Part shown: one piece after another, positions 1 to 64,000 of the stretch
Layout of the letters: the number at the start of each line of letters is the position of its first letter
Numbering within the stretch: the stretch's first letter is position 1
Assembly: GCF_012911975.1 (NCBI RefSeq)
Contig: NZ_SMDQ01000002.1
Span: forward strand, 1-64,000
From: Nodosilinea sp. P-1105
Lineage (GTDB): Bacteria > Cyanobacteriota > Cyanobacteriia > Phormidesmidales > Phormidesmidaceae
Direction: 5' to 3'
Length of the DNA stretch: 64,000 nucleotides
The notes under the pieces: generated by a model
What the model saw: only the letters and a program-made list of their open reading frames with translations
What the model was told of the DNA's origin: nothing
Databases searched by the model: none
Made by a program: the position numbers and the translations under genes

Positions 1-197
1 GAGCCATCACCGCCACCCACAACAGCGTCATCATCGCGGTGCTGAATGGCGACCTGACCGTGAAGCGGCTGCACCAGACCGGGGGCACCCTGCGGCTGAT
101 GCCAGAGAACCCGGCCTATCCCCCCATTGAGATTCCCCCAGGCACTGACTTTGAGGTGTGGGGCGTGGTCACTAAGGTGATCCACTTCCTGGCATGA
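1..197 (+). CDS. umuD: UmuD-like S24 peptidase, 3' end only
   Basis: Only the last 64 codons lie in the window. The reading frame runs from base 3 to the TGA at 195-197. It contains [17 protein letters not shown], the region around the catalytic lysine of LexA/UmuD-type self-cleaving serine-lysine proteases (TVKRL), and ends IHFLA. UmuD is cleaved after RecA-filament formation and joins UmuC to form translesion polymerase V. The TGA overlaps the ATG of umuC (ATGA), the usual translationally coupled arrangement. The N-terminal cleavage site and catalytic serine are outside the window. Confidence 0.88.
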
Positions 198-1435
198 GCC
201 GCTGGATAGCCTTAGTAGACGCCAACAACTTCTATGTGTCCTGCGAGCGGGTGTTTAACCCCCAGCTGCGGGGCAAGCCAGTGGTGGTGCTCTCTAACAA
301 TGACGGCAATATTGTGGCCAGGTCGAATGAGGTGAAGGCCTTGGGTATCCCGATGGGTGCCCCAGTTCACCAGGTGCAAGATCTCATCCAGGCCCACCAG
401 ATCCAGGTCTACTCCTCCAACTACACTCTCTATGGCGACCTCTCCCAGCGGGTGATGCAAACCCTGGAGCAGTTCAGCCCAGAGTTGGAGGTGTACTCCA
501 TTGATGAAGCCTTCCTGGGGCTCTCGGGGGATGGGGAGGCCGTTGCCCAGCAGCTGCGGCAGACAGTGCAGCAATGGACCGGCATCCCCGTCTCAGTAGG
601 GGTAGCCACCACCAAAACCCTGGCCAAGGTGGCTAACCATCTGGCCAAGCAGGGATCTGGCGTCTGTGTGCTCGATGCCCCATCACCAGCGCTGGCCGCT
701 CTACCTGTAGGGGAGATCTGGGGCATTGGTCACCGGCTCAGCGATCGCCTGCAGCAGCAGGGCATAGAAACAGCCCTTCAGCTGCGGGATGTTGAGCTGA
801 GCTGGATACGGCAGCAGATGGGCATCGTGGGCGTGCGCACGGTACAGGAGCTGCGGGGTATCCCTTGCTTACCACTGGAGCTATGCCCGGCCCCGCGTAA
901 GAGCTGCTGTGTGTCGCGCTCCTTTGGTCGTCCAGTGACGGCGATCGGAGATCTGAAAGAGGCGGTGGCCACCTATGGGGCTCGGGCTGCGGCCAAAGTC
1001 AGGCGAGATGGGCTGACGGCTGGTGTGGTGACGGTCTTCATCACCACCAATCGGTTTAAGCCGGATGAGCCCCAGTATGCCAACTCGGCGGTGGTGCAGC
1101 TGCCCCAACCGGTGAATGACACGTTGACGCTGATCCATGCAGCACTGAGGGCTGTGGAGCGGTTGTATCGACCGGGTTACCAGTACAAGAAAGCTGGGGT
1201 GCTGCTGACGGAGTTAAGCCCGGCCTCTGTGGTGCAGGGGGATCTGTTCAGTGCCCCAGCCCAGCAGGAGCGATGGGGGGCGTTAATGCGAACGGTGGAT
1301 AGCCTAAATCAACAGTTTGGGGCCGGGACGGTGTTTTGTGCCGCTGAGGGAATAGAGAAAGACTGGCAGATGCGGGCAATGCTGCGGTCCCCAGGGTATA
1401 CGACTCGGTGGGGGGAGTTGCTGGTGGTGAGGTGA
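194..1435 (+). CDS. umuC: UmuC, DNA polymerase V catalytic subunit (Y family)
   Basis: The 413-residue protein has the normal family length. The Y-family active site is intact: D9 in [13 protein letters not shown], and D104-E105 in [10 protein letters not shown] helix-hairpin-helix/thumb region follows ([12 protein letters not shown], about 175-186), and the C-terminal little-finger part runs from about 240 to 413. It acts in error-prone bypass of lesions with UmuD'. Start chosen at 194 because it overlaps the umuD stop. Its last 399 bp (1031-1429) are present a second time at 4457-4855, after an inserted NB-ARC module. The reading frame itself is undamaged. Confidence 0.95.
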
Positions 1436-1474
1436 GGGGTGATCGCGATCGCCAGTGCTCAGTCTTGTCCAGAG

Positions 1475-1518
1475 TATGATGGGCTGAAAGCATCTAGTCT
1501 GGCCATGGTGGAGACAAC
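1475..1518 (+). repeat. copy of a sequence found upstream of the VapBC-type pair
   Basis: The stretch begins TATGATGGGCT and ends GGCCATGGTGGAGACAAC. It matches 25188-25232 at most positions, which lies directly upstream of an antitoxin-toxin pair. TATGAT could serve as a -10 element, with TTGTCC about 9 bp upstream (too close for a normal -35). Here no toxin-antitoxin gene follows: the DNA downstream runs into the 3' end of the NB-ARC gene on the other strand. It is therefore probably a stranded promoter from a lost pair. Bases 1436-1558 hold nothing else I recognise. Confidence 0.45.
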
Positions 1519-1558
1519 CTCAGTGCGTGAAGAGAGGCCGCAGCTATCAACTTTGCAA

Positions 1559-3631
1559 CTAAGGATGGAGGGTTCGCCAAGCACGGAAGGCGACAAACCC
1601 GGCAATGATCAATACGGCAATAACCGCGATAAACCAGTGCCCATGCCAGAGGTTGAAGCCAATGAAGGCAAGGATGGTAATACCGATGATCCAGCGGATG
1701 AAATGCTGTCTACGGCTGGTTGGCAAAAAGGTGTCAGGAGAGGCAAGCCACTGAGCCACCTGCTTGGCATCTGGCGAGTCAGGATGCAGTTTGTCGAGGG
1801 ACTCTCGCCAAACGTCAACAGCCTGCTGTCGTTGCCCTTGTTTAGCGTATAGCATCCCCAAGTTGTTGAGGGTTTGGGCTTCGCCGTGGCGGTCCCCAAG
1901 CTCTCGCTTCACCGCCAGGCTTTGCTCATAGAGCTCGATGGCCTCCGCCCAACGCCCCTGATCGCTGTAAACATTGCCCAAGTTGCCCAGGGTTTGGGCT
2001 TCGCCGTGGCGGTCCCCAAGCTCTCGCTTCACCGCCAGGCTTTGCTCATAGAGCTCGATGGCCTCCGCCCAACGCCCCTGATCGCTGTAAACCAGGCCCA
2101 AGTTGTTGAGGGTTTGGGCTTCGCCCTGCTGATCGCCAGCTTGACGGGCTGCCTCCAGTGCCCACTGATGGGTCTTTACCCAATCGTTCCAGTAGCTACG
2201 TGCACTAAAGAAAGGAACCAGGTTTACCACGAAGGAAATCACTTGGCTCCAGGCCTGGGCCTGGTAGGCCCACTCTACCGCACTCAGCACATTAGTTCGC
2301 TCTTGCTCAAACCAGGCCAGTCCCTTCAGTAATAATTGTTGTTCCAAGTCCTCGGTTGCCCAAGCCTCGTCTTGTTCCTTCAGCGACTGTGCTAACTTTC
2401 GTCGCCGCGAAGAATTGAGCGTGTTCTCCCAGAAATTGGCCTGCTCCCAATACCACTGCATCACCCGTAGCTTGGCTTCCTGTTGTTCTGCAGGGGTGCT
2501 AACGTCATCCAGATTCTCCTGGGCAAACAGACGCACCAAGTCATGGAGCTGATAGCGTCCCTCATGTAGCGCTTCCACTAATTGCGCATCCACTAGCATT
2601 TCCAGTCCGGTGGTAGTAGCCTCAGATTCTAGCTCAGCCAGGGCTACGGCTACCTCTGGGTCAAAGTCGCGCGGTAACAATCCTAGTAGGCAAAACAAGT
2701 TCGTTTCAGGGTCCGCTAATTCTCCATAGCTGAGGGCAAAGCTGGCACGAACGTCTAAATTGCTGAGTTTAAGCTGAGCCAGGCGCTGCTGTTCGTTCGC
2801 GAGTTTCTCTGCATAGCTGGCCAACGACCAGTGAGGCTTGGTCTTCAAGGTTCCTCCTGCAATCCGCACAGTGAGGGGCAATCGTCCACATTGGTTCACA
2901 ATCCGCTGGGCAGCATCATGGTCGCTCTGTATACGGTCATCGCCAATGAGGGCTTGCAGCAATGCCAGTGCTTCTGGTTCTGACAGCACCATCAAATCAA
3001 TCACATCTGCTCCGGCTAGAGCTCCCAGCCGCCGCCGACTGGTCACTAAGACGCTACAGGTTCCACTCCCCGGCAACAGCGGGGTAACTTGAGCCTCGTC
3101 TTGAGCATTGTCTAGCAACACCAGCGCTTGCCGGTTTGTCATTGCTGAACGGTAGGCATTGACCCGTCCCGGCAAATCCGGTGGCATGGTGGAGTCATCC
3201 CGCCCTAAGGCTCGCAGCCACTGCCCTAATACGTCAAAGGGCTCCACTGGATTATTATCGGCTCCCCGCAGATTGGCATAGAGCCGTGCGTCGGGGAATT
3301 GTGCTTTCAGCCGATGGGCCGCATGAACTGCCAGCGCCGATTTGCCTACCCCTGCCATTCCGGCCACAGCGGAGATGACCACTGCGTTAGTCGCACTACT
3401 GGAGTGGAGCCGAGCTAAGATGCGGTTAACTTCTGCTTCACGCCCGGTAAAGTCCGCAATATCATTTGGCAGCTGATACCGGGAGAGCTGAGGCGGTAAA
3501 GGCTGGTGAATTTCATACTTTTCGACATTGGCAATTGCAGTTCCATCAGTTTGTAGACCGATGGCCAGGTTGCGATCGCCGCTAACATCGACTCGATTTC
3601 GGTAGGGATCAGGGAGGGGGCTACCAGTCAT
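1559..3631 (-). CDS. NB-ARC ATPase with C-terminal TPRs and two membrane segments (NLR-like)
   Basis: I start this at the ATG at 3631 because it lies one base after the stop of the upstream gene; an ATG at 3697 would overlap that gene. The protein has about 690 residues. A short N-terminal stretch carries SGDRNLAIGLQ. An STAND NTPase follows with Walker A GMAGVGKSALAV, Walker B QALVLLDNAQD and a GLPL-like RLPLTVRIAGG. Tetratricopeptide repeats follow (NNLGLVYSDQGRWAEAIELY), then two hydrophobic segments near the C-terminus (IIGITILAFIGFNL, FIAVIAVLIIAGFVAF). Two TPR units are almost identical at DNA level (about 1870-1973 and 1990-2093, period 120 bp). NLR-like proteins of this type often act in phage defence or signalling; the specific role here is inference. 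There is no recognisable effector enzyme domain. Confidence 0.85.
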   Translation of the reverse strand: MTGSPLPDPYRNRVDVSGDRNLAIGLQTDGTAIANVEKYEIHQPLPPQLSRYQLPNDIADFTGREAEVNRILARLHSSSATNAVVISAVAGMAGVGKSALAVHAAHRLKAQFPDARLYANLRGADNNPVEPFDVLGQWLRALGRDDSTMPPDLPGRVNAYRSAMTNRQALVLLDNAQDEAQVTPLLPGSGTCSVLVTSRRRLGALAGADVIDLMVLSEPEALALLQALIGDDRIQSDHDAAQRIVNQCGRLPLTVRIAGGTLKTKPHWSLASYAEKLANEQQRLAQLKLSNLDVRASFALSYGELADPETNLFCLLGLLPRDFDPEVAVALAELESEATTTGLEMLVDAQLVEALHEGRYQLHDLVRLFAQENLDDVSTPAEQQEAKLRVMQWYWEQANFWENTLNSSRRRKLAQSLKEQDEAWATEDLEQQLLLKGLAWFEQERTNVLSAVEWAYQAQAWSQVISFVVNLVPFFSARSYWNDWVKTHQWALEAARQAGDQQGEAQTLNNLGLVYSDQGRWAEAIELYEQSLAVKRELGDRHGEAQTLGNLGNVYSDQGRWAEAIELYEQSLAVKRELGDRHGEAQTLNNLGMLYAKQGQRQQAVDVWRESLDKLHPDSPDAKQVAQWLASPDTFLPTSRRQHFIRWIIGITILAFIGFNLWHGHWFIAVIAVLIIAGFVAFRAWRTLHP
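1869..2109 (-). repeat. 120-bp tandem repeat coding for TPR units
   Basis: Two copies of roughly 104 identical bases (starting at about 1869 and 1989) encode consecutive 40-residue TPR units inside the NB-ARC gene. Near-identity in synonymous positions points to recent duplication or gene conversion. A third, more diverged unit follows at about 2110. Confidence 0.85.
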
Positions 3632-3632
3632 A

Positions 3633-4280
3633 TTAAGGGGTTGCCTCCATCGGCTGCTCGGATTGTTCGCCACCTTCGATTTCAAGCTCAAGGCCACCTG
3701 GTCCTAGCCGCATTGCTAGCGCCCAGGCCACCGCCCCTAGCGCCAAAATCGCAATCACCACCAGCATGATCGTGTTGTGGGAAAAGAAGTTACCACCGCG
3801 ACGGGTCGCATCATTCCCGGCAATCTGGCTACCTCGGTCTGCCGTGACTTTGCCCCGCGATTCGTCCACAGAACCCCCAATATTGCCATAAACCCGCCCC
3901 TGACCTGATACATTGCCCACCGCCAAATTCTGATTACCATTCACTGAAATCTGGCTAGAAATAGGACTGCCCGTTGCCTCTGAACTAGCGCCTTCCTGCC
4001 AAATCGACTCCACTTGAGCCGCAATATCAGGGCGCGCCGCCAAAATCCCTTGGAGCTGCAATTGCAGAGTCTGCTGCCAATCCGTTGCAGCAGGATTGGC
4101 AGCCAGCTTCTCTACCGCCGTCTGCGCCGCCTCTCGCTGTTGCACCTCTGGCGCTAAAAGTTGCCACATCCGTCGTGCGCGACTGGTTACTTCATCCACC
4201 GCAGCCGTAGGCGACAAGGGTTGGTTTAGTATCAGCGGGAGCCGAGGTATGAGAAAACTGACGAGTCTTTCGGTGTCCAT
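3633..4280 (-). CDS. membrane-anchored partner of the NB-ARC protein, unknown function
   Basis: The 215-residue protein has an alpha-helical N-terminal part (about 1-100, LVSFLIPRLPLILNQPLSP), then a linker with GNQNLAVGNVSGQGRVYGN, and one membrane segment near 168-190 (NTIMLVVIAILALGAVAWALAM). The tail is short and acidic. Its stop codon is one base upstream of the NB-ARC start, so the two are co-translated. The GN-x-NLAVG stretch recurs in the partner as GDRNLAIG, which suggests a shared interaction motif or a beta-helical short repeat. I recognise no enzyme domain. The N-terminal helical part could be an effector-associated-type adaptor; that is inference. Confidence 0.75.
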   Translation of the reverse strand: MDTERLVSFLIPRLPLILNQPLSPTAAVDEVTSRARRMWQLLAPEVQQREAAQTAVEKLAANPAATDWQQTLQLQLQGILAARPDIAAQVESIWQEGASSEATGSPISSQISVNGNQNLAVGNVSGQGRVYGNIGGSVDESRGKVTADRGSQIAGNDATRRGGNFFSHNTIMLVVIAILALGAVAWALAMRLGPGGLELEIEGGEQSEQPMEATP

Positions 4281-4456
4281 GTTGTCTGAGTTCCGATTGT
4301 TAACAACGCTACCCAGTTAATCTCTTGTTTTATAGTCCACGCTTTTTCGGGGCACCTGTCTCTATCGTCAATATCCTTAATAGCCTTAAATCGGCCAAGC
4401 TGCGTTTCAAGTTTAATGACTGATCGATCATGTCAAGACCCAGGAACCATGTCATC

Positions 4457-4855
4457 ACAGTCTTCATCACCACCAATCGGTTTAAGCCGGATGAGCCCCA
4501 GTACGCTAACTCGGCGGTGATGCAGCTGCCCCAACCGGCAAATGACACGTTGACACTGATCCAGGCAGCACTGAGAGCTGTGGAGCGGTTGTATCGACCG
4601 GGTTACCAGTACAAGAAAGCTGGGGTGCTGCTGACGGAGTTAAGCCCGGCCTCTGTGGTGCAAACAGACTTGTTCAGTGACCCAGCCCAGCAGGAGCGGT
4701 GGGGGGCGTTAATGCGAACAGTGGATCGCCTGAATCAGCGGTTTGGGGCGGGGACGGTGTTCTGTGCGGCAGAGGGAATAGAGAAAGATTGGCAGACGAG
4801 GGCAATGCTGCGGTCCCCAGGGTATACGACTCGGTGGGGGGAGTTGCTGGTGGTG
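4457..4855 (+). pseudogene. second copy of the umuC 3' end (fragment)
   Basis: This 399-bp stretch aligns without gaps to 1031-1429, the last 133 codons of umuC before its stop. By my count about 29 positions differ, so identity is about 93 percent. The frame is still open and runs on to 4960 through unrelated DNA because the umuC stop is not included. It encodes only little-finger sequence ([18 protein letters not shown]), with no catalytic residues. It is the right-hand arm of a direct repeat that frames the NB-ARC module. Bases 4281-4456 hold no gene that I can see. Confidence 0.9.
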
Positions 4856-4892
4856 GTTGGAGCTGTAGTGTTCTGGGGGGGATTGGGAAGAA

Positions 4893-5774
4893 CTATCCAA
4901 CTCTTGCCGCTTCCACGGCACGGGTTTCGCGGAACAGGTGGCTCTCCATTTCGACCTTGAGCTCGTGGTATGCCGGGTGCTGATCAATGGTTTCGCGGTT
5001 ACGGGGACGGGGAAAGGGCACGTCTAAAATCTCGTCAATGCGGGCAGCAGGTCCCCGGGTCATCATCACGATGCGATCGCTCAGCAGCAGTGCTTCTTCA
5101 ATGCTGTGGGTAATCATAATCACGGTTTTGCGTTGCTGTTCCCAGATACGCTCGACCTCATCTTGCAGAAACCCCCGGGTGAGGGCATCAAGAGCTCCAA
5201 AGGGCTCGTCCATCAGCAGGATCTGGGGGTCAATAGCCAGGGCGCGGGCGATACCGACCCGCTGACGCATGCCGCCAGAGAGCTCATGGGGGTGCTTGCC
5301 CTCAGCCCCAGTGAGACCGACCAGCTGAATGTACTCCTTGATGATGCGATCGCGCTTTTTCTTAGAAATCTTGGGGTCTACGGTTTCCACTGCAAACCGA
5401 AGATTTTCCTCCACCGTCATCCAGGGCATGAGGGCATAGTTTTGAAACACCATGCCCCGGTCGGGCCCTGGCTTAGTAATGGGGTGGCCATTCAGTAAAA
5501 TTTCACCACTGCTGATGGGACTCAGTCCTGCAATCATATTCAGCAGAGTGGACTTGCCGCAGCCCGAGGGGCCAATAATCGACACAAAGGTATTCGGCTC
5601 AATTTCCAGGTTAATGTCCTGAATAGCGACAAAGTCAGGACTGGTTTTACCCCTCAACTTTTGGACCATCCCTTTCTTACCAGGAAACACCTTGCTTACC
5701 TGGCGAATAGACAGCTGGGCAGTGGGAGAGGGAACATCTGCAGACAGATAGGGACTCACAGGAGCAGTTCTCAT
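4893..5774 (-). CDS. ABC transporter ATP-binding protein, NitT/TauT type
   Basis: The 293-residue nucleotide-binding protein has Walker [14 protein letters not shown], signature [15 protein letters not shown], Walker [17 protein letters not shown] and the switch histidine in [15 protein letters not shown]. This matches the SsuB/TauB/NrtD/CmpD group, which drives uptake of nitrate, cyanate, sulfonates and related small anions. It begins inside the last codons of the permease gene (ATGA overlap at 5771-5774), so the two form one unit. The likely substrate-binding protein is encoded about 9 kb away at 14581-16197 with nitrogen-starvation genes between them. That makes a nitrogen substrate likelier than sulfonate, but the sequence does not prove it. 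Confidence 0.93.
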
Positions 5775-6643
5775 GAATTTCGACCAAATGCGACAAACTT
5801 CTCGAGGGCGGCAAACAGGTTATCCAGCACCAGCCCCACCAGGCCAATAATGAAAATGGCCACCAGAATATTGGGAATCGACAGGTTGTTCCACTCGTTC
5901 CAGATAAAGTAGCCCAGCCCCGTCCCCAGCAGCATTTCTGCGGCCACAATCACCAGCCAGGCAATACCCATGCTGATGCGCAACCCCGAGATAATGTTGG
6001 GCAGCGCCGCCGGAATAATCACCTTAAAGATGGTGCGCAGACGGGAGGCACCCAGAGTATCGGCCACATCCAGGTAGTCTTGGTTCACGTTGGCCACCCC
6101 AAAGGAAGTGTTGATCAACGTGGGCCAAATGCTGGAAATAAAGATGATGAAAATGCCGGTATTTTCGGAATCGCGCAGCAGATAAAGGCCCAGGGGCAAC
6201 CAGGCCAGGGGCGACACGGGCTTAAGCAGCTGAATGTATGGGTTAAAGGCCTTGAACGCCACTGGCGAAATACCAATCAAAATGCCCAGGGGCACGGCCA
6301 CCAGCGATGCTGCAACATAGCCGATGACTACCCGGCGCAGGCTGATTAGCAGATTCCAGCCGATGCCCAGGTCGTTGGGGCCGTTTCTAAAAAACGGGTT
6401 CGACAGCCACCACCAGAGCTCACCGAGGGTTTCGGTGGCGGTGGGCACCCCCCGTACAAACCATCCCGACCGCGCCCCTACTTCCCACACCAGCAGGAAG
6501 AGGCCCAGTGACAGCAGAAACAAGCCAACAGATTTGGCATTCTCAGATTGCCACCAGGTTTGCTGAGAGAGAGGGAAAACGCCCCTTTTAAACTTGATGT
6601 TGTTCACCGTCATCACAAAATAATTCCCTTCAGGCTTGAACAA
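5771..6643 (-). CDS. ABC transporter permease, NitT/TauT type
   Basis: The 290-residue inner-membrane protein has about six hydrophobic segments and the cytoplasmic EAA loop ([26 protein letters not shown]) that docks the ATPase. It belongs with SsuC/TauC/NrtB permeases. Start at 6643 is the first ATG; an internal ATG at 6613 ([11 protein letters not shown]) is possible. The downstream ATPase overlaps by four bases. Upstream, 85 bp separate it from the acyl-CoA-dehydrogenase-like gene on the same strand, so the three may be cotranscribed. Confidence 0.92.
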
Positions 6644-6728
6644 GGTTTAGCCAGCGTAATTCTGCATAGCTGCTGCCCCAGGCCCCATACTCAGAGCAGC
6701 AGCCACAGAAATTTGATAGACTCATGCG

Positions 6729-7967
6729 CTAGATGTTCGAGCCAGCCGACAAAGCCGGTTCTGGCAAAGCACACAGCACTTTTTTCAGGTGCTTGAGGGC
6801 TGGCGTGACAATGGCCACAAAATAGGCTTCCCGGAGCTTACGCTCGGGCGCACTGCCATGGACATAGGCACGGGCACCGGCATGAAGCATGGCGGATTGG
6901 GCAGCCCGTAGGGATAGCTCGGAACCAACAATGCGGACTTGAATGACGTCACGGTTCAAGGCCACATCCTCTACGCCGCTACCCTGGCAATCATCCAGAC
7001 GGTCTGCTAGGGCATAGGTGCGATCTCTAGCCATCTGTAAATCCATGGCCAGATCTTCAGCCTGGTCATCTAAAAATTGGTTGACATGGCCAAGGCGCTG
7101 GTTCGAACGCCGTATCAACTCAATGCAACTATCCACTAGCCCTAAGCCCATACCGACTTGGGTCAAAATAAATCCGGGGCGAATGCATTGCACATAGGTT
7201 TCACAGGGTGCTGCTAGTACTCTGAAATGGGGTACGAATACCTTACGGAACATACAGCTATAGGTTCCTGTACCTTCTAAAGCAATAAAGTGAGCATTGC
7301 AACGCAGGGTCATGCCCTCTAATTCGTCAGAAACAACCGCCATCATATATTCATCACTATCAGCGATTTTTGCAGCCACGCCAAACTCATGACCAGGCCC
7401 CAAATTCGACACCCAGGGCAACATACCGCTGACCTCAAAGCCACCCTCCACCGGCACAGCCATCAGGGCAATTTTTTCAATATCAGCAAAGTGCTTCATC
7501 GGATTAGACAGCCCAGTACCGGCCAGCTTGCGCCCCCAGGCGATATCTGGAAGCATTGATGCAGCCAGGGTTGTATTGTCCGTATTTTGCAGATACCAGG
7601 TGCAGGCTACCTGACACCAATTCATAAACCCCGTTGAAACACAAACCTTAGAAACCTCTTCAATGGCCTGGATAGCCGCCCGTAGCCCTAACCCGGTACC
7701 TCCCAATTCAGGCGATACAGCATGGGCATAGGCCCCTGCCTTTCCCAGTTGAGCCAGAATATTGGTCGGATATTCCCCTTTAAGATCAATATCTTGCACC
7801 TTTGGCACAAGCGCATCTTGCACAACCGCTCGAACAGCTTCAAGTGCTGTTTCGTGGGTCAACGATATTTTTTTTAGCGGTGCAGATTGAAGTGTTTGCA
7901 TTATCAAAACAAGGTCGATTTCTTCAGAAATATCAGTTCGCAGCTCAACTAATGGCTGACGACTCAA
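6729..7967 (-). CDS. acyl-CoA dehydrogenase-like flavoprotein
   Basis: The 412-residue protein has the acyl-CoA dehydrogenase fold order: helical N-terminal domain (GGTGLGLRAAIQAIEEVSKV), central beta domain (KLAGTGLSNPMKHF, then GFEVSGMLPWVSNLG) and helical C-terminal domain. Several group members next to sulfonate/nitrogen ABC transporters are FMN-dependent monooxygenases (DszC/SfnC type) rather than dehydrogenases. I cannot place the catalytic base, so either activity is open. The first ATG is 7967; an ATG at 7901 (MQTLQSAPLKK) is an equally good start. It lies between OsmC and the transporter genes on the same strand, with 577 bp upstream. Confidence 0.82.
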   Translation of the reverse strand: MSRQPLVELRTDISEEIDLVLIMQTLQSAPLKKISLTHETALEAVRAVVQDALVPKVQDIDLKGEYPTNILAQLGKAGAYAHAVSPELGGTGLGLRAAIQAIEEVSKVCVSTGFMNWCQVACTWYLQNTDNTTLAASMLPDIAWGRKLAGTGLSNPMKHFADIEKIALMAVPVEGGFEVSGMLPWVSNLGPGHEFGVAAKIADSDEYMMAVVSDELEGMTLRCNAHFIALEGTGTYSCMFRKVFVPHFRVLAAPCETYVQCIRPGFILTQVGMGLGLVDSCIELIRRSNQRLGHVNQFLDDQAEDLAMDLQMARDRTYALADRLDDCQGSGVEDVALNRDVIQVRIVGSELSLRAAQSAMLHAGARAYVHGSAPERKLREAYFVAIVTPALKHLKKVLCALPEPALSAGSNI

Positions 7968-8094
7968 AATCGTTCAAAAAAGTGAGCCAAAAAGCCACCA
8001 TTACTCAAACAACCCTAGAAAATACGATCCCAATCGCTGCATTATTATAGGGATAACGCATTTTATCAGGCCTTTCAAGGATATTAAACTAGAT

Positions 8095-8153
8095 CCAAGT
8101 CCAGGCCTGGAGTTCTGCCTGTGGGAAAACTCCAGATCCCGAGCTGGACTTGG
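8095..8153 (+). repeat. dispersed nested-hairpin element, copy 1
   Basis: Outer arms CCAAGTCCAG and CTGGACTTGG are perfect complements. Inner arms CTGGAGTT and AACTCCAG form a second stem. A near-identical copy lies at 8319-8377 and an inverted one at 61882-61942. This is a REP/MITE-like non-coding element. The gap 7968-8544 holds the first two copies and no gene that I can support. Confidence 0.9.
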
Positions 8154-8318
8154 TATAAAGCCAAGACATCAGTGTCACCTTAGCCAGGAGTAAAGGCGTA
8201 AAAAGCTAAACTAATTAATCAAAAAAATTCAGTTGTCTAGCCTACAAAATCATGAATTAATAACCTTTTTCAACCTCATGGGCACAGCAAGAAATGCAGT
8301 GGGATATCTAAACCAGAT

Positions 8319-8377
8319 CCAAGTCCAGACCTGGAGTTCTGCCTGTGGGAAAACTCCAGATCCCGAGCTGGACTTGG
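8319..8377 (+). repeat. dispersed nested-hairpin element, copy 2
   Basis: It has the same arms as copy 1 (CCAAGTCCAG at 8319-8328, CTGGACTTGG at 8368-8377) and differs from it at one position within the element (GAC for GGC after the left arm). Spacing between the two direct copies is 224 bp. It lies between the OsmC and acyl-CoA-dehydrogenase-like genes and could end or attenuate the OsmC transcript. Confidence 0.9.
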
Positions 8378-8544
8378 TATATATAAGGAGGATGAGATGG
8401 CCCACTCATTGGAGCCACCTCTAATCTCCTGATTTTCCCCAGTCAAGTTATCTGGGGATGACATAACAACGGGCTTATGATGTGAAAGAACGATGCTGGT
8501 CAGGCAATCCATCGTTCTTTCCGAGTATCTCTAGAGGTTGATCC

Positions 8545-9066
8545 TTAGATCATCTCCACAGAAACGGGCATGGGATTACGCAGGGTCGCCGACACTGGCG
8601 ACCATTCATTTGCATGGGCGACCATCTCTGCTAACTCCTCCTTAGAGGCGTTACCATCAATGTCTACTTTAACTCTGACATCGGTAAACCCAATCTGGGG
8701 CTTAGCCAACTCCCCGGTGCCCCAGGTGCTGGTGATATTAATATCTCCCTCCAGGGTAATTTCAAGCTTTGTAAGACTAATGCCACGGGCCGCAGCATTC
8801 GCCTGTAACCCAACGGCTAAACAGGAACCAAAAGCCCCCAGGACAATTTCCGATGGGTTCGGAGCAGTATTATCTCCCAGCAGGCCTGGCGGTTCATCAA
8901 TCACAAAGGGAGAGAGGTCGCGAGCAAAATTTAAGCTCCGAAATTTGCCTTCGCAGACCGTCTTGACCGTCAAGGTCTTATCGGCAGGGTTATCCCGATT
9001 CTTTTCTCCCAGCTCTTTCAATCCATCAACTGGAATGGGTGTCAAGGAAGTCACAATATCTGACAT
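8545..9066 (-). CDS. OsmC family protein
   Basis: The 173-residue protein contains the OsmC/Ohr fold signature FGSCLAVGLQANAAARGI, with a single cysteine in that helix. OsmC/Ohr enzymes reduce organic or fatty-acid hydroperoxides with a cysteine pair. The second cysteine here is in TVKTVCEGKFRS, near residue 38, so a working pair is possible. The gene is read away from the nitrilase, and an NtcA-type site with a well-spaced -10 lies 34-75 bp upstream of its ATG. That suggests nitrogen-starvation induction. Confidence 0.88.
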   Translation of the reverse strand: MSDIVTSLTPIPVDGLKELGEKNRDNPADKTLTVKTVCEGKFRSLNFARDLSPFVIDEPPGLLGDNTAPNPSEIVLGAFGSCLAVGLQANAAARGISLTKLEITLEGDINITSTWGTGELAKPQIGFTDVRVKVDIDGNASKEELAEMVAHANEWSPVSATLRNPMPVSVEMI

Positions 9067-9099
9067 GCTCTTACCAAATAGAAAGCTCTATCCAAATAA

Positions 9100-9141
9100 A
9101 GCGTAAGCAACCAGGTCCTGACAAGCTGTATTAAGAGATAC
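9100..9141 (-). promoter_or_regulatory. NtcA-type activated promoter for osmC
   Basis: GTATCTCTTAATAC on the minus strand (9141-9128) fits the NtcA consensus GTA-N8-TAC exactly. It is followed after 22 nt by TACGCT (9105-9100), which fits the TA-N3-T -10 element at the spacing known for class II NtcA promoters. The site is palindromic, but toward the nitrilase no -10 stands at the right distance. The rest of 9142-9646 contains no gene that I recognise; a 74-codon open frame at 9227-9451 (minus) has no family resemblance I can name. Confidence 0.6.
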
Positions 9142-9646
9142 AGAATCAATCAAGTGGGGCTCGGCTTTATGGATATTATGTTGAGCTCCGCATAGCATCC
9201 AGGGCGGTGACCCTAGTCAGACATCTCTAGTGACACTGCTCTAATGACACTGCGTTTCGTTGAATAACGCAGTTTGTCCAATAAACTCTCCAGAAATTCG
9301 AGCCATTCTTAATGTGACCTGCTATGATGGCTGAGTTAGGTTGACAGGGGCAAATACTTTCCATTTGCCATTTGGGCTTATCCTGCAACCGTCGAACACT
9401 GGTCATAGGCAAAGACTGGTCACGCACAAAGCTTTTCTGATGTGTTAGCAATAGGTCGCTTCGGTCCGAGGTAGGCGCCCATCATAGTGCTGCTGGGACC
9501 AACGCTGCGAGTTCTGTTCCAAGGTCACTGGCTTTAGGGAGCAAGGACGTTGGGGTTTGTCGTTGAGCGGCGTAGTTCTGTTCAACCAGTCTTTCTTGAT
9601 TCGAGTTTTGCGCTGTTCTGTATTTGTTCACTCTTAAAATTGAGCT

Positions 9647-10666
9647 ATGGATTATTCCAAAAATGTTCGAGCAGCAGCGGTACAAATCAGCCCGGTGCTG
9701 TTTAGTCGAGACGGCACTACTGAAAAAGTGCTCAATGCCATTGCCGCTGCAGCCAAGGAGGGGGTGCAACTGCTGGTTTTTCCAGAGACCTTTATTCCCT
9801 ATTACCCCTATTTCTCATTTATTGAACCACCCGTGAAGATGGGGAAGGCCCATCTCAAGCTGTATGAAGAAGCTGTAACCGTGCCCGGTCCCGTCGTCGA
9901 TGCAGTCAGTCGGGCAGCGCGTTCTTACAACATGGTGGTGGTCCTGGGAGTGAACGAGCGAGATGGCGGCTCGATTTACAATACCCAACTGATCTTTGAT
10001 GCCGATGGCACCCTGTTGCACAAACGGCGAAAAATTTCGCCCACTTACCATGAACGCATGGTTTGGGGCCAGGGGGACGGGGCTGGTCTACAGGCCCTGG
10101 ATACGGCGGTTGGTCGCCTTGGTAGCCTGGCCTGCTGGGAACATTACAACCCTCTGGCCCGGTATTGTCTGATGGCCCAGCATGAGCAAATTCACTGCAG
10201 CCAGTTTCCAGGTTCAATGGTGGGCCAAATTTTTGCTGATCAGATGGAGGTGACCATTCGCCATCATGCGCTGGAATCAGGCTGCTTTGTAGTCAACTCT
10301 ACGGGCTGGTTGACACCAGAGCAAAAGGCGCAGATCACTACCGATGAGGCGTCCCATAAATTTCTTAGCGGTGGCTGCTTTACCGCCATCATTAATCCGA
10401 GGGGGGAGATTTTAGGGACTCCGATTACTGAAGGCGAAGGAATGGCAATTGCCGATCTCGATTTTTCTCTAATTTTTAACCGCAAGCGGATGATGGACTC
10501 TGTGGGTCATTATGCCCGTCCTGACCTGTTGCAGCTTCAGGTTAACCAGCAGGCCTGGTCTGTGATGGAGCCCATGACTCAGCCACAACCTTCTCCGGAG
10601 GTGACGACGCTAGTGAGCCCTGCGCCAGATAGCTCTTTGCCTGAACCGATATCCTCCGAGCCTTAA
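9647..10666 (+). CDS. nitrilase of the Sll0784/Nit1 (NitC) family
   Basis: The 339-residue carbon-nitrogen hydrolase has its catalytic triad in place: E47 in VFPETF, K129 in [12 protein letters not shown] and C163 in LACWEHYNP. It hydrolyses nitriles to acid and ammonia. The sequence matches the Sll0784-type nitrilases that define the Nit1C gene cluster, known from nitrogen-starvation studies in Synechocystis and from cyanide assimilation in Pseudomonas. The extra proline/serine-rich C-terminal 35 residues look non-catalytic. A radical SAM gene of the same cluster follows after 131 bp on the same strand. The leader region is 580 bp long and shared with osmC. Confidence 0.93.
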
Positions 10667-10797
10667 TCTGAAACGGGTCAGCCTTCTGGTGTTGGTTCGA
10701 AGTAAACCTGAGCACAAACAACAGGCGTGACCATCCTCTTCATCAATCCAATTCTGATACTGAGTTCATTGTGTAAGCTAGACAACCCATTGCCATC

Positions 10798-11883
10798 ATG
10801 GAACACCAACGTTTGATTACAGAATTGCAAACCCATGGCCTCAAATTGCATGCTGCCTCTCCAGGTGTTGCCGGGCGCAAGGGCGGTGCCGGTCCTTCGG
10901 ACCACAAAGCCATTACCATCGATGGCACTACGGTAATGGTGCCGATTTACACGGGTACTGCCAGTCAGTCGCCCTATGCGCTAGCATCTCACGCTGCAGA
11001 TGAGAATAATCTCACCTATCACCAGCAGCCCATCCAATCGATTGAGTTTCCAAAACAGCCCCGGTTTTATCGCCTCTCTACCAGTGATGGCACTCCCTAC
11101 TGGAAAATTGCTCTACTCCATAGCCATGATGTACTGGCTACCACTGTCCAGCAAACTTGTATGCGATACCGGGACGAAGCTACGGCCTGCCAGTTTTGTG
11201 CCATTGAAAAGTCCCTGACTAGCGATCGCACAATTGCCAGAAAAACCCCTGAGCAACTTGCAGAGGTTGCTGAAGCAGCAGTGCGGCTGGATGGGGTCAA
11301 GCACATGATCATGACGACAGGGACTCCTAATACGAAGGATCGGGGAGCCGCCTATTTGAGTGACTGTGCCCGGGCCATTAAAGCTCGAGTGCCCATACCG
11401 ATTCAGGCGCAGTGTGAGCCGCCGGATGACTTTGCCTGGTTCAGTCACATGAAAGCTGCTGGCATCGATAGTCTTGGAATGCATTTAGAAGCCGTGGATG
11501 AAGCGGTACGGTCTCGGATTATGCCAGGTAAAGCTGAGATCCCCGTATCCTATTACTTTGAAGCCTTTCAAGCTGCCGTTCAGGTATTTGGCTGGGGCCA
11601 GGTCAGTACTTATTTGCTCGCCGGTCTCGGGGATAGCCTTGAGACCCTGGTCACCACTAGTGAACACCTGATTCGTTTGGGCGTTTACCCCTTCGTGGTG
11701 CCCTTCGTGCCCATCTCGGAAACCTCCTTGGCCCACCATCCTGCCCCCAGTGCTGATTTTATGTTTGCACTCTATCAACAAGTAGGGAGCCTGCTAAAAG
11801 CTGCCGGGATGACCTCAGACCAGATCAACGCAGGATGTGCGAAATGTGGGGCTTGTTCAGCCCTCTCGACCTTCGAGCGTTAA
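10798..11883 (+). CDS. radical SAM protein, MSMEG_0568/Sll0785 family (Nit1C)
   Basis: The 361-residue protein has the cluster-binding cysteines in TCMRYRDEATACQFCAIE (C-x8-C-x2-C, an unusual spacing characteristic of this family). It also has GRKGGAGPSDHKAI near the N-terminus and a cysteine-rich tail, GCAKCGACSAL, that could bind a second Fe-S cluster. The reaction is unknown. The family occurs almost only beside the nitrilase and GNAT of Nit1C clusters, as here. A 13-bp perfect hairpin begins four bases after the stop. Confidence 0.92.
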   Translation: MEHQRLITELQTHGLKLHAASPGVAGRKGGAGPSDHKAITIDGTTVMVPIYTGTASQSPYALASHAADENNLTYHQQPIQSIEFPKQPRFYRLSTSDGTPYWKIALLHSHDVLATTVQQTCMRYRDEATACQFCAIEKSLTSDRTIARKTPEQLAEVAEAAVRLDGVKHMIMTTGTPNTKDRGAAYLSDCARAIKARVPIPIQAQCEPPDDFAWFSHMKAAGIDSLGMHLEAVDEAVRSRIMPGKAEIPVSYYFEAFQAAVQVFGWGQVSTYLLAGLGDSLETLVTTSEHLIRLGVYPFVVPFVPISETSLAHHPAPSADFMFALYQQVGSLLKAAGMTSDQINAGCAKCGACSALSTFER

Positions 11884-11886
11884 TTT

Positions 11887-11923
11887 CAGGAAAGATAGCC
11901 TCTAGTGGGAGCTATCTTTCCTG
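11887..11923 (+). terminator. hairpin after the radical SAM gene
   Basis: CAGGAAAGATAGC (11887-11899) and GCTATCTTTCCTG (11911-11923) are perfect complements with an 11-nt loop, starting just after the TAA. There is no U-run, so it is either a rho-type or mRNA-stabilising structure rather than a classical terminator. Confidence 0.6.
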
Positions 11924-11964
11924 AGGACAGTTCAGCCGTGAATTTGGGAAAATAAGAACTGTAT

Positions 11965-11983
11965 TATCCCAAGGGTTGGGATA
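11965..11983 (+). promoter_or_regulatory. palindrome upstream of the TetR gene, possible operator
   Basis: TATCCCAA-GGG-TTGGGATA is a perfect 8+3+8 palindrome 66 bp before the tetR ATG, followed by TTTTTT. Position fits an autoregulatory TetR operator. The T-run also allows it to be the terminator of the nitrilase-radical SAM transcript. Confidence 0.5.
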
Positions 11984-12049
11984 TTTTTTGATCACAGCCG
12001 TCATTTATCATAGTCATTTATCATAACCGACATTATATTCGAGTTAACC

Positions 12050-12688
12050 ATGGTAAACCTCAAACGTACCCGGGAAGATATCCTGGAATCGGTGATTGAT
12101 ACCGTTCACCGTCATGGATTAACGGCTACTGGGCTCAGCAAGTTATTTCATCTCAGTGGTGCTTCCTCTGGTAGCTTCTATAATTATTTTTCATCCAAAC
12201 AGGACCTGGGCCATGCGCTCATTGATTTTGAATGGGAAAAGTTGAAAGCGAATGTTCTCGATCCGGCGACAGAACGCTACGAATCGCCGATTGATCAACT
12301 GTTCTGGATTCTGGATAGGCTGGAGCAAAAACAGCACAAAGACCCCTTCTGTGGGGGATGTCTCCTAGGCAATTTAATTGTTGATCTCGTAGAACAGGAT
12401 GCAAGTTTTCGAGATCATTTAGCCCAGGTTTTTAACCAATGGGAAGCTGCGATCGCAGAACGATTCGTCCAAGCCCAGGAACAGCTCATCCCCAATATTG
12501 ACTCAATGCTGCTGGCGAGACAGATTATGACTGTACTGGAAGGAGCCATGCTGATGGGTAAGTTGCACCAGGACACCAATCGTCTTCGTGAAGGGTTTGA
12601 TGTTGCCCGTCAATTAATCCGGCAGGCCATGAAAGAACCTGCATCGCTGGCTGAGAGTGCAGCAGCAGACCCCGAGAGCAAACGCTGA
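12050..12688 (+). CDS. TetR/AcrR family transcriptional regulator
   Basis: The 212-residue protein has an N-terminal helix-turn-helix (LSKLFHLSGASSGSFYNYFSSKQDLG, about 28-55) and a helical ligand/dimer domain with a TetR_C-type stretch (GGCLLGNLIVDLVEQDASFRDHL). It sits inside the nitrilase locus, so it probably controls those genes in response to a small effector; the effector is unknown. Its last 79 bp overlap the 3' end of the glycosyltransferase gene read from the opposite strand. A perfect palindrome lies upstream at 11965-11983. Confidence 0.9.
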   Translation: MVNLKRTREDILESVIDTVHRHGLTATGLSKLFHLSGASSGSFYNYFSSKQDLGHALIDFEWEKLKANVLDPATERYESPIDQLFWILDRLEQKQHKDPFCGGCLLGNLIVDLVEQDASFRDHLAQVFNQWEAAIAERFVQAQEQLIPNIDSMLLARQIMTVLEGAMLMGKLHQDTNRLREGFDVARQLIRQAMKEPASLAESAAADPESKR

Positions 12689-13806
12689 TAAGCCAGGACA
12701 TGCTGTTGGGCTGAGGCCTGCCAGGTATAGTGGGGTAAAATCGCACGGCTATGATAAATCAGGTCCTGGGCCTGATTTGGGTTCGCTGCCATCACCATAG
12801 CCCTGGTCAGATCAGGGATAGAAGTAGGTGTCACGAAAAGCGCCTGGTGGGGGGCTAAAAATTCTGTAAACGGTGGTTCGTTAGCGGTAATCACCGGCAA
12901 TCCTACCGCGATTGCCTCCATGACAACCAAGCCCCATCCCTCCTTGACGGAGGGAAAACAAAACACATCTGCACTACGGTATAACCCGGGTAAAACGGCA
13001 TCGGGGACAACCCCAGGCAAAATTAAATCGGTGCCCACCGTCAGCCCAAGGGTGGTTACTCGCTGGAAAAACTGATCCCGATAAGCCTGGTAATCAAACA
13101 AAGTTGCCCCTCCGGCAATAACCAACTGGGCCTGGGGGTGGTGGTGCTGGACCTGGGAAAATGCTTCTAGCAATCGCAGGGAATTTTTGCGGGGCTCAAT
13201 GCCCCCCACGGTTAGATAAATAGGAGAGCCCGTTAAGCCATAGGTGACTTTGATGTCGGCATCTATGCTCTGGGGCTGGTCGGTAAATCGCCGCTGGTCA
13301 ACCCCATTGACCACTCGTACTGCAGAGAGATGATAATCATTAGCTAAGGCCTGCTGCCAGCGATCACTAACACACAGGCATAAATCTGCCTGATAGATCG
13401 AGGTATCCTGGCATTGCTGCAAATAGGCACTGGCATAGTCTTCTACATGGTGAACCGTGCGCACCACATGGGGAACCAGCCCTCGCTGCCGCAGCTGTAC
13501 TAGGGCGTTTGCCCCAATGCAATCCTGGGCATGGTAGATGTCGTAGGTATCGTCTGCACTAGCCAACCCCGTCACGAATTCTTGAATTCTCTGGGCAATC
13601 AGGCCGTCTATATCGGCAGGAGCTGGACTTGCCGGAATCTGGTACAGGGGGCAGGGTAAGAAGCGCTCTATGTCCTGACCATCTTTATCGAGGGCGTAGA
13701 TAGCCACCTGATGGCCGAGATGATGCAGCGCCGTTGCCAATTCCCAGGTATGAACGACACTCCCTCGGGGTTTGGTGGAATAGGTCAGTAAGGCAATTTT
13801 CATCAC
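12610..13806 (-). CDS. glycosyltransferase, MSMEG_0565 family (Nit1C)
   Basis: The 398-residue GT-B fold enzyme (family 4 type) has N-terminal LLTYSTKPRGSVVHTWELA, a nucleotide-sugar domain with VGGIEPRKNSLRLLEAF, and the E-x7-E region FPSVKEGWGLVVMEAIAVG. The start motif and gene context match the MSMEG_0565-type glycosyltransferase found in nitrile-assimilation clusters. The sugar acceptor is unknown. It lies 69 bp downstream of the GNAT gene on the same strand, probably one transcript. The C-terminal 26 codons are antisense to the end of tetR. Confidence 0.9.
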   Translation of the reverse strand: MMKIALLTYSTKPRGSVVHTWELATALHHLGHQVAIYALDKDGQDIERFLPCPLYQIPASPAPADIDGLIAQRIQEFVTGLASADDTYDIYHAQDCIGANALVQLRQRGLVPHVVRTVHHVEDYASAYLQQCQDTSIYQADLCLCVSDRWQQALANDYHLSAVRVVNGVDQRRFTDQPQSIDADIKVTYGLTGSPIYLTVGGIEPRKNSLRLLEAFSQVQHHHPQAQLVIAGGATLFDYQAYRDQFFQRVTTLGLTVGTDLILPGVVPDAVLPGLYRSADVFCFPSVKEGWGLVVMEAIAVGLPVITANEPPFTEFLAPHQALFVTPTSIPDLTRAMVMAANPNQAQDLIYHSRAILPHYTWQASAQQHVLAYQRLLSGSAAALSASDAGSFMACRIN

Positions 13807-13875
13807 AACAATTGCATGTGTATTAAAAGTGTCATGGGAACCAATACATGACTTCCACCATCGGCAATGATTGGT

Positions 13876-14394
13876 TCAGGCCATCTGGAGCGGAGACACC
13901 GCTAAGGGAGGACGCTCCTCATTGCCAGGAGGATAAAAGTCCAGGTCGGCTTCCATCAAATGATGGGGATGATCGCGCACTACAATTTCATTTAGAGTTT
14001 CCCAATGCAGCCGCCGAAAGAAACGCACGTTTTGGAGTTGTACCGTAGCGAGAAAGCGATCGCAGCCCCAGCCGTTAGCCGTTGTCACCGCCTTCTGGAT
14101 CAATCCTTTACCAATGCGCCCCACCCGACGATAGTTGGGGTGAACACCCAGGCGTCCGCCATACCATAGGCGGGGTTGAGCTTCATAGATACGCACCACT
14201 CCTACCACCGACTGGCTAGCCGGGGCATCATGGTCAACCGCAATAATGGGGTAAGCAAGCCGGTCAATATCATCTTCGTCATCGACAACAAATAAACCTT
14301 GCTCCTCACAAAAAATTTCTCGCCTCAGTTGATAGTAGGCCTCAACCTGCTTAGGTGAACGGGCCAACTCAAAACTATAGCGATCAATAGCCAT
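13876..14394 (-). CDS. GNAT acetyltransferase, MSMEG_0567/Sll0786 family (Nit1C)
   Basis: I start it at the ATG at 14394 because GGAGG stands 8 bases before it; an upstream ATG at 14412 overlaps that ribosome site. The 172-residue protein has the GNAT acetyl-CoA loop GRLGVHPNYRRVGRIGKGLI and the family's hallmark REIFCEEQGLF. Sll0786-type acetyltransferases respond to nitrogen starvation, and their substrate is not known. It is encoded between the binding protein and the glycosyltransferase, all on the minus strand. Confidence 0.92.
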   Translation of the reverse strand: MAIDRYSFELARSPKQVEAYYQLRREIFCEEQGLFVVDDEDDIDRLAYPIIAVDHDAPASQSVVGVVRIYEAQPRLWYGGRLGVHPNYRRVGRIGKGLIQKAVTTANGWGCDRFLATVQLQNVRFFRRLHWETLNEIVVRDHPHHLMEADLDFYPPGNEERPPLAVSPLQMA

Positions 14395-14580
14395 CAGCAA
14401 TACCTCCAACACGCAAAAAATCTGAGGTCTAACTCAACTAGGCCTTAATAGTCCTCTCTTAGCCTCACCTTTGCCACCAGGGTAATTGTCGATGCGCTAA
14501 GACCAGACGATACGCCTTACCTAACAATCGGGGAAGAGATAAACAGTTCCCCATGACGTTCTATAGGGCATTATCAATGT

Positions 14581-16197
14581 TTAAATCCCAAACTTCTCTT
14601 TTTGTGCTTTAAGATAAGTCTCAGGTTGAGTAGGATCAAACTCCCCATGCTTGAGACTTTCTACTCGCTTTAGCTCCTGAGGAGCATCAATACCCAACTC
14701 TTCTGAAAGCTCTCTTGCTAAGTCAGTAAGAAAAACTTCCTGACTAATTTCATCATAATTAGCTTTCTCCGTGGGCATATATCCCCACCGTACTAATTGG
14801 GTAGAAATCCAACTGGAAAAGCTTTTCCAAGGATAAGGATCAAAATAAATGCGATCGGGTTCATTGAAAACGTTCCCCTGTCCATCCTCAAAATCACCAG
14901 TCATCACAGCTTCTAACACTTCGACTGGCTGATTTAAATACTCTCTGGGTGCAATTGCTGCTGCAATCTCACGACGATTCGCCGGGTTATTCGCATAGGC
15001 AGCCCCATCAATAATGGCCTTATTAACCGCCCTGAATGTGTTGGGATGCTGATCAATCCAGTCTTGACCTGCAACAAAAGCACAGCAGGGATGTCCTGGC
15101 CATAAATCCTTAGTCAAAATATGGATAAACCCAATGTCTTCAAATACAACCCGTTGGGTAAAGTTATCAGGCAGAATAAATGCATCAATTTGACCTGTAG
15201 ACATTTGGGCAATGGCATCTGGGGGTGGTAACACCAGTAAACGGACGTCTTGATCAGGATCTAATCCACCGGATGCCAGATAGTAACGCAACAGCAAATT
15301 ATGGTTGGAATAGTCGAAAGGAATACCAATGGTCATACCAGCAAAGTCGGCGGGACCATTCACCTTTCCTAAATGCTTTTTAGCAACAGCAATACCTTGG
15401 CCATTGTTATTTTCGATACTAGCTAATCTCATCGGAAAAGCAGTTGATCCTAAACCCAGAGAGATCGAAATGGGCATAGGAGCTAACATATGAAATGCAT
15501 CTAGCTCACCAGCAATTGCCGCATCCCGAACAACCGACCAACTCGCATACTTCATTAAATTGACATCGAGCCCATGACGTTCATAAAAGCCTAGCGGCTC
15601 TGACATAATGATGGGCGTAGCACAGGTGATGGGTAAAAAAGCAATTTTCAGATCATTTTTTTCCAGATCGCCGGTAGTACCAGAGGTAGCTTCAGCATCA
15701 GGCACATTCGCTTCTGGTTGCTGTGCACAATTAGCCAGGCTTACCAAAGCTGCACCTACAGCGATATTTTGCAGGAACTTACGACGAGTAAACTGGCTTT
15801 TAATTTGGGCATCAGCAAAAAACTGTCCAGCCTTAGGTCCAAATGCTGCCGAAAAGGCTTCATCCAAGCCGCCTGCCAGTTTAATCAAGTCGAGGACAAG
15901 CTGCTCTCGTTTTGGTTTGCCCTGACCAGCCATTTTTATAAATAGGGCGGTACGTAAATCTGCCTCGGTAATGGTATTAGCTACAGCCAAAGCCTCTGGA
16001 CGATAAAGTCGCATCTTGACTAAATCATCCACCAGCTCTACTGGTTCTTGTGGCATACCTGCCAGTAGTGACTGATGAGTTTGGGCAGGATGAAAGCCGC
16101 CGCAAATAGAGCAACCTGACATCAAAGCATGATCAAGGTCTAAAGAGTAAGACCGTTTACCTGTGTCTTGCCTGGGAGAAGAAAGTTTTGTTGACAT
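14581..16197 (-). CDS. ABC transporter substrate-binding lipoprotein with long N-terminal extension
   Basis: The 538-residue protein has a C-terminal NrtA/CmpA/SsuA-like periplasmic domain (about 180-538; LKIAFLPITCATPIIMSEPLGFYERHG). Before it comes a twin-arginine-like FTRRKFLQN followed by a hydrophobic stretch and a lipobox-like SLANCAQQ at about residue 155. The first 135 residues are unusual: they carry a C-x2-C in SGCSICGGFHP and predicted helices. A signal sequence in the middle of the protein implies either a cytoplasmic extension that is cleaved, or a start codon further downstream. It presumably feeds the permease/ATPase at 4893-6643. An NtcA-type promoter lies about 500 bp upstream. 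Confidence 0.88.
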   Translation of the reverse strand: MSTKLSSPRQDTGKRSYSLDLDHALMSGCSICGGFHPAQTHQSLLAGMPQEPVELVDDLVKMRLYRPEALAVANTITEADLRTALFIKMAGQGKPKREQLVLDLIKLAGGLDEAFSAAFGPKAGQFFADAQIKSQFTRRKFLQNIAVGAALVSLANCAQQPEANVPDAEATSGTTGDLEKNDLKIAFLPITCATPIIMSEPLGFYERHGLDVNLMKYASWSVVRDAAIAGELDAFHMLAPMPISISLGLGSTAFPMRLASIENNNGQGIAVAKKHLGKVNGPADFAGMTIGIPFDYSNHNLLLRYYLASGGLDPDQDVRLLVLPPPDAIAQMSTGQIDAFILPDNFTQRVVFEDIGFIHILTKDLWPGHPCCAFVAGQDWIDQHPNTFRAVNKAIIDGAAYANNPANRREIAAAIAPREYLNQPVEVLEAVMTGDFEDGQGNVFNEPDRIYFDPYPWKSFSSWISTQLVRWGYMPTEKANYDEISQEVFLTDLARELSEELGIDAPQELKRVESLKHGEFDPTQPETYLKAQKEKFGI

Positions 16198-16686
16198 TAT
16201 AAGCTACTCCTAATTGCTAGGATATTGGATCACAAATTGATTTTTGCTCATACAGACAAAAGCATTTAACAATCCAGCAAAAAATCAAGCGGATTGCAAA
16301 TGTTGAAGACCCTGGCTTTCATGTAAGCTTTTGTCTTCATCAAACGTTGATTGACCAACTTCTTACCTACGACCTTGCATAACAACTCTACTGCTACAGA
16401 TCTTGGGAATGTATTGACACATCCAGAATCAGATTTGCATCCAACAAGCTAGACTCTCCCTAGGAAGGAGTTAAACTTTGTCGCCCATAGCAATTCTGAA
16501 GTCAGCATTTTTTGAACGATAAAAAATCCCTATCGGACTATCTCAGAGTCAATAGGATAGACCAAACCTAGCCAAGGAAGGGATCAGCCTTTCATTCAGG
16601 CAAAATCAACTAAGAGACATCTAATGACACCTGTTTGTGGTCAGTTAATTGCATTAATTACCAAAGTCTCCATCAACTTGACTCCT

Positions 16687-16728
16687 ATTAGAATGGTTAT
16701 TCCAAATCATTTTTGTAATCGTCGTTAC
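16687..16728 (-). promoter_or_regulatory. NtcA-type promoter upstream of the binding-protein gene
   Basis: GTAACGACGATTAC (16728-16715, minus strand) matches GTA-N8-TAC. After exactly 22 nt comes TCTAAT (16692-16687), five of six matches to TATAAT. The next gene in that direction is the binding protein, about 490 bp downstream. No gene on the plus strand could use it, because the gene at 16811 is convergent. The remaining bases of 16198-16810 hold no gene that I see. Confidence 0.5.
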
Positions 16729-16810
16729 CTTTAGTTGATTTCTGGGACAGATTTTCTGTTATCGCCTGATTACTCAGGCTAAAGACATGCTGTAGAGACG
16801 CAGAATCGGT

Positions 16811-17617
16811 CTATCGCCTTAACGGAACTAGCAGCATCCAGGGCAGTTGGGCCACCCGCAGGGTGTTCTGATACTCCGAGAGGCCAATGGTCATCCCCTG
16901 GTTGCCTTTGACCGAGCGGGCTCGATAGGTACCGAATAAGTAGTCCCACCAGGGCAGGTTAAACCCGTAGTTGCTGTTGGTTTCTTGAGGAATGACCGAG
17001 TGGTGGACCCGATGCATGTCGGGGGTGACGACAACCCAGCGCAATAGGCGATCCAGGGGATGGGATAAGCTGACGTTGCCATGGTTGAACATGGCGGTGG
17101 CATTCAGCAGCACCTCAAAGATGAGCACCGCCATTGGGGGCGCACCTAACAGGGCGATCGCCGCAACTTTTATCCCCATGGACAGAAAAATCTCGATGGG
17201 ATGAAATCGCAATCCAGTAGTGACATCAAAGTCGCGATCGGCATAGTGAACCTTGTGCAGCCGCCAGAGGGTGGGCAAGGCATGGAACATCACATGCTGC
17301 CAGTAAATCATCAGGTCCAGCGCCAGCACCGAGAGCAGGACCACCAGCCACCCCGGTAAATCCAGCAGGTTGAATAAGCCCCATCCCTGTTCAGCCGCGA
17401 TCGCCGCAAACCCCACCGCCGCCAGGGGAAAGACCGCCCGCAGCAGCACCGTATTCAGCACCACCAACCCCAGATTACTGCCCCACCGCAACGGCCTGGA
17501 CACGGACAGGCGACGGCTGGGGGCCAGCCGTTCCCAGAGAGCCATGATTCCTAAGATGCCGAAGAAGAAAACAGCGCGAATCAGCGGTTCTTGAGCCAGT
17601 AGGGTGTCTTCAAGCAT
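16811..17617 (-). CDS. sterol desaturase / fatty acid hydroxylase family protein
   Basis: The 268-residue integral membrane di-iron enzyme has a histidine cluster typical of the family: WQHVMFH, HKVHYAD, RFHP and HRVHHS. Several hydrophobic segments precede the first histidine. Members hydroxylate or desaturate lipids, including carotenoids and sterol-like compounds; the substrate cannot be read from the sequence. Its start overlaps the stop of a decayed rhodanese gene by eight bases. Confidence 0.9.
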   Translation of the reverse strand: MLEDTLLAQEPLIRAVFFFGILGIMALWERLAPSRRLSVSRPLRWGSNLGLVVLNTVLLRAVFPLAAVGFAAIAAEQGWGLFNLLDLPGWLVVLLSVLALDLMIYWQHVMFHALPTLWRLHKVHYADRDFDVTTGLRFHPIEIFLSMGIKVAAIALLGAPPMAVLIFEVLLNATAMFNHGNVSLSHPLDRLLRWVVVTPDMHRVHHSVIPQETNSNYGFNLPWWDYLFGTYRARSVKGNQGMTIGLSEYQNTLRVAQLPWMLLVPLRR

Positions 17618-17775
17618 GGTAGGTCTTTCCTCGATTCGGTACAGATGTTTGGATAGGAAATTGGTTTTGCTGCCAGTCGGTCATGCCGCCTTTGACCCCC
17701 CTCACCTGGGTAAAGCCGACACGCATCAACTATTTGGCCGCCTGACTGGAGCGGCGATCAGTACGACTTCTCAGG
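17610..17775 (-). pseudogene. C-terminal remnant of a rhodanese-like gene
   Basis: The minus strand reads RTDRRSSQAAK-stop-LMRVGFTQVRGVKGGMTDWQ, which is the end of a rhodanese domain (active-site side RSSQAA and the VKGGMTDW motif) broken by a TAG. The N-terminal half is missing. It lies between the intact ArsR-rhodanese gene and the desaturase gene. It may be the leftover of a second sulfurtransferase once in this operon. Confidence 0.75.
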
Positions 17776-17778
17776 CCT

Positions 17779-18438
17779 TTAGACATGGACGGGTAAACCC
17801 TCGGCTTTCCATTCGGGGTAGCCTTCCTGTAAGCGCAAGGCGGTAAATCCCTGCTGCTGTAGCAACGCCGCCGCGTCATGGGACAGGGCGCAGTAGGGAC
17901 CACGACAGTAGGCCACCACCTCATAATCGGCGGGTAATTCCTGCAATCGCTGGGTCAGTTCCGCCAGGGGAATGTTGATCGCCCCCGGCAGGTGACCAGC
18001 GGCGTACTCCTCCGCAGGCCGCACATCCAGCAGGGTGACGCCGCCTGTCTGGAGGCGGTCTACCAAATCAGGAATGGTGATTGCCTCTAAACCATTGCCG
18101 CCCTGAAAGTACTGCGTCATCAGCTGCTGCACCTCGGCCAGATTCCGCTCAGCTAACCGCCGCAGCGAGCGGGTCAATTGAACCACCTCGTCATCGGCCA
18201 GGTGGTAATACACATGGCGCCCCTCTTTGCGGGCCGTGACTAAGCCACTGCGGCGCAGGTGCTGCAGGTGTTGAGACACTGTGGCGATGGGCAAGTCTAT
18301 CAATTGGGTCAGGCTCTCGACGCTGCGATCGCCCTGGGCAATTAACTCCAACAGTTCCAGGCGGTACTCATGCCCCAGGGCTTTGGCCAGAGTTGCTAGC
18401 TGCTCCAGCAATTGCCGTTTGCGGTTTATTTTTGTCAT
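17779..18438 (-). CDS. ArsR-family regulator fused to a rhodanese domain
   Basis: The 219-residue protein has a winged helix-turn-helix at about 10-95 (LTQLIDLPIATVSQHLQHLRRSGLV), followed by a rhodanese domain (about 120-215) with the active-site loop YCRGPYCALSHDAA containing two cysteines. Fusions of this kind sense sulfur or thiol-reactive compounds and repress their own operon. The strand and spacing suggest that it heads a small operon with the rhodanese remnant and desaturase. Confidence 0.92.
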   Translation of the reverse strand: MTKINRKRQLLEQLATLAKALGHEYRLELLELIAQGDRSVESLTQLIDLPIATVSQHLQHLRRSGLVTARKEGRHVYYHLADDEVVQLTRSLRRLAERNLAEVQQLMTQYFQGGNGLEAITIPDLVDRLQTGGVTLLDVRPAEEYAAGHLPGAINIPLAELTQRLQELPADYEVVAYCRGPYCALSHDAAALLQQQGFTALRLQEGYPEWKAEGLPVHV

Positions 18439-18488
18439 TAGCGGGAAGATCTGCTTTTATTCAATAAATATACAGAATAACAGAATAT

Positions 18489-18773
18489 TTAAATAGAACG
18501 GCTACAGTAAAGAGGCGTGGTCAGTGCGGATTCCCTGACTCTTTGAGTCACTGTCCTATGAGGGTTTGGAGAAGACGCAATGTGCTCCACGCCATGACCA
18601 TCAACCTCAGCAGCCAGCGATACGGCGAGGGCCTGGGCATGGCGTCGGGTCTCAATGATGGACTGCTCTGTCTGGTCGCTGACCACCAACGTCCTGAAGG
18701 CTGAGATCGTTACGTTGGCTATGGCATCCGTGTCGGCATCCGTCTCGTTTCTGATCACGATCTGTGGGTTCAT
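18489..18773 (-). pseudogene. N-terminal fragment of a GNAT acetyltransferase
   Basis: From the ATG at 18773 the frame reads MNPQIVIRNETDADTDAIAN, the start of a YhbS-type GNAT. It is recognisable to about AAEVDGHGVEHIA and then runs into unrelated sequence and a stop. The acetyl-CoA binding loop is absent. It is probably a frameshifted and truncated relic. Confidence 0.65.
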
Positions 18774-18808
18774 GGTCGCTCGTTCATCCTGCCTACTGGC
18801 CAACTACT

Positions 18809-18973
18809 ATTTCTACTTACCAAGCTTTTGCGCCTTTGCCTAATATGTCAGGCCATTATCCGGTGGTGGGGGCTTGGATGATTGGCGATGAAGCGGCAGG
18901 GCTCAGCATCCGTGAAGATCACCAGCTGATTACCCGCAACAGCAGTCAGTTTGTGCCCCACCGAATTGATTAA
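18809..18973 (+). pseudogene. C-terminal fragment of a glutathionylspermidine synthase family gene
   Basis: The frame ends GHYPVVGAWMIGDEAAGLSI and then REDHQLITRNSSQFVPH, the conserved C-terminal stretch of the ATP-grasp glutathionylspermidine synthase family. Only about 50 residues remain, and the catalytic part is missing. It abuts the GNAT fragment head to head, so this 0.5-kb patch is a junction of two decayed genes. Bases 18974-19151 hold nothing I recognise. Confidence 0.65.
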
Positions 18974-19151
18974 GGGTGACCTGAGCAGGCGACCCATGCC
19001 ACTGCCACAAGAGCATGGTTCGGGGGGAGATGAATCTTGCTCAGACCTAAGTGGCTCTAAATCATGCCCTCGGGCTAGAGTAGGTGCAGTGTGCCCAGTC
19101 TGGTCTAACCTGGTGGGCTGAGGGCATCCAACTGGCGATGGTAACCCAACC

Positions 19152-21992
19152 ATGACCAAAGACTTCTTCATCAGCTACAACAGTGCCGATGCCACCTGGG
19201 CCGAATGGATGGCCTGGGTGCTGGAGGAGCACGGCTATACGGTCACCATCCAGGCATGGGACTTTCGCCCTGGGGGCAACTTTATTTTGGACATGCAGCG
19301 GGCAGCGGCAGAGAGCCAGCGCACCATTGCCGTTCTATCCGACGACTACCTCACCGCCATCTACACCCAGTCCGAATGGGCCGCTGCCTTTAAGCAAGAC
19401 CCTACCTCCCGCGATCGCAAGCTGTTGCCCATCCGGGTCGCCCCCTGCCAACCGACGGGGATGTTAGCCCCCCTGGTGTATGTGGATCTGGTGGGCCAGT
19501 CTGAAGCCGAAGCCGAAACCCTGCTGATAGAAGCCCTCAAGGACCGGGTAAAACCCGAAACTCGCCCCAGCTTTCCCCAGGCTGTACCCCAGTCAGAGCG
19601 AGTTACAGTAGCTACCGTCACCTTTCCAGGCACCCCCCAAACCCTTCCACTCAATAACCTTCAAGATCGCGGCATTGACCCCCAGCGATTTGTCGGACGC
19701 CAGGCCGACCTCAACCACCTGCACGCCTGTCTCGACAACCACCGTAAAGTAGTTATTGTTGGCATGTTTGGCCTGGGCAAAACCGAACTGGCGATTCAAT
19801 ATGCCAGAACCTACACCGCCGACTACCCTGGTGGGGTTGCCTGGTTCGCAGCAGACCACTTTGCCACCGACCTCAGCCATTGGATTCAGGTTGAACTATT
19901 TCCAGATCGTGATTTGCGCCATCTAGATCTGGCTCAACAGGTCACAGTCGCCTGGGAAGAATGGCACAACTTCTGTGCCCAGCGACCGGCCCTGGTGATC
20001 GTGGACGATGTTACTGACTATGGCCAGCAGGTAGCCCCTTATCTTCCCCCGAACGAAGATACTGCGGCCCCCTTTCGGTTTGTGTTCACCAGCCGCAGTC
20101 ACATTTCAACCATTCAGACCTTCGACTTACCCCAGCTATCCCTCCCTGATGCACTACACCTGCTAGAACGCTTGGCTGGAACAGCTCGAATTCAGGCGGA
20201 TGCCGCCACAGCTGAGGCGGTCTGCAAGCAGCTGGGGGCCTTGCCCCTGGCGCTAACCCTGATGGGCAGTTGGCTGAATATCGATCCAGATCGCACCGTA
20301 GCCGATTTGAGCCGTGCCCTCGATCAGCAAGGGCTAGATGCCCCAGCCCTCGACTGCGATCCCGATACCGTCCTGACGGCCAAACGGGGGGTAAAAGCAG
20401 CCTTTGCCGTCAGTTGGGCGCAACTGAACCAGCGCAGTGCCGATGCGGCCCAGTTGGCACGGGTGTTGACTCTATTTGCCCCGGTAGATTTACCCTGGAC
20501 CTTAATTGAGACCGTCATTGAAACCTATACCCAGGAATATGGCCTGTCTGCCCCGTCAACCCCGTCGGTGCAACCTGAACCCAGCCGCTGGAAAAAACTG
20601 TGGCAGACCCTGTGGCGTTGGCTACGGCAGCTATGGGGAAAGCGTACCCCGCCCGCCCGTTCGGCACCACCGCCAGTCTACCCAGTTAATGCACCCCTGG
20701 AAGCCAGGGGTCATTTACTGCGGTTAAACCTGCTGGAGTGCGTCCGCCAGGAGAGCGCTGAACCAGAACCACCGCAGACCGCTACAGATGGGATTCTCCC
20801 GGCTGTCGCTAGCCCCGTGAACAGCCAGGGCTGGGGGGTGTCGGCGGGGTATCGGCTGCACCCCCTGTTGCGGGACCTGTTTGCCGAACAATGGCCTGGA
20901 TTTGATCGTGACCATTGGGCTCTGGCCTTTGCCCTGGGCATTGCCGCTGAGGCAGAGCAAGTCCCCAAGCAGGTGGAGGCGGAAACGGCGAGCCAATTTG
21001 CCCCCCTCAAAGCCCACTTTGCTCGGGCTGAGTCGATTCTGAAAAGACAGCAACAGGCCACTGCCGTAACCATGCCCTCGGTTGCAGAGCGCTACAAAGT
21101 CGCCAACAACAAGATCAGTGCAGCCGATTTTCGGTTATCCCATCGGGTGATGTTTGCCCTGCGCTTTGAGCAGGCCCAAAAGATTTACGACGAAGCTAAA
21201 GCTGCTGCTGCCGCTGGCCAGCAGAGCTTGGCCTCACACAAGTTTGCGGAGGCTATTGAGTATTACCAAAAGGTAGTGGACGATGCCCGTCTAGCCTTGC
21301 CGCCCCACAGCGTGCCCCTGGCTGGCTACCTCAACCGGCTCGCTCGAATATTTCGAGACTTGGGTCAATACAGCCGGGGTATTTCCCTGGCGGAAGAAGC
21401 CGTGGACATTGCCGAAATCCGGCAAATTCGACCCGCCAAACTGGCCAGTTATCTAATTGATTTGGCGGAGCTCTACTACAAACAAGGCCACTACACCGAC
21501 GCCGAACCCCTCTTACAACAAGCCCTGGCGATGAGACAACGGCTCTTGGGCGACGAGCATCCCGATGTCGCCACTAGCCTCAATAATCTGGCTGGGCTCT
21601 ACGACAAGCAAGGCCGCTACACCGACGCCGAACCCCTCTTCCAAGACGCCCTGGCGATGTATAAACGGCTCTTGGGCGACGAGCATCCCGATGTCGCCAC
21701 TAGCCTCAATAATCTGGCTGGGCTCTACGACAAGCAAGGCCGCTACACCGACGCCGAACCCCTCTTCCAAGACGCCCTGGCGATGAGACAACGGCTCTTG
21801 GGCGACGAGCATCCCGATGTCGCCACTAGCCTCAATAATCTGGCCAGTCTCTACGACAAGCAAGGGCGCCATGGCGAGGCCAAATCCCTCTTCCAGCAAG
21901 CCCTGGCCATCCTTGAAGCCAAACTGGGGGCCGACCATCCCTGGACGGTGGGCTGTCGCGAAAATTTGGCCAAAGTAGAGAATGGTGAGTAG
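19152..21992 (+). CDS. TIR-NB-ARC-TPR protein (NLR-like, putative defence)
   Basis: The 946-residue protein has three parts. A TIR domain comes first (about 1-135; DFFISYNSADATWAEW, with the probable NADase glutamate E75 in YTQSEWAAAF). An NB-ARC ATPase follows (from about 178; FVGRQADL, Walker A VGMFGLGKTEL, Walker B ALVIVDDVTDY, LGALPLALTL). A linker rich in tryptophan and arginine leads to tetratricopeptide repeats (about 690-940). Ligand binding by the repeats would release TIR NAD-cleaving activity in related systems; activity here is inference. Three TPR units are nearly identical at DNA level. It stands alone with no obvious partner gene. Confidence 0.93.
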   Translation: MTKDFFISYNSADATWAEWMAWVLEEHGYTVTIQAWDFRPGGNFILDMQRAAAESQRTIAVLSDDYLTAIYTQSEWAAAFKQDPTSRDRKLLPIRVAPCQPTGMLAPLVYVDLVGQSEAEAETLLIEALKDRVKPETRPSFPQAVPQSERVTVATVTFPGTPQTLPLNNLQDRGIDPQRFVGRQADLNHLHACLDNHRKVVIVGMFGLGKTELAIQYARTYTADYPGGVAWFAADHFATDLSHWIQVELFPDRDLRHLDLAQQVTVAWEEWHNFCAQRPALVIVDDVTDYGQQVAPYLPPNEDTAAPFRFVFTSRSHISTIQTFDLPQLSLPDALHLLERLAGTARIQADAATAEAVCKQLGALPLALTLMGSWLNIDPDRTVADLSRALDQQGLDAPALDCDPDTVLTAKRGVKAAFAVSWAQLNQRSADAAQLARVLTLFAPVDLPWTLIETVIETYTQEYGLSAPSTPSVQPEPSRWKKLWQTLWRWLRQLWGKRTPPARSAPPPVYPVNAPLEARGHLLRLNLLECVRQESAEPEPPQTATDGILPAVASPVNSQGWGVSAGYRLHPLLRDLFAEQWPGFDRDHWALAFALGIAAEAEQVPKQVEAETASQFAPLKAHFARAESILKRQQQATAVTMPSVAERYKVANNKISAADFRLSHRVMFALRFEQAQKIYDEAKAAAAAGQQSLASHKFAEAIEYYQKVVDDARLALPPHSVPLAGYLNRLARIFRDLGQYSRGISLAEEAVDIAEIRQIRPAKLASYLIDLAELYYKQGHYTDAEPLLQQALAMRQRLLGDEHPDVATSLNNLAGLYDKQGRYTDAEPLFQDALAMYKRLLGDEHPDVATSLNNLAGLYDKQGRYTDAEPLFQDALAMRQRLLGDEHPDVATSLNNLASLYDKQGRHGEAKSLFQQALAILEAKLGADHPWTVGCRENLAKVENGE
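21497..21870 (+). repeat. 126-bp tandem repeat coding for TPR units
   Basis: The unit CGGCTCTTGGGCGACGAGCA with its flanks recurs at about 21540, 21666 and 21792 with almost no substitutions. Each unit encodes 42 residues (RLLGDEHPDVATSLNNLA...). Copy number is likely to vary between strains, which would change ligand-sensing surface. Confidence 0.88.
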
Positions 21993-22007
21993 GGGGGTGA
22001 TGGAGTG

Positions 22008-22056
22008 ATGGGGTGGTGGGGTGGTGGGGTGGTGGGGTGGTGGGGTAATGGGGTGG
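22008..22056 (+). repeat. GGTGGGGT microsatellite
   Basis: About five head-to-tail copies of GGTGGGGT lie just after the TIR-NB-ARC stop. The plus strand could form a G-quadruplex. It carries no coding sense. Confidence 0.9.
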
Positions 22057-22091
22057 TGAGTCGTTTTAATTAGCGAGAGAGGTAAACGCCA

Positions 22092-22310
22092 ATGAAAGCC
22101 TATGAATTTGCGGGGGAAGTGATGGCCGATGGGCAGCTCAAATTGCCAGAGTCGGCCCTGGTGCAGTTGGCAGGGCATCACGCCGTCAGAGTCATTGTGT
22201 TAGTGCAAGACACACCCGAAGGAGAGGAAGAAGCCGCGTGGCGTGCAATGGCGGCTGAGCAGTTCTTGGCGGGCTATAGCGAAGCCGATGTCATCTACGA
22301 CACGCTGTAG
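22092..22310 (+). CDS. putative antitoxin of a MazF-type pair
   Basis: The 72-residue acidic protein starts MKAYEFAGEVMADGQLKLPE, like small AbrB/DUF-type antitoxins that precede PemK/MazF toxins in cyanobacteria. It ends two bases before the toxin ATG, so the pair is translationally coupled. No other function is visible. Call rests mainly on context. Confidence 0.7.
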   Translation: MKAYEFAGEVMADGQLKLPESALVQLAGHHAVRVIVLVQDTPEGEEEAAWRAMAAEQFLAGYSEADVIYDTL

Positions 22311-22312
22311 CT

Positions 22313-22645
22313 ATGACCACCTATGAGCCAGGTGATGTGGTTTTGCTGGCGTTTCCCTTCACCGACGGCGTTCGTCAAAAGCAGCGCCCAGCCCTGGTTT
22401 TGCTAGATACAGGCGACCCAGATATTGTAGTGGCTAGGATTACCAGTCAACCTTATACAACGGCTTTTGATGTTGCCCTTTCCGACCAGGCTGAAGCGGG
22501 CTTGCTGCTGCCTTCGGTGGTGCGGCTGCATAAGCTTGCAACCCTGGAGAAAAGTACGGTTAGTCGATGCTTGGGGCATCTTTCGGCTCCAGACTGGGCC
22601 AGGGTCAAAAGCATTCTCAACATGCTATGGAGTCTAAGCCCATAG
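22313..22645 (+). CDS. PemK/MazF family endoribonuclease toxin
   Basis: The 110-residue protein contains the family's opening YEPGDVVLLAFPFTDGVRQKQRPALVL and the conserved R/S region ARITSQPY. MazF toxins cut mRNA at short sequence motifs until neutralised by their antitoxin. The length is normal. It lies immediately downstream of its likely antitoxin. Confidence 0.88.
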   Translation: MTTYEPGDVVLLAFPFTDGVRQKQRPALVLLDTGDPDIVVARITSQPYTTAFDVALSDQAEAGLLLPSVVRLHKLATLEKSTVSRCLGHLSAPDWARVKSILNMLWSLSP

Positions 22646-22742
22646 CCATAAGCGCCAAGGTTTTAGGAGACGCAGAAGTACCCAGTTTCTGGAGATAGCC
22701 ATGGGCTATCCTTAAAGCATAATCTCCTCACGTGCTTGTTCT

Positions 22743-23138
22743 ATGACGGTCAAAGTCACGCTCCAGCTATCAGAAGGCCTGGTCGAAGAAGCCCAACGCC
22801 TGGGCATTGCGACCAGCAAAGACGCAACCACCGTGCTGACCGAAGCCCTCGAACAACTCTGGCCCGCCCTAGAAAACTTCTCTGAAGAGGCCTTTTTCCC
22901 TGAAATCTCTCAGCTTGAGGACAGTGAGGTTTTACAACTTGCCACTGGCAAACTGCAAGCCACTCAGAATGCCCGTCTGGGTGAGCTACAGGCGACGGGT
23001 AAAGCCACTGGTCTAACCGAGTCTGAACGATATGAGCTTTTGGCCCTGTTGCAGATTTACCAGCTGGGTCAATTGCGAAAGTCGGAGGCTTTGGCCGAGG
23101 CTGTAGAGCGCGGCTTGCTTGAACCGCTGGCTGGATGA
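22743..23138 (+). CDS. small hypothetical protein paired with an HNH nuclease gene
   Basis: The 131-residue protein begins MTVKVTLQLSEGLVEEAQRL, a ribbon-helix-helix-like start, and ends in a helical part (ESERYELLALLQIYQLGQLR). Its stop overlaps the ATG of a broken HNH endonuclease gene. Such pairs are widespread in cyanobacteria. I know of no assigned function; an antitoxin-like or DNA-binding role is a guess. Confidence 0.7.
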   Translation: MTVKVTLQLSEGLVEEAQRLGIATSKDATTVLTEALEQLWPALENFSEEAFFPEISQLEDSEVLQLATGKLQATQNARLGELQATGKATGLTESERYELLALLQIYQLGQLRKSEALAEAVERGLLEPLAG

Positions 23139-23356
23139 GCACCATTCCTGAAGCAGTTCGAGACCAAGTTCGGCAGAGAGCAGTCAATCGCTGCGAATAT
23201 TGCCTGAGCCCTCAAGCCCTGATAATGGGGAGGTTACAGGTTGACCATGTGTTGGAGCGAGAATGGCGTTGAGGTGTTGGGTAAAAGCGATTGTGGGCGG
23301 GCTACGATTGTCGCCCTGCGGCTCAATAACCCACTGGCAAAAGCCGTTCGTCACGC
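23135..23356 (+). pseudogene. HNH endonuclease gene with internal deletion
   Basis: The first part reads VNRCEYCLSPQALIMGRLQV followed by DHV, the CxxC and first histidine of a cyanobacterial HNH nuclease, then ends at a TGA near 23270. The far end of the same family (CGRATIVALRLNNPLAKAVR) reappears at about 23290-23352. The middle with the second and third metal ligands is missing, so the nuclease is dead. It runs directly into the xisH remnant. Confidence 0.75.
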
Positions 23357-23737
23357 CATGGACTTGAAAAAGACGGCTGGATTATTACCCACGATCCCTT
23401 AACCATCCGGGCAGAGTTTGGGCAAATGTACATTGATTTAGGTGCAGAAAAAATTCTCGCTGCAGAGCGGGGCAGCCAGAAAATTGCGGTCGAAATTAAG
23501 AGCTTTATTCAAAACTCGCCAATCTCAGAATTTCATACGGCGCTAGGTCAGTTCATCAACTATCGCACGATCCTGGCCGAGCAAGACCCAGATCGTGTTC
23601 TCTATCTAGCCGTTCCCCGTGACACTTATAGCTCCTTCTTTTCTCTCAAACTGATTCAAAGTATCGTTGTAGAAAACCGCCTTAAATTGATTGTCTACCG
23701 ACCTGAACATGAGGTGATTTCACAATGGATAAGTTAG
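23357..23737 (+). pseudogene. xisH: xisH with lost 5' end
   Basis: From 23357 the frame reads HGLEKDGWIITHDPLTIRAE, typical of XisH from about residue 10 on, and stays open to the stop at 23737. The first few codons and start are replaced by the HNH remnant, out of frame. A shortened product could begin at the ATG at 23426, but it would miss the first third of the nuclease-like core. XisH belongs with XisI, first described for fdxN-element excision in heterocysts; most cyanobacterial copies have no known role. Confidence 0.8.
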
Positions 23738-24060
23738 AACACTATCGGGAAATCTTGCACAAACTTTTGGAAGACTTCGCTAAACTTGGCGACATTGACG
23801 ACACCGTAGAAACCCAAATTATTGCGGATACCGTCAGAGATCATTATCAACTCGTGCAAGTTGGCTGGCAAAACGACTGGCGTATCTATGGTTGCATTCT
23901 ACATCTAGATATCAAAGACGGTAAAATCTGGCTTCAGCACAACGGCACAGAAGATGACATTCCGGCCCAATTAGTCAAGATGGGCGTACCTAAAGCGGAT
24001 ATCGTAGTGGGATTTCACTCCCCCTTCAAACGCCAGTTTACCGAATACGCTGTGAGTTAA
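23725..24060 (+). CDS. xisI: XisI family protein
   Basis: The 111-residue protein has the family's usual length and landmarks (MDKLEHYREILHKLLEDFA, then GWQNDWRIYGCILHLDIKDG and IVVGFHSPFKRQFTEYAV). It overlaps the 3' end of xisH by 13 bases, as in intact pairs. Since the partner is truncated, the pair probably no longer works. Confidence 0.9.
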   Translation: MDKLEHYREILHKLLEDFAKLGDIDDTVETQIIADTVRDHYQLVQVGWQNDWRIYGCILHLDIKDGKIWLQHNGTEDDIPAQLVKMGVPKADIVVGFHSPFKRQFTEYAVS

Positions 24061-24067
24061 CCTCCTG

Positions 24068-24163
24068 TGCTACCCACAAGCCCTCGCCATCCTCGAACCC
24101 AAGCTGGGGGCCGAGCATCCCTGGACAGTGCGCTGTCGAGAGAACTTAGCTAGGCTAGATTAA
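24068..24163 (+). pseudogene. orphan 3' end of a TPR gene
   Basis: The frame CYPQALAILEPKLGAEHPWT and onward to VRCRENLARLD-stop parallels the last 31 residues of the TIR-NB-ARC-TPR protein (QQALAILEAKLGADHPWTVG...). DNA identity is well below that of the internal TPR repeats. It marks the right edge of the segment holding the toxin pair and the xisH/xisI genes. Confidence 0.75.
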
Positions 24164-24224
24164 CCCCTTGATCCGTTCTGTTGAAGCTTTAGGGCCGGTT
24201 GCACCAGTAGTCAATAAACAGCCT

Positions 24225-25181
24225 ATGAAACCACTTGACGGCCATATCGCCCTGGTTACGGGGGCAACTAGAGGCTTAGGCAAAGGCATCGCTATCGGCC
24301 TGGGCGAAGCGGGAGCCACGGTCTACATCACCGGGCGGACCCTATCGGCCTCACCAAAGGCCACCGGCTCCCTGGAGGAAACGGCGGCGGCTGTGGCAAA
24401 GGTGGGCGGAGTAGCGATCCCAGTCCAGGTAGACCATAGCGACGATAATCAGGTGAAGGCGCTGTTCGAACGCATCCAGGCTGAGCAGGATGGCCGCCTC
24501 GACCTGTTGGTGAATAACGCCTATGCCGGGGTGGCCGCGCTTCGAGCCGCCTACGGCAAACCCTTCTGGGAGTCAGAGCCTGGGTTCTGGGATGCTTGTA
24601 ATGATGTGGGTTTGCGGAGTCACTATGTGGCTAGCGTCTATGCCGCTCGGCTGATGGTGCCCCGCCAGCGCGGACTCATCTGTACCCTATCGTCCTGGGG
24701 TGGGTTGTCCTACATTTTTGGCGTACCCTACGGGGTTGGGAAGGCCGCTAGTGACCGCCTAGCCGCAGACATGGCCGTCGAACTCAAACCCCACCAGGTC
24801 ACCTCTCTCTCCATCTGGCCCGGTATCGTTGGCACGGAACTGATGACCCAGTTTGCCGCTGAGATGGGTTTGGGGGGGACGGGAAACGGTGAGGGCCAAT
24901 ATAACTGGGAAACCCCATTACTGACCGGACGGGCGATCGCGGCCCTAGCTGCCGATTCAAAGGTGTTACGGCGCACTGGCCAGGTCCAGATTGTGGCAGA
25001 ACTCGCCAGGGAGTATGGCTTGGTCGATGCCGATGGCCAGCGGCCAGCTTCCTTGAGATCGCTCCGGTTTGTACTGCCTTACACGGTGCCAGGGCTACGC
25101 CCCTATGCAGACTGGGTACCCGATGTAGACATGCCTTGGCCGTTTTTGCTCTTGGGGCCACTGGGTTCCCCCAAGGCTTAG
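24225..25181 (+). CDS. SDR family oxidoreductase (DHRS1-like)
   Basis: The 318-residue protein starts MKPLDGHIALVTGATRGLGK; a longer frame from 24168 would include sequence overlapping the TPR remnant region and is less likely. The Rossmann motif TGATRGLGKG, NNAYAG, a catalytic serine in LSSWGG and the Y-x3-K in YGVGKAASDR are in place. The family reduces carbonyl compounds with NAD(P)H, substrate unknown. Confidence 0.87.
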   Translation: MKPLDGHIALVTGATRGLGKGIAIGLGEAGATVYITGRTLSASPKATGSLEETAAAVAKVGGVAIPVQVDHSDDNQVKALFERIQAEQDGRLDLLVNNAYAGVAALRAAYGKPFWESEPGFWDACNDVGLRSHYVASVYAARLMVPRQRGLICTLSSWGGLSYIFGVPYGVGKAASDRLAADMAVELKPHQVTSLSIWPGIVGTELMTQFAAEMGLGGTGNGEGQYNWETPLLTGRAIAALAADSKVLRRTGQVQIVAELAREYGLVDADGQRPASLRSLRFVLPYTVPGLRPYADWVPDVDMPWPFLLLGPLGSPKA

Positions 25182-25187
25182 GAAAGT

Positions 25188-25232
25188 TATGATGGGCTAG
25201 AAGCGTCACCCTCTGGCCATGGTGGAGATAAC
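25188..25232 (+). promoter_or_regulatory. upstream module of the VapBC-type pair
   Basis: TATGATGGGCT...GGCCATGGTGGAGATAAC is shared with 1475-1518. It ends 13 bp before the antitoxin ATG. TATGAT may be a -10. The ATGGTGGAG within it could also give an earlier antitoxin start, though it is not in a clean frame with the coding region. Confidence 0.45.
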
Positions 25233-25244
25233 GAGGAACTGCAG

Positions 25245-25547
25245 ATGTTGAATGGACTAAGACAAACGGCAGTGGTGAAACCCGGTGGTGTGATTGAGGT
25301 GCAGTCGACAGATTTACCCGTGGGTAGCACCGTTGATGTGATTGTGTTGGTCCGTAGTGATGCCACTTCAAGCCAGATCATTCATCCTCTGAGTGGCCTC
25401 AGCAGAGAAGAGCGTATTGCCAAAATTCGAGCAGCTGTCGGTGGCTGGAGAGATGATTCCGAGATTGCTGACATTTTTACTGTGATCGATCAAGAACGCC
25501 ATACCTACCAGGGCAGAGCGATCTCCACATTTGATCAAGAAGAATAA
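25245..25547 (+). CDS. antitoxin of a VapBC-type pair
   Basis: The 100-residue protein has an N-terminal beta-rich part (LRQTAVVKPGGVIEVQSTDL) resembling AbrB/VapB-like DNA-binding folds, then an acidic helical tail. It ends five bases before the PIN toxin. It should bind the toxin and repress the operon. Confidence 0.78.
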   Translation: MLNGLRQTAVVKPGGVIEVQSTDLPVGSTVDVIVLVRSDATSSQIIHPLSGLSREERIAKIRAAVGGWRDDSEIADIFTVIDQERHTYQGRAISTFDQEE

Positions 25548-25552
25548 TTACT

Positions 25553-25948
25553 ATGTATCTTCTAGATACCAACATCTGCATTGCTCTCAATCAAGAGCAT
25601 CCTGCCGTGTTGGCTCAGTTTGAACACCAGGGCGCTGAATGCTATATCCCAACCCTGGTACTGGCAGAGCTATACAAGGGAGTTTACTGCTCCAAGCGAA
25701 TAGCCCAAAATCTAGCTAAGCTGGAGGCTTTGTTGAGTGTGCTAGCAGTTGTGCCCTTCGACAACGCAGCAGCTGAAGATTTTGGCAAAATTCAGGGAGA
25801 GTTGAGGCGCATGGGCAAACCTACTGGCGAAATCGATGCCCTGATTGCAGCTGTAGCCCGCTCTCGTAGGGATGTTGTCGTGACTGACAATACCCGACAC
25901 TTTGAAAATATTTCCAATCTCCAGTTAGAAAACTGGCTGCTGAGCTAA
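25553..25948 (+). CDS. VapC-like PIN-domain ribonuclease toxin
   Basis: The 131-residue PIN protein has the acidic active-site set: D5 in YLLDTNICIAL, E in VLAELYKG, D in GEIDALIAA and D in VVTDNTRHF. VapC toxins cut tRNA or rRNA. Intact length, with its antitoxin directly upstream. Confidence 0.92.
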   Translation: MYLLDTNICIALNQEHPAVLAQFEHQGAECYIPTLVLAELYKGVYCSKRIAQNLAKLEALLSVLAVVPFDNAAAEDFGKIQGELRRMGKPTGEIDALIAAVARSRRDVVVTDNTRHFENISNLQLENWLLS

Positions 25949-25980
25949 CCGCAAAGCAACAAGAACGTCGTAAAAACATA

Positions 25981-26637
25981 ATGTTTCATTTGCCTCACTT
26001 CAATAATCCCCTGCTCTTACAACAAGCCCTTACCCATAGCAGCTACGTCAACGAGCACCCCGACGCAGGCCCCGACAATGAACGCCTGGAATTTTTGGGG
26101 GATAGCGTTCTGGAATTTGTGGTGCGCGACTTGCTGTTTACCCGCTTCCCCACCATGGCCGAAGGGGAAATGTCCAAACGGGGCGATCGCCTGGTAGACG
26201 AAACCTGCCTGGCGTCCCTGGCGGTGCAGCTCGATCTCCCTCCTAACTTACGGCTGGGCTCGGGGGCGCAGCACGAACGCCATAACCCCAGTGTCCAGGC
26301 CGATGCATTAGAAGCCGTGATTGGGGCCTATCGGCTCGATGCCGGGTTTAGCGCCGTCTACGACTATGTGGCCGCCATCTTTGGCCCCCTGGTAGAGCAG
26401 GCTATGGATCTACCCGCCATTGACCCCGTCAGTGAGTTCCAGGAATATGTGCAGGCCCACCTGAGTACGACGCCACCCACCTACCACGATCGCGGGGAAA
26501 CTGGCCCCGACCATGCCAAAGTATTTACCGTAGAGGTATGGGTGGCGGGCACCCCCTACGGTACCGGCAGCGGCCGCAGTAAGAAAGAAGCCCGCAAGCA
26601 GGCGGCGATCGATGCCCTCAGGAGGCTGAAGCAATGA
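25981..26637 (+). CDS. rnc: ribonuclease III
   Basis: The 218-residue enzyme has the RNase III signature NERLEFLGDSVLEF (metal ligands E and D), the second catalytic region DALEAVIGAYRLDAG, and a C-terminal double-strand RNA-binding domain (DPVSEFQEYVQAHL to KEARKQAAIDAL). It processes rRNA precursors and duplex RNA. Its stop overlaps the next start (ATGA), so it is cotranscribed with the SDR gene. Confidence 0.95.
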   Translation: MFHLPHFNNPLLLQQALTHSSYVNEHPDAGPDNERLEFLGDSVLEFVVRDLLFTRFPTMAEGEMSKRGDRLVDETCLASLAVQLDLPPNLRLGSGAQHERHNPSVQADALEAVIGAYRLDAGFSAVYDYVAAIFGPLVEQAMDLPAIDPVSEFQEYVQAHLSTTPPTYHDRGETGPDHAKVFTVEVWVAGTPYGTGSGRSKKEARKQAAIDALRRLKQ

Positions 26638-27455
26638 AGGCAGCAATTTTAGGATGTGGCTATGTGGGCGCAACGGTGGCGCAACGGTGGCGATCGCAGG
26701 GGATGAGCATTACCGCCACCACCACTCGTCCAGAGCGGGTGCCAGAGCTAGAATCGGTGGCGGACCGGGTGATGGTGATGCAGGGCTCTAATGCCACGGC
26801 CATGGCGGAGCTGGTACGGGAACAGGACGTGGTACTGATGTGTGTGGGGGCCGGTCGCCAGGCAGACTACCGGGAAACCTACCTGAACACCGCCAAAGCC
26901 CTGGTCCAGGGGCTGGAGCAGGCTCCGGAGGTTAAGCAAGTGATCTTCACCAGTACCTATTCGGTCTACGGCGACCATGGCGGGGCCTGGGTGACTGAGG
27001 CGGATTCGGTCAAACCTGCCACTGACAGACATCAGATCACGGCGGCCACGGAGGAAACGCTATTGGCGGCCGGAGAACGCGATCGCGCCATTTGCATTTT
27101 CCGGCTCGGCGGCATTTACGGCCCTGGTCGAGATCTGGCTAAGATCTATCGCCGCGCCGCTGGCACCACCCGCCCCGGGGATGGGCAGCAGGCCAGCAAC
27201 TGGATTCACCTCCATGACATTGTGGGGGCGATTGATTTTGCCCGGCAGCGGTCCCTGAGAGGGGTCTACAACCTGGTGCAGGATGAAATTCTGCCGGTGA
27301 AAGCGTTGATCGATCGGGTCTGCCAGGCCCATGGGCTGGACCCAGTGCAGTGGGATCCGTCAAAACCCAGTACGCGCCCCTACAATGTGCGCGTGTCCAA
27401 CCAAAAGCTGAAGGCCGCTGGTTATCAATTTAGCCATCCTCAGTTTGAGATTTAA
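26634..27455 (+). CDS. NAD(P)-binding SDR / epimerase family protein (YeeZ-like)
   Basis: The 273-residue extended SDR has an N-terminal Rossmann motif AILGCGYVGATVAQRW, TSTYSVYGDHGG and a glycine-rich IYGPGRDL. The usual YxxxK is not obvious, as in YeeZ-type members. Function is unknown. Coupled to rnc. Confidence 0.85.
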   Translation: MKAAILGCGYVGATVAQRWRSQGMSITATTTRPERVPELESVADRVMVMQGSNATAMAELVREQDVVLMCVGAGRQADYRETYLNTAKALVQGLEQAPEVKQVIFTSTYSVYGDHGGAWVTEADSVKPATDRHQITAATEETLLAAGERDRAICIFRLGGIYGPGRDLAKIYRRAAGTTRPGDGQQASNWIHLHDIVGAIDFARQRSLRGVYNLVQDEILPVKALIDRVCQAHGLDPVQWDPSKPSTRPYNVRVSNQKLKAAGYQFSHPQFEI

Positions 27456-27461
27456 CTTTCA

Positions 27462-27767
27462 CTAAGGGACCGATGCCGTGCCGACGGTAGTGTCGGATCC
27501 AGCGATGCGAATCACCACCGTATTAAACAGACTAATGTCGGTGCCATCAGGGACAGCGAGGTCAAAGGCCCCTTGGGTACTGGGCAACTGACCCAGATCA
27601 ATGTGGCGCTTAGCCATATTGCCGTTGATAGTCAAAAAAGCGTCCAGGGCGTCGACTTCGGCACTGGTGGCAAAACCTTTAAACGACAGGGTAATGGTGC
27701 TACCCACGATCGCCGCCCCCACATAACCGCTGGTGCTGTAGCTATCCACTCCCGCCACACTGCCCAT
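27462..27767 (-). CDS. DM13 domain protein
   Basis: The 101-residue protein is almost all one DM13 domain: TSGYVGAAIVGSTITLSF, GFATSAEVDALDAFLTINGN and LGQLPSTQGAFDLAVPDGTD followed by FNTVVIRI. DM13 domains are proposed redox or extracellular modules. The usual terminal cysteine after VVIW is replaced by VVIRIAGS here. No signal peptide is seen. It ends 6 bp from the convergent SDR gene. Confidence 0.65.
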   Translation of the reverse strand: MGSVAGVDSYSTSGYVGAAIVGSTITLSFKGFATSAEVDALDAFLTINGNMAKRHIDLGQLPSTQGAFDLAVPDGTDISLFNTVVIRIAGSDTTVGTASVP

Positions 27768-28034
27768 AACCCCATCTCCGAGATATCTAAAATCATAAAT
27801 CTGTCAGGGCAAATCAATAACTCGCCCCTTCCCCATTCACGGATGGGTGCCTAGGGTTTTACAATAGTTCATATTATACTAGGTGTTGTTATAGCGGCCA
27901 CTGCCAAAACTCCCGATCATGGCCCATGATAGAGTTTCCTGTTGTATTGGCTACAAAACAACCCAGAACCCCGTCTGAGTGACCCATGATGTTGGTCATC
28001 AGCGGTTCAGCGCACTGAATCCGGAGAAGCAGTT

Positions 28035-30128
28035 ATGGCTAAAGACATCACCCGTTATCGCAATATTGGTATCTTCGCCCACGTCGATGCGGGCAAGACC
28101 ACCACCACCGAGCGTATCCTCAACCTGACCGGCAGAATCCACAAAATGGGTGAGGTGCACGATGGTGCGGCTACCACTGACTTCATGGAGCAAGAGCAAG
28201 AACGGGGGATTACGATTCAGTCGGCAGCCACCTCCTGCTTCTGGAAAGAGCACCAGCTCAACATTATTGACACCCCTGGACACGTTGATTTCACCATTGA
28301 GGTGTATCGCTCCCTGAAAGTGCTGGATGGCGGTGTCGGCGTCTTCTGTGGCTCTGGCGGGGTAGAACCCCAGTCCGAAACCAACTGGCGCTATGCCAAC
28401 GACTCCAAAGTGGCCCGGATTGTTTACGTCAACAAGCTGGACCGGACCGGGGCTGACTTTTACCGCGTGGTCAAGCAGGTGGAAGATGTGCTGGCGGCCA
28501 CCCCGCTGGTGATGGTGCTGCCCATCGGCACCGAAAGTGATTTTGTCGGTGTGGTGGATCTGCTCACCCGTAAAGCCTGGGTTTGGGACGATTCCGGCAA
28601 GCCCGAAAACTACGAAATCCAGGATGTTCCTGAAGACATGAAGGAACAGGTCGAAGAATACCGGGAAGCTATGGTCGAGTTGGCGGTCGAGCAAGACGAG
28701 GCCATCCTGGAAAAGTACCTGGAAGGGGAAGAGGTCACCATTGACGAAATCAAGGGCTGTATCCGGAAGGGTACTCGCGAACTCGCCTTCTTCCCCACCT
28801 ATTGTGGTTCTTCCTTTAAGAACAAAGGGGTACAGCTAGTACTGGATGCGGTGGTGGACTACCTGCCCAGCCCCACCGAAGTTCCACCGCAGCCAGAAAT
28901 TGATTTGGAAGGACATCCCACTGGCAAGTTGGCCTATGTGGATCCTGAAAAGCCTCTACGTGCCCTGGCGTTCAAGATTATGGACGATCGCTTTGGGGCC
29001 TTAACCTTTACCCGCATCTACTCTGGTGAGGTTAAGAAAGGGGACACTATCCTTGACACCGCCACCGGTAAGACCGAACGGGTTAGCCGGATTGTGGAAA
29101 TGCACGCCAACGATCGCGAAGAGGTTGATGCGGCCCAGGCAGGGGACATCGTCGCTCTGATTGGCATGAAGAACGTGCAGACTGGCCACACCCTCTGCGA
29201 TCCCAAGGATCCAGCCACCCTGGAACCGATGGTCTTTCCTGATCCAGTAATTTCCATTGCCGTATCGCCCAAGAAGAAGGGCGACAACGAAAAAATGGGG
29301 ATGGCGATCAGCAAGATGGTGCAAGAAGATCCTTCCTTCCAGGTGGAAACCGACGAGGAAAGCGGTGAGGTCATCCTCAAGGGCATGGGCGAGTTGCACC
29401 TGGACATTAAGGTGGATATTCTGAAGCGCACCCACGGCGTCGAAGTGGAGGTGGGTAAGCCCCAGGTAGCCTACCGCGAGTCTGTCACCCGCCGTCTGGT
29501 AGACAGCTACACCCACAAGAAGCAGTCTGGTGGTTCTGGTCAATACGGCAAGATCGACTACGTGATCGAGCCAGCAGAAACCGGCACTGGCTTCCAGTTT
29601 GAATCGGCCGTAACCGGTGGTAACGTGCCTCGGGAATTTTGGCCCGCTGTCCAAAAGGGCTTTGAAACCAGCATCGACAAGGGTCCCTTGGCGGGCTATC
29701 CAGTGGTAGACCTGAAGGTGACCCTGACCGATGGGGCCTATCACCCGGTGGACTCCTCGGCGATCGCCTTTGAGATTGCCGCCAGGGCCGCCTATCGCCA
29801 GTCGCTACCGAAGGCTGGTCCCCAACTGCTAGAGCCGATTATGAAGGTGGACGTTTTCACCCCTGACGACTACATGGGCGATGTGATCGGCGACCTGAAC
29901 CGCCGCCGGGGCATCATCAAGTCCCAAGAACCCGGTGCCACTGGGGTACGGATCAAGGCTGATGTGCCCCTGAGCGAAATGTTCGGCTACATTGGCGACC
30001 TGCGTACTATGACCTCGGGACGGGGCCAGTTTTCCATGGAGTTCTCCCACTACGCCCCTTGCCCCAGCAACGTGGCCGAAGAGGTAATCAAAGAAGCCAA
30101 GGAACGCCAAGAGGCGGCGTCTAAGTAG
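28035..30128 (+). CDS. fusA: elongation factor G paralogue
   Basis: The 697-residue GTPase has all EF-G parts: G1 [14 protein letters not shown], switch region [21 protein letters not shown]3 DTPGHVDF, G4 NKLDRTG and domains II-V. The gene is solitary rather than between rpsG and tuf, and its N-terminus ([20 protein letters not shown]) differs from the usual str-operon cyanobacterial EF-G. It is probably a second, specialised EF-G (translocation or ribosome recycling). A clear ribosome site GGAGAAG precedes the ATG. Two terminators follow. Confidence 0.9.
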
Positions 30129-30137
30129 GGTTCATCG

Positions 30138-30169
30138 CGGCTGGGGGAAACCTCAGCCGTCCTTTTTTC
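30138..30169 (+). terminator. rho-independent terminator of the EF-G gene
   Basis: The stem CGGCTGGGG/CCTCAGCCG lies just after the stop and is followed by CCTTTTTT. Confidence 0.85.
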
Positions 30170-30183
30170 TCCGGATACGTCTG

Positions 30184-30211
30184 CTCCGACCCCATGGGGT
30201 CGGAGTTTTTT
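30184..30211 (+). terminator. second rho-independent terminator
   Basis: CTCCGACCCC/GGGGTCGGAG is a perfect palindrome followed by TTTTTT. It backs up the terminator just upstream. Confidence 0.88.
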
Positions 30212-30246
30212 GGTGGTTGCGATCGGGCTATACTGATGGGCCAGAT

Positions 30247-30277
30247 AAAAAGCCCCCAGATGGTTAAATCTGGGGGC
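30247..30277 (-). terminator. terminator of the fasciclin gene
   Basis: On the minus strand GCCCCCAGAT/ATCTGGGGGC (loop TTAACC) is followed by TTTTT. It lies 44 bp past the fasciclin stop. Confidence 0.9.
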
Positions 30278-30320
30278 ATACATGAGTTAGCTAAGGTCTA
30301 AGGGCAATAGTTGCTACCTA

Positions 30321-30941
30321 TTAAAGCGCCACACCAGGGGGTAAAATCACCTGATCCACCGCATGGATCACGCCATTGCTAGCCTGGATATCAGCTTCAA
30401 TCACCTGGGCATTGTTAACCATCACCTCACCTGTGGTCTCGTCGACGATCACATTGAGGGGAGTGCCAACGGCTGTCTGCACTTCACCAGTCGCTATCTG
30501 ATCAGAGGTAACTTCTTCCTGTAGGACGTGGTAGACCAACACTTGCTGCAGCACATCCTGGTTTTCGGGCAGCAGTAGCTCGTCTAGAGTACCTTCAGGT
30601 AGAGCTTCGAAGGCGGCATTTGTCGGTGCAAACACAGTCAACGGCCCACTCGCCACCAGGGTTTCGGTTAAGCCAGCGGCTTCGATCGCTTCTACTAGAA
30701 TGCTAAAGTCTTCTTCGCTGGCGGCAACATCAATCACCGTGTTGCCGTCACCCATACCTGCCATCGGATCTTCAGTGCCGTAGTCTTCTTCCACGGCGAC
30801 TTGATCTTGGCCAGGTTCAGTTGTCTCGACGGCCGTGTCTGTGGCTGTCCCGCAGGCTGCCAGTAGGGCCGCTGCCCCGGCGCTGGCAAAGCCAACTAGC
30901 CACCGCTTTGAAGACATTGTTCGATTGCTTGCCATAGTCAA
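30321..30941 (-). CDS. fasciclin-domain lipoprotein
   Basis: The 206-residue protein has a lipoprotein signal (LVGFASAGAAALLAACGT, lipid-modified cysteine about 31), a low-complexity acidic linker, and one FAS1 domain with TVFAPTNAAFEALP and YHVLQEEV near its ends. FAS1 proteins mediate adhesion or sit in the cell envelope. A shorter start at residue 3 or 9 is possible. Confidence 0.93.
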   Translation of the reverse strand: MTMASNRTMSSKRWLVGFASAGAAALLAACGTATDTAVETTEPGQDQVAVEEDYGTEDPMAGMGDGNTVIDVAASEEDFSILVEAIEAAGLTETLVASGPLTVFAPTNAAFEALPEGTLDELLLPENQDVLQQVLVYHVLQEEVTSDQIATGEVQTAVGTPLNVIVDETTGEVMVNNAQVIEADIQASNGVIHAVDQVILPPGVAL

Positions 30942-31078
30942 AGTCCTTGATGTTGCTACGTCGCGCCAAGGCGCTGAGCTCAGGCAATTTGCCTTAAAAA
31001 ACTCTTAACGCACCTTAACAATCAAGTTCTTGAGCCAACCTCTTCCTGTTGATAGAGATGCAAGTTCCCGAAGCCCTT

Positions 31079-32488
31079 CTAGACTTCACGGGGCAAACGT
31101 TGATCCCGCTTGGCTTGGAGCGCGGCTAAAATCTGTCGGTGGCGATCGCGGCTGATCGGGTACCGATAGGCAAACCCCAATCCCACCACCAGCAACAGGG
31201 CGGGAAATGGCCCAATCAACAGGCGAATTGCCCACAGAGCCTGGGTCGGCTGTACCGCTGCACTGGCGTCATAGCCGGTCCAGCCCAGCAACTGCCCCGA
31301 AATAAACAGGGCCATGGCCAGGCCCAGCTTTTGTAAAAACACCAGGGCGCTAAAGTACAACCCATCTCGCCGCAGCCCGGTTTGCAACTCATCGAGATCA
31401 ATCACGTCGGGCAGCATGGCAAAGGGCACCATATATAGAGTAGCAATCCCGACCCCTGCCACTACCCCCAGGGTATACATCCAGGTCAACTGGCCCGGTT
31501 GCACTGTCGCCAGTCCCGCTAGGGCCAGCATCGCCAGGGGAGCCCCCAACAAAAACACCATGCGCTTGTCGCTATACTTCGCCACCCGATCCCAGAAAAA
31601 TAGCATCGCGATCGCGGTTCCCTGTACCGCCAGGGCCATCTGGGCAAAGTGGGTTTCGGGCAGGCCCATCCAGGCACTGATAAAGTAGGGCAGCATCGCC
31701 GCTGTCACCTGAATGCCCATCCAGCCGCATAGGTACAGCCCCAGCACCTGGCGAAAGGCGGCGTTTTTGAACACACTGCGAATTTGCCCCAGCAGCGATA
31801 GGGCAGTGGTTTGGGGCGATAGCCGGGGATGACGCCGTCGTACCTGCCAGTAGCGACGATAGGTACCCGCCACACACAGAGCAATGATAAACACCACCAG
31901 CACCGCCGATAGTGCCCCCATGGTCAGGTACTGCCGCTGGGGATCCTCGACCCGGGCAAACACGATCTGGGCCATCACCAGGGCGGCGATGCTACCGCCA
32001 ATGCTAAAGGCCGACTTCATGCCAATCAGGTCGGTGCGTTCGTCGTAGTCGTCGGACAGTTCGGCGGCCAGGGCGGTGTAAGGCAACTGCACAGCGGTGA
32101 AGGCGGCAAAGGCAAACATCGACAGCACCACGTAATAGGCAAAAATGGCCCATTGGTTGTCTGTCGGCGGCACCGTCCACAGCAGCACCGCACACAGGGC
32201 CATGGGCACTGCCCCCCCCAGCATCCAGGGAAAGCGACGGCCCAGGGGCGATACGGTGCGATCGCTGAGCCAGCCCACCAGGGGATCGTTAATCGCATCC
32301 CACAGCCGCCCCACCAGTAGCACCGTGGCCGCCAGGGCCGGACTGAGCCCGGCCACGCTGGTGAAAAAGTAGAGGACAAAGAAGGCGGACAGGCTGGCCG
32401 GTACCGCCGCTGCCAATTCCCCCACCCCGTAGGCTAGCTTGACGGCAAAGGACAGGGGGGGCAGTTTAGACACAGGTTGTTCACCCAT
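31079..32488 (-). CDS. MFS transporter, GPH/MelB-like cation symporter family
   Basis: The 469-residue membrane protein has about 12 hydrophobic segments and GPH-type landmarks: KLAYGVGELAAAVP, DAINDPLVGWLSDR and RRFPWMLGGAVPM. Family members carry sugars or sugar conjugates with Na+ or H+. Substrate is not predictable. The gene is solitary. Confidence 0.88.
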   Translation of the reverse strand: MGEQPVSKLPPLSFAVKLAYGVGELAAAVPASLSAFFVLYFFTSVAGLSPALAATVLLVGRLWDAINDPLVGWLSDRTVSPLGRRFPWMLGGAVPMALCAVLLWTVPPTDNQWAIFAYYVVLSMFAFAAFTAVQLPYTALAAELSDDYDERTDLIGMKSAFSIGGSIAALVMAQIVFARVEDPQRQYLTMGALSAVLVVFIIALCVAGTYRRYWQVRRRHPRLSPQTTALSLLGQIRSVFKNAAFRQVLGLYLCGWMGIQVTAAMLPYFISAWMGLPETHFAQMALAVQGTAIAMLFFWDRVAKYSDKRMVFLLGAPLAMLALAGLATVQPGQLTWMYTLGVVAGVGIATLYMVPFAMLPDVIDLDELQTGLRRDGLYFSALVFLQKLGLAMALFISGQLLGWTGYDASAAVQPTQALWAIRLLIGPFPALLLVVGLGFAYRYPISRDRHRQILAALQAKRDQRLPREV

Positions 32489-32714
32489 CGTGAGGTCAAG
32501 GGGTAGGAGATGTGGATGTTAAAGGCTAGGAATGCGGCATGACACCTGATTACAAGCTAACCACACTTCATCCAGTCTAGGGTCCAGAGCCGATCGCAAC
32601 TTCAGTGCGGGTTAAGCCTTTCTCCGCCGGGGCTAGCGTGTACACATATCTCGTCTTGAGCCCAATGCCCGCTATGATCCCCCCAAACGCAACCTAAGAG
32701 GGTTTGTCAATGGA

Positions 32715-32736
32715 GCCCCCCTTGAGGAAGGGGGGC
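32715..32736 (+). repeat. GC-rich hairpin in the gap after the MFS gene
   Basis: GCCCCCCTT-GAGG-AAGGGGGGC is a perfect hairpin. The gap 32489-33372 also holds a long imperfect inverted repeat at about 32764-32845 (TAGGGTGTGTT / AACGCACC arms), a family-2 element at 33069-33152 and a GGTGGGCAATGCCCACC palindrome at 33236-33252. I see no gene in it. Confidence 0.75.
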
Positions 32737-33068
32737 AGTTTTCCCAGAATGGGGATCCAGTTATGCGTAGGGTGTGTTCCCGGCCTCTGGTCCACCTGGT
32801 GATCGTGCAAAACCTTCTGTCCTGGCCGGAACGCACCGTTTGCGTCAACCGAGAGGCCCGGTATCGTAAGTGGTGCATTGCACAGGAAAAAGTGGTTGGC
32901 CTGTTGGGTAGGTACCCCAAACGTCATCTCTTGAGCCCTAAATCTTAGGAAAAGCTTCAAATGCTTGTTGCTGCTAGGTCACCTTGAAGGGCTGGTAATG
33001 TTCACCCTACGAAAGCTGCGATCGCTGACTTCAAGTAGGGATCTTCTTGCTTAGAAGTCGCCGAAGGC

Positions 33069-33152
33069 TAGAACACTAGAGCAGATCCCTGGGTTCTGGC
33101 TGGCTGTTGCAACCTTCGGCCTTGATGGGGTCAAGACCCCAGGGATCTTGAT
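33069..33152 (+). repeat. family-2 dispersed repeat, copy A
   Basis: It begins CTAGAACAC and holds inverted arms AGATCCCTGGG and CCCAGGGATCTT. The middle is diverged from copies C and E. Non-coding. Confidence 0.75.
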
Positions 33153-33372
33153 GTGAATAAATACTTATTCGCTGGTGCAGGGGAAAGGTTTCTAGCCATA
33201 CTTGAAAGATAGGGGCAGGGGCCTCTCAGAAGGCTGGTGGGCAATGCCCACCCTACTCGGTCTTACCGTCCCCTCCCACGGAGGGGTGCCCGGAGGGCGG
33301 GGTGGGTCTCTTAGGGATTGATTGACCCACCCCTATCCTTTCCCATTCCCAGCGCTTCAGAGGGAGCTTGCC

Positions 33373-33972
33373 ATGAACACCCATCCCAAAGTTGTCGGTA
33401 TTGTCGGCAGCTATCGCAAACAGGGCACCATCGATCAAATGGTGAGTGCGGTGCTAGAGGCTGCCGCCGCTCGGGGGGCCGACACCGAGAAAATCTATCT
33501 GCTCGATCAGCACATTGAGTTTTGCACCAACTGCCGCCATTGCCTGCAGCAGCCCGGTCCTGAGCGGGGTCAGTGTATCTGGCAAGATGACATGGACGCC
33601 CTGTTGGATCGCCTGGAGGCCGCCGATGCCCTGGTGCTCGGAGCCCCGGTCAACTGTGGCCAGGTCAATGCCTTGACCCAGCGCTTTATTGAACGGACAG
33701 TGGTTTACGGCTACTGGCCCTGGGGCACACCGGCACCCCAGTTCCGTCAAACTCAACTCAGCCGCAAAGCCGTGTTGATTTCCGCCAGTGGAGCCCCTGG
33801 CTTGATCGGCCGCTGGGCCTTTAGTTCCCTAAAATCGCTGAAAGCTCTGGCCCGACGCCTGGGGGCGAAGCCGGTGGGCACCCTCTGGGCCGGGCTGGTG
33901 AATAGCCAGGATCAGACAATCGGCGATCGCACCCGCCGCCGGGCCCAGCAACTCGCCCAACAGTTGATTTAG
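33373..33972 (+). CDS. flavodoxin-like NAD(P)H-dependent reductase family protein
   Basis: I start it at 33373 because AGAGGGAG stands upstream of that ATG; a longer frame from 33322 would include repeat sequence. The 199-residue protein has the FMN phosphate loop GSYRKQGTIDQM, a C-x2-C in FCTNCRHC and PVNCGQVNALTQRF. The family reduces quinones, flavins or iron with NAD(P)H. The CxxC group is often iron-sulfur-flavoprotein-like, but the full cluster motif is not present. Confidence 0.85.
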   Translation: MNTHPKVVGIVGSYRKQGTIDQMVSAVLEAAAARGADTEKIYLLDQHIEFCTNCRHCLQQPGPERGQCIWQDDMDALLDRLEAADALVLGAPVNCGQVNALTQRFIERTVVYGYWPWGTPAPQFRQTQLSRKAVLISASGAPGLIGRWAFSSLKSLKALARRLGAKPVGTLWAGLVNSQDQTIGDRTRRRAQQLAQQLI

Positions 33973-34051
33973 ACCAGACCCCAGTCCAAACAGCCCGACC
34001 ATACCGCCCTAAGATATAAAGAGTGTGGGTGACCGGGTGGGGAAACAGGCC

Positions 34052-34717
34052 ATGGCAAAGGGTTGGGCAACAGCGATTGGCGTTGTGTTACTGGTGGGGA
34101 TCAGCGTAGGCTGCGATCGCCCCGAATCCACCACCGCACCGTTAGACACCAACGCCGCACCACCCGCCCCAGATGTGCCCCCTCCACCGCCAGACGGGGC
34201 ATTTTTGGGCCAACTCCTCCCTGAGCAAACGGCTCAGCTCCAGAGTTTAGGCGTTGATGTGGTGATTCCTGGGGAAGTGCCTCCCATCTTTTCTGTGGTG
34301 GATGTGCGCCTGGATCAGGCCGATGGGGGGTTGGGGTACTTCATTGTGTACCAGAGTCAGGATAACCAGTGCTTTGCCGTGGAGTTTGCCGCCGATGGCA
34401 TTGGCAGCCCGCCAGCCACCATCAACCGGCGGCCCATTCAACCACCGCTGTTTGCCGATCAAAACTACGGGCTGAACTATGGGGCGTTTGAAGATGGGGA
34501 ACTGCGATCGCAGTTCCCCGACGACAACCTCTACACCGACTGGTTGCTGGGACCTTCTGGGGCCTACCGATTGGTGGGAGCCAGCTACATTCGTGACTTG
34601 TTTCCTGCCCTGCAAGACTGCCAAGACGTTGACCCAGCCGAAGCTGTGAACCTGGTCGAGTCCTTTACAGTGCTGACCACAGACCAAGTGTTGGATGGAC
34701 CAGATCAGGGGCTGTGA
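34052..34717 (+). CDS. lipoprotein of unknown function
   Basis: The 221-residue protein begins MAKGWATAIGVVLLVGISVG followed by CDR, a lipoprotein signal with a lipid-modified cysteine. A proline-rich linker follows (PPAPDVPPPPPDG), then a globular part with two cysteines (DNQCFAVEF and LQDCQDVD) that may form a disulfide. I do not recognise the family. A start at GTG 34025 is possible but spoils the signal peptide. Confidence 0.8.
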   Translation: MAKGWATAIGVVLLVGISVGCDRPESTTAPLDTNAAPPAPDVPPPPPDGAFLGQLLPEQTAQLQSLGVDVVIPGEVPPIFSVVDVRLDQADGGLGYFIVYQSQDNQCFAVEFAADGIGSPPATINRRPIQPPLFADQNYGLNYGAFEDGELRSQFPDDNLYTDWLLGPSGAYRLVGASYIRDLFPALQDCQDVDPAEAVNLVESFTVLTTDQVLDGPDQGL

Positions 34718-34839
34718 GGGAAGAGAGCTGTCTAAGGTAGGCGCTTGCATCCCACTTATTAAGGGGGCAGGGGGGATCTCCACGATGTACTTCACCCGAG
34801 TGAAATCCGCTATAACCCTCAAAACTCAAAACTCAACCC

Positions 34840-35448
34840 CTATTGAAGGTCAACCATCGCCTTGATCACCAGGGCTGGGTCAATCCAGGCCCCATCGTAC
34901 TTCAGTCCCCAGTGCAGGTGAGGGCCAGTGGTGGCCCCAGTCATCCCGACCCGACCGATGCGCTGGCCCGACTGCACCGTTTGGCCCTGGCGAATCTCAA
35001 TCCCTCCAGCCCGGTCCACCAATACCCGGCCCCCTTCCTTTTCCACCACAATGTGCCCTTGCAGGTGGCAGTAGATGTGGGTCCACTTCCCAGACTGCAC
35101 CATCGCCATGGTGCCACAAGTCGTATGGTCTGAGACATGGGTGACCTTACCTTCCCACCAGTTGCGGATATAGCTGCCCATCGGAGCTGCAAAGTCTAAT
35201 CCATAGTGGAAGCGATGCCCACCAAACGGGTGCTGCCGATAGCCAAAGGGGGAGGTATAACGGCTAAATTGTTCCACCGGGAAAGACGCCCCCTGCCAGG
35301 GGTGGGGCGGTTCAGCTTGTGACTGAGCCGCCTGGTCATCTGCAAACACCTGGGGCGCAGACTTCACTAGCTCTGCCACAACCCCCACTCCTATGCTCAA
35401 CACGACAATCCAGCCCAGCCCTCGGCCTGCGAATGCTCGATTCACCAT
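34840..35448 (-). CDS. M23 family (LytM-like) metallopeptidase
   Basis: The 202-residue secreted protein has an N-terminal membrane/signal segment (WIVVLSIGVGVVAELV) and a LytM domain with both zinc motifs, HRFHYGLDFAAP and TGPHLHWG. It cuts peptidoglycan cross-bridges or acts as an amidase activator (NlpD/EnvC type). All zinc ligands are present, so it is probably active. Confidence 0.92.
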   Translation of the reverse strand: MVNRAFAGRGLGWIVVLSIGVGVVAELVKSAPQVFADDQAAQSQAEPPHPWQGASFPVEQFSRYTSPFGYRQHPFGGHRFHYGLDFAAPMGSYIRNWWEGKVTHVSDHTTCGTMAMVQSGKWTHIYCHLQGHIVVEKEGGRVLVDRAGGIEIRQGQTVQSGQRIGRVGMTGATTGPHLHWGLKYDGAWIDPALVIKAMVDLQ

Positions 35449-35762
35449 TGCTTCAACCCAGAGTTCCCTTAGATATCAATACTAGTACAAGAATAGTACA
35501 AGTGAACTATGTTTTGTAGGTCGCAGTCAACTTGGGCGATTGATGTCTGGCGATCGGAGTCTGAGGTGTACGGCTCAAAGCATGGGGTCTAGGGTAAACC
35601 TGACACTGCAAGCTGCACAGTGCCCACCGCAATTCCCCTCCTCATGTCGTCCTTGGTTTGGCCGACCACTTGTTTGATCCGCCAAAGCCTCTGTCCAGGT
35701 TTTAAGTTTTGATTTTTTACATTTTTTGCGGATCTTCCACAAATCTAGAGGTTTCCTGTAAT

Positions 35763-35803
35763 GTAATCTCCTATACAAAGAGTGGGTTTGAATACTGTAC
35801 GCT
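35763..35803 (+). promoter_or_regulatory. NtcA-type promoter of the peptide ABC operon
   Basis: GTAATCTCCTATAC (35763-35776) is an exact GTA-N8-TAC site. After 21 nt comes TACGCT (35798-35803), the same -10 hexamer as in the osmC promoter, preceded by TG. It points at the oligopeptide-type ABC operon, leaving a leader of about 330 nt that contains a family-3 repeat. No other gene lies in 35449-36137. Confidence 0.58.
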
Positions 35804-35990
35804 GTATTCCAGGCTTGCTTGGCATAGTTTTTGCTTGTAGTTTTTGCTTGCTGGCTTAAGCAAAGGTCAACGGGAATGTTGTCGGCTTACTTTTGTCGAC
35901 CGATTAAGGTGTGTTCAAAAAAATGAGCGCATCAACGGTTCAGCACAGTCAATGTCCTAATGCTCTGTGACATAAGTTCTGTGACATAAG

Positions 35991-36072
35991 TCGGCCAACC
36001 ATTTCCGATACCTGCCCCCTAGAACCTGACACCCTCAGCAACGGTGGTCATATTGCTGCCAGGCAGTCCTAG
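35991..36072 (+). repeat. family-3 dispersed repeat, copy 1
   Basis: It contains AGAACCTGACACCCTCAGCA and ends CTGCCAGGCAGTCCTAG. Relatives lie at 52691-52800, 55170-55255 (inverted) and 60926-61009. Confidence 0.78.
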
Positions 36073-36137
36073 CACAGTAAACCTGAGGGGTTTTCGTCAG
36101 AGAGCCATGGCCTCAGAGGTTGAGGAGTTTTCGATCT

Positions 36138-37835
36138 ATGCTTCCTGTTTCACGCACCTGGGCGGCGATCGGCCGTCGTCGTTTCATTAAGTTTGCCTCA
36201 GGCATTGGGGTGGGCGTTGCCCTGTCTGTCACCACCCTGTCAGCCTGCCAACCGGGTACCGATGTGGCTGACACCCCTGGGGATGTGCCAGCGGAAGACG
36301 CGGGGGGTGGCACCGTCCGCATTGGCATGACCGCCTCTGATATTCCCCTCACGGGCGGGGCTCCCAATTCCGGCTTTGAGGGGGTGCGCTTTACCGGTAT
36401 GACGATCTACGATGCCCTGGTCACCTGGGATTTGTCGGTGGAAGATGAACCGGCACCGTTGGTGCCCCAGCTGGCCACCGATTGGTCTGTGGACGAAGAC
36501 GACCCTCGCGTGTGGACTTTTAACCTGCGGCAGGGGGTGACCTTCCACGATGGCTCAGACTTTAACGCCGATGCGGTAATCTTCAACTTCGAGAAAATCT
36601 TCGACGAAGACGCTCCCCATTACGATGCTCGCCAATCCGCCCAGGTGGTGGCTCGCCTGCCAGCCTATGAAAGCATTCGCAAAGTTGATGACTATACGGT
36701 CGAAATCACCACTCAGGAACCGACGTCCCTACTGATTAACCAGTTGCCGTTCATGTTCTTCTCTAGCCCCGCCCATTACGAGGCCCTGGGGGAAGACTGG
36801 AGTGCGTTTGAGGAAGATCCTTCCGGCACCGGGCCCTTCATGCTAGACGAGTTGGTTCCCCGGGAGCGGGCCGTGCTGGTGCCCAACCCCAACTATTGGG
36901 ATGAGAATCGCATGGCCCAGGCCGATCGCATCGAATTGATCCCCATCCCGGAAGGAACCACCCGCTCCAATGCTTTGCTGGCTGGAGAGGTGGACTGGAT
37001 CGAGGCGCCTCCTGCTGACACCCTGGCTATGCTTGAGGGTCGAGGCTTTACCATCACTAGTAATGGCTATCCCCATCTCTGGCCGTGGCAGTTTAGTTTC
37101 CTGGATGATTCCCCCTGGACGGATAAGCGCATCCGCCAGGCGGCTAACCTGGCGGTCAACCGCGACGAAATCGAAGCCCTGCTAGGGGGCAATATGGTGC
37201 AGGCAAAGGGGATTTTATTACCGGACGATCCCGCCTTTGGCGACCCCGAGTTTGAGGTCCGCTACGACCCCGATGCAGCCCTGGAGCTGCTTGAAGAAGC
37301 TGGCTATGGCCCCGATAACCCCGTCGAAGTGACCATGCTAATTTCCGCATCGGGGTCAGGGCAGATGCAGCCCCTACCGATGAACGAGCTGATTCAGCAG
37401 CAGTTGGCCGCTGTAGGCATCGACGTTAACTATGAAGTCTTAGTCTGGGAAACCCTGTTTGACAACTGGCGCCAAGGGGCAGACAGTCCCGACTCTCGCG
37501 GTGCCCATGGCACCAATATCACCTTTGCCACCCATGATCCCTTTGCAGCCATGGTGCGCTTCATCTATTCCGAAAGCGCTCCGCCCAATTCTCTCAACTG
37601 GGGCTATTACAGCAACCCTGAGGTGGATGCCTTGATCGAAGAGTTGCAGCTGGCCTTTGACCCCGAGGAAAACCTGGCGGTCTATCAACGGCTGCATGAA
37701 ACCTTGGTGGAAGATGCCCCGTTCTTATTCGTTGCCCATGATGTGGGGCCACGGGCCATGCGTAGCGAGGTTCAGGGCTTCGTCCAAGCCAAGAGCTGGT
37801 TCCAGGACATCACGCCGGTTTGGATGAGTAACTAA
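36138..37835 (+). CDS. peptide/nickel-type ABC transporter substrate-binding protein
   Basis: The 565-residue protein is started at the ATG at 36138, seven bases after GAGGAG. It has a twin-arginine-like signal (GRRRFIKFASG) and a lipobox ending TLSAC. The family 5 solute-binding fold is shown by WTFNLRQGVTFHDGSDFNAD and DEIEALLGGNMVQAKG. It is the first gene of a five-component transporter. The end product of the operon is a hydantoin-type racemase, so modified amino acids or peptides are plausible substrates. Confidence 0.93.
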   Translation: MLPVSRTWAAIGRRRFIKFASGIGVGVALSVTTLSACQPGTDVADTPGDVPAEDAGGGTVRIGMTASDIPLTGGAPNSGFEGVRFTGMTIYDALVTWDLSVEDEPAPLVPQLATDWSVDEDDPRVWTFNLRQGVTFHDGSDFNADAVIFNFEKIFDEDAPHYDARQSAQVVARLPAYESIRKVDDYTVEITTQEPTSLLINQLPFMFFSSPAHYEALGEDWSAFEEDPSGTGPFMLDELVPRERAVLVPNPNYWDENRMAQADRIELIPIPEGTTRSNALLAGEVDWIEAPPADTLAMLEGRGFTITSNGYPHLWPWQFSFLDDSPWTDKRIRQAANLAVNRDEIEALLGGNMVQAKGILLPDDPAFGDPEFEVRYDPDAALELLEEAGYGPDNPVEVTMLISASGSGQMQPLPMNELIQQQLAAVGIDVNYEVLVWETLFDNWRQGADSPDSRGAHGTNITFATHDPFAAMVRFIYSESAPPNSLNWGYYSNPEVDALIEELQLAFDPEENLAVYQRLHETLVEDAPFLFVAHDVGPRAMRSEVQGFVQAKSWFQDITPVWMSN

Positions 37836-38035
37836 TGGTCTGTCAAGCCGGAAGTGACGGGTCCGCAGGGCCTACGGTTCACGGCCCACGGTGTATGGTC
37901 TACGGCTCGGCTTAAACCGCTTACCGTGAACCGTGAACCCTAAGTCACACCTCCCAGCATGACTTCTTTGGCTCAACACCAGTTAGCCTTGCCTGTGATC
38001 CGAGCTATCGAACGACCTTCGGCGGAAATACCCCT

Positions 38036-38971
38036 ATGTTTTTGTACATTTGTCGTCGTATTGTCTACACCATTCCCATCGCCCTGGCGGTGGCGGTGGT
38101 CTGCTTTTCCCTGGTTCACTTGGCCCCAGGGGATCCTTTATCGGCGGTTATTCCTGCAGATGCCCCAGCGGAGGTGGTGGAGCGCATCATTCAGGCCTAC
38201 GGTATGGATCGCCCCTTGCCAGTGCAGTTTTTTGCTTGGCTGGGGCGAGCCGTTCAGGGAGACCTGGGCTTTTCTGTGGCTACCGGTCGCCCGGTCACCC
38301 AAGAGATTGGCCGGGCCTTGGGCTACACCTTTGTGCTGTCCTTAGCGGCGGCGGCCATTGGCTTTTTGTTTGGCATCCTGTTTGGGACATTGGCGGCCTT
38401 TTTCCAGGGCCGTTGGAGTGACAAGCTGGTCACGGGGATTGCCCTGTTTGGTGTTTCGGTGCCCCATTACTGGCTTGGTCTTTTGCTGGTGATTATTTTT
38501 TCGGTGCAGTTGGATTGGTTGCCATCCCTGGGGGGTGGGTCCGGCTCATGGATCAACCGGGCTCGCTATTTGGTCCTGCCAGCGATCACCATGAGCTTTA
38601 TTCCCATGGGGATTGTCACCCGCACCGTGCGATCGACGGTGGCTGACCTGCTGGGGTCAGAATTTGTCACCTCGTTACGGGCTCGGGGGCTCGGCAGCAG
38701 CAGAATTGCCAATCATGTGGCTAAGAATGCGGCCCCGACGGTACTGGCGGTGATGGGGTTGCAGTTTGGCTACCTCTTAGGTGGGTCAATTCTAGTGGAA
38801 ACTGTTTTTTCTTGGCCGGGTACAGGCTATTTACTCAATACCGCCATTTTTCAGCGGGATATTCCCCTATTGCAGGGAATCATTTTGACTTTGTCAATGT
38901 TCTTTGTGGCCCTGAATTTGTTGGTCGATTTGTTGCAAACCCTGTTTGACCCGCGCGTTCGTCGCAATTGA
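38036..38971 (+). CDS. ABC transporter permease, DppB/OppB type
   Basis: The 311-residue protein starts MFLYICRRIVYTIPIALAVA, with six membrane segments and the loop YLVLPAITMSFIPMGIVTRT, the EAA-type contact site. It pairs with the next gene to form the channel. The 200-bp gap before it holds a short inverted repeat (CGGTTCACGG / CCGTGAACCG) and no gene. Confidence 0.95.
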   Translation: MFLYICRRIVYTIPIALAVAVVCFSLVHLAPGDPLSAVIPADAPAEVVERIIQAYGMDRPLPVQFFAWLGRAVQGDLGFSVATGRPVTQEIGRALGYTFVLSLAAAAIGFLFGILFGTLAAFFQGRWSDKLVTGIALFGVSVPHYWLGLLLVIIFSVQLDWLPSLGGGSGSWINRARYLVLPAITMSFIPMGIVTRTVRSTVADLLGSEFVTSLRARGLGSSRIANHVAKNAAPTVLAVMGLQFGYLLGGSILVETVFSWPGTGYLLNTAIFQRDIPLLQGIILTLSMFFVALNLLVDLLQTLFDPRVRRN

Positions 38972-39060
38972 GGCTAAGTCAGGGCTTAGTTAGCCTTTGC
39001 TAAGCCGTTGTTATCTGCTTTGTTGTCCCGATCGATAGACGTTTCTAAGAGTCCGAGCCT

Positions 39061-39966
39061 ATGCAAACTACGCCTAAGTCAGCGAATGCCCTTAAGGCTG
39101 CCGATGGGGGCAAAATTGCCACCAAGTCACGGGGCTACTGGGCGACGGTCTGGCTCAGCCTCAGCCGCGATCCAATTTCGATTGTGTGTGCCAGTATCCT
39201 GGTGCTCTTGGTGCTGATTGCGATCTTGGCTCCGGCGATCGCCCCCTATAGCCCGTCCCAGGGGGCCATGGTAGATCGACTGTTGCCCATTGGTAGCCCC
39301 GGTCATCCGCTGGGTACTGATGAGCTGGGCCGCGATATGCTGACTCGGTTAATGTATGGCGGCCGCATGAGCCTTTTGATGGGGATTTTGCCGGTGTTTG
39401 TGGCGTTTGCGATCGGCACCAGCCTGGGCTTAATGGCTGGGTTCTTTGGGGGCTGGGTCAATACTCTGGTGATGCGGACGACAGATGTGTTTTTTGCCTT
39501 TCCAGCCGTGTTGTTGGCGATCGCGATTTCAGGAGCCTTGGGGCCAGGCTTGGGTAACTCGATGTTTGCCCTAACCCTGGTGTTTATCCCCCCCATTGCC
39601 CGGGTAGCAGAGAGTGTGACCACCCGGGTACGGTTGCTTGACTTCGTAGATGCGGCCCGGGCGTCGGGGGCTAACTCTTTGACGATTGTGCGGGTGCATG
39701 TGTTTAACAACGTCATGGGGGTGGTATTTATTTACGCCACCAGCCTGGTGTCAGTCTGCATGATTTTGGCCGCAGGGCTGAGCTTTTTGGGCCTGGGGGT
39801 GAAGCCGCCCACCGCTGAATGGGGGCTGATGCTGAACACCCTGCGCCAATCCATTTATGTGCAGCCCTGGGTGTCGGTTTTGCCCGGCTTCATGATTTTT
39901 ACCACCTCGCTGTGTTTTAACTTGCTGTCTGATGGGTTGCGCGGGGCGATGGATTTGAAGCGTTAG
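39061..39966 (+). CDS. ABC transporter permease, DppC/OppC type
   Basis: The 301-residue protein has the N-terminal OppC-type segment and APYSPSQGAMVDRLLPIGSP leading to HPLGTDELGRDMLTRL, a hallmark of DppC. The EAA region is FVDAARASGANSLTIVRVHV. It forms a heterodimer with the preceding permease. Confidence 0.95.
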   Translation: MQTTPKSANALKAADGGKIATKSRGYWATVWLSLSRDPISIVCASILVLLVLIAILAPAIAPYSPSQGAMVDRLLPIGSPGHPLGTDELGRDMLTRLMYGGRMSLLMGILPVFVAFAIGTSLGLMAGFFGGWVNTLVMRTTDVFFAFPAVLLAIAISGALGPGLGNSMFALTLVFIPPIARVAESVTTRVRLLDFVDAARASGANSLTIVRVHVFNNVMGVVFIYATSLVSVCMILAAGLSFLGLGVKPPTAEWGLMLNTLRQSIYVQPWVSVLPGFMIFTTSLCFNLLSDGLRGAMDLKR

Positions 39967-40080
39967 ATAGTTGAGATGGGCGTGATGGTTTAGGCCAACG
40001 CTGCCCTGGGCGTCAGGTTTTGATCGATGGTTATGCCGCTAGCGTCTGCTCAAGTTGCTGCTCTATGAGGATTGAAGGTT

Positions 40081-41109
40081 GTGACCGCTTTTCTCCAGGT
40101 TGAAGGCTTACAGAAATACTTCCCTATTGGCAAAAATTTCCTCGGTCGTCCCACCCAGGTGGTGAAGGCGGTTGAAGACGTCTCTTTTGCCACCGAACGA
40201 GGTAAAACCTTAGGCATCGTTGGGGAATCTGGCTGTGGTAAGTCCACTACAGCTCGCCTGTTGATGGATTTGAGTCCCCCCGATCAGGGGCGCATCACCA
40301 TTGACGGGCAAGCCTATGGCAAGGGAGCCGGGCGCAAACCCATTACGGCCCTCCGCAAGCGCATGCAGATGGTGTTTCAAGACTCCTATGCTTCCCTTAA
40401 TGCCCGTCTTACCATCGAAGAAAGTATTGCCTTTGGGCCAAAGATCAATGGGGCTAGCGATCGCGAAGCCAGCACCAAAGCCCGGGATCTGCTGGATCGG
40501 GTGGGGCTAGATCCTGACAACTTCATTCGTCGCTACCCCCATGAGCTGTCGGGGGGGCAGCGGCAGCGGGTCAATATTGCCCGAGCCCTGGCGATTGATC
40601 CAGAAATTGTGATCCTCGATGAGGCCGTTTCAGCCCTCGACAAGTCGGTGCAAGCCCAGGTACTGAATCTCTTGGCCGATTTGAAAGCCGAGTTTGATCT
40701 GACCTATTTATTTATTTCCCACGACCTGAATGTGGTGCAATACGTCAGCGATGATGTGATTGTGATGTATTTGGGGCAAGTGGTAGAGTCCGGGCCAGCC
40801 CAGGCGATGTACTCCACCCCAGCCCATCCCTACACGGCCGCCCTTTTGTCAGCGCTCCCGGCCCTGCACCCTAAGGACCGCAAAACCCGCGCCCCCTTGG
40901 AAGGGGACCCCCCCAATCCCATTTCGCCGCCGTCGGGCTGCCGCTTCCACCCCCGTTGCCCGTTTGCCGAACCCATGTGTGCCGAGACGGTGCCCCTCTT
41001 AGCTGACATTGGCGGCGGTCGACATGTGGCTTGCCATATGCGGGTACCTGGCTCCGGCTATCCAGATGTGCGTCCCATTGTCACAGTTGCGCCCTCCCCG
41101 ACTGCTTAG
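40081..41109 (+). CDS. ABC transporter ATP-binding protein, OppF/DppF type
   Basis: I choose GTG 40081 (VTAFLQVEGLQ); a TTG at 40072 is the other option. The protein has Walker A GESGCGKSTTARLL, signature LSGGQRQRVNIARAL and Walker B VILDEAVSALDKSVQ, with A in place of the common P. The C-terminal C-rich oligopeptide-transporter motif GCRFHPRCPFAEPMC is present. F comes before D in this operon, opposite to the usual order. Confidence 0.93.
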   Translation: MTAFLQVEGLQKYFPIGKNFLGRPTQVVKAVEDVSFATERGKTLGIVGESGCGKSTTARLLMDLSPPDQGRITIDGQAYGKGAGRKPITALRKRMQMVFQDSYASLNARLTIEESIAFGPKINGASDREASTKARDLLDRVGLDPDNFIRRYPHELSGGQRQRVNIARALAIDPEIVILDEAVSALDKSVQAQVLNLLADLKAEFDLTYLFISHDLNVVQYVSDDVIVMYLGQVVESGPAQAMYSTPAHPYTAALLSALPALHPKDRKTRAPLEGDPPNPISPPSGCRFHPRCPFAEPMCAETVPLLADIGGGRHVACHMRVPGSGYPDVRPIVTVAPSPTA

Positions 41110-41151
41110 CTGTTTCTTTCCCTGCCGTCATGCCACCCATGAGGTCTTGCC

Positions 41152-42147
41152 ATGGATAACATTGTTGAAGTTCGCGATCTCTGTGTCACGTTCAAAACGT
41201 CAGAGGGATCGGTGTACGCCGTCTCGAATGTCAACTTGGATCTGGCTGAGGGCAAAACCTTGGCGCTGCTGGGGGAATCGGGCAGCGGCAAGAGTGTGAC
41301 CATGAAGTCGCTGATGCGGCTACACCCGCCCCACAAAACCCAGATCACCGGCAGTATTCAAGTGGCTGGCCGAGATGTGCTGGCCCTGGGTAACCGTGAA
41401 CTGTCAGACATGCGCGGTAAGGATATCGCCATGGTGTTTCAAGAACCGATGCTGGCCTTTGACCCGGTGTTTAAGGTGGGAGACCAAATCGCCGAGGTGG
41501 TCATGCGCCATGAGGGATGTAGCTATGAAGCAGGCCGCGATCGCGCCCTAGAAATGATGGAATGCGTTCACATTCCCTCCCCCCGTAAGCGGCTGGATGC
41601 CTACCCCCACGAAATGAGCGGCGGCATGCGTCAGCGGGCCATGATTGCCCTGGCCCTGGCCTGTCGACCCACAGTATTGCTCGCCGACGAGCCCACCACA
41701 GCGTTGGATGCCACGGTGCAAATCCAGGTGCTGCTGTTGCTGCGAGAGCTCCAGCGGGAATTTGGCATGAGCATGATTTTTGTCACCCATGATGTGGGGG
41801 TGGCGATCGAGGTGGCCGACGAAATCGCGGTCATGTATGGGGGGCGGATTGTGGAGCAGGGGCCGGTTGATGAGGTCATGACCGATCCCTGGCATCCTTA
41901 CACCCAGGGGCTGTTGGGGGCCACTGTCTACCCCAACATGGACCCCGCCACTCGCTTGGTGTCGATTCCAGGGGCGCCGCCGCAGTTGTACCGGCAGATT
42001 ACTGAATGTGCCTTTGCCCCCCGCTGCCCCCATGCCACTGACGAATGCCATGACCCCCTGCCCCCTCCGACCCAGACGGACCAGCGCATGGCCCGCTGCA
42101 TTCGCCTCCCGGAAGTGGCTGGTGCCCTGCCCCGTGCCTCCGTCTGA
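41152..42147 (+). CDS. ABC transporter ATP-binding protein, OppD/DppD type
   Basis: The 331-residue protein has Walker A GESGSGKSVTMKSL, signature MSGGMRQRAMIALAL, Walker B LLADEPTTALDATVQ and the C-terminal motif CAFAPRCPHATDEC. It ends six bases before the racemase ATG, so the operon continues. Confidence 0.94.
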   Translation: MDNIVEVRDLCVTFKTSEGSVYAVSNVNLDLAEGKTLALLGESGSGKSVTMKSLMRLHPPHKTQITGSIQVAGRDVLALGNRELSDMRGKDIAMVFQEPMLAFDPVFKVGDQIAEVVMRHEGCSYEAGRDRALEMMECVHIPSPRKRLDAYPHEMSGGMRQRAMIALALACRPTVLLADEPTTALDATVQIQVLLLLRELQREFGMSMIFVTHDVGVAIEVADEIAVMYGGRIVEQGPVDEVMTDPWHPYTQGLLGATVYPNMDPATRLVSIPGAPPQLYRQITECAFAPRCPHATDECHDPLPPPTQTDQRMARCIRLPEVAGALPRASV

Positions 42148-42152
42148 ACCCA

Positions 42153-42890
42153 ATGAAGATTCAGGTCATTAACCCCAACATCACCGCCGCCATGACCGCC
42201 ACGATTGGGGCCGCCGCCCGTCAGGTGGCCGCCCCCGGCACCACCATTGTGGCGACAAATCCTACCATGGGGCCAGTGTCCATCGAAGGACACTACGACG
42301 AAGCCCTGAGCGTGATTGGGGTACTGGACGAAATCCGCCAGGGGGAAGCCGTCGGCGTCGATGGCTATGTGATTGCCTGTTTTGGCGATCCGGGGTTACG
42401 GGCCGCCCGAGAGTTAGCGCGGGGGCCTGTGGTGGGCATTGCCGAGGCCGCCATGCACGCCGCCAGTCTGATTGCCTCCCGATTTTCAATCGTGACCACC
42501 CTGAGCCGGACCAAGGTGATTGCCCAGCACCTGGTCCACAGTTACGGCATGGAGCGGTGCTGCGCCAGCATTCGCGCCACTGACCTGGCCGTGCTGGACC
42601 TGGAGGATGCCAGCGGTGCTGCCCGGGCCAGCATTTTGCAGGAATGCCGCCTGGCCTTGAAGCAAGACGAAGCAGAAGCGATTGTGCTGGGCTGTGGCGG
42701 CATGGCGGACCTGGCAATCGAGTTGACCCATGACCTGGGGGTGCCAGTGATTGATGGTGTTACCGCTGGGGTTAAGTTTGTTGAGGCCCTGGTGGCGTTA
42801 GGGTTAGGCACCAGTAAGGTGCGGGATTTTGCCTACCCAGTTCCCAAACCCTGCGGGGGACTGTTGGCGGAGTTTAGTAGGGGCCTATGA
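42153..42890 (+). CDS. hydantoin / Asp-Glu racemase family protein
   Basis: The 245-residue protein belongs to the HyuE/allantoin racemase group: IQVINPNITAAMTATIGAAA and the two catalytic cysteine regions YVIACFGDPG and IVLGCGGMADLA. It interconverts D and L forms of hydantoins or related acids. It sits 5 bp after the last transporter gene, which suggests the cell imports a racemic or D-configured nitrogen compound and racemises it. Confidence 0.92.
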   Translation: MKIQVINPNITAAMTATIGAAARQVAAPGTTIVATNPTMGPVSIEGHYDEALSVIGVLDEIRQGEAVGVDGYVIACFGDPGLRAARELARGPVVGIAEAAMHAASLIASRFSIVTTLSRTKVIAQHLVHSYGMERCCASIRATDLAVLDLEDASGAARASILQECRLALKQDEAEAIVLGCGGMADLAIELTHDLGVPVIDGVTAGVKFVEALVALGLGTSKVRDFAYPVPKPCGGLLAEFSRGL

Positions 42891-42910
42891 TTATTGTTTT
42901 GACTCACCCC

Positions 42911-43129
42911 TAGAACGCCGGTTCAGATCCCAGCGGTTGACTAACGGCGATGCCCTTCGATGGAGCAGGAAGAAACCTTGTAAGGGCGTTTCCTGGGGCT
43001 GGTGGGCAAAGCCCACCCTACGATTGGAGCCCTGTTTCCTTAGGAGGGTTCTGTCCCTGGATGCCCCAAAAATCGTGGCCAATCAGCCCAAGAACCCTGG
43101 GATCTTGCCATGCTGTACCGATGCTCTAG
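42911..43129 (+). repeat. family-2 dispersed repeat, copy B, interrupted
   Basis: The ends are those of family 2 (TAGAACGCCGG at left; AGAACCCTGGGATCT then CTGTACCGATGCTCTAG at right). The middle carries an extra segment with GGTGGGCAAAGCCCACCCTACG, a palindrome that occurs on its own at 33236 and 52317. This is a repeat nested inside a repeat. The gap to the next gene holds nothing else. Confidence 0.8.
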
Positions 43130-43165
43130 TACTGCCTGCTAAGCTCGGGCCAAGCCCTTCTGCCT

Positions 43166-46132
43166 TCATCCTTCTGCCTTCATCCTTTTCTCCAACACCT
43201 CTACCGTACCGGCGGCCCCGTCGATGCGCACCCACTGGCCGGTGTGTAATCGCTGGGTGGCGTTGGTCACATCCATCACAGCGGGGATGCCGTACTCGCG
43301 GGCCACGATCGCCCCGTGGGATAAGCGGCCGCCGACTTCTGCGACCAGGCCCTTTGCTCGCGCCAGTAGGGGAGCCCAGCCAGCATCGGTATAGGGCACG
43401 ACCAAAATAAAGGGAGCCTGATCGGCATCGACGGTCTCTAGTTGCGTCATCACTCGTACTGGCCCTTCTACAATCCCAGCGCTGGCGCCAATGCCAAACA
43501 ATTGCTGTTGTACCGAGGCTGCCGCCACGAGCAACAGTTCGGTACTGGGTGGGGCATTGCCAAACACCAGGTTAGGCACCACCTCCATGGCGTTATCCTG
43601 CTTGAACTGCTGGCGGCGCACGGCGATGCTGTGGCTGATATCTTCCCAGGGGAACGGATGATCGGCCAGAATTTGGGTTTTGACCTCGGCCAGGGTGAGG
43701 AAAAAGATCTCATCAGGCTGTTGCAAGTAGCCCTGCTGCTGCCACTGATGGGCGATCGCCAGGAAGCTCCAGCGCAATTCGGCCAGCAGCCGGTTATAGA
43801 GGGTGTTGACTCGCCCCTTTAAATCGAGCCGATGTTGGGCTAAAGCGGTTTTGAAACTCAATGGGCCGGGTTCGTTAACGGATTTAGGTTGGGGTTGCTG
43901 ACGCACCAGCTGGGCCAGCAACTCTCTGACAGGGCCAGGGTTTTCGTGCCAAGTGGGCACTGCAATGTCTGTCCCCACCGGGCTGAGGTAGCCATAGTCT
44001 TCAATGAAGTGAGCCACCTGGGCCAGAATTGTGCCGCCATCGGTGCTTTCTGCCAGGGCCGTCATCAGGGATGACCCATTGGAAATGCGGGCTAACTCGG
44101 CGGCAGAAAAAATCTGGCGGGTCTCCTGGGCAATCACCCGTAGCTCCTCTAGGGCGGCAATTTCCACATTTTCCTTGGGGTCGAGGCTCTCATCAGGTAC
44201 CTTCAGCAGGGCCTGGCGGAGGGCAAAGCTGAGGGGAGCCATAATGTTGTAGTACGTGACGCGCCGCAAGAGCCCTAGCACATCCTCGATGCGATCGAGC
44301 AATTCGTCCATCGACAGGCGATCGCGAGGAATCGCCGCAAAAGTAGCCAGGCCTGCACGGAACAAGGTGGCTTCATCCTGCACAAACTGCTTATCCAGCC
44401 ATAGCTCTCGGTGCAGTAGGCGCAACAGGCCCGGTACATTCTGCAGGGTGGAAGCCAGGGGGGGACGGCTAAATTTAGCGCCCCGGGTCAAAAATTCCAG
44501 GCTCTCAGGGGGTAGGCCCATACACTGGAAAATATCCCCTAGTAGGGTGGCATTGAAATAGGCATAGGAGCGATGCAGGGTGGCCGTTTCTTCAAAGTTG
44601 AGTCCCTGGGCGCGATCGCCTAGCACCACGGTAAAAATTTCCCCCCAAACCCCACAGGTCAAAGGCCGATTAATCGACCAGGTGAGGGGGCGAATCGTGC
44701 CAGGAATCACCTCGGCGGCAATCTTGCGGGTCCAGATCGGTTGCAGGGTGGTGATGGGGCGGCTTTGCAACAGCCACAGGGTTTCACCGTCGTAGGTCCA
44801 CTCAATGTCTTGGGGAATGCCGTGGTAGCGGGCCTCTAGGTGCCGGGCCAGGTAGGCCACCTGTTGCAGCAGGCGGCTTGGGGTTTTGCCTTCCCCGTCT
44901 ACCGTCAGGGTCAGTGCCTCTGGCAACTGCCAGCTAGACTCGGGCTCTACCTCGGTGGCGGTAGGAATATCGTCGGGCTGCACCAGCACCCGGTACTGTT
45001 CTGGGGTGACCTGTCCCGAAACCACCCGTTCCGCCCCCCCTGGCAGGGCTTCGATGATCACCGCATCGCCGCAGCGGGCCACCGGATCGCGGCTAAAGGC
45101 CACCCCCGAAAATTGCCCGATCACCTGTTGCTGCACAATCACGGCCATGGAGCGTTCTGGCAGGCCATTGTCTTGGCGATAGCGCACTGCCGCCGGATTG
45201 TTGTAGGAGGCAAAGCAGCGGACAATCGCCTCGGATAGGGCCTCAGTACTGGTGACGTTGAGAAATGACTGGTACAGACCTGCCGCTGACGCCGTGCTGG
45301 TGTCTTCATCGGGGGCCGAGGAGCGCACGGCGACAGGTTGGCTGGGGGAGGGGTCAGCAATACCCAGCAGGGCACTAGGATCATCCCCAGCGGGCAGCAC
45401 ATAACCCCGGGGCACCGGATAGCCCCAGGCGACTAATTGTCCTAAAGTGGCGGCTTTACTGCCGTACTTGGTTTGATCGAGCGGCCGATCAAGGGCCACT
45501 AAACCGCGATCGCCCCTAAAAAACCGAAACATTGTGCGTGACTCCAATCGTCCCCCTTGGGTAGGCAGGTCTAAATCATCGGGCAGTTTCTGATAAATCC
45601 AGGCGATTAGCCCACTTAGGCAGGTAACCGCCAAAATTCTGGGGCCATCAGCGGTATGGCGCAAGGCCGTCAGCACAGGTAACAACACCAGAACCAAAAG
45701 TCGTCCTTGTTGCCGCTCTCGAAAAATCGTAAAGCCTAACCCACTCACCAGCAGCGTCAACACTGCTGTAACCCAGTCGTGCACCACGAAACCCCAGACC
45801 ACATTGGTGGTGCCAGCCCCCTTGGCAAACCAGTAGCGCCCCATCACTAGGCCGATCAAGGCCACCACTTCCCACACAGGGTCGTAGGGAAAATAGTGAC
45901 GGGCCAACAGCACCACCGCAATGCCCTTCACGGCTTCCAGTAGCACTGCTAAAATGCCCGCCAGCTTACCCCCATGGTAAAAGGCCGCAGACACCCCGAC
46001 ATTACCCGTGCCAAGCTTGGCCAGGTTCTGCCCGGATACTAACCGCGTGGCCCAACCCGTAAGCGGTAGCCCCCCAATTATCGGAGACAGCACAAAAATT
46101 AAAAACGCACCCCAAACCTGGGTGAGAGTCAT
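43166..46132 (-). CDS. PlsY-like acyltransferase fused to a PEP-synthase-like protein
   Basis: The 988-residue protein has an N-terminal integral-membrane part like PlsY, the glycerol-3-phosphate acyltransferase (about 1-195; GGLPLTGWATRLVSGQNLAK then LGTGNVG and LEAVKGIAVVLLARHYF). After it comes a PEP synthase/PPDK-type ATP-binding region (about 225-480; YGSKAATLGQLVAWGYPVPR, VAVRSSAPDEDT). The C-terminal phosphohistidine domain has GGRLSHGAIVAREYGIP with the swivelling histidine near 938. A PEP-binding TIM barrel is not evident, so the C-terminal half may transfer phosphate to another acceptor. The reading frame is unbroken. Confidence 0.85.
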   Translation of the reverse strand: MTLTQVWGAFLIFVLSPIIGGLPLTGWATRLVSGQNLAKLGTGNVGVSAAFYHGGKLAGILAVLLEAVKGIAVVLLARHYFPYDPVWEVVALIGLVMGRYWFAKGAGTTNVVWGFVVHDWVTAVLTLLVSGLGFTIFRERQQGRLLVLVLLPVLTALRHTADGPRILAVTCLSGLIAWIYQKLPDDLDLPTQGGRLESRTMFRFFRGDRGLVALDRPLDQTKYGSKAATLGQLVAWGYPVPRGYVLPAGDDPSALLGIADPSPSQPVAVRSSAPDEDTSTASAAGLYQSFLNVTSTEALSEAIVRCFASYNNPAAVRYRQDNGLPERSMAVIVQQQVIGQFSGVAFSRDPVARCGDAVIIEALPGGAERVVSGQVTPEQYRVLVQPDDIPTATEVEPESSWQLPEALTLTVDGEGKTPSRLLQQVAYLARHLEARYHGIPQDIEWTYDGETLWLLQSRPITTLQPIWTRKIAAEVIPGTIRPLTWSINRPLTCGVWGEIFTVVLGDRAQGLNFEETATLHRSYAYFNATLLGDIFQCMGLPPESLEFLTRGAKFSRPPLASTLQNVPGLLRLLHRELWLDKQFVQDEATLFRAGLATFAAIPRDRLSMDELLDRIEDVLGLLRRVTYYNIMAPLSFALRQALLKVPDESLDPKENVEIAALEELRVIAQETRQIFSAAELARISNGSSLMTALAESTDGGTILAQVAHFIEDYGYLSPVGTDIAVPTWHENPGPVRELLAQLVRQQPQPKSVNEPGPLSFKTALAQHRLDLKGRVNTLYNRLLAELRWSFLAIAHQWQQQGYLQQPDEIFFLTLAEVKTQILADHPFPWEDISHSIAVRRQQFKQDNAMEVVPNLVFGNAPPSTELLLVAAASVQQQLFGIGASAGIVEGPVRVMTQLETVDADQAPFILVVPYTDAGWAPLLARAKGLVAEVGGRLSHGAIVAREYGIPAVMDVTNATQRLHTGQWVRIDGAAGTVEVLEKRMKAEG

Positions 46133-46191
46133 GGTTATGGCAGCTGAATGACGGCAAGCACCAGACCCAACAGCGCCCCGAACATTAGGCG

Positions 46192-46851
46192 CTATTCTTC
46201 AAAGGGTCTTACACCATATTGAAGCAGCTGTTGCCGACGAGTGGGGGGCGGCAGGGGCGGATTGTCATAGTACAGGTATGGATGGGGCGGCATGCGCACA
46301 GGATACATCGGCGGCGGACGATGGGTTTGTCGCTGTAGATGCATCAGCCACAGGGCAATAATGGCGAAAGCAGTACCACCCCCCAGCATCAGCATCATAA
46401 ACAAGCCCAGAATGCCCCACAAAATCATGGTTTGGGTTTCATTATTGCGCGGAATCGACTCGATCAGGCGCACCTGCTGGGAGGTCATCTCCTCGACCGC
46501 CTGTTGATAGGTGTGTAGTTGCTCGACCACCATCTCGGTTTCAGCCCGCTGACGCTCTAGCTGCAGTTTCAAGTCATCCGCCAACTCTTTTTGAGCTTGC
46601 AGTTCCTGTTGCAGACTTTCAGTTAAATCTTGCTGTTTAGTCAGATCCCGCTCCAGTCGATCTTGAAACGAGTCAGCCGCCTGGCTGGGAGGGTGGGGCA
46701 CCGGAATCGTCTGGACATCTAAGCTTTGGGGACTCGGAGGAGCCTGGGGGGAAACGAGCGATCGCGGGCTACCGGCACGACTGAGCAGCAGCGCCAGAGA
46801 AAGCGCTCCCATTCCGAACAAACAAGCTACTATAACAGGCCTTGCCTTCAT
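46192..46851 (-). CDS. membrane protein with coiled coil, unknown function
   Basis: The 219-residue protein has an N-terminal signal anchor (VIVACLFGMGALSLALLLS), a heptad-rich coiled coil (about 65-125; LQQELQAQKELADDLKLQLE), a second membrane span (IMLWGILG-like, MILWGILGLFMMLMLGG) and a proline/tyrosine-rich tail. I do not recognise it. Confidence 0.72.
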   Translation of the reverse strand: MKARPVIVACLFGMGALSLALLLSRAGSPRSLVSPQAPPSPQSLDVQTIPVPHPPSQAADSFQDRLERDLTKQQDLTESLQQELQAQKELADDLKLQLERQRAETEMVVEQLHTYQQAVEEMTSQQVRLIESIPRNNETQTMILWGILGLFMMLMLGGGTAFAIIALWLMHLQRQTHRPPPMYPVRMPPHPYLYYDNPPLPPPTRRQQLLQYGVRPFEE

Positions 46852-47029
46852 TCAATCCCCAGGGGGGTAGTCTGCATCGATAGTCGCCGTCAGTTCAGGA
46901 ACCATTGACGATAGTAGCGAAGATTGCATCTGGTGACCCCTGGGTCCCCATATTTTGCGGGAAAACTTTATCGAATCGGCCCCAACCGTAAAGCCCGTAT
47001 CGATTCCTGGCCGCCAGGGCAGATAACAT

Positions 47030-47059
47030 AGGCCGCACCCAAGTACTTGGGTACGGCCT
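47030..47059 (+). repeat. palindrome AGGCCG...CGGCCT
   Basis: AGGCCG-C-ACCCAAG/CTTGGGT-A-CGGCCT forms a near-perfect hairpin without a T-run. It lies in the 365-bp gap 46852-47216, which otherwise contains only the family-2 copy C. Confidence 0.6.
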
Positions 47060-47114
47060 GCTTGAGTGACGATAATCTTAGTGACGATAATTCAGGCAAT
47101 GGCATCAGATACTG

Positions 47115-47200
47115 CTAGAACACTGGTACAGATCCCAGGGGTCTACCTTGGAGTACCCCAAAATTCATGGTGAATGAACCCAAGAACCCTGGGATCTCAG
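47115..47200 (+). repeat. family-2 dispersed repeat, copy C
   Basis: Left edge CTAGAACACTGGTACAGATC, right arm AGAACCCTGGGATCTCAG. It lies immediately downstream of the Trypco1-like gene and may act as its terminator. Confidence 0.8.
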
Positions 47201-47216
47201 TCAGAGTGCTGACGAA

Positions 47217-47606
47217 CTAATCAAAAGAGCACTGGACGGTAATTTTCAGGTTGCTCTCTGCGGTACCTTTGGTGACATAAGGAACTCCTGCCTCTCCGCC
47301 GACCTTAAGGCCGAACTCTAGGGTGACTTTTTCGACATTGGCGGTGGCCATGTCTTTGAAGGCATTCATGGTGTAGTTGGTATAGGTGCGGATAGTCCCC
47401 TCAATTGCTTTAAAGCTTTGAGCCGCATGGGCCTGGGCGGTTTGGTTGGTCATCCCCCAGTTGATGCCTTTGGCGGTGCGAGTGGTTTCAGTACCAGGGC
47501 TGGGACTGTCAGGATAGCTCGCCGAATCTGGGGCAACCACATCTTCGGTTGCTTCCAGGTAGATCTCGGTGCCATCCTCCAGACGGATGGGAACTAGTTG
47601 GGTCAT
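47217..47606 (-). CDS. CU044_2847 / Trypco1-type protein
   Basis: I start it at 47606 (MTQLVPIRLEDGTEIYLEAT), since the longer frame begins in non-conserved DNA. The 129-residue protein ends with VTLEFGLKVGGEAGVPYVTK followed by the beta strand NLKITVQCSF, the hallmark of the trypsin-co-occurring domain family. In other bacteria these domains accompany trypsin-like proteases and VMAP-type ATPases in proposed conflict systems. None is adjacent here. Confidence 0.75.
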   Translation of the reverse strand: MTQLVPIRLEDGTEIYLEATEDVVAPDSASYPDSPSPGTETTRTAKGINWGMTNQTAQAHAAQSFKAIEGTIRTYTNYTMNAFKDMATANVEKVTLEFGLKVGGEAGVPYVTKGTAESNLKITVQCSFD

Positions 47607-47793
47607 AGTGCACACTCTGATGGTTAAATGCAGGTTGTCGAGAATCTTCAGGCCCACCTAGCATTCCCCAAAAATCCCCCATCCCCCCATCCCCCCATCT
47701 GTAACGATAGGTTTTCCCTACCTCCCCCACCCCCCACAACTAGCAAGATTTTGTCTATAAGAAAAAAGGGAGTACTAACAGGGGTAGGCGACC

Positions 47794-48309
47794 ATGGCTG
47801 AGCTTATGACGGAACCCGATATCAGCAACAGCGAATTTTTGTATCCGGCGGAAGATGCCCAGCAGATTCTGAGCATTGCGATCGCACGGTATACCGAATC
47901 TGGCGAGCTCTCCCGTGCCCAGCTATTAGACATTGCCGCCGAACTGGGGATTGCCCCAGAAACCTTGCTGGCGGCTGAACAAGAATGGGATTTAAAGAAA
48001 GACGAAATCGCCGACAAGCGAATTTTTGATCGGCAAAGAAAGTCCCGGTTTCACCATGATCTGGGCAAGTTTTTGATTTTTGGCAGCTTTGCCTTGATCT
48101 TTCAATTGGTGACTGGCGGTTGGCTTTGGAATTGGATTTTGTATTTGACCTTTGGCCCCTGGGCCTTAGAACTGATTTGGACTGGTTGGCGCATCTACAG
48201 GCCCAATGAGTACAGCTATAACCAGGAATTTCAGCGCTGGCGGCGTAAAAAGCAGCTTAAACAAGCAGTGGGCGGCGCAGCCCGCCGCTTGTGGCGATCG
48301 CTAAACTGA
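47794..48309 (+). CDS. 2TM-domain protein
   Basis: The 171-residue protein has a helical N-terminal half (AQQILSIAIARYTESGELSR) and a C-terminal 2TM domain (FLIFGSFALIFQLVTGGWLW, WILYLTFGPWALELIWTGW) with a basic tail. The arrangement is common in cyanobacteria; function unknown. Confidence 0.85.
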   Translation: MAELMTEPDISNSEFLYPAEDAQQILSIAIARYTESGELSRAQLLDIAAELGIAPETLLAAEQEWDLKKDEIADKRIFDRQRKSRFHHDLGKFLIFGSFALIFQLVTGGWLWNWILYLTFGPWALELIWTGWRIYRPNEYSYNQEFQRWRRKKQLKQAVGGAARRLWRSLN

Positions 48310-48310
48310 T

Positions 48311-48535
48311 TCAAAGGACTATGATGTCGCAAAATGGACCGTGAAATCGACTCCTCTTGATGCTTCAAGGATCGATGATCAATGGGTATATGGAGTTGCC
48401 CAAGCTAATGTAAGTACTGTGGCATACGCTGATGGAGCGACGAACTCATTCAAAGTCACGAAGACCTGGCTTTTCCATAGAGAGGACTCAGGAGAATGGC
48501 TAATCAAAAGGCAGATGTGGAATCGTATCCAATAA
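48311..48535 (+). pseudogene. fragment of a SnoaL/DUF4440-like gene
   Basis: The frame from 48314 has no good start and reads WVYGVAQANVSTVAYADGAT then KTWLFHREDSGEWLIKRQMW, like the C-terminal half of an NTF2-like/DUF4440 protein. About 70 residues remain, so it is probably a truncated relic. Low confidence in the family name. Confidence 0.4.
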
Positions 48536-48631
48536 CCCTTAAAACAAGGAGCGACTTTCAAGGTACAAAGAAACAAGGTAAAGTGTCGAAATCCTAGCTG
48601 CCTGACACAACCCCGAAAAACTTTGGTATAT

Positions 48632-48742
48632 CGTAGGTTGGGTGGCGCGCTAGCAGAACCCAACAAGCCCTAAGTCCTCGGCGAGTGTTGGGTTTTCTCC
48701 TCTGGAGACGCTGCGCGAACGCTTCGCTGCACCCAACCTACG
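48632..48742 (+). repeat. inverted-repeat element with CGTAGGTTGGGT arms
   Basis: CGTAGGTTGGGT (48632-48643) and ACCCAACCTACG (48731-48742) are perfect 12-bp terminal inverted repeats. The inside holds GGAGACGCTGCGCGAACGC, a phrase frequent in cyanobacterial repeats. MITE- or REP-like. Confidence 0.8.
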
Positions 48743-48787
48743 GTAAAGATGTGTCAGGCCATCAGGTCGAAATCTCTAGGCGGTGCT

Positions 48788-49489
48788 TTAGCCAAACTCT
48801 TGTTCAATAATCCGCCAACTGGCCGAGGTGACGGCCGGTTCCAGGCTGAGGCGGCTGACGATTTGCTCTAGCATGGCGTCATTGCGGTTCTGGGTCACCA
48901 TTTCCGCTTCCACCTCAACCATATCTTTAGTGTCCTCCAAATCTTCGCTACGTAGCGATCGCAACCGCATTTGACTGGCACCTAACGATTGCAGCAACAA
49001 GGCCCGCACCCGCGCTTCATCCGGACTGTGGCAGGTGAGCGAGCACTGGTAGCACAACTCTAGCTCGGTGCCCTGGAGGGGTTCCTGGTTGATCCGGTGG
49101 CTGATGGGCCGCAGCACGGTGTTGGAAATTAACACGGCGATCGCCCCCATCACTGCGGGCATAAAGTAGCCGGCCCCGGCCAAGCTACCAACAGCAGCGG
49201 CGCACCAGATGGTGGCAGCGGTATTCAGTCCCCGCACAGTCAGCCCTTCCCGCAAAATCACCCCCCCGGCCAAAAAGCCAATGCCCGAGACCACCTGGGC
49301 AGCAATTCGGGTGGGGCTGGCGTCGTCTGGGGTCAGGACTGAAAGCAGCACAAACAGCGCGGCCCCAGTGGCCACCAGGGTATTAGTCCGCAACCCCGCC
49401 ATTCGCTGTCGCCACTGCCGCTCTAGGCCCAGGGCCGACCCCAGCAAAAAGGCCACCGCCAACCGCACTGCAAATTCTGTCCACGCCAT
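48788..49489 (-). CDS. MgtC/SapB family protein
   Basis: The 233-residue protein has a MgtC N-terminal membrane domain (about 1-140; VAFLLGSALGLERQWRQRMA, AGLRTNTLVATGAALFVL, GIGFLAGGVI) and a soluble C-terminal part. MgtC proteins affect Mg homeostasis and F-ATPase. It shares the neighbourhood with MgtE and a Mn exporter, so this is a divalent-metal region. Confidence 0.92.
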   Translation of the reverse strand: MAWTEFAVRLAVAFLLGSALGLERQWRQRMAGLRTNTLVATGAALFVLLSVLTPDDASPTRIAAQVVSGIGFLAGGVILREGLTVRGLNTAATIWCAAAVGSLAGAGYFMPAVMGAIAVLISNTVLRPISHRINQEPLQGTELELCYQCSLTCHSPDEARVRALLLQSLGASQMRLRSLRSEDLEDTKDMVEVEAEMVTQNRNDAMLEQIVSRLSLEPAVTSASWRIIEQEFG

Positions 49490-49751
49490 CCAGCACCTCG
49501 ATTGATCGTCGTTGGGGTAGATTCAGGTCGACCGATCGCTGCGGTCGGAGATAGCCTACCACCGGTTTCTAAAGCACAGGTTAATGCCACCTGATGGGCG
49601 TAATCCTACAAAACCCTAAGTTTTTTGAGATTTCCCCCTCGTTACCATGGTCTCTGGGGGATCACTTTCCCCAGACTTCCCCTCACTGTAGGCAGTAGAG
49701 CCCCCTATCCCCTATTGCCCCAACCACTTTTCTCTGGTATTCTCCAATCAT

Positions 49752-49925
49752 TGAAGGGGAGTAGCTTCTGATTTTGCTCAGAAGTCTTGGGTCAACATAC
49801 TGGTGATGAGCCTGGCCCAGACATCGCGATTCTGCCTGTGGGCAGGCTCGCGATCAGCGAGACCTTCACTGAGTTCACGTCTAGCTAGATGTGAGCTTGG
49901 TGAGGTTATGGTTGTCTCCCCAAGT
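49752..49925 (+). promoter_or_regulatory. yybP-ykoY manganese riboswitch
   Basis: The leader contains AAGGGGAGTAGC, GTCAACATACTGG, GCCTGGCCCAGACATCGCG and GCGAGACCTTC in that order, which are the conserved blocks of this class. CTCCCC (49916-49921) can pair with GGGGAG (49756-49761) to close P1. It stands 50 bp before the UPF0016 exporter, the standard target. Manganese binding would promote expression of the exporter. The upstream part 49490-49751 contains no gene. Confidence 0.87.
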
Positions 49926-49975
49926 TCCTTCCAGCTAGACCATGCGTTGCCTGTGTCTGCTGCAAGGAGCCCAAC

Positions 49976-50617
49976 ATGTTTTTTACCGATTTATTCACGG
50001 CATTTACCGCTGGCTTGATGCTGGTGGGGTTGGCGGAACTGGGGGATAAAACCTTTTTTATTGCTGCCCTGCTAGCCATGAACTATTCTCGGCGGCTGGT
50101 ATTTTTAGGAGCGTTTGCGGCCCTGGCCGTCATGACCCTGCTGGCGGTGGGGGCTGGGCAGGTGGTGGCCATTTTGCCCTCCCAGTGGGTACATCTCGCG
50201 GAAGTAGTCTTGTTCGCAGGTTTTGGCCTGAAGTTGTTGTACGACGGTTGGCGCATGGATGGCTGCTGTGACGACGATGAAGTCACGGAAGCCAAGACGG
50301 CGATCGCAGCGGCAGATGCGGGCCAAATCGACCCTAAAGCCCTGTCAGCCCTGGGCATTACCAGTAGAACCTTTGGTTTGGTGTTTTTAGGGGAATGGGG
50401 CGATCGCACCCAAATTACGACCGTCATGTTGGCCGCCACCCATTCCCCCATCGGGGTAGCAATGGGGGCGATGTCCGGCTTTTTCCTTTGTATTGGGCTA
50501 GCAGTGGTGGCCGGACGGCTGGTGGCGGGTCGCCTTTCAGAGCGGTTCATTACCCTGTTTGCTGGGACGTTGTTTATCGCCTTTGCGATCGCCGCTGTAA
50601 TTCGGGGTGTGGGTTAA
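49976..50617 (+). CDS. mnx: UPF0016/GDT1 family manganese exporter (Mnx/Hmx type)
   Basis: The 213-residue membrane protein has the two signature E-x-G-D-K/R-[TS] motifs: LAELGDKTFF and LGEWGDRTQI, each in a half-repeat of three segments. In Synechocystis the family member Mnx exports Mn into the thylakoid lumen. A central charged loop (DGCCDDDEVTEAK) has two adjacent cysteines. Controlled by the riboswitch above. Confidence 0.93.
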   Translation: MFFTDLFTAFTAGLMLVGLAELGDKTFFIAALLAMNYSRRLVFLGAFAALAVMTLLAVGAGQVVAILPSQWVHLAEVVLFAGFGLKLLYDGWRMDGCCDDDEVTEAKTAIAAADAGQIDPKALSALGITSRTFGLVFLGEWGDRTQITTVMLAATHSPIGVAMGAMSGFFLCIGLAVVAGRLVAGRLSERFITLFAGTLFIAFAIAAVIRGVG

Positions 50618-50620
50618 GGG

Positions 50621-51991
50621 TTATACCACCCCCACCAGCCAACCCACCAGGGCAAAGTAAATCCACAGGCCCACAAAGTCTTTGATGGTGGTGATAAAGG
50701 GGTCAGCCCCTGGCCCATGGTCAAACCCGGCTTTGAGCATAATCATTGGCAATAAAGCCCCCAGCGTTGCCCCCAGGGTCATCACCAGGGCAAGCGCTAA
50801 GCCCACCGCCAGACCCAACTGGGGAATCCCATTGGGCGCGCCCTGCCAGAGGTAGGCTACCACCCCGGCAATGACCCCCAAAACGACCCCCATCACCAGG
50901 CCAATGCGAATTTCACGCAACAGATAGGCCATGAACTGAGGGGGGCTAATTTGGTTCCAGGCCAGGCCCCGGGCAAAGATGGTGCTGGACTGGGTACCGA
51001 CATTGCCCCCCATGTCCATCACCAGGGGAATAAACACGGCCGCCGCTACCACGGCTTCCAGGGTTTCTTCAAACCGCTCGATCACGCCCCCTACCAAAAA
51101 GCCGCCGATCAGGGTGACAATTAAAAAGATGATCCGCAGGCGAATGGCGTAGAGGGATGGCCCCCGCACCAGCTTTTCACTCCAGCCTTGGTCACGGGTG
51201 AGTAACCCCCCGACCCCGGCTTGTTCTAGAATGGTTTCGGTGGCCTCTTCTTCCACCAGGTCAATTACATCGTCAAAGGTGATGTCGCCAATCAGGCGGC
51301 CTTCGCTGTCTACCACGGCGATCGCCGGCAGATCATAGGTCTTTAGCAGATGGGCCGCTTTCAGTTCATCATCCACCGCCCGAACGGCGATGGTTTCTCC
51401 GTCCAGTACATCGCTGATCAGCTGATTCGGATCGGCTTTGATTAACCATACCGGGCGCACAAACCCTTTGTAATAGCGTTTTTCATCAATCACAAACACC
51501 AGGACTAGATCTTCGGCCTCCAGGCTGGATTCGCGAATGGTAGCCAGGGTCGCCCCCACGGTGGCTGTACTGCGCACCGCCAACAACCGCAGGTTCATCA
51601 ACCGACCAGCACTGCCTTCGGGGTAATTCATCAACACGTTGGCCGCATTGCGGGCCTCGGGGCTGAGATTAGCCATCAATCGCTTGGCCACCTTGGCGGG
51701 CAATTCTTCAAACAAGCGTACCCGGTCATCTACATCCAGGCCTTCTAGCAGGCCGGTTACATCAGGACTTTCCATAGAGCTGATCAGCTCTGCTTGGTCG
51801 TCTGGGCGCAGGTATTCAAACACCCGCAGGGCCTTATCTTTATCCAATAAGCGAAAGGCAAGCACCCGCTTACTGGGTTCGATATCCATCAGCAGCTGAA
51901 CTAGCTCTGCCGAGGGAATTCGATTGGCCTCTTCTTTTGCCGCTTCCAGGGCAAAGGGTTGGAGTAGATCGTTCAATACATTTTGGCGCAT
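50621..51991 (-). CDS. mgtE: magnesium transporter MgtE
   Basis: The 456-residue protein has the N-domain (LVQLLMDIEPSKRVLAFRLL), two CBS domains (about 140-260, LVFVIDEKRYYKGFV and DGETIAVRAVDDELKA), and a C-terminal five-helix membrane channel with PLVMDMGGNVGTQSSTIFARG. The cytosolic domains close the pore at high Mg. Its stop is 3 bp from the exporter's stop, a tight convergent pair. Confidence 0.95.
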   Translation of the reverse strand: MRQNVLNDLLQPFALEAAKEEANRIPSAELVQLLMDIEPSKRVLAFRLLDKDKALRVFEYLRPDDQAELISSMESPDVTGLLEGLDVDDRVRLFEELPAKVAKRLMANLSPEARNAANVLMNYPEGSAGRLMNLRLLAVRSTATVGATLATIRESSLEAEDLVLVFVIDEKRYYKGFVRPVWLIKADPNQLISDVLDGETIAVRAVDDELKAAHLLKTYDLPAIAVVDSEGRLIGDITFDDVIDLVEEEATETILEQAGVGGLLTRDQGWSEKLVRGPSLYAIRLRIIFLIVTLIGGFLVGGVIERFEETLEAVVAAAVFIPLVMDMGGNVGTQSSTIFARGLAWNQISPPQFMAYLLREIRIGLVMGVVLGVIAGVVAYLWQGAPNGIPQLGLAVGLALALVMTLGATLGALLPMIMLKAGFDHGPGADPFITTIKDFVGLWIYFALVGWLVGVV

Positions 51992-52052
51992 AGCTATTCT
52001 CCCTAGGACATGATCGGTAATTTCGTTATCGTCGTTGTCTTGGTGTGGATAC

Positions 52053-52085
52053 TTGAAGACTACTTTTAGGCCTAGCAGTCTTCAA
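52053..52085 (-). promoter_or_regulatory. leader hairpin of mgtE
   Basis: TTGAAGACT (52053-52061) and AGTCTTCAA (52077-52085) are perfect 9-bp arms around a 15-nt loop, about 60-95 bp upstream of the mgtE start. No M-box or ykoK conserved blocks could be matched, so its role is open. Confidence 0.45.
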
Positions 52086-52365
52086 ACTCGCTAAAACATC
52101 AAAATTGAATGTCAGTAGCACATTGAGCCAGGAATTTTCAGGTCAAAATTGGCAAGCAGAACTATCTAGAAACACCCCTTTACATGGAGGTGATTTTAGT
52201 CGTCTAAAATAGGCTTTTTTGGCCTTGGTGATTACCAAGGTGACGCGATCGCAACTAAACCTAAGGAGATTTCTGAGAAAGATAATCCCGCTTTTTGCCA
52301 GCGATCGTGGCTTTCGTAGGGTGGGCATTGCCCACCGCTCAGTAGAAAGTTTCCTAGAAGTCACC

Positions 52366-52442
52366 TAACCAGTACAGCCCTGGTTCCAGAAGCTGATGTC
52401 GTCATCCCCAAAACAAGGATGACCAATCAGCCCAAGACCCTA
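52366..52442 (+). repeat. family-2 dispersed repeat, decayed copy D
   Basis: CCAGTACAGCCCTGGTTCC at left and GACCAATCAGCCCAAGACCC at right match the ends of copies B and E with losses. It lies in the gene-free interval 51992-53730, which also holds a GGGTGGGCATTGCCCACC palindrome at 52320-52337, the family-3 copy 2 and the heptamer array. I see no supported gene in that interval. Confidence 0.65.
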
Positions 52443-52690
52443 AGAAGTAAGAAGGCAAAAGGCAGTAGGGCATAGCCCGTGCGCAGTAGGCAGAAAGGGA
52501 ACCCCCTATGTGCCAGGGGTTTTACCGCCCAGAAATAGCCGTGCCATTTTCGCCGTGGAGCACTAGTACACGAAGGCAGAAATCAACCTACTGTTCAGGA
52601 CGCTTAAAATCCTTGCACAGCAAGAATTTTTCACCTTGAACTTTGCATTTTGAATTCCGCGTAGCGGTACTAGGATCTTGACATCCTGTT

Positions 52691-52800
52691 TAGCCAACCA
52701 ATCCTGATACCTGGCACCTAGAACCTGACACCTGATACCTGACATCTAGCACCTGACACCCTCAACCAAGGTTGCCATAGTTCTGTCAGCCAGAATTAGC
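52691..52800 (+). repeat. family-3 dispersed repeat, copy 2
   Basis: It has CCTGATACCTGGCACCTAGA, then an internal triplication of ACCTGACAC-like units, then CACCCTCAACCAAGGTTGCC and TCTGTCAGCCAGAATTAG. Confidence 0.75.
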
Positions 52801-53510
52801 AGCCAGAATTAGCCTGATGATCTCAACAGTCCGGAATACGATCGTGTCACCCCTCTTATCACCACCTGCGACCATCAGCAGTATTAGTCTACTGAAGTCA
52901 ACCAGCAGCGATCGCGAGATGCCATCAGAAGCACTATTTCAGCTTAACGGGCACAATAAATAATGACTTTCCAGGGTTCACCTCCTTTCCCTGCCATCGC
53001 TACCTGTTGCAGCGACCAGAGATGAACCCCCAAAAATGTCAGGCTAAAGCCTTAGTGGGAATGCTCACCAAACCAATCGACTGCGAACCTTGGCCACAAC
53101 TGTGATCAGGGCTTTCGTCTGAAATACTGGATTCTTGAAGAGTAGAACAGTTACTACTACCAGGAATCTCCATAGGTTGATATAGCCTCAGCTAAAAGAC
53201 AAATCTTGCAAAAATTTAGAATTGCTATTCTGAGTTCGCAAGCCTTGAATAAAGTAGCAACAATACACCCCTAATGTCAATTTTAATCCTTTGTTAATCT
53301 AAGCAGCCACGCTGTTTTGAAGGGCATCGGCTTAAACATATGGTCCGGACACTTTGCTGAGCAAGCGTTGAGATCCTTGATTTCTCGTTAGCTGGGTTGC
53401 TGGGGAAGAAGTCTGAAACCCGCATTCTACCCACAGCCATCAAAACCTGTCCGGAGTGTTGTTAAAGCGGGACAACTCTCCTGGGCAGCCGTCAGCAGCG
53501 AGAATAATAC

Positions 53511-53629
53511 TGGCTTCTGGCTTCTGGCTTCTGGCTTCTGGCTCCTGGCTTCTGGCTTCTGGCTCCTGGCTCCTGGCTTCTGGCTTCTGGCTTCTGGCTT
53601 CTGGCTTCTGGCTTCTGGCTCCTGGCTCC
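53511..53629 (+). repeat. 17-unit heptamer array TGGCTTC/TGGCTCC
   Basis: Seventeen uninterrupted 7-bp units, twelve TGGCTTC and five TGGCTCC, were counted directly. The heptanucleotide array type (STRR) is known from filamentous cyanobacteria. It ends about 100 bp before the ParA start and so lies in its promoter region. Confidence 0.95.
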
Positions 53630-53730
53630 TAAATTCCTTATTGTGGAACATTGTTTTTGATGGATTAGTCGCAACTTGCAGTACCATTCCAGACGATCCC
53701 CACAGTGGCTATATTTTGGAGGGCAACCCC

Positions 53731-54384
53731 TTGACGGCATCCTCAACCACTCCCATCGTTCTGGTGATTTTGAATGGTAAAGGGGGCGTTGGTAAAACCA
53801 CCACCGCCGTTAACCTGGCGGCCATTTTTGCCGAAACCCAGTCAGTGCTGCTGGTCGATGCCGATTCCCAAGGTTCAGCCAGTTGGTGGACGGGCCGTAG
53901 CCCAAACGCATTGGGGTTTGATGTGGTACAAGCCGAAAGCCCCGCCCAACTGGGGCAGTTACCCCAGCTGCAGACCCATCGCCTGGTGATTGTCGATACG
54001 CCCCCTGCCCTCGGCTCTGAGGCCCTAGCGGCGGTGATTCCAGTGGCTGACTATATTCTACTGCCGACCCCCCCCGCCCCCATGGACTTAGCCGCCTTAA
54101 TTACTACAGTGAATGAAGCGGTAGCGCCCAGTGGGGTCGCCCATCGAGTATTGTTGACGAAAGTGGATTCCCGCAGCGTGGGGGAAGCCATTGAAGCCCA
54201 AAATACCCTGCTTGAGCTCAACATCCCGGCCTGTAACGCCTTTATTCGAGCTTATAAAGCCCATGAGCGAGCGGCCCTAGAGGGAATTCCGGTGCTCAAG
54301 TGGAAGGGAAAAAACAGCCAGGAAGCCCGTTCTGACTACTGCCGAGTCGCCGAAGAAATACAGCGAGACTGGAAGCCGCTATGA
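53731..54384 (+). CDS. ParA/MinD family ATPase, possible McdA
   Basis: I start it at TTG 53731 because GGAGG lies nine bases upstream; the longer frame from 53641 comes out of the repeat. The 217-residue protein has the deviant Walker A LNGKGGVGKTTTAVNLA with signature lysine, LLVDADSQGSAS and VIVDTPPALGSEAL. Such ATPases position plasmids, chromosomes, carboxysomes or clusters on the nucleoid. The next gene overlaps by four bases and encodes a disordered coiled-coil protein rather than ParB, which resembles the McdA-McdB arrangement for carboxysome spacing. Confidence 0.88.
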   Translation: MTASSTTPIVLVILNGKGGVGKTTTAVNLAAIFAETQSVLLVDADSQGSASWWTGRSPNALGFDVVQAESPAQLGQLPQLQTHRLVIVDTPPALGSEALAAVIPVADYILLPTPPAPMDLAALITTVNEAVAPSGVAHRVLLTKVDSRSVGEAIEAQNTLLELNIPACNAFIRAYKAHERAALEGIPVLKWKGKNSQEARSDYCRVAEEIQRDWKPL

Positions 54385-55172
54385 CTAAGAAACGCCTCTC
54401 TGATTTGTTAAAAGAAGAAGTTAATAAGGCTGACACCCCAGCGGAATCAGCCCCTGAACCCGAGGCCGATGCTGCCCAGGCTGAACCCGAGGCTAAGCCT
54501 GCTGCTAGCAAAACCACCAGTCGCCGGGCGTCGTCTGCAAGTCGGCGCACCAGTAGCAGCCGCCAAACCGGCAAACCGGCCCGGTCTACCCGATCGACCA
54601 AGACCACAGGTAAAACCACCAGCCAGAAAAAAAACGACACCACCGCCGCTAAAACCACGACTCCATCGACGCCAAAAGCTAAGGCCGAATCTACAGCGAC
54701 GACCACTCCGGCGATCGCCTCTGAGGCTGCCGCTACCCCTGATCTGGCGGCAACTGTCAAAACCCTGGAGCAAGACCTAGCCGCTGCCGCCACGGAAAAG
54801 ACTCGTTTAGAAAAAGTGGTGGAAGGGTTACAAAAGGACTTAGACACTCAACAGGCCAGACTGTTTGAGCTAAAAGACAGCCTTGACCAGGCCGAGGCCA
54901 CCAGCAAAGCTAAGGCAGATGCACTGACCAAAACCCAGGCTGAACTAGAGGACGCTAAGAAGACAATCCTGCAGCTAACCGAAGCTAATGCCAAGGCCCC
55001 TGTGCCGGTGAAGTCAACATCGACTCGGCGGTCGGGTATCGACATTTTGCCCCGACGCCCAGTGGAATCTGCATCCCAGAAACACTATCACCGGGGAGTA
55101 CCGGAAACATCGGTGGAAAAAAGCCAGCCCAATCCCATGTTGTCAGATGCCGACATTGGCTGGGTGGATTAG
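54381..55172 (+). CDS. disordered coiled-coil partner of ParA, possible McdB (type 2)
   Basis: The 263-residue protein has an acidic, alanine-rich N-terminus, a Ser/Thr/Lys/Arg low-complexity stretch (about 50-95), a coiled coil (about 115-205; TVKTLEQDLAAAATEKTRLE) and a conserved-looking end DADIGWVD with a tryptophan two residues before the last. McdB proteins are variable, largely disordered, coiled-coil proteins with a tryptophan at the extreme C-terminus. The stop codon TAG is the edge of a family-3 repeat. Other ParA partners (cluster or pilus positioning) remain possible. Confidence 0.72.
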   Translation: MTKKRLSDLLKEEVNKADTPAESAPEPEADAAQAEPEAKPAASKTTSRRASSASRRTSSSRQTGKPARSTRSTKTTGKTTSQKKNDTTAAKTTTPSTPKAKAESTATTTPAIASEAAATPDLAATVKTLEQDLAAAATEKTRLEKVVEGLQKDLDTQQARLFELKDSLDQAEATSKAKADALTKTQAELEDAKKTILQLTEANAKAPVPVKSTSTRRSGIDILPRRPVESASQKHYHRGVPETSVEKSQPNPMLSDADIGWVD

Positions 55173-55255
55173 TACGGCCTGGCAGAAAGGTGACCACCGT
55201 TGCTGAGGGTATCAGGTTCTAGGTGTCAGCTATCAGGACTGGTTGATCGGCTGCT
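55170..55255 (-). repeat. family-3 dispersed repeat, copy 3 (inverted)
   Basis: On the minus strand it reads CCTGATAGCTGACACCTAGA, CCTGATACCCTCAGCAACGG and CTGCCAGGCCGTACTA. Its terminal TAG is the stop of the upstream gene. Confidence 0.78.
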
Positions 55256-55266
55256 GCTGCAGGCCA

Positions 55267-55509
55267 CTAGGGAACATAATCAAAAAGGGCGTCTAAGTAA
55301 ATACGGTTGATGTCGCGATCGCCCTTGGCGGCAAGGGTTTGAGGATCCGAGGGGCGATTCTGCATTAAAAATAGCGACAGGGCCGCGCAGAATACCCGGT
55401 GCTGACTCCAAGCCGGGTTGCGATCGAGATATTGCTGCAAAGCATCATTTAACTCCTCGGGAATTTCAGCCATGAGACTGACACTGGGGGTGGTGGAGGA
55501 AAGGGTCAC
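55267..55509 (-). CDS. DUF2811 family protein
   Basis: The 80-residue protein contains IPEELNDALQQYLDRNPAWS and HRVFCAALSLFLMQN, the conserved core of a small cyanobacterial family. It ends with an YLDALFDYV helix. The first ATG is 55509; an internal ATG at 55473 (MAEIPEEL) may be the true start. Function unknown. Confidence 0.75.
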   Translation of the reverse strand: MTLSSTTPSVSLMAEIPEELNDALQQYLDRNPAWSQHRVFCAALSLFLMQNRPSDPQTLAAKGDRDINRIYLDALFDYVP

Positions 55510-55833
55510 TGGGGAAAGTCTCCTTACGCAGGCGCGATCATAGATAAGGCATAACTAGACACGGCAAAGCCGCGCCTCACCGACTGTCTACTCCCCCCAC
55601 CTGCGCACCTTTAAGCACAAGGAGGGAGCCAAATAACATTCACAGCCAGGGCGCTAGATGTCGCTCGTCGCATTATTCTGCCCAACTCCCTCAGGGCTGT
55701 CAATCTTGCGCTTCAAGCCATTTTGCCCTAGCGCCCACCAGGGGGCACGGCGGCATTAGGGTTTGAGCGATCGCAGCCCCAGCGGGCCGCCCTGATTCAC
55801 CAGGATGAGGGCACTGGGGAACTGGAGATTAGG

Positions 55834-55940
55834 TTTTCCACAGATCACCCCCTGTTGCCTGTCTCGGCCAACTAGCCTGTGGAAAAGTCGCAAAAACCTG
55901 GGGAAAACCTGGGGAAAACCTGGGGAAAGCTGGGGGAAAA
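55834..55940. other. DnaA-box cluster, possible replication origin
   Basis: TTTTCCACA (55834-55842) and its reverse TGTGGAAAA (55878-55886) match the cyanobacterial DnaA box. They are followed by TGGGGAAAA at 55899 and 55910, TGGGGAAAG at 55921 and a TGGGGGAAAA at 55931, each one mismatch or little more from the box and spaced 10-11 bp. An AT-richer stretch (about 55949-55975) follows. dnaA and dnaN are not nearby. The whole gap 55510-56070 has no gene. Confidence 0.5.
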
Positions 55941-56070
55941 CTCGGGTCAACCCAAAAGTTTTATTACAGTTTGGCGATTAGAGTCTTGACGTGATTCGGA
56001 AGAGGCGTTTCAGCAGGTCATGGCGCGGCAGTATACCCCCGAGGGATTATTGAGCAGCTGCCTTCTGCCT

Positions 56071-56619
56071 TTACTGCTCCCTGTCACCATCAGCTTGGTC
56101 AAGGACTATCCCCAGGGGCTCCCCTGGCAAGGGTGGCCACTGAATATCCCATAGGCCCCAGGCGGCGATCGCCAGCAGCAGCCCCACCGCCCCTAGGCGT
56201 ACCCATAGCCCCAGGGGGCGATCGCCAGACCAGACCAGGCGAGTGCTGCCTTCTCCAGCCATGAAGCGGTGCAGGTCGGCCATTAGGGTGGCTGCCGATA
56301 GGGGGCTGCGAATGTTTGGCAGGGTGTATTCACCGCGATCGCCCACCAACGTTAGGCAATGGCAAAATCTCACGCCGCCTCGGGGGATGTTGTCGCACAG
56401 CTCTGAGGCTACCCTGATATCCACTAGCTGAAACCGTTGGTGAGACACCCAGCCGCGTCCCCCCAATTGGGCCTGACTCGCCTCACAGACCACCCCCGCA
56501 GCGGTGACCTCACAGGCCACGGTGTAAGGGCTAGGAACCAACAGACCGTAGATAGCGAACACCAGTCCACAGATCACAGCTATGACTGGCACGCGCCAGG
56601 GTTGCCTCGGGTTTTCCAT
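56071..56619 (-). CDS. membrane protein of unknown function
   Basis: I start it at the ATG at 56619, preceded by GAGGTGAG. The 182-residue protein has two membrane spans (VIAVICGLVFAIYGLLV and LGAVGLLLAIAAWGLW) with about 100 residues between, including four cysteines (ACEV, VCEA, LCDN, FCHC). The order suggests an extracytoplasmic disulfide domain. Family not recognised. Confidence 0.75.
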   Translation of the reverse strand: MENPRQPWRVPVIAVICGLVFAIYGLLVPSPYTVACEVTAAGVVCEASQAQLGGRGWVSHQRFQLVDIRVASELCDNIPRGGVRFCHCLTLVGDRGEYTLPNIRSPLSAATLMADLHRFMAGEGSTRLVWSGDRPLGLWVRLGAVGLLLAIAAWGLWDIQWPPLPGEPLGIVLDQADGDREQ

Positions 56620-56778
56620 CTCACCTCGTCCTGTTGTCAACCCTTCACCTGTAAAGGATTAGGGACATATTGTCATCTACTCCATAGCTTAGTCCTTGGG
56701 CCATGCCAACCGTCGTGGTGCCTCCGGCCAAAGTCAATCTACGGTAAGGTATAGACGCCGACCGCCTGCAAAAAAGTC

Positions 56779-58407
56779 ATGTCTCAGCCTTCTCCCTCTC
56801 CCATCTCCCGACCAAAGAAACCCCCTGGCGCCGGCAACATTAAGCTGCGAGGATTTGACTTTCATCCTCAAGTCTTTTTGATTTCGGTCAGCCTGATTAT
56901 CCTGTTTGTGTCCCTCACCCTGCTCTTTCGTCAGCCGGCTGAAACCGCCTTTGGGACGGTTCAAACCTTTATTACCACCACCATGGGCTGGTTCATGATT
57001 CTGGCGGCCACCCTCTATTTGGGTGTCGTCGTGCTGGTGGCCCTGAGTAAGTTCGGTAAGGTGCGCTTGGGAGGGCCTGAGGCAAGGCCTGATTTCCCCA
57101 CATCGGCCTGGCTGGCCATGCTGATGAGTGCCGGTATGGGCATTGGCTTGATGTTTTGGAGTGTGGCCGAGCCGATTGAGCACTTTCAAAATCCACCGTC
57201 TCCGATGGGCATAGTGGAACCGAATACCGCCGCCGCCGCTAAGCAAGCCATGGGGCTGACCTTCTTCCACTGGACATTCCATGCCTGGGGCATCTATACC
57301 CTGGTGGGGCTGGCCCTGGCCTTTTTTGCCTATAACCGGGGCCTACCTCTGACCATGCGCTCAGTGTTCTATCCCCTACTGGGCGATCGTATTTATGGGC
57401 CGATCGGCAATGCGGTGGATATTCTGGCGATCGCCGCCACCCTGTTTGGCCTTGCCACCTCCTTGGGACTGGGGGTGCAGCAGGTGAACGCTGGGCTGGA
57501 ATTTTTATTTACCGTGCCCGTCAGTGTTGGCATTCAGGTGGCCCTGATTGCGATTATCACCGGGTTCGCCACTGCCTCAGTCATGTCTGGTCTGGATGCC
57601 GGGGTGCGTCGCCTTAGCGAACTGAACATGATCTTGGCCGGCATTCTGATGGTGTTTGTGTTGCTGGTCGGCCCGACGCTGTTTATCCTGCACTCTTTTG
57701 TCGAAGATATTGGGTATTACCTGTCGATCTTACCCACCATGAGCTTTTGGACCCAGGCCTTTGAAGGGGCCACCTGGCAGCGGGAATGGACGCTCTTTTA
57801 CTGGGGCTGGTGGATTTCCTGGTCCCCTTACGTGGGCATCTTTATCGCCAGGGTGTCCCGGGGCCGCACCATCCGAGAATTTGTCCTGGGGGTGCTGCTA
57901 CTGCCCTCGCTGTTGACTTTTTTGTGGATGTCGGTGATGGGGGGGACTGCCTTGAATATGGAGTTGGGCGATTTTCCTGGCTTAATTACCGCAGCGGTAT
58001 CGGACAACTTGGCCACCGCCCTGTTTGTGATGTTGCAACAATTGCCCCTGGCCAGCCTTACCTCCCTAGTGGCCATCATCTTAGTTGTGGTCTTCTTTGT
58101 CACCTCTTCTGACTCAGGCTCTCTGGTGATTGACAACCTGGCCGCTGGCGGCAAAGTCCACACCCCCACGACTCAGCGTGTCTTTTGGGCCGTGGCCGAG
58201 GGCGTTGTGGCCGGTGCACTACTGCTGGGCGGCGGGCTACAAGCCTTGCAAACAGCCGCGATCGCTACTGGCTTGCCCTTTGCCATCGTGCTGTTGATCA
58301 TGTGCTTTAGCCTTTACAAAGGTCTGTCGCAGGAAATGGCCCTCGCCGCAGCAACGGCTAAGCCCCTAGCCTCAAGTGCTGCGAAGCCAGATCAGTCCCA
58401 ATCATAG
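56779..58407 (+). CDS. BCCT family betaine/choline/carnitine transporter
   Basis: The 542-residue protein has about 12 spans and the BCCT tryptophan-rich signature (ATWQREWTLFYWGWWISWSP), plus MSAGMGIGLMFWSVAEPIEH. It imports glycine betaine or related osmolytes with Na+. It overlaps no other gene and is followed by an SDR after 12 bp. Confidence 0.94.
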   Translation: MSQPSPSPISRPKKPPGAGNIKLRGFDFHPQVFLISVSLIILFVSLTLLFRQPAETAFGTVQTFITTTMGWFMILAATLYLGVVVLVALSKFGKVRLGGPEARPDFPTSAWLAMLMSAGMGIGLMFWSVAEPIEHFQNPPSPMGIVEPNTAAAAKQAMGLTFFHWTFHAWGIYTLVGLALAFFAYNRGLPLTMRSVFYPLLGDRIYGPIGNAVDILAIAATLFGLATSLGLGVQQVNAGLEFLFTVPVSVGIQVALIAIITGFATASVMSGLDAGVRRLSELNMILAGILMVFVLLVGPTLFILHSFVEDIGYYLSILPTMSFWTQAFEGATWQREWTLFYWGWWISWSPYVGIFIARVSRGRTIREFVLGVLLLPSLLTFLWMSVMGGTALNMELGDFPGLITAAVSDNLATALFVMLQQLPLASLTSLVAIILVVVFFVTSSDSGSLVIDNLAAGGKVHTPTTQRVFWAVAEGVVAGALLLGGGLQALQTAAIATGLPFAIVLLIMCFSLYKGLSQEMALAAATAKPLASSAAKPDQSQS

Positions 58408-58419
58408 CGAAGCAAGACT

Positions 58420-59103
58420 ATGACAAAGCATATCTTAATTACAGGGGTCAGTCGGGGGCTGGGTCGTGCCATGGTGGCCGACTTTATAGTCGCCGGGCAT
58501 ACAGTGTCGGGCTGTGCCCGCAATCCTGAGGCAGTCAGTGCCCTAGCGGCCCAGCATGGTGCTCCCCACCAGTTTTTAGCGGTCGATATCAGTGATCACC
58601 AGGCGGTAGCCACCTGGAGCCAGGAGGTGCTATTGGCCAATGGCATCCCTGACCTGGTGGTTAACAATGCCGGCTGGGTGAATACCCCGGCTCCGTTGTG
58701 GCTGGTGCCCGAGGCGGAATGTCGCGGCGTAGTTGAGGTGAATCTATTAGGCACGATCAATGTAATCCGCCACTTTGCCCCGGCCATGGTGCAACGGCAG
58801 ACAGGCATTTTTGTTAATTTCAGCTCTGGCTGGGGGCGGTCAACCTCCCCTGATGTCGCCCCCTACTGCGCCACCAAGTGGGCCATCGAAGGGTTGACCC
58901 AGGCCTTTTCCCAAGAACTGCCGGCTGGCATGGCGGCGGTCTCCCTCAACCCCGGCATCGTTCATACCGATATGTTAGAAACCTGCTACGGGGAGAGGGC
59001 CGCTGCCTATACCCCGATTAGTCAGTGGGTTAAAGCTGCGGTGCCCTACCTGTTGGCGATTCAGCCCAAAGATAATGGGCGAGCCCTCACGGTGCCAGTC
59101 TAG
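58420..59103 (+). CDS. SDR family oxidoreductase
   Basis: The 227-residue protein has TGVSRGLGRAMVAD, NNAGWVN, a catalytic serine in VNFSSGWG and the Y-x3-K in PYCATKWAIEG, where Y is followed by C-A-T-K. The stop TAG is the first triplet of a family-2 repeat, so the native C-terminus may have been longer by a few residues. It is likely cotranscribed with the betaine transporter. Confidence 0.86.
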   Translation: MTKHILITGVSRGLGRAMVADFIVAGHTVSGCARNPEAVSALAAQHGAPHQFLAVDISDHQAVATWSQEVLLANGIPDLVVNNAGWVNTPAPLWLVPEAECRGVVEVNLLGTINVIRHFAPAMVQRQTGIFVNFSSGWGRSTSPDVAPYCATKWAIEGLTQAFSQELPAGMAAVSLNPGIVHTDMLETCYGERAAAYTPISQWVKAAVPYLLAIQPKDNGRALTVPV

Positions 59104-59206
59104 AACGCCGGTATAGATCCCAGGGTTCTGCCCTGAGATACCCCGAAACTCATGACCAATCAGCCTAAGAACCCTGGGATCTTGACGTACTGTACCGATG
59201 CTCTAG
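59101..59206 (+). repeat. family-2 dispersed repeat, copy E (best preserved)
   Basis: Arms AGATCCCAGGGTTCT and AGAACCCTGGGATCT are perfect complements. Outer arms TAGAACGCCGGTA and GTACCGATGCTCTA pair imperfectly. The middle holds GACCAATCAGCC. It separates the SDR and pyrC genes, which converge. Confidence 0.88.
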
Positions 59207-59230
59207 GCGCTGTTATGGGTCTGGCATCCG

Positions 59231-60292
59231 TCACGGCAGTGCTTGCTGCTGGGCCGTGTCACCTGTTGAGTTCTGCCACGTCAGTGCTTCACCGGCCCGT
59301 AAGGGCACCAGCTCCGAATCTCCAAAGGGCAACTGGTCGGGAATCTGCCAGGGGGCTTTGGTCAGGGTTATCCGTTCGGTATTACGCGGCAGTTGATAAA
59401 AATCAGGCCCGTAAAAGCTGGCAAAGGCTTCTAGTTTATCCAGAGCACCCACACTTTCAAAGGCCTCTGCATAAAGCTCCAGGGCGTGCAGGGCGGAAAA
59501 GCAGCCTGCGCAACCACAGGCACTTTCTTTCCCATCCCGGGGATGGGGGGCACTGTCGGTGCCCAGGAAAAACTTGGGCTGCCCTGACGTAGCAGCCTTG
59601 AGCAGGGCCTGGCGATGGGTCTCTCGTTTCAAAATCGGCAGGCAGTAGTAATGGGGGCGCAGCCCCCCCTGAAACAGACTGTTGCGGTTAAAGAGCAGAT
59701 GTTGCGGGGTGATGGTCGCCGCGATTTGATCGGTCTCTAAGACAAACGCCACGGCGTCGGCGGTGGTGATGTGCTCAAGCACCACCCGCAGATCAGGAAA
59801 CCGCTGCTTGAGGGGAATCAAGTGCTTTTCAATAAACACTTTCTCACGGTCAAACATATCCACGTCGGCATCGGTCACTTCGCCATGGAGCAATAGCGGC
59901 ATGTCCACCTGTTGCATGGCCTCAAACACGCGATCGCAGTTACGGATATCCGTCACCCCTGAATCTGAGTTGGTGGTGGCCCCCGCCGGGTAGTACTTCA
60001 CAGCCTTAACGAACTGCGCTGCTTTCGCCGCCTTGATCTCTTCAGGGTCGGTATTGTCAGTCAGGTACAGGGTCATCAAGGGTTCAAACCGTTGACCGGC
60101 CGGAACCGCCGCCAAAATCCGATCGCGGTAGGCCGCCGCCTCGGCCACAGTACGCACGGGGGGCTTCAAATTTGGCATGACGATGGCCCGGGCAAATTGG
60201 CGCACCGTGTAGGGCAACACAGCCCGGAGGGCCGCACCATCGCGCAGGTGCAGGTGCCAGTCATCGGGGCGAGTCATGGTAAGAGTTTGCAT
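59231..60292 (-). CDS. pyrC: dihydroorotase
   Basis: The 353-residue enzyme (start [20 protein letters not shown]) has both zinc histidines in HLHLRDG, the carbamylated lysine in [12 protein letters not shown], further ligands in LLLHGEV and LEHITT, and the catalytic aspartate in GTDSAPH. It forms dihydroorotate in pyrimidine synthesis (E. coli PyrC type). The longer frame to 60370 begins before the conserved start. Confidence 0.94.
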
Positions 60293-60452
60293 TCCCCTAT
60301 CATATACAGCTCTTTGACGCGGGTCACCAAAGGGAGCCTGAGCCAGGGATTGTTGCTCCAAGACTGGCATGCAGGCCTAACGACCAGGTCTATCTTGCCC
60401 TGCCAGGAGAAAGGACGTAGCCTATTCGAGGAAACCTCTATACGGTGACATC

Positions 60453-60890
60453 ATGGACTTAATGGGTATGGTTAACCAGGCGATCGCCAGTACCGATACT
60501 GAAGCCAACAGTGGCCTGGTGGGCTCACTTTTAGGCAGCTTGAACAACGCCCCCGTGGAAAACAACAAAATCGCGACCATCGCCAGCAGTGTCCAAGGCT
60601 TGCTGCAGCAACAAAGCCAAGGCAATCCCAGTGCCCTGATGGGGGTCTTGCAAAACGTCGCGGCCACGGGTGCGGTAGATCAGTTAATGAAGACAGAACA
60701 GGTTAGCGCGATCGCCCAACGGGCCGGGGTTGATCCCGCCATGGTGCGCAACATCACCCCATTAATTGCCATGTTCCTGGTCAAGGGGTCCAATGCCAAA
60801 GGTGGCTGTATGCTCCAAAACGTCTTGTCTGGGCAGGTGGATTTAGGTCAAATGGCAGGACTGATTAATATGGCCAGTCGGTTTAAGTAA
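60453..60890 (+). CDS. hypothetical protein, DUF937-like
   Basis: The 145-residue protein is built of short helices rich in Q/N/A (MVNQAIASTDTEANSGLVGS, SVQGLLQQQSQGNPSALMGV), like DUF937 or YidB-type proteins. Divergent from pyrC. Function unknown. Confidence 0.7.
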   Translation: MDLMGMVNQAIASTDTEANSGLVGSLLGSLNNAPVENNKIATIASSVQGLLQQQSQGNPSALMGVLQNVAATGAVDQLMKTEQVSAIAQRAGVDPAMVRNITPLIAMFLVKGSNAKGGCMLQNVLSGQVDLGQMAGLINMASRFK

Positions 60891-60925
60891 CAAACCCTAG
60901 CGCCAACCGATTACTCTGCGGCATA

Positions 60926-61009
60926 GGTCAGCCAATCATTCCTGACACCCGACCCCCAAAACCTGATTACCTTCAGCCAAGGTAGTTACCTTCTGCAAGG
61001 CAGTACTAG
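60926..61009 (+). repeat. family-3 dispersed repeat, copy 4
   Basis: It has CAGCCAATCATTCCTGACAC at left and CTGCAAGGCAGTACTAG at right. It lies just past the 3' end of smpB. Confidence 0.75.
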
Positions 61010-61021
61010 CTACTGCCTGCC

Positions 61022-61492
61022 TCAGCCTCGCCCACTCAGGGCTCGTTCCGTCTCGCGCTTCTCTTGCTTGCGCTTCAGGCTTTCTCGCTTGTCGTGCAGC
61101 TTTTTGCCTCGGCCTAGGGCAATCGTCACCTTAATCCAACCCCGCTTCAGGTACAGTTTTAGCGGCACGAGGGTTAATCCCTTTTGCTCCACCTTGCCAA
61201 TCAGTTTCCGAATTTCATCGCGGTGCAGCAGCAGCTTGCGGGTACGCTTAGCTTCGTGGTTATAGACCTTATTGGTCATGGAATGGGGGGACACATGCAC
61301 ATTGTGCAGCCATAGCTCGCCATTTCTAATTTGGGCATAGCCATCCCGCAGATTCACCTTACCCTGGCGAATGGACTTCACCTCTGACCCCAGGAGTTCG
61401 ATGCCGGCTTCAAAGGTTTCTAAAATTTCGTACTGATGACGGGCCTGGCGGTTATCACTGATTACCTTATATCCGTTGCTAGAATCGGCCAC
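61022..61492 (-). CDS. smpB: SsrA-binding protein
   Basis: The 156-residue protein starts at GTG 61492, eight bases after GGAGGAGC; an in-frame ATG at 61525 would overlap the preceding gene. It has the SmpB core ([52 protein letters not shown]) and a basic C-terminal tail. It delivers tmRNA to stalled ribosomes. It is read from the yciI transcript. Confidence 0.95.
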
Positions 61493-61503
61493 ACACGCTC
61501 CTC

Positions 61504-61770
61504 CTATTCCACTACCACCCGCCATTCATGGAGTTCGTACTCCACACAGTGGTGCTTAATCAACGGGTCGGCCGCCACAATGGCTTTGGCTTCATCCAGA
61601 GATGCCGCCCGAAACAACAGCATACCACCCCCGAATTCGGCCCAGTAGCCGCTCTTGGCCTGGTAGCCCCGCTCAATCAACCCTTTGACATAGGCCACAT
61701 GGGCGGGCACATGTTGATCAAACGTAGACTTATCAACAACGCCTTTCTCTATTTTGACAAACCAGGGCAT
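61504..61770 (-). CDS. YciI family protein
   Basis: The 88-residue ferredoxin-like-fold protein has the YciI His-Asp pattern: D-x-H in [12 protein letters not shown] and the closing [16 protein letters not shown]. The active-site pair is present. It ends 11 bp before the smpB start, so the two are an operon. Confidence 0.87.
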
Positions 61771-61881
61771 AGGGCACCAAAACTCGCTTAGCAGGACAGG
61801 CTATAGCAATTTGCTATGGTTGAAATCATGCCATCGTCCCCAGGGGCCTTCCCAGAAGATTTTCGTTTTTTAAGATTTATA

Positions 61882-61942
61882 CTAAGTCCAGTTCGGGAGC
61901 TGGAGTTTTCCCACTGACAAAGCTCCAGGTGTCTGGACTTGG
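61882..61942 (-). repeat. dispersed nested-hairpin element, copy 3 (inverted)
   Basis: CTAAGTCCAG and CTGGACTTGG arms, with inner arms CTGGAGTT and AGCTCCAG. It is the reverse complement of copies 1 and 2 with some substitutions. It lies between two divergent genes. Confidence 0.88.
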
Positions 61943-61962
61943 ATTTGGTTTAAACCCCGCCT

Positions 61963-62535
61963 ATGGCTTCCCCCCCAGTTGATACCGCCCGGTTTTTTGT
62001 CGCCCTACTGCCACCTCCAGATGTGCAAGCACAAATTACCGCCATCAAACAGGACATTTGGCAGCAATTCCACAGCAAAGCCGCCCTCAACTCACCCCCT
62101 CACATTACGCTCCAACCGCCGTTTACCTGGCCGTTAGATCGCCTGCAAGCGCTAGAGCAACCCCTGGCGACGCTGGCTCAGCAACATTCCCCTGTGCCCA
62201 TACAGTTGTCAGGCTATGGCGCTTTCCCGCCCCGGGTAATTTACATCAATGTGCTGCGTCAAGGGCCATTAATGACATTGCAACCCGCCGTGATGGATCA
62301 CCTTGAAACCCACTGTGCCATTGTGGATGCTGTGGCCAAGCGTCGCCCCTTTGCCCCTCACATTACCGTGGGATTTCGCGATCTAAAGCCTGCGGCCTTC
62401 CGTCAAGCTTGGGAGGCCGTGAAGGATCAGCCCTTCTTGGCCCAATTCCTCACTCCGTCCTTGACCCTGTTGCGCCATGATGGCCACAAATGGCAAATTT
62501 TCTCCGAGTTTCTACTTAGTCGGCAAAACCCTTAG
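61963..62535 (+). CDS. 2'-5' RNA ligase family protein (ThpR/2H phosphoesterase)
   Basis: The 190-residue protein has both HxT catalytic motifs of the 2H superfamily: PHITLQPPF and PHITVGFRD. These enzymes open 2',3'-cyclic phosphates in RNA. Length is normal. Confidence 0.92.
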   Translation: MASPPVDTARFFVALLPPPDVQAQITAIKQDIWQQFHSKAALNSPPHITLQPPFTWPLDRLQALEQPLATLAQQHSPVPIQLSGYGAFPPRVIYINVLRQGPLMTLQPAVMDHLETHCAIVDAVAKRRPFAPHITVGFRDLKPAAFRQAWEAVKDQPFLAQFLTPSLTLLRHDGHKWQIFSEFLLSRQNP

Positions 62536-62586
62536 AGATTAAGGGTTGTGGAGTTTGTGTAGAACCCTAACAATGGGGACTCTTCC

Positions 62587-62616
62587 TTGACAATCAGCCA
62601 AACCGTAGCTTACTAT
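62587..62616 (+). promoter_or_regulatory. sigma-70-type promoter of the DUF4278 gene
   Basis: TTGACA (62587-62592) and TACTAT (62611-62616) are separated by 18 bp, giving a leader of about 130 nt. The -10 overlaps a GTA-N8-TAC match that I take as chance. Confidence 0.65.
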
Positions 62617-62755
62617 ACAGAAGTAATCGGAAAAACGTTCATCTCTCTCATTTTTCTTCAACTGGATCAGAGAGAGACGGAAGTAGGGACTGATCCCCCG
62701 AAGGAACGCGCCCCAATTTTTGGATCATCCTTTGATCTTTTTGGAGGCGACTCTT

Positions 62756-63208
62756 ATGAAACTCACTTATCGCGGCGTCAGCTACGACTATACTCCCCCC
62801 ACAGTGGAGTCCAACATAACCGATGATGTTGGTAAGTTCCGTGGTGTAGATATTCGGTTCCGCACCGTTAAGAAAGCTCCGGTTCAACAACCCACAGTGG
62901 ACTTAGTTTATCGTGGCGTGGCTTATCAAACGGGTACTCCTGCCGTGGCAGATGCTCCGGCCGTAGAGCCTACCCCTGTAACCACTGCGGCTGTGGCCAG
63001 TACTCCTGTCAACATCGAAGACAAAGCACGGATGCAGATGATCAATCGTCATCGTTCTGTGAAGCAGCGTCAGCAAGCGATGTTAGGCCGTCTGGCAACG
63101 GAAGCTGGTCTACCGATTGATGCAGCCAAGTACTGGAACCACATTCAAGGTAAGGTGCATCCCAGCTTTTGGGCCACCTATGGCCGTAGTGGTGCCGCAG
63201 CTAGCTAA
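62756..63208 (+). CDS. DUF4278 domain protein
   Basis: The 150-residue protein starts at ATG 62756, eight bases after TTGGAGG. It has two DUF4278-type motifs: MKLTYRGVSYDYTPP and VDLVYRGVAYQTG. A C-terminal conserved end follows (LPIDAAKYWNHIQGKVHPSF). Many members of the family accumulate in stress. A strong terminator follows. Confidence 0.9.
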   Translation: MKLTYRGVSYDYTPPTVESNITDDVGKFRGVDIRFRTVKKAPVQQPTVDLVYRGVAYQTGTPAVADAPAVEPTPVTTAAVASTPVNIEDKARMQMINRHRSVKQRQQAMLGRLATEAGLPIDAAKYWNHIQGKVHPSFWATYGRSGAAAS

Positions 63209-63233
63209 GCTCATCTGCTGCTAACTCATCATC

Positions 63234-63266
63234 AAAGCCGGAAGAGGTTTGCTCTTCCGGCTTTTT
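63234..63266 (+). terminator. terminator of the DUF4278 gene
   Basis: AAAGCCGGAAGAG/CTCTTCCGGCTTT hairpin followed by TT. Confidence 0.92.
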
Positions 63267-63319
63267 GTTGTGCTTGCTTTAGGATGACACTTGCCGAAAT
63301 TCCAACCCTAGGGCGGCGA

Positions 63320-63837
63320 TCGCATTGGTCAGGGGCAACGTGATCGCCAAGGTCAGTAAAGGGTTCAAGATCAATGACCATGTCACAAGCTGCTGCTATA
63401 CCGATGAACCAGGCATCGCCGGAAAAACCACCCAGCGATGCCGCAGCTTCTATCCGACATTTGGATGGTTTATCAGGGCAGTGGCTATGCCATGGGACAA
63501 CTAGCAGAAGATTTTGGGGCTAATTTAGGGGTCGGCCAGTCTAAAGTTAATGATGCTTTTAGCCAAGGTCTTAGCCTGTATTGGTTATTTCCAATTACAG
63601 GATCAGATTTCGGTGGTTTTGGGTCTGCCCTATCACTCCCAGGATCAGTTTGAACGCGAGAAAGAGCAGCTGATGAGCCTACTGCTTGGTCCCCATGTGA
63701 TGAGCTATCGCGGTGAACCCATGACTGTTCATATCCAGAAGGTTTGGGTGATGCCCGAAGGATATGGCAGCATTCTGTGGAATGAGGTTCAAGCCGCTGA
63801 CGTTGACTTTACGAAGCTGCCAGTGGCGATCGTATAG
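63320..63837 (+). pseudogene. ParM/StbA-like actin-family gene, frameshifted
   Basis: Two frames together give GSGYAMGQLAEDFGANLGVG then AKVLACIGYFQLQDQISVVL and GLPYHSQDQFEREKEQLMSL, as in the actin-like ParM/StbA proteins of cyanobacteria. The frame changes near 63555. The reading ends LPVAIV-TAG where the family would continue with a DxG phosphate loop. An earlier part with GNVIAKVSKGFKINDHVTSC lies in a third frame near 63340. Plasmid-type remnant. Confidence 0.6.
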
Positions 63838-63838
63838 C

Positions 63839-64000
63839 CAGTCCCTGGCGTTAATCGCAGCGGTCAATCAGCCCCAGGGCCAGCGGTTTTACTGTCTCCG
63901 GGGAGCTAGTAAGCCCACTAATCTGGATGATCTGTTACCTAACCTCAAGGAGAATTTTCCCCGGGAGATGTGTAACCGCCTGTTGGCTTGGTTCCCGGGG
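63839..64000 (+). CDS. open frame running off the window, unrecognised
   Basis: The frame reads SLALIAAVNQPQGQRFYCLR then GASKPTNLDDLLPNLKENFP and is open to the end. It shows protein-like composition with no stop over 54 codons. No start is visible, so it may continue from the frameshifted gene before it. Family not recognised. Confidence 0.35.

Follow-up and report, generated by a model that had tools for sequence, protein, structure and literature searches.

PlsY catalyses an essential step and employs an unusual donor. RPH-type dikinases are a large group of enzymes, whose substrates are mostly unknown. Prodigiosin ligase PigC and undecylprodigiosin ligase RedH, which also contain PEP-synthase-like ATP-grasp and swivel domains, present a precedent for such activation serving ligation.

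In PlsY of Aquifex (PDB IDs: 5xj5-5xj9), the phosphate clamp and 2-OH ligand set for glycerol-3-phosphate (G3P) consists of Ser35, Arg45, Asn180 and His177, the last being the 2-OH ligand, and Lys104 belongs both to the clamp and to the phosphate hole (PMC5700162). Acyl-phosphate is bound by the hydroxyl of Thr41, where serine keeps about half the rate, and is contacted by His92; the S35T mutant retains 17% of activity, while even substitution of Arg45 by lysine costs more than 90% of it (PMC5700162). The rifampin phosphotransferase RPH-Lm (PDB IDs: 5fbs, 5fbt and 5hv1) is composed of an ATP-grasp domain, a helical substrate-binding domain and a C-terminal phosphohistidine swivel domain, and its Arg666-Glu667 pair holds the phosphate (PMC4844700). 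HpeHI, CreHI and phenylphosphate synthase PpsAB follow the same dikinase logic, but their acceptor domains have diverged (PMC12167813). The RPH-type enzymes described in these studies phosphorylate hydroxyls (PMC4844700, PMC12167813).

Our present results describe a cyanobacterial gene in which a PlsY-fold membrane domain is joined to a complete RPH-type dikinase. Its component parts are known; their combination, together with an altered PlsY site, is new among RPH-type dikinases, and no description of the fusion was found in the open-licence literature.

Gene and domain architecture

The window, i.e. the whole analysed stretch of 64,000 nucleotides from Nodosilinea sp. P-1105, carries the following features, all on the minus strand:

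43166..46132, minus (read 46132 to 43166): whole gene, 988 codons plus stop, ATG start, with near-full-length orthologs
45515..46117, minus: PlsY-fold membrane domain, residues 6-206 (G3P_acyltransf PF02660 at residues 16-179, 62.3 bits, cut-off 24.1; structure match to 5xj5)
45968..46012, minus: altered motif 1 GTGNxxVSAAFYHxG, residues 41-55, counterpart of PlsY GSGNxGATNVxR (alignment of 107 sequences)
45791..45841, minus: altered motif 2 GRYWxxKGAGTTNVVWG, residues 98-114, with R99 in the place of PlsY His92 and a loop about 7 residues shorter
45563..45583, minus: PDDLDLP, residues 184-190, replacing PlsY motif 3 RHxxNIxR (alignments; D185 and D186 invariant)
44750..45511, minus: ATP-grasp domain, residues 208-461, with K226, R270, E444 and Q456 (PPDK_N at residues 264-464, 160 bits; structure match to 5hv6_A; invariance)
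43517..44749, minus: middle substrate-binding domain of RPH fold, residues 462-872 (model and structure match to RPH)
43190..43510, minus: phosphohistidine swivel domain, residues 875-981 (PEP-utilizers mobile domain PF00391 at residues 907-975, 83 bits; structure matches)
43316..43318, minus: His939, counterpart of RPH His825, the phosphate carrier (alignments; invariant in 107 sequences)

The frame lies exactly where the initial annotation, made from the letters alone, had placed a single frame of 988 residues with ATP-grasp PPDK-type and phosphohistidine swivelling domains, and both domains were recognized by Pfam; residues 465-906 have no Pfam match. The fusion is not a chance frame, since near-full-length orthologs with identical domain order were recovered from dozens of other cyanobacteria and dN/dS in seven ortholog pairs is 0.02-0.27 in all four domains. 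Both halves are thus under strong purifying selection.

A full-length AlphaFold2 model, calculated with 45 orthologs, has mean pLDDT 83 and pTM 0.63. Its residues 208-461 match the ATP-grasp domain of RPH (5hv6_A: Z 21.4, rmsd 2.6) and also that of HpeI (9goj: Z 17.9), while residues 208-981 match whole RPH with Z 24.8 and rmsd 16.7, the latter being large because the domains are positioned differently. The swivel domain (residues 875-981) matches those of pyruvate kinase and enzyme I (Z 17-18). The middle region 462-872, modelled alone (pLDDT 89.6, pTM 0.89), adopts the RPH rifampin-binding fold: it matches RPH residues 325-750 with Z 21.4 and rmsd 3.9 over 342 aligned residues, the best unrelated chain reaching Z 9.3. 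The likeness to rifampin-phosphotransferase-type enzymes, suspected from the beginning, is thereby extended to a complete domain set in identical order. K226, R270, E444, Q456 and H939 are invariant in 107/107 sequences, and K226, R270 and H939 correspond to RPH Lys22, Arg117 and His825. Unlike RPH-Lm, the fusion carries an additional N-terminal membrane domain and a shortened ATP-grasp domain, and its middle domain is only 16-17% identical; NCBIfam matches of this region to PRK06241/RPH are weak (32.8 bits at best). HpeHI, CreHI and PpsAB differ from the fusion in being two proteins acting on phenolic substrates, with no membrane domain. PigC and RedH (NF052631, NF052632), which lack the PlsY domain, have models on which the fusion scores about 220 bits, far under the cut-offs of 1300 and 1350 bits.

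PEP-synthase models head the NCBIfam list for the fusion, which would suit a regular PEP synthase or pyruvate phosphate dikinase carrying an extra N-terminal domain, but this ranking comes from the ATP-grasp and swivel domains held in common. The score on PEP synthase model TIGR01418 is 183.6 bits against a cut-off of 739.8, the swivel domain comes last, the fold of the middle domain is that of RPH, and no PEP-barrel family is found by Pfam at E<=1, in agreement with the initial annotation, which had seen no clear barrel. A PEP-synthase barrel was also absent among the VIA-align rows listed for the middle domain, which alone excludes nothing. On domain content, this explanation is refuted and keeps a negligible probability. 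As both the PlsY and the PEP-synthase names fit poorly, automatic annotation has likely been misled.

As residues 208-981 resemble RPH best, both in structure and in sequence, the protein might also be a detoxifying kinase directed against rifamycin-like or other antibiotics, that is RPH provided with a membrane anchor. We consider this very improbable. On RPH equivalog NF041857 the fusion scores 245.8 bits against a cut-off of 999, and the Arg666-Glu667 pair, present in 9/9 solo RPH-like proteins compared, is absent: its place is taken by K772-G773 in an ungapped alignment and by a gap in hhalign. Conservation in the class is broad and apparently vertical, unlike that of a resistance gene. 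Defence-system models gave no match. Nowhere in the protein is conservation higher than in residues 467-550, at the beginning of the middle domain (mean 0.84-0.90), and this points to a substrate that is specific and shared.

The altered PlsY site

The N-terminal part had been called a membrane G3P acyltransferase domain at first; the fold was upheld and the enzyme name was not. Residues 6-206 of the model match Aquifex PlsY 5xj5 with Z 17.8 and rmsd 2.9 (181 aligned, 17% identity), and the two share the membrane fold, the GxGN motif and a glycine-rich phosphate-loop-like motif. The score on PlsY equivalog TIGR00023 is, however, 29 bits, below its cut-off of 137.2. In the alignment of 107 sequences, T42, N44, F51, Y52, H53, E66, K69, R99, G107, T109, N110, D185 and D186 are invariant, and S48, A106 and P184 are each found in 106. 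Among the invariant positions, Thr42 replaces Ser35 of PlsY, Tyr52 replaces Arg45 and Arg99 replaces His92. Thr41 is represented by Ser48, with the hydroxyl retained, and motif 3, including His177 and Asn180, has become PDDLDLP. The set Ser35/Arg45/Asn180/His177 is not retained in the fusion. With Arg45, His177 and Asn180 replaced, the grip on G3P is dismantled, while the acyl-phosphate site may be kept in part.

Lys104 may be retained, as Lys or Arg in 96 of 107 sequences, but its counterpart depends on the method: K104 of the fusion (Lys in 72, Arg in 24 and Gln in 9 of 107 sequences) meets it in hhalign and lies one position off in MAFFT, and the alignment may slip by one because the preceding loop is about 7 residues shorter. 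Loss of Lys104, considered as a further difference, was abandoned as the profile alignment (hhalign) pairs it with K104.

A genuine G3P acyltransferase that receives one of its substrates from the attached kinase (for example acyl-phosphate made from free fatty acid) and yields lysophosphatidate in one protein would account for the PlsY fold, the serine in the place of Thr41 and the KGAGT loop, which resembles the PlsY phosphate loop KGVAT. It is nevertheless improbable: the TIGR00023 cut-off is missed, canonical PlsY coexists with the fusion in nearly all genomes, and Aquifex PlsY can hardly do without either Arg45, here tyrosine, or motif 3, here gone (PMC5700162). Loss of PlsY catalytic residues, named initially as a ground for rejecting the proposed function, was thus observed in part, and the Nodosilinea genome encodes a separate canonical PlsY, scoring 167.4 bits on TIGR00023, above the same cut-off. 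It also encodes PlsX; these two proteins serve ordinary phospholipid synthesis.

The dikinase follows the C-terminus of the PlsY domain, an arrangement compatible with a putative cytoplasmic dikinase. The PlsY half could be a non-catalytic anchor, presenting a lipid alcohol or acid dissolved in the membrane, with phosphorylation by the dikinase as the sole chemistry. This is a serious possibility: the G3P-site residues Arg45, His177 and Asn180 are gone, the dikinase half is complete, and related small-molecule dikinases are active although they have no membrane domain (PMC4844700, PMC12167813). Within the PlsY half, however, the invariant residues gather at active-site loop positions and not only on the membrane face, which is more than a mere anchor would need. 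As the substrate grip is mostly lost yet the half is strictly conserved, the protein may well be a membrane enzyme of two steps that has not been characterised before.

Two divergent orthologs of more than 1000 residues (L169 and L172, from genomes G039 and G320 of family f11) have isoleucine or valine in the place of Tyr52 and, in one of them, alanine in the place of Ser48; His53 and the dikinase residues are retained in both.

Distribution and joint decay

Following up the suggestion that distribution of the fusion be examined, we found matches at E<1e-50 in 106 of 386 sampled genomes of the phylum, all of them in the class of Nodosilinea, where about half of the sampled genomes have the gene (by manual count, the 106 comprise the genome of the window, two others of its family and 103 more). 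The fusion was not found in other sampled classes, whose 18 matches reach only 1e-22 to 1e-30 and are due to shared PEP-synthase-like domains, nor in the small genomes of family f20. PF02660 is present in 376/386 genomes, generally as two genes where the fusion occurs and as one where it does not. In a scan of genome contigs from 84,980 species, the best 80 matches were cyanobacterial records and one contig labelled Candidatus Gracilibacteria (JAAUUT010000001.1), which carries a typical cyanobacterial ortholog and probably represents a mis-binned or mislabelled genome. Outside cyanobacteria, no relatives were found in plasmids, searched with the PlsY half, or in viral contigs.

Two genomes of genus g59 (G193, loci L125 and L130; G346, loci L124 and L129) contain two canonical-looking PlsY genes each and no fusion. 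At L131 (G215:C95, about 25717-28709) the gene changes frame right at PDDLDLP, with 186 aa of PlsY half in one frame and an open frame of 836 aa for the dikinase half in another; this is either a sequencing error or a real split. Genome G170 (L136/L168, C2, about 1159300-1161100) has a second paralog of 591 residues with PlsY-like, ATP-grasp and swivel parts, without the middle domain and with degenerate ATP-grasp and PlsY motifs. Substitution of the fusion for PlsY was considered for G051 and G064, where canonical PlsY is absent, and dropped. The neighbouring gene is missing in both as well, and in G051 an 8,000-base masked stretch starts where matching sequence stops, so that the absence of PlsY there is uninformative.

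Pairwise distances of the PlsY and dikinase halves correlate (r = 0.82). Three orthologs from family f14 (L167 in G058, L174 in G083 and L166 in G211), of 916-932 residues, have PlsY motif 1 deleted, PDDLDLP gone and motif 2 disrupted; at the same time they have lost K226 together with most adjoining ATP-site residues, and their catalytic histidine is changed to glutamine. Despite the lost active-site residues, dN/dS between the G058 and G083 orthologs is 0.05-0.11. By their sequences, these proteins appear to be conserved double pseudoenzymes. For the anchor this lineage cuts both ways: the protein is kept there without either active site, but motif 1 and the dikinase residues were lost together. 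That both active sites are dead in a protein still conserved suggests a single function behind the two activities and hints at cooperation of the halves, although with joint decay confined to one lineage a single event may explain it. It also suggests that the protein may do something besides catalysis.

A possible two-step reaction and its genomic setting

The explanation we favour, tentatively and with somewhat less than even confidence, is a membrane-anchored small-molecule dikinase of RPH architecture in which a repurposed PlsY domain forms a second active site; a PlsY half that purely anchors or presents is nearly as likely. In the two-site enzyme, the ATP-grasp domain would bind ATP and His939 of the swivel domain would accept its beta-phosphate, with release of AMP and Pi, and deliver the phosphate to a substrate held in the middle domain. 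Phosphorylation would plausibly yield an acyl-phosphate or a different amphipathic molecule in phospho-activated form, which the PlsY-like domain might use, passing the group to an acceptor. The acceptor would not be G3P, as features of the acyl-phosphate site seem to be kept and the G3P clamp is not. Catalysis by the PlsY half, transfer of the product from one site to the other and the nature of the two substrates are our inference.

Arguments for the two-site enzyme are the complete RPH domain set with its five invariant residues, the PlsY active-site loop positions that are invariant though altered, purifying selection on all four domains, the coupled decay in f14, and the separate presence of PlsX and canonical PlsY. 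Against it stand the variation of Tyr52, and once of Ser48, in family f11, the equivalence of Lys104, uncertain by one position, the restriction of coupled decay to one lineage and a neighbourhood that is not conserved. To our knowledge, no RPH-type enzyme makes an acyl-phosphate, which also counts against it.

A more specific version, an ATP-driven membrane acyl ligase whose dikinase half makes acyl-phosphate (ATP to AMP) and whose re-tooled PlsY acylates a non-phosphorylated acceptor, is doubtful. If true, acyl-phosphate could be made in a further way, next to PlsX and FakAB; PlsY would gain a new reaction, and cyanobacteria a lipid pathway of their own. The initial proposal that the fusion joins lipid synthesis to phosphoryl transfer may hold. 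A conserved fusion beside normal PlsY points to an undescribed cyanobacterial lipid or isoprenoid reaction. The invariant residues make its function directly testable.

Gene neighbours are not conserved beyond near relatives, so the neighbourhood gives no pathway clue. The most frequent neighbour is a short-chain dehydrogenase, about 1.6 kb off on the opposite strand. In the window, a gene about 60 bases upstream of the fusion (46192-46851, minus strand) encodes a protein of 219 residues that has hydrophobic stretches and resembles a coiled coil in its middle; it has no Pfam family above cut-off, and related genes precede the fusion only in 11 near relatives. A gene with trypsin-co-occurring domain 1 (PF19493) is located at 47217-47657, minus strand. 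On the plus strand, positions 36120-42890 hold a cluster that, judged by eye, resembles a peptide-type ABC transporter, with a binding protein, two permeases and two ATPases, followed by a gene of the Asp/Glu/hydantoin racemase family.

Follow-up and report, generated by a model that had tools for sequence, protein, structure and literature searches.

The cluster of DnaA boxes at 55834-55940 of the window (the whole stretch of 64,000 nucleotides analyzed here) is most likely a DnaA-binding control element of the promoter of a DUF2811 gene, whose product, within this reading, is probably a feedback component of DnaA-dependent initiation. Considered separately, the feedback role is a tentative proposal. 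The support at sequence level consists of the array itself, a promoter-like element, a fixed spacing between the two, conservation across the Cyanobacteriia, covariation with origin boxes, decay in genomes without dnaA, and a near-nested pattern of gene loss. DnaA occupancy, the direction of regulation and the role of the protein are what we infer from these features.

The box array and its conserved module

Two perfect boxes face each other, as an earlier note on this DNA described (Table 1). That note also listed four variants at 10-11 bp steps; the spacing holds, although only the first two units are exact TTTTCCCCA. On the plus strand the variants read TGGGGAAAA at 55899 and 55910, TGGGGAAAG at 55921 and TGGGGGAAAA at 55931. 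The AT-richer stretch reported past the boxes is present as well, at about 55955-55980; this side of the array shows no evident copy of the conserved AATTCTTAT element that other families have there. An inverted box at 43-46 bp is seen in other families too.

Table 1. Features of the DUF2811 locus and its upstream array, in window coordinates
Feature	Position	Strand	Basis or remark
DUF2811 (PF10929) gene, 80 aa, GTG start	55267-55509	-	ORF; Pfam 78 bits against a curated cut-off of 26.6; start agrees with relatives
Promoter-like element: TTGACA (55703-55698), N18, AGAATAAT	55673-55703	-	Sequence match; conserved block, cross-family consensus
Perfect box TTTTCCACA	55834-55842	+	Inverted relative to array; next box offset 44 bp
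Perfect box TTTTCCACA	55878-55886	-	Final box of the tandem; TTGACA follows 183 bp downstream
Degenerate box unit	55888-55896		
Tandem box variants TTTTCCCCA (two), CTTTCCCCA, TTTTCCCCCA	55899-55940	-	Steps of 11, 11 and 10 bp
AT-richer flank beyond array	55941-55985	none	Sequence

The site holds several 9-mers matching the cyanobacterial DnaA box in about 100 bp, above chance: four exact TTTTCC(A/C)CA sites are packed into 110 bp, against at most two in 300 sequences drawn from a first-order Markov model of the window. Across the 6.0 Mb assembly, the array is the sole occurrence both of a convergent perfect pair (gap 25-55) and of a tandem TGGGGAAA pair. Tandem perfect boxes within 30 bp are found at two other genomic places, the dnaN locus and the upstream side of a second DUF2811 gene, at a distance of about 400 bp.

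Comparison of 55267-56075 with 57 genomes (its own and relatives) reveals three conserved blocks, namely the DUF2811 coding region (a member of the family by its Pfam score), the box array and, between them, noncoding sequence at about 55663-55712. At a fixed distance from the promoter-like element, the boxes lie in a promoter region, as at DnaA-regulated promoters, with the promoter itself recognized by sequence match. The distance from the box at 55886 to the TTGACA at 55703 recurs exactly, at 183 bp, in the second DUF2811 copy of the genome. Together, the array and the promoter-like element form a conserved module upstream of DUF2811. A search of 55000-57000 against Rfam gave a single match, with an E-value of 0.65, far below cut-off.

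The module extends well beyond close relatives. Among named genomes (the best 80 of 510 DUF2811 relatives), TTTTCC(A/C)CA occurs at 225 sites in the 93,220 bp that lie within 1.2 kb upstream of DUF2811, 206 of them oriented as the gene, and at 17 sites in the remaining 443,090 bp of these loci. At least one upstream site is present in 77 of the 78 named loci with more than 580 bp upstream, the exception being L071; L039 and L040, which offer only about 300 bp, were left out of this count. A survey of the phylum found at least one box upstream in 86/90 loci. The four box-less ones belong to G105, which has no dnaA, to a second copy in G213, and to G048 and G286, both of which carry TTATCCACA. 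Additional loci have an upstream box in 28 of 29 cases, and the 29th offers just 283 bp of upstream sequence. The boxes persist in differing gene surroundings. DUF2811 also occurs in 13 plasmid records, with TT(T/A)TCC(A/C)CA upstream in six of the seven examined; L296-L302 are examples from large cyanobacterial plasmids (Acaryochloris, Nostoc, Leptolyngbya), and the majority have upstream DnaA boxes.

A consensus from 25 loci in 19 families begins with the AATTCTTAT element, followed by boxes in steps of about 11, 11, 21-22 and 21-22 bp, then, some 44 bp further, an inverted box-like GGGGATTT, and finally CATTGACA-N18/19-ACAATG. The spacing from a box to TTGACA is 182-184 bp in 51/90 survey loci, representing 18/27 families, whereas the distance from TTGACA to the gene varies from 78 to 425 bp. 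In the named set, a box and TTGACA are 180-213 bp apart in 72/78 loci, and in 45 of these the spacing is 182-184 bp. No TTGACA was found 110-260 bp downstream of a TT(T/A)TCCACA box in 21/90 loci, including 12/13 from family f2.

The earlier note also pointed to an adjacent ParA-type gene. Such a gene is indeed nearby (about 53746-54384), but the link is incidental, because ParA joins DUF2811 in only 14 of the 80 named loci (best 80 of 510), all close relatives of the window copy. ParA was rejected as a replication partner on the same grounds. The plus-strand region 53746-55172 encodes the ParA-type ATPase and then a low-complexity coiled-coil protein with a DIGWVD end, a pairing with a C-terminal tryptophan that recalls the carboxysome-positioning proteins McdA/McdB as described (PMC11321042). 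Just upstream of the ParA gene, a short tandem repeat gives overlapping minus-strand ORFs of repeated RSQKPEA units (53427-53746).

DnaA as the likely reader of the array

The likely reader of the array is DnaA, as suggested by three lines of comparative evidence: covariation with the dnaN-side origin, array decay in genomes without dnaA, and co-occurrence of the two genes. The first two indirectly favor the DnaA-box identity proposed in the earlier note. Moreover, the array boxes match the cyanobacterial DnaA box as published (PMC4674748).

Box spelling varies together at the two loci. In G048 and G286 alike, nine copies of TTATCCACA stand at dnaN and three at DUF2811, and the TTTT form is found at neither locus; G349, a third member of this family, likewise has TTATCCACA at DUF2811. 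Spelling is mixed at dnaN and DUF2811 alike in G327, and the congeners G008 and G025 have TTTTCCCCA at dnaN, as in the window array. This test draws on few genomes, because dnaN is without boxes in several of the dnaA-positive ones. Five dnaN-side regions from dnaA-positive genomes (L218, L219, L222, L223 and L225) are without DnaA boxes upstream of dnaN, so the origin of those genomes lies elsewhere.

Co-occurrence was scored in 292 genomes, of which 139 are members of the class (122 with dnaA and 17 without). DUF2811 is present in 122/122 dnaA-positive class members, absent from 13 of the 17 dnaA-less ones and present in the other four; all 13 DUF2811-less class members are thus also dnaA-less (Fisher p = 3.7e-15, ignoring phylogeny). 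The double losses fall in f28 g42, f28 g41, f29 g72, f31 and f38, which are family and genus labels and not positions on a tree. Outside the class, members of the phylum carry dnaA but no DUF2811, except for one below-cut-off match (G155), and DUF2811 is therefore a trait of the class Cyanobacteriia. Among further class genomes, 31/32 have DUF2811 (G294 was already in the sample, and the new ones were scored for DUF2811 alone); G337, scored in the same way, has none. Loss of dnaA is reported for some free-living cyanobacteria (PMC7198777), and the shared loss could reflect a common lifestyle or ploidy.

The dnaA-less genomes that retain DUF2811 show a disturbed module. In G105 (L149) the array is gone, whereas three boxes are present in each of two dnaA-positive relatives, G169 and G207; the G105 gene is intact, and the flanking AATTCTTAT and promoter-like elements remain. 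G195 (L251) has two in-frame stops in DUF2811 and keeps one inverted box. G229 (L150) and G313 (L151) have one exact box each, fewer than G191, in which a third box with a single mismatch joins two exact ones. The boxes kept in G195, G229 and G313 count against DnaA as the reader. Side by side, G105, G229, G313 and G195 look like stages of module loss, with the array missing, the array eroded, or the gene interrupted by stops.

Titration, autoregulation and the replication origin

Box clusters away from oriC affect initiation in other bacteria (PMC5295017), and such clusters are rare in this genome. The array might therefore act mainly as a titration or activity-switch site for DnaA, comparable to the Bacillus subtilis clusters or Escherichia coli datA and DARS, with DUF2811 as a passenger. 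This reading is unlikely given the fixed 183 bp to the promoter-like element, an association with DUF2811 that holds in differing gene contexts and on plasmids, and the way in which DUF2811 loss tracks dnaA loss. Titration, also offered in the earlier note, takes second place, since the array is tied to a single gene and the promoter-like element of that gene instead of lying free in the chromosome.

It is quite unlikely that the DUF2811 protein itself binds the array in an autoregulatory loop, possibly also binding origin boxes in competition with DnaA. Such a loop would suit the linkage of array and gene in cis, direct repeats at 11 bp steps are appropriate for small dimeric DNA-binding proteins, and covariation with origin boxes would also be expected if DUF2811 bound oriC. 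However, the dnaA-less G105 keeps an intact gene although its array is gone, the boxes match the published DnaA box, and a ribbon-helix-helix relation is unsupported.

Two predicted models of DUF2811, both of low confidence (pLDDT 61 and 66), have three helices and no strand, and searches with them using Foldseek and VIA-align gave no convincing match. A ribbon-helix-helix fold, prompted by a sequence pattern, gained no support from hhalign (probability 3 against 21 RHH_1 fragments), and the models are too weak to weigh against it. The best hit in a sequence search of the PDB had an E-value of 0.95, and no DUF2811 was found in phages at E 0.01.

That the cluster is a chromosomal origin, as the earlier note had entertained, or a second origin is very improbable. 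Its origin-like boxes and AT-richer flank fit this idea, and irregular replication is described for cyanobacteria, some species having multiple origins (PMC7198777). However, the usual position of oriC in cyanobacteria is beside dnaN (PMC4674748). The window site adjoins neither dnaN nor dnaA, which, in agreement with the earlier note, lie away from it on contigs C167 and C174, respectively. A box cluster sits right beside dnaN, and the candidate oriC is probably there, judging from the boxes. In single-contig genomes the DUF2811 gene is far from dnaN.

DnaA-trios, and possibly skew, also argue against an origin at the cluster. The host chromosome is assembled in 195 contigs; skew was sampled in the window and in the congener G008. 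GC skew in the window is negative on both sides of the site, with no switch. In G008, cumulative skew from 40 samples of 20 kb, a weak and noisy signal, reaches its minimum at 2.74-2.89 Mb, near dnaN at 2.92 Mb; the DUF2811 arrays are at 2.07 and 5.58 Mb. DnaA-trios, described as an origin feature (PMC8287927), occur within 100 bp of a box in 15/21 dnaN loci holding at least three boxes, in 1/20 with fewer, and in 2/90 DUF2811 loci by a strict TAG criterion, in a set to which the window does not belong; inspection of the window by eye found none. The dnaN-side origin of G037 (L038 1430-1551) combines tandem boxes spaced 11 bp apart, like those of DUF2811 arrays, with TAGTAGTAG trios.

A proposed role for DUF2811 and known DnaA-regulated systems

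In the most likely mechanism, DnaA would assemble on the helically phased boxes and act on the promoter fixed 183 bp downstream; either activation or repression could result. Against this, most known DnaA-regulated sites are closer to their promoter than the roughly 180 bp of this array. The output of DUF2811 would then follow the level or nucleotide state of DnaA, and its product would most likely take part in DnaA-dependent initiation, perhaps as a brake. Loss of DUF2811 almost only where dnaA is lost suggests that the product probably acts in this process and is therefore probably an unrecognized part of replication control. A possible, though still tentative, interpretation is that DUF2811 is a previously unrecognized cyanobacterial partner or regulator of DnaA (for example, an initiation brake), under direct DnaA control through a very old and rigid array-promoter module that is lost or decays as lineages abandon DnaA.

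DnaA is reported to be essential in Synechococcus elongatus (PMC7198777). A genome of this species, included as a control, has a DUF2811 match. A small gene shared by all the surveyed class genomes with dnaA, absent almost exclusively where dnaA is absent too, and equipped with its own DnaA-box array bears on how cyanobacteria regulate DnaA and on why several lineages drop it. The array also calls for caution in origin prediction, as a cyanobacterial box cluster may be a DUF2811 control element and not oriC. In the literature searched, a scope that leaves out most subscription journals, the family name is unmentioned and a link to DnaA unnamed. DnaA-regulated promoters are already known; the novelty lies in the target, a single small gene from an uncharacterized family with a rigid cis module kept through the class.

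Three known systems offer partial parallels. At the sda promoter region of Bacillus subtilis, DnaA is described as binding directly (PMC8203912), and the likeness lies in the inferred direct DnaA control of a gene tying replication to another pathway. However, DUF2811 is a different family with no connection to Sda or sporulation, is nearly universal in the Cyanobacteriia, and has about 180 bp between its array and the promoter-like element downstream. The DnaA-box clusters of B. subtilis and the datA and DARS sites of E. coli are likewise box clusters away from oriC, but their reported effect is on DnaA itself, on its amount or its nucleotide state (PMC5295017), whereas the cyanobacterial array is locked to one gene. 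Finally, the cyanobacterial oriC at dnaN (PMC4674748) shares the TTTTCCACA boxes, with spelling matched within the genome; in contrast, the DUF2811 array is without dnaN, is nearly devoid of DnaA-trios, and is set at a fixed distance from a promoter-like element.
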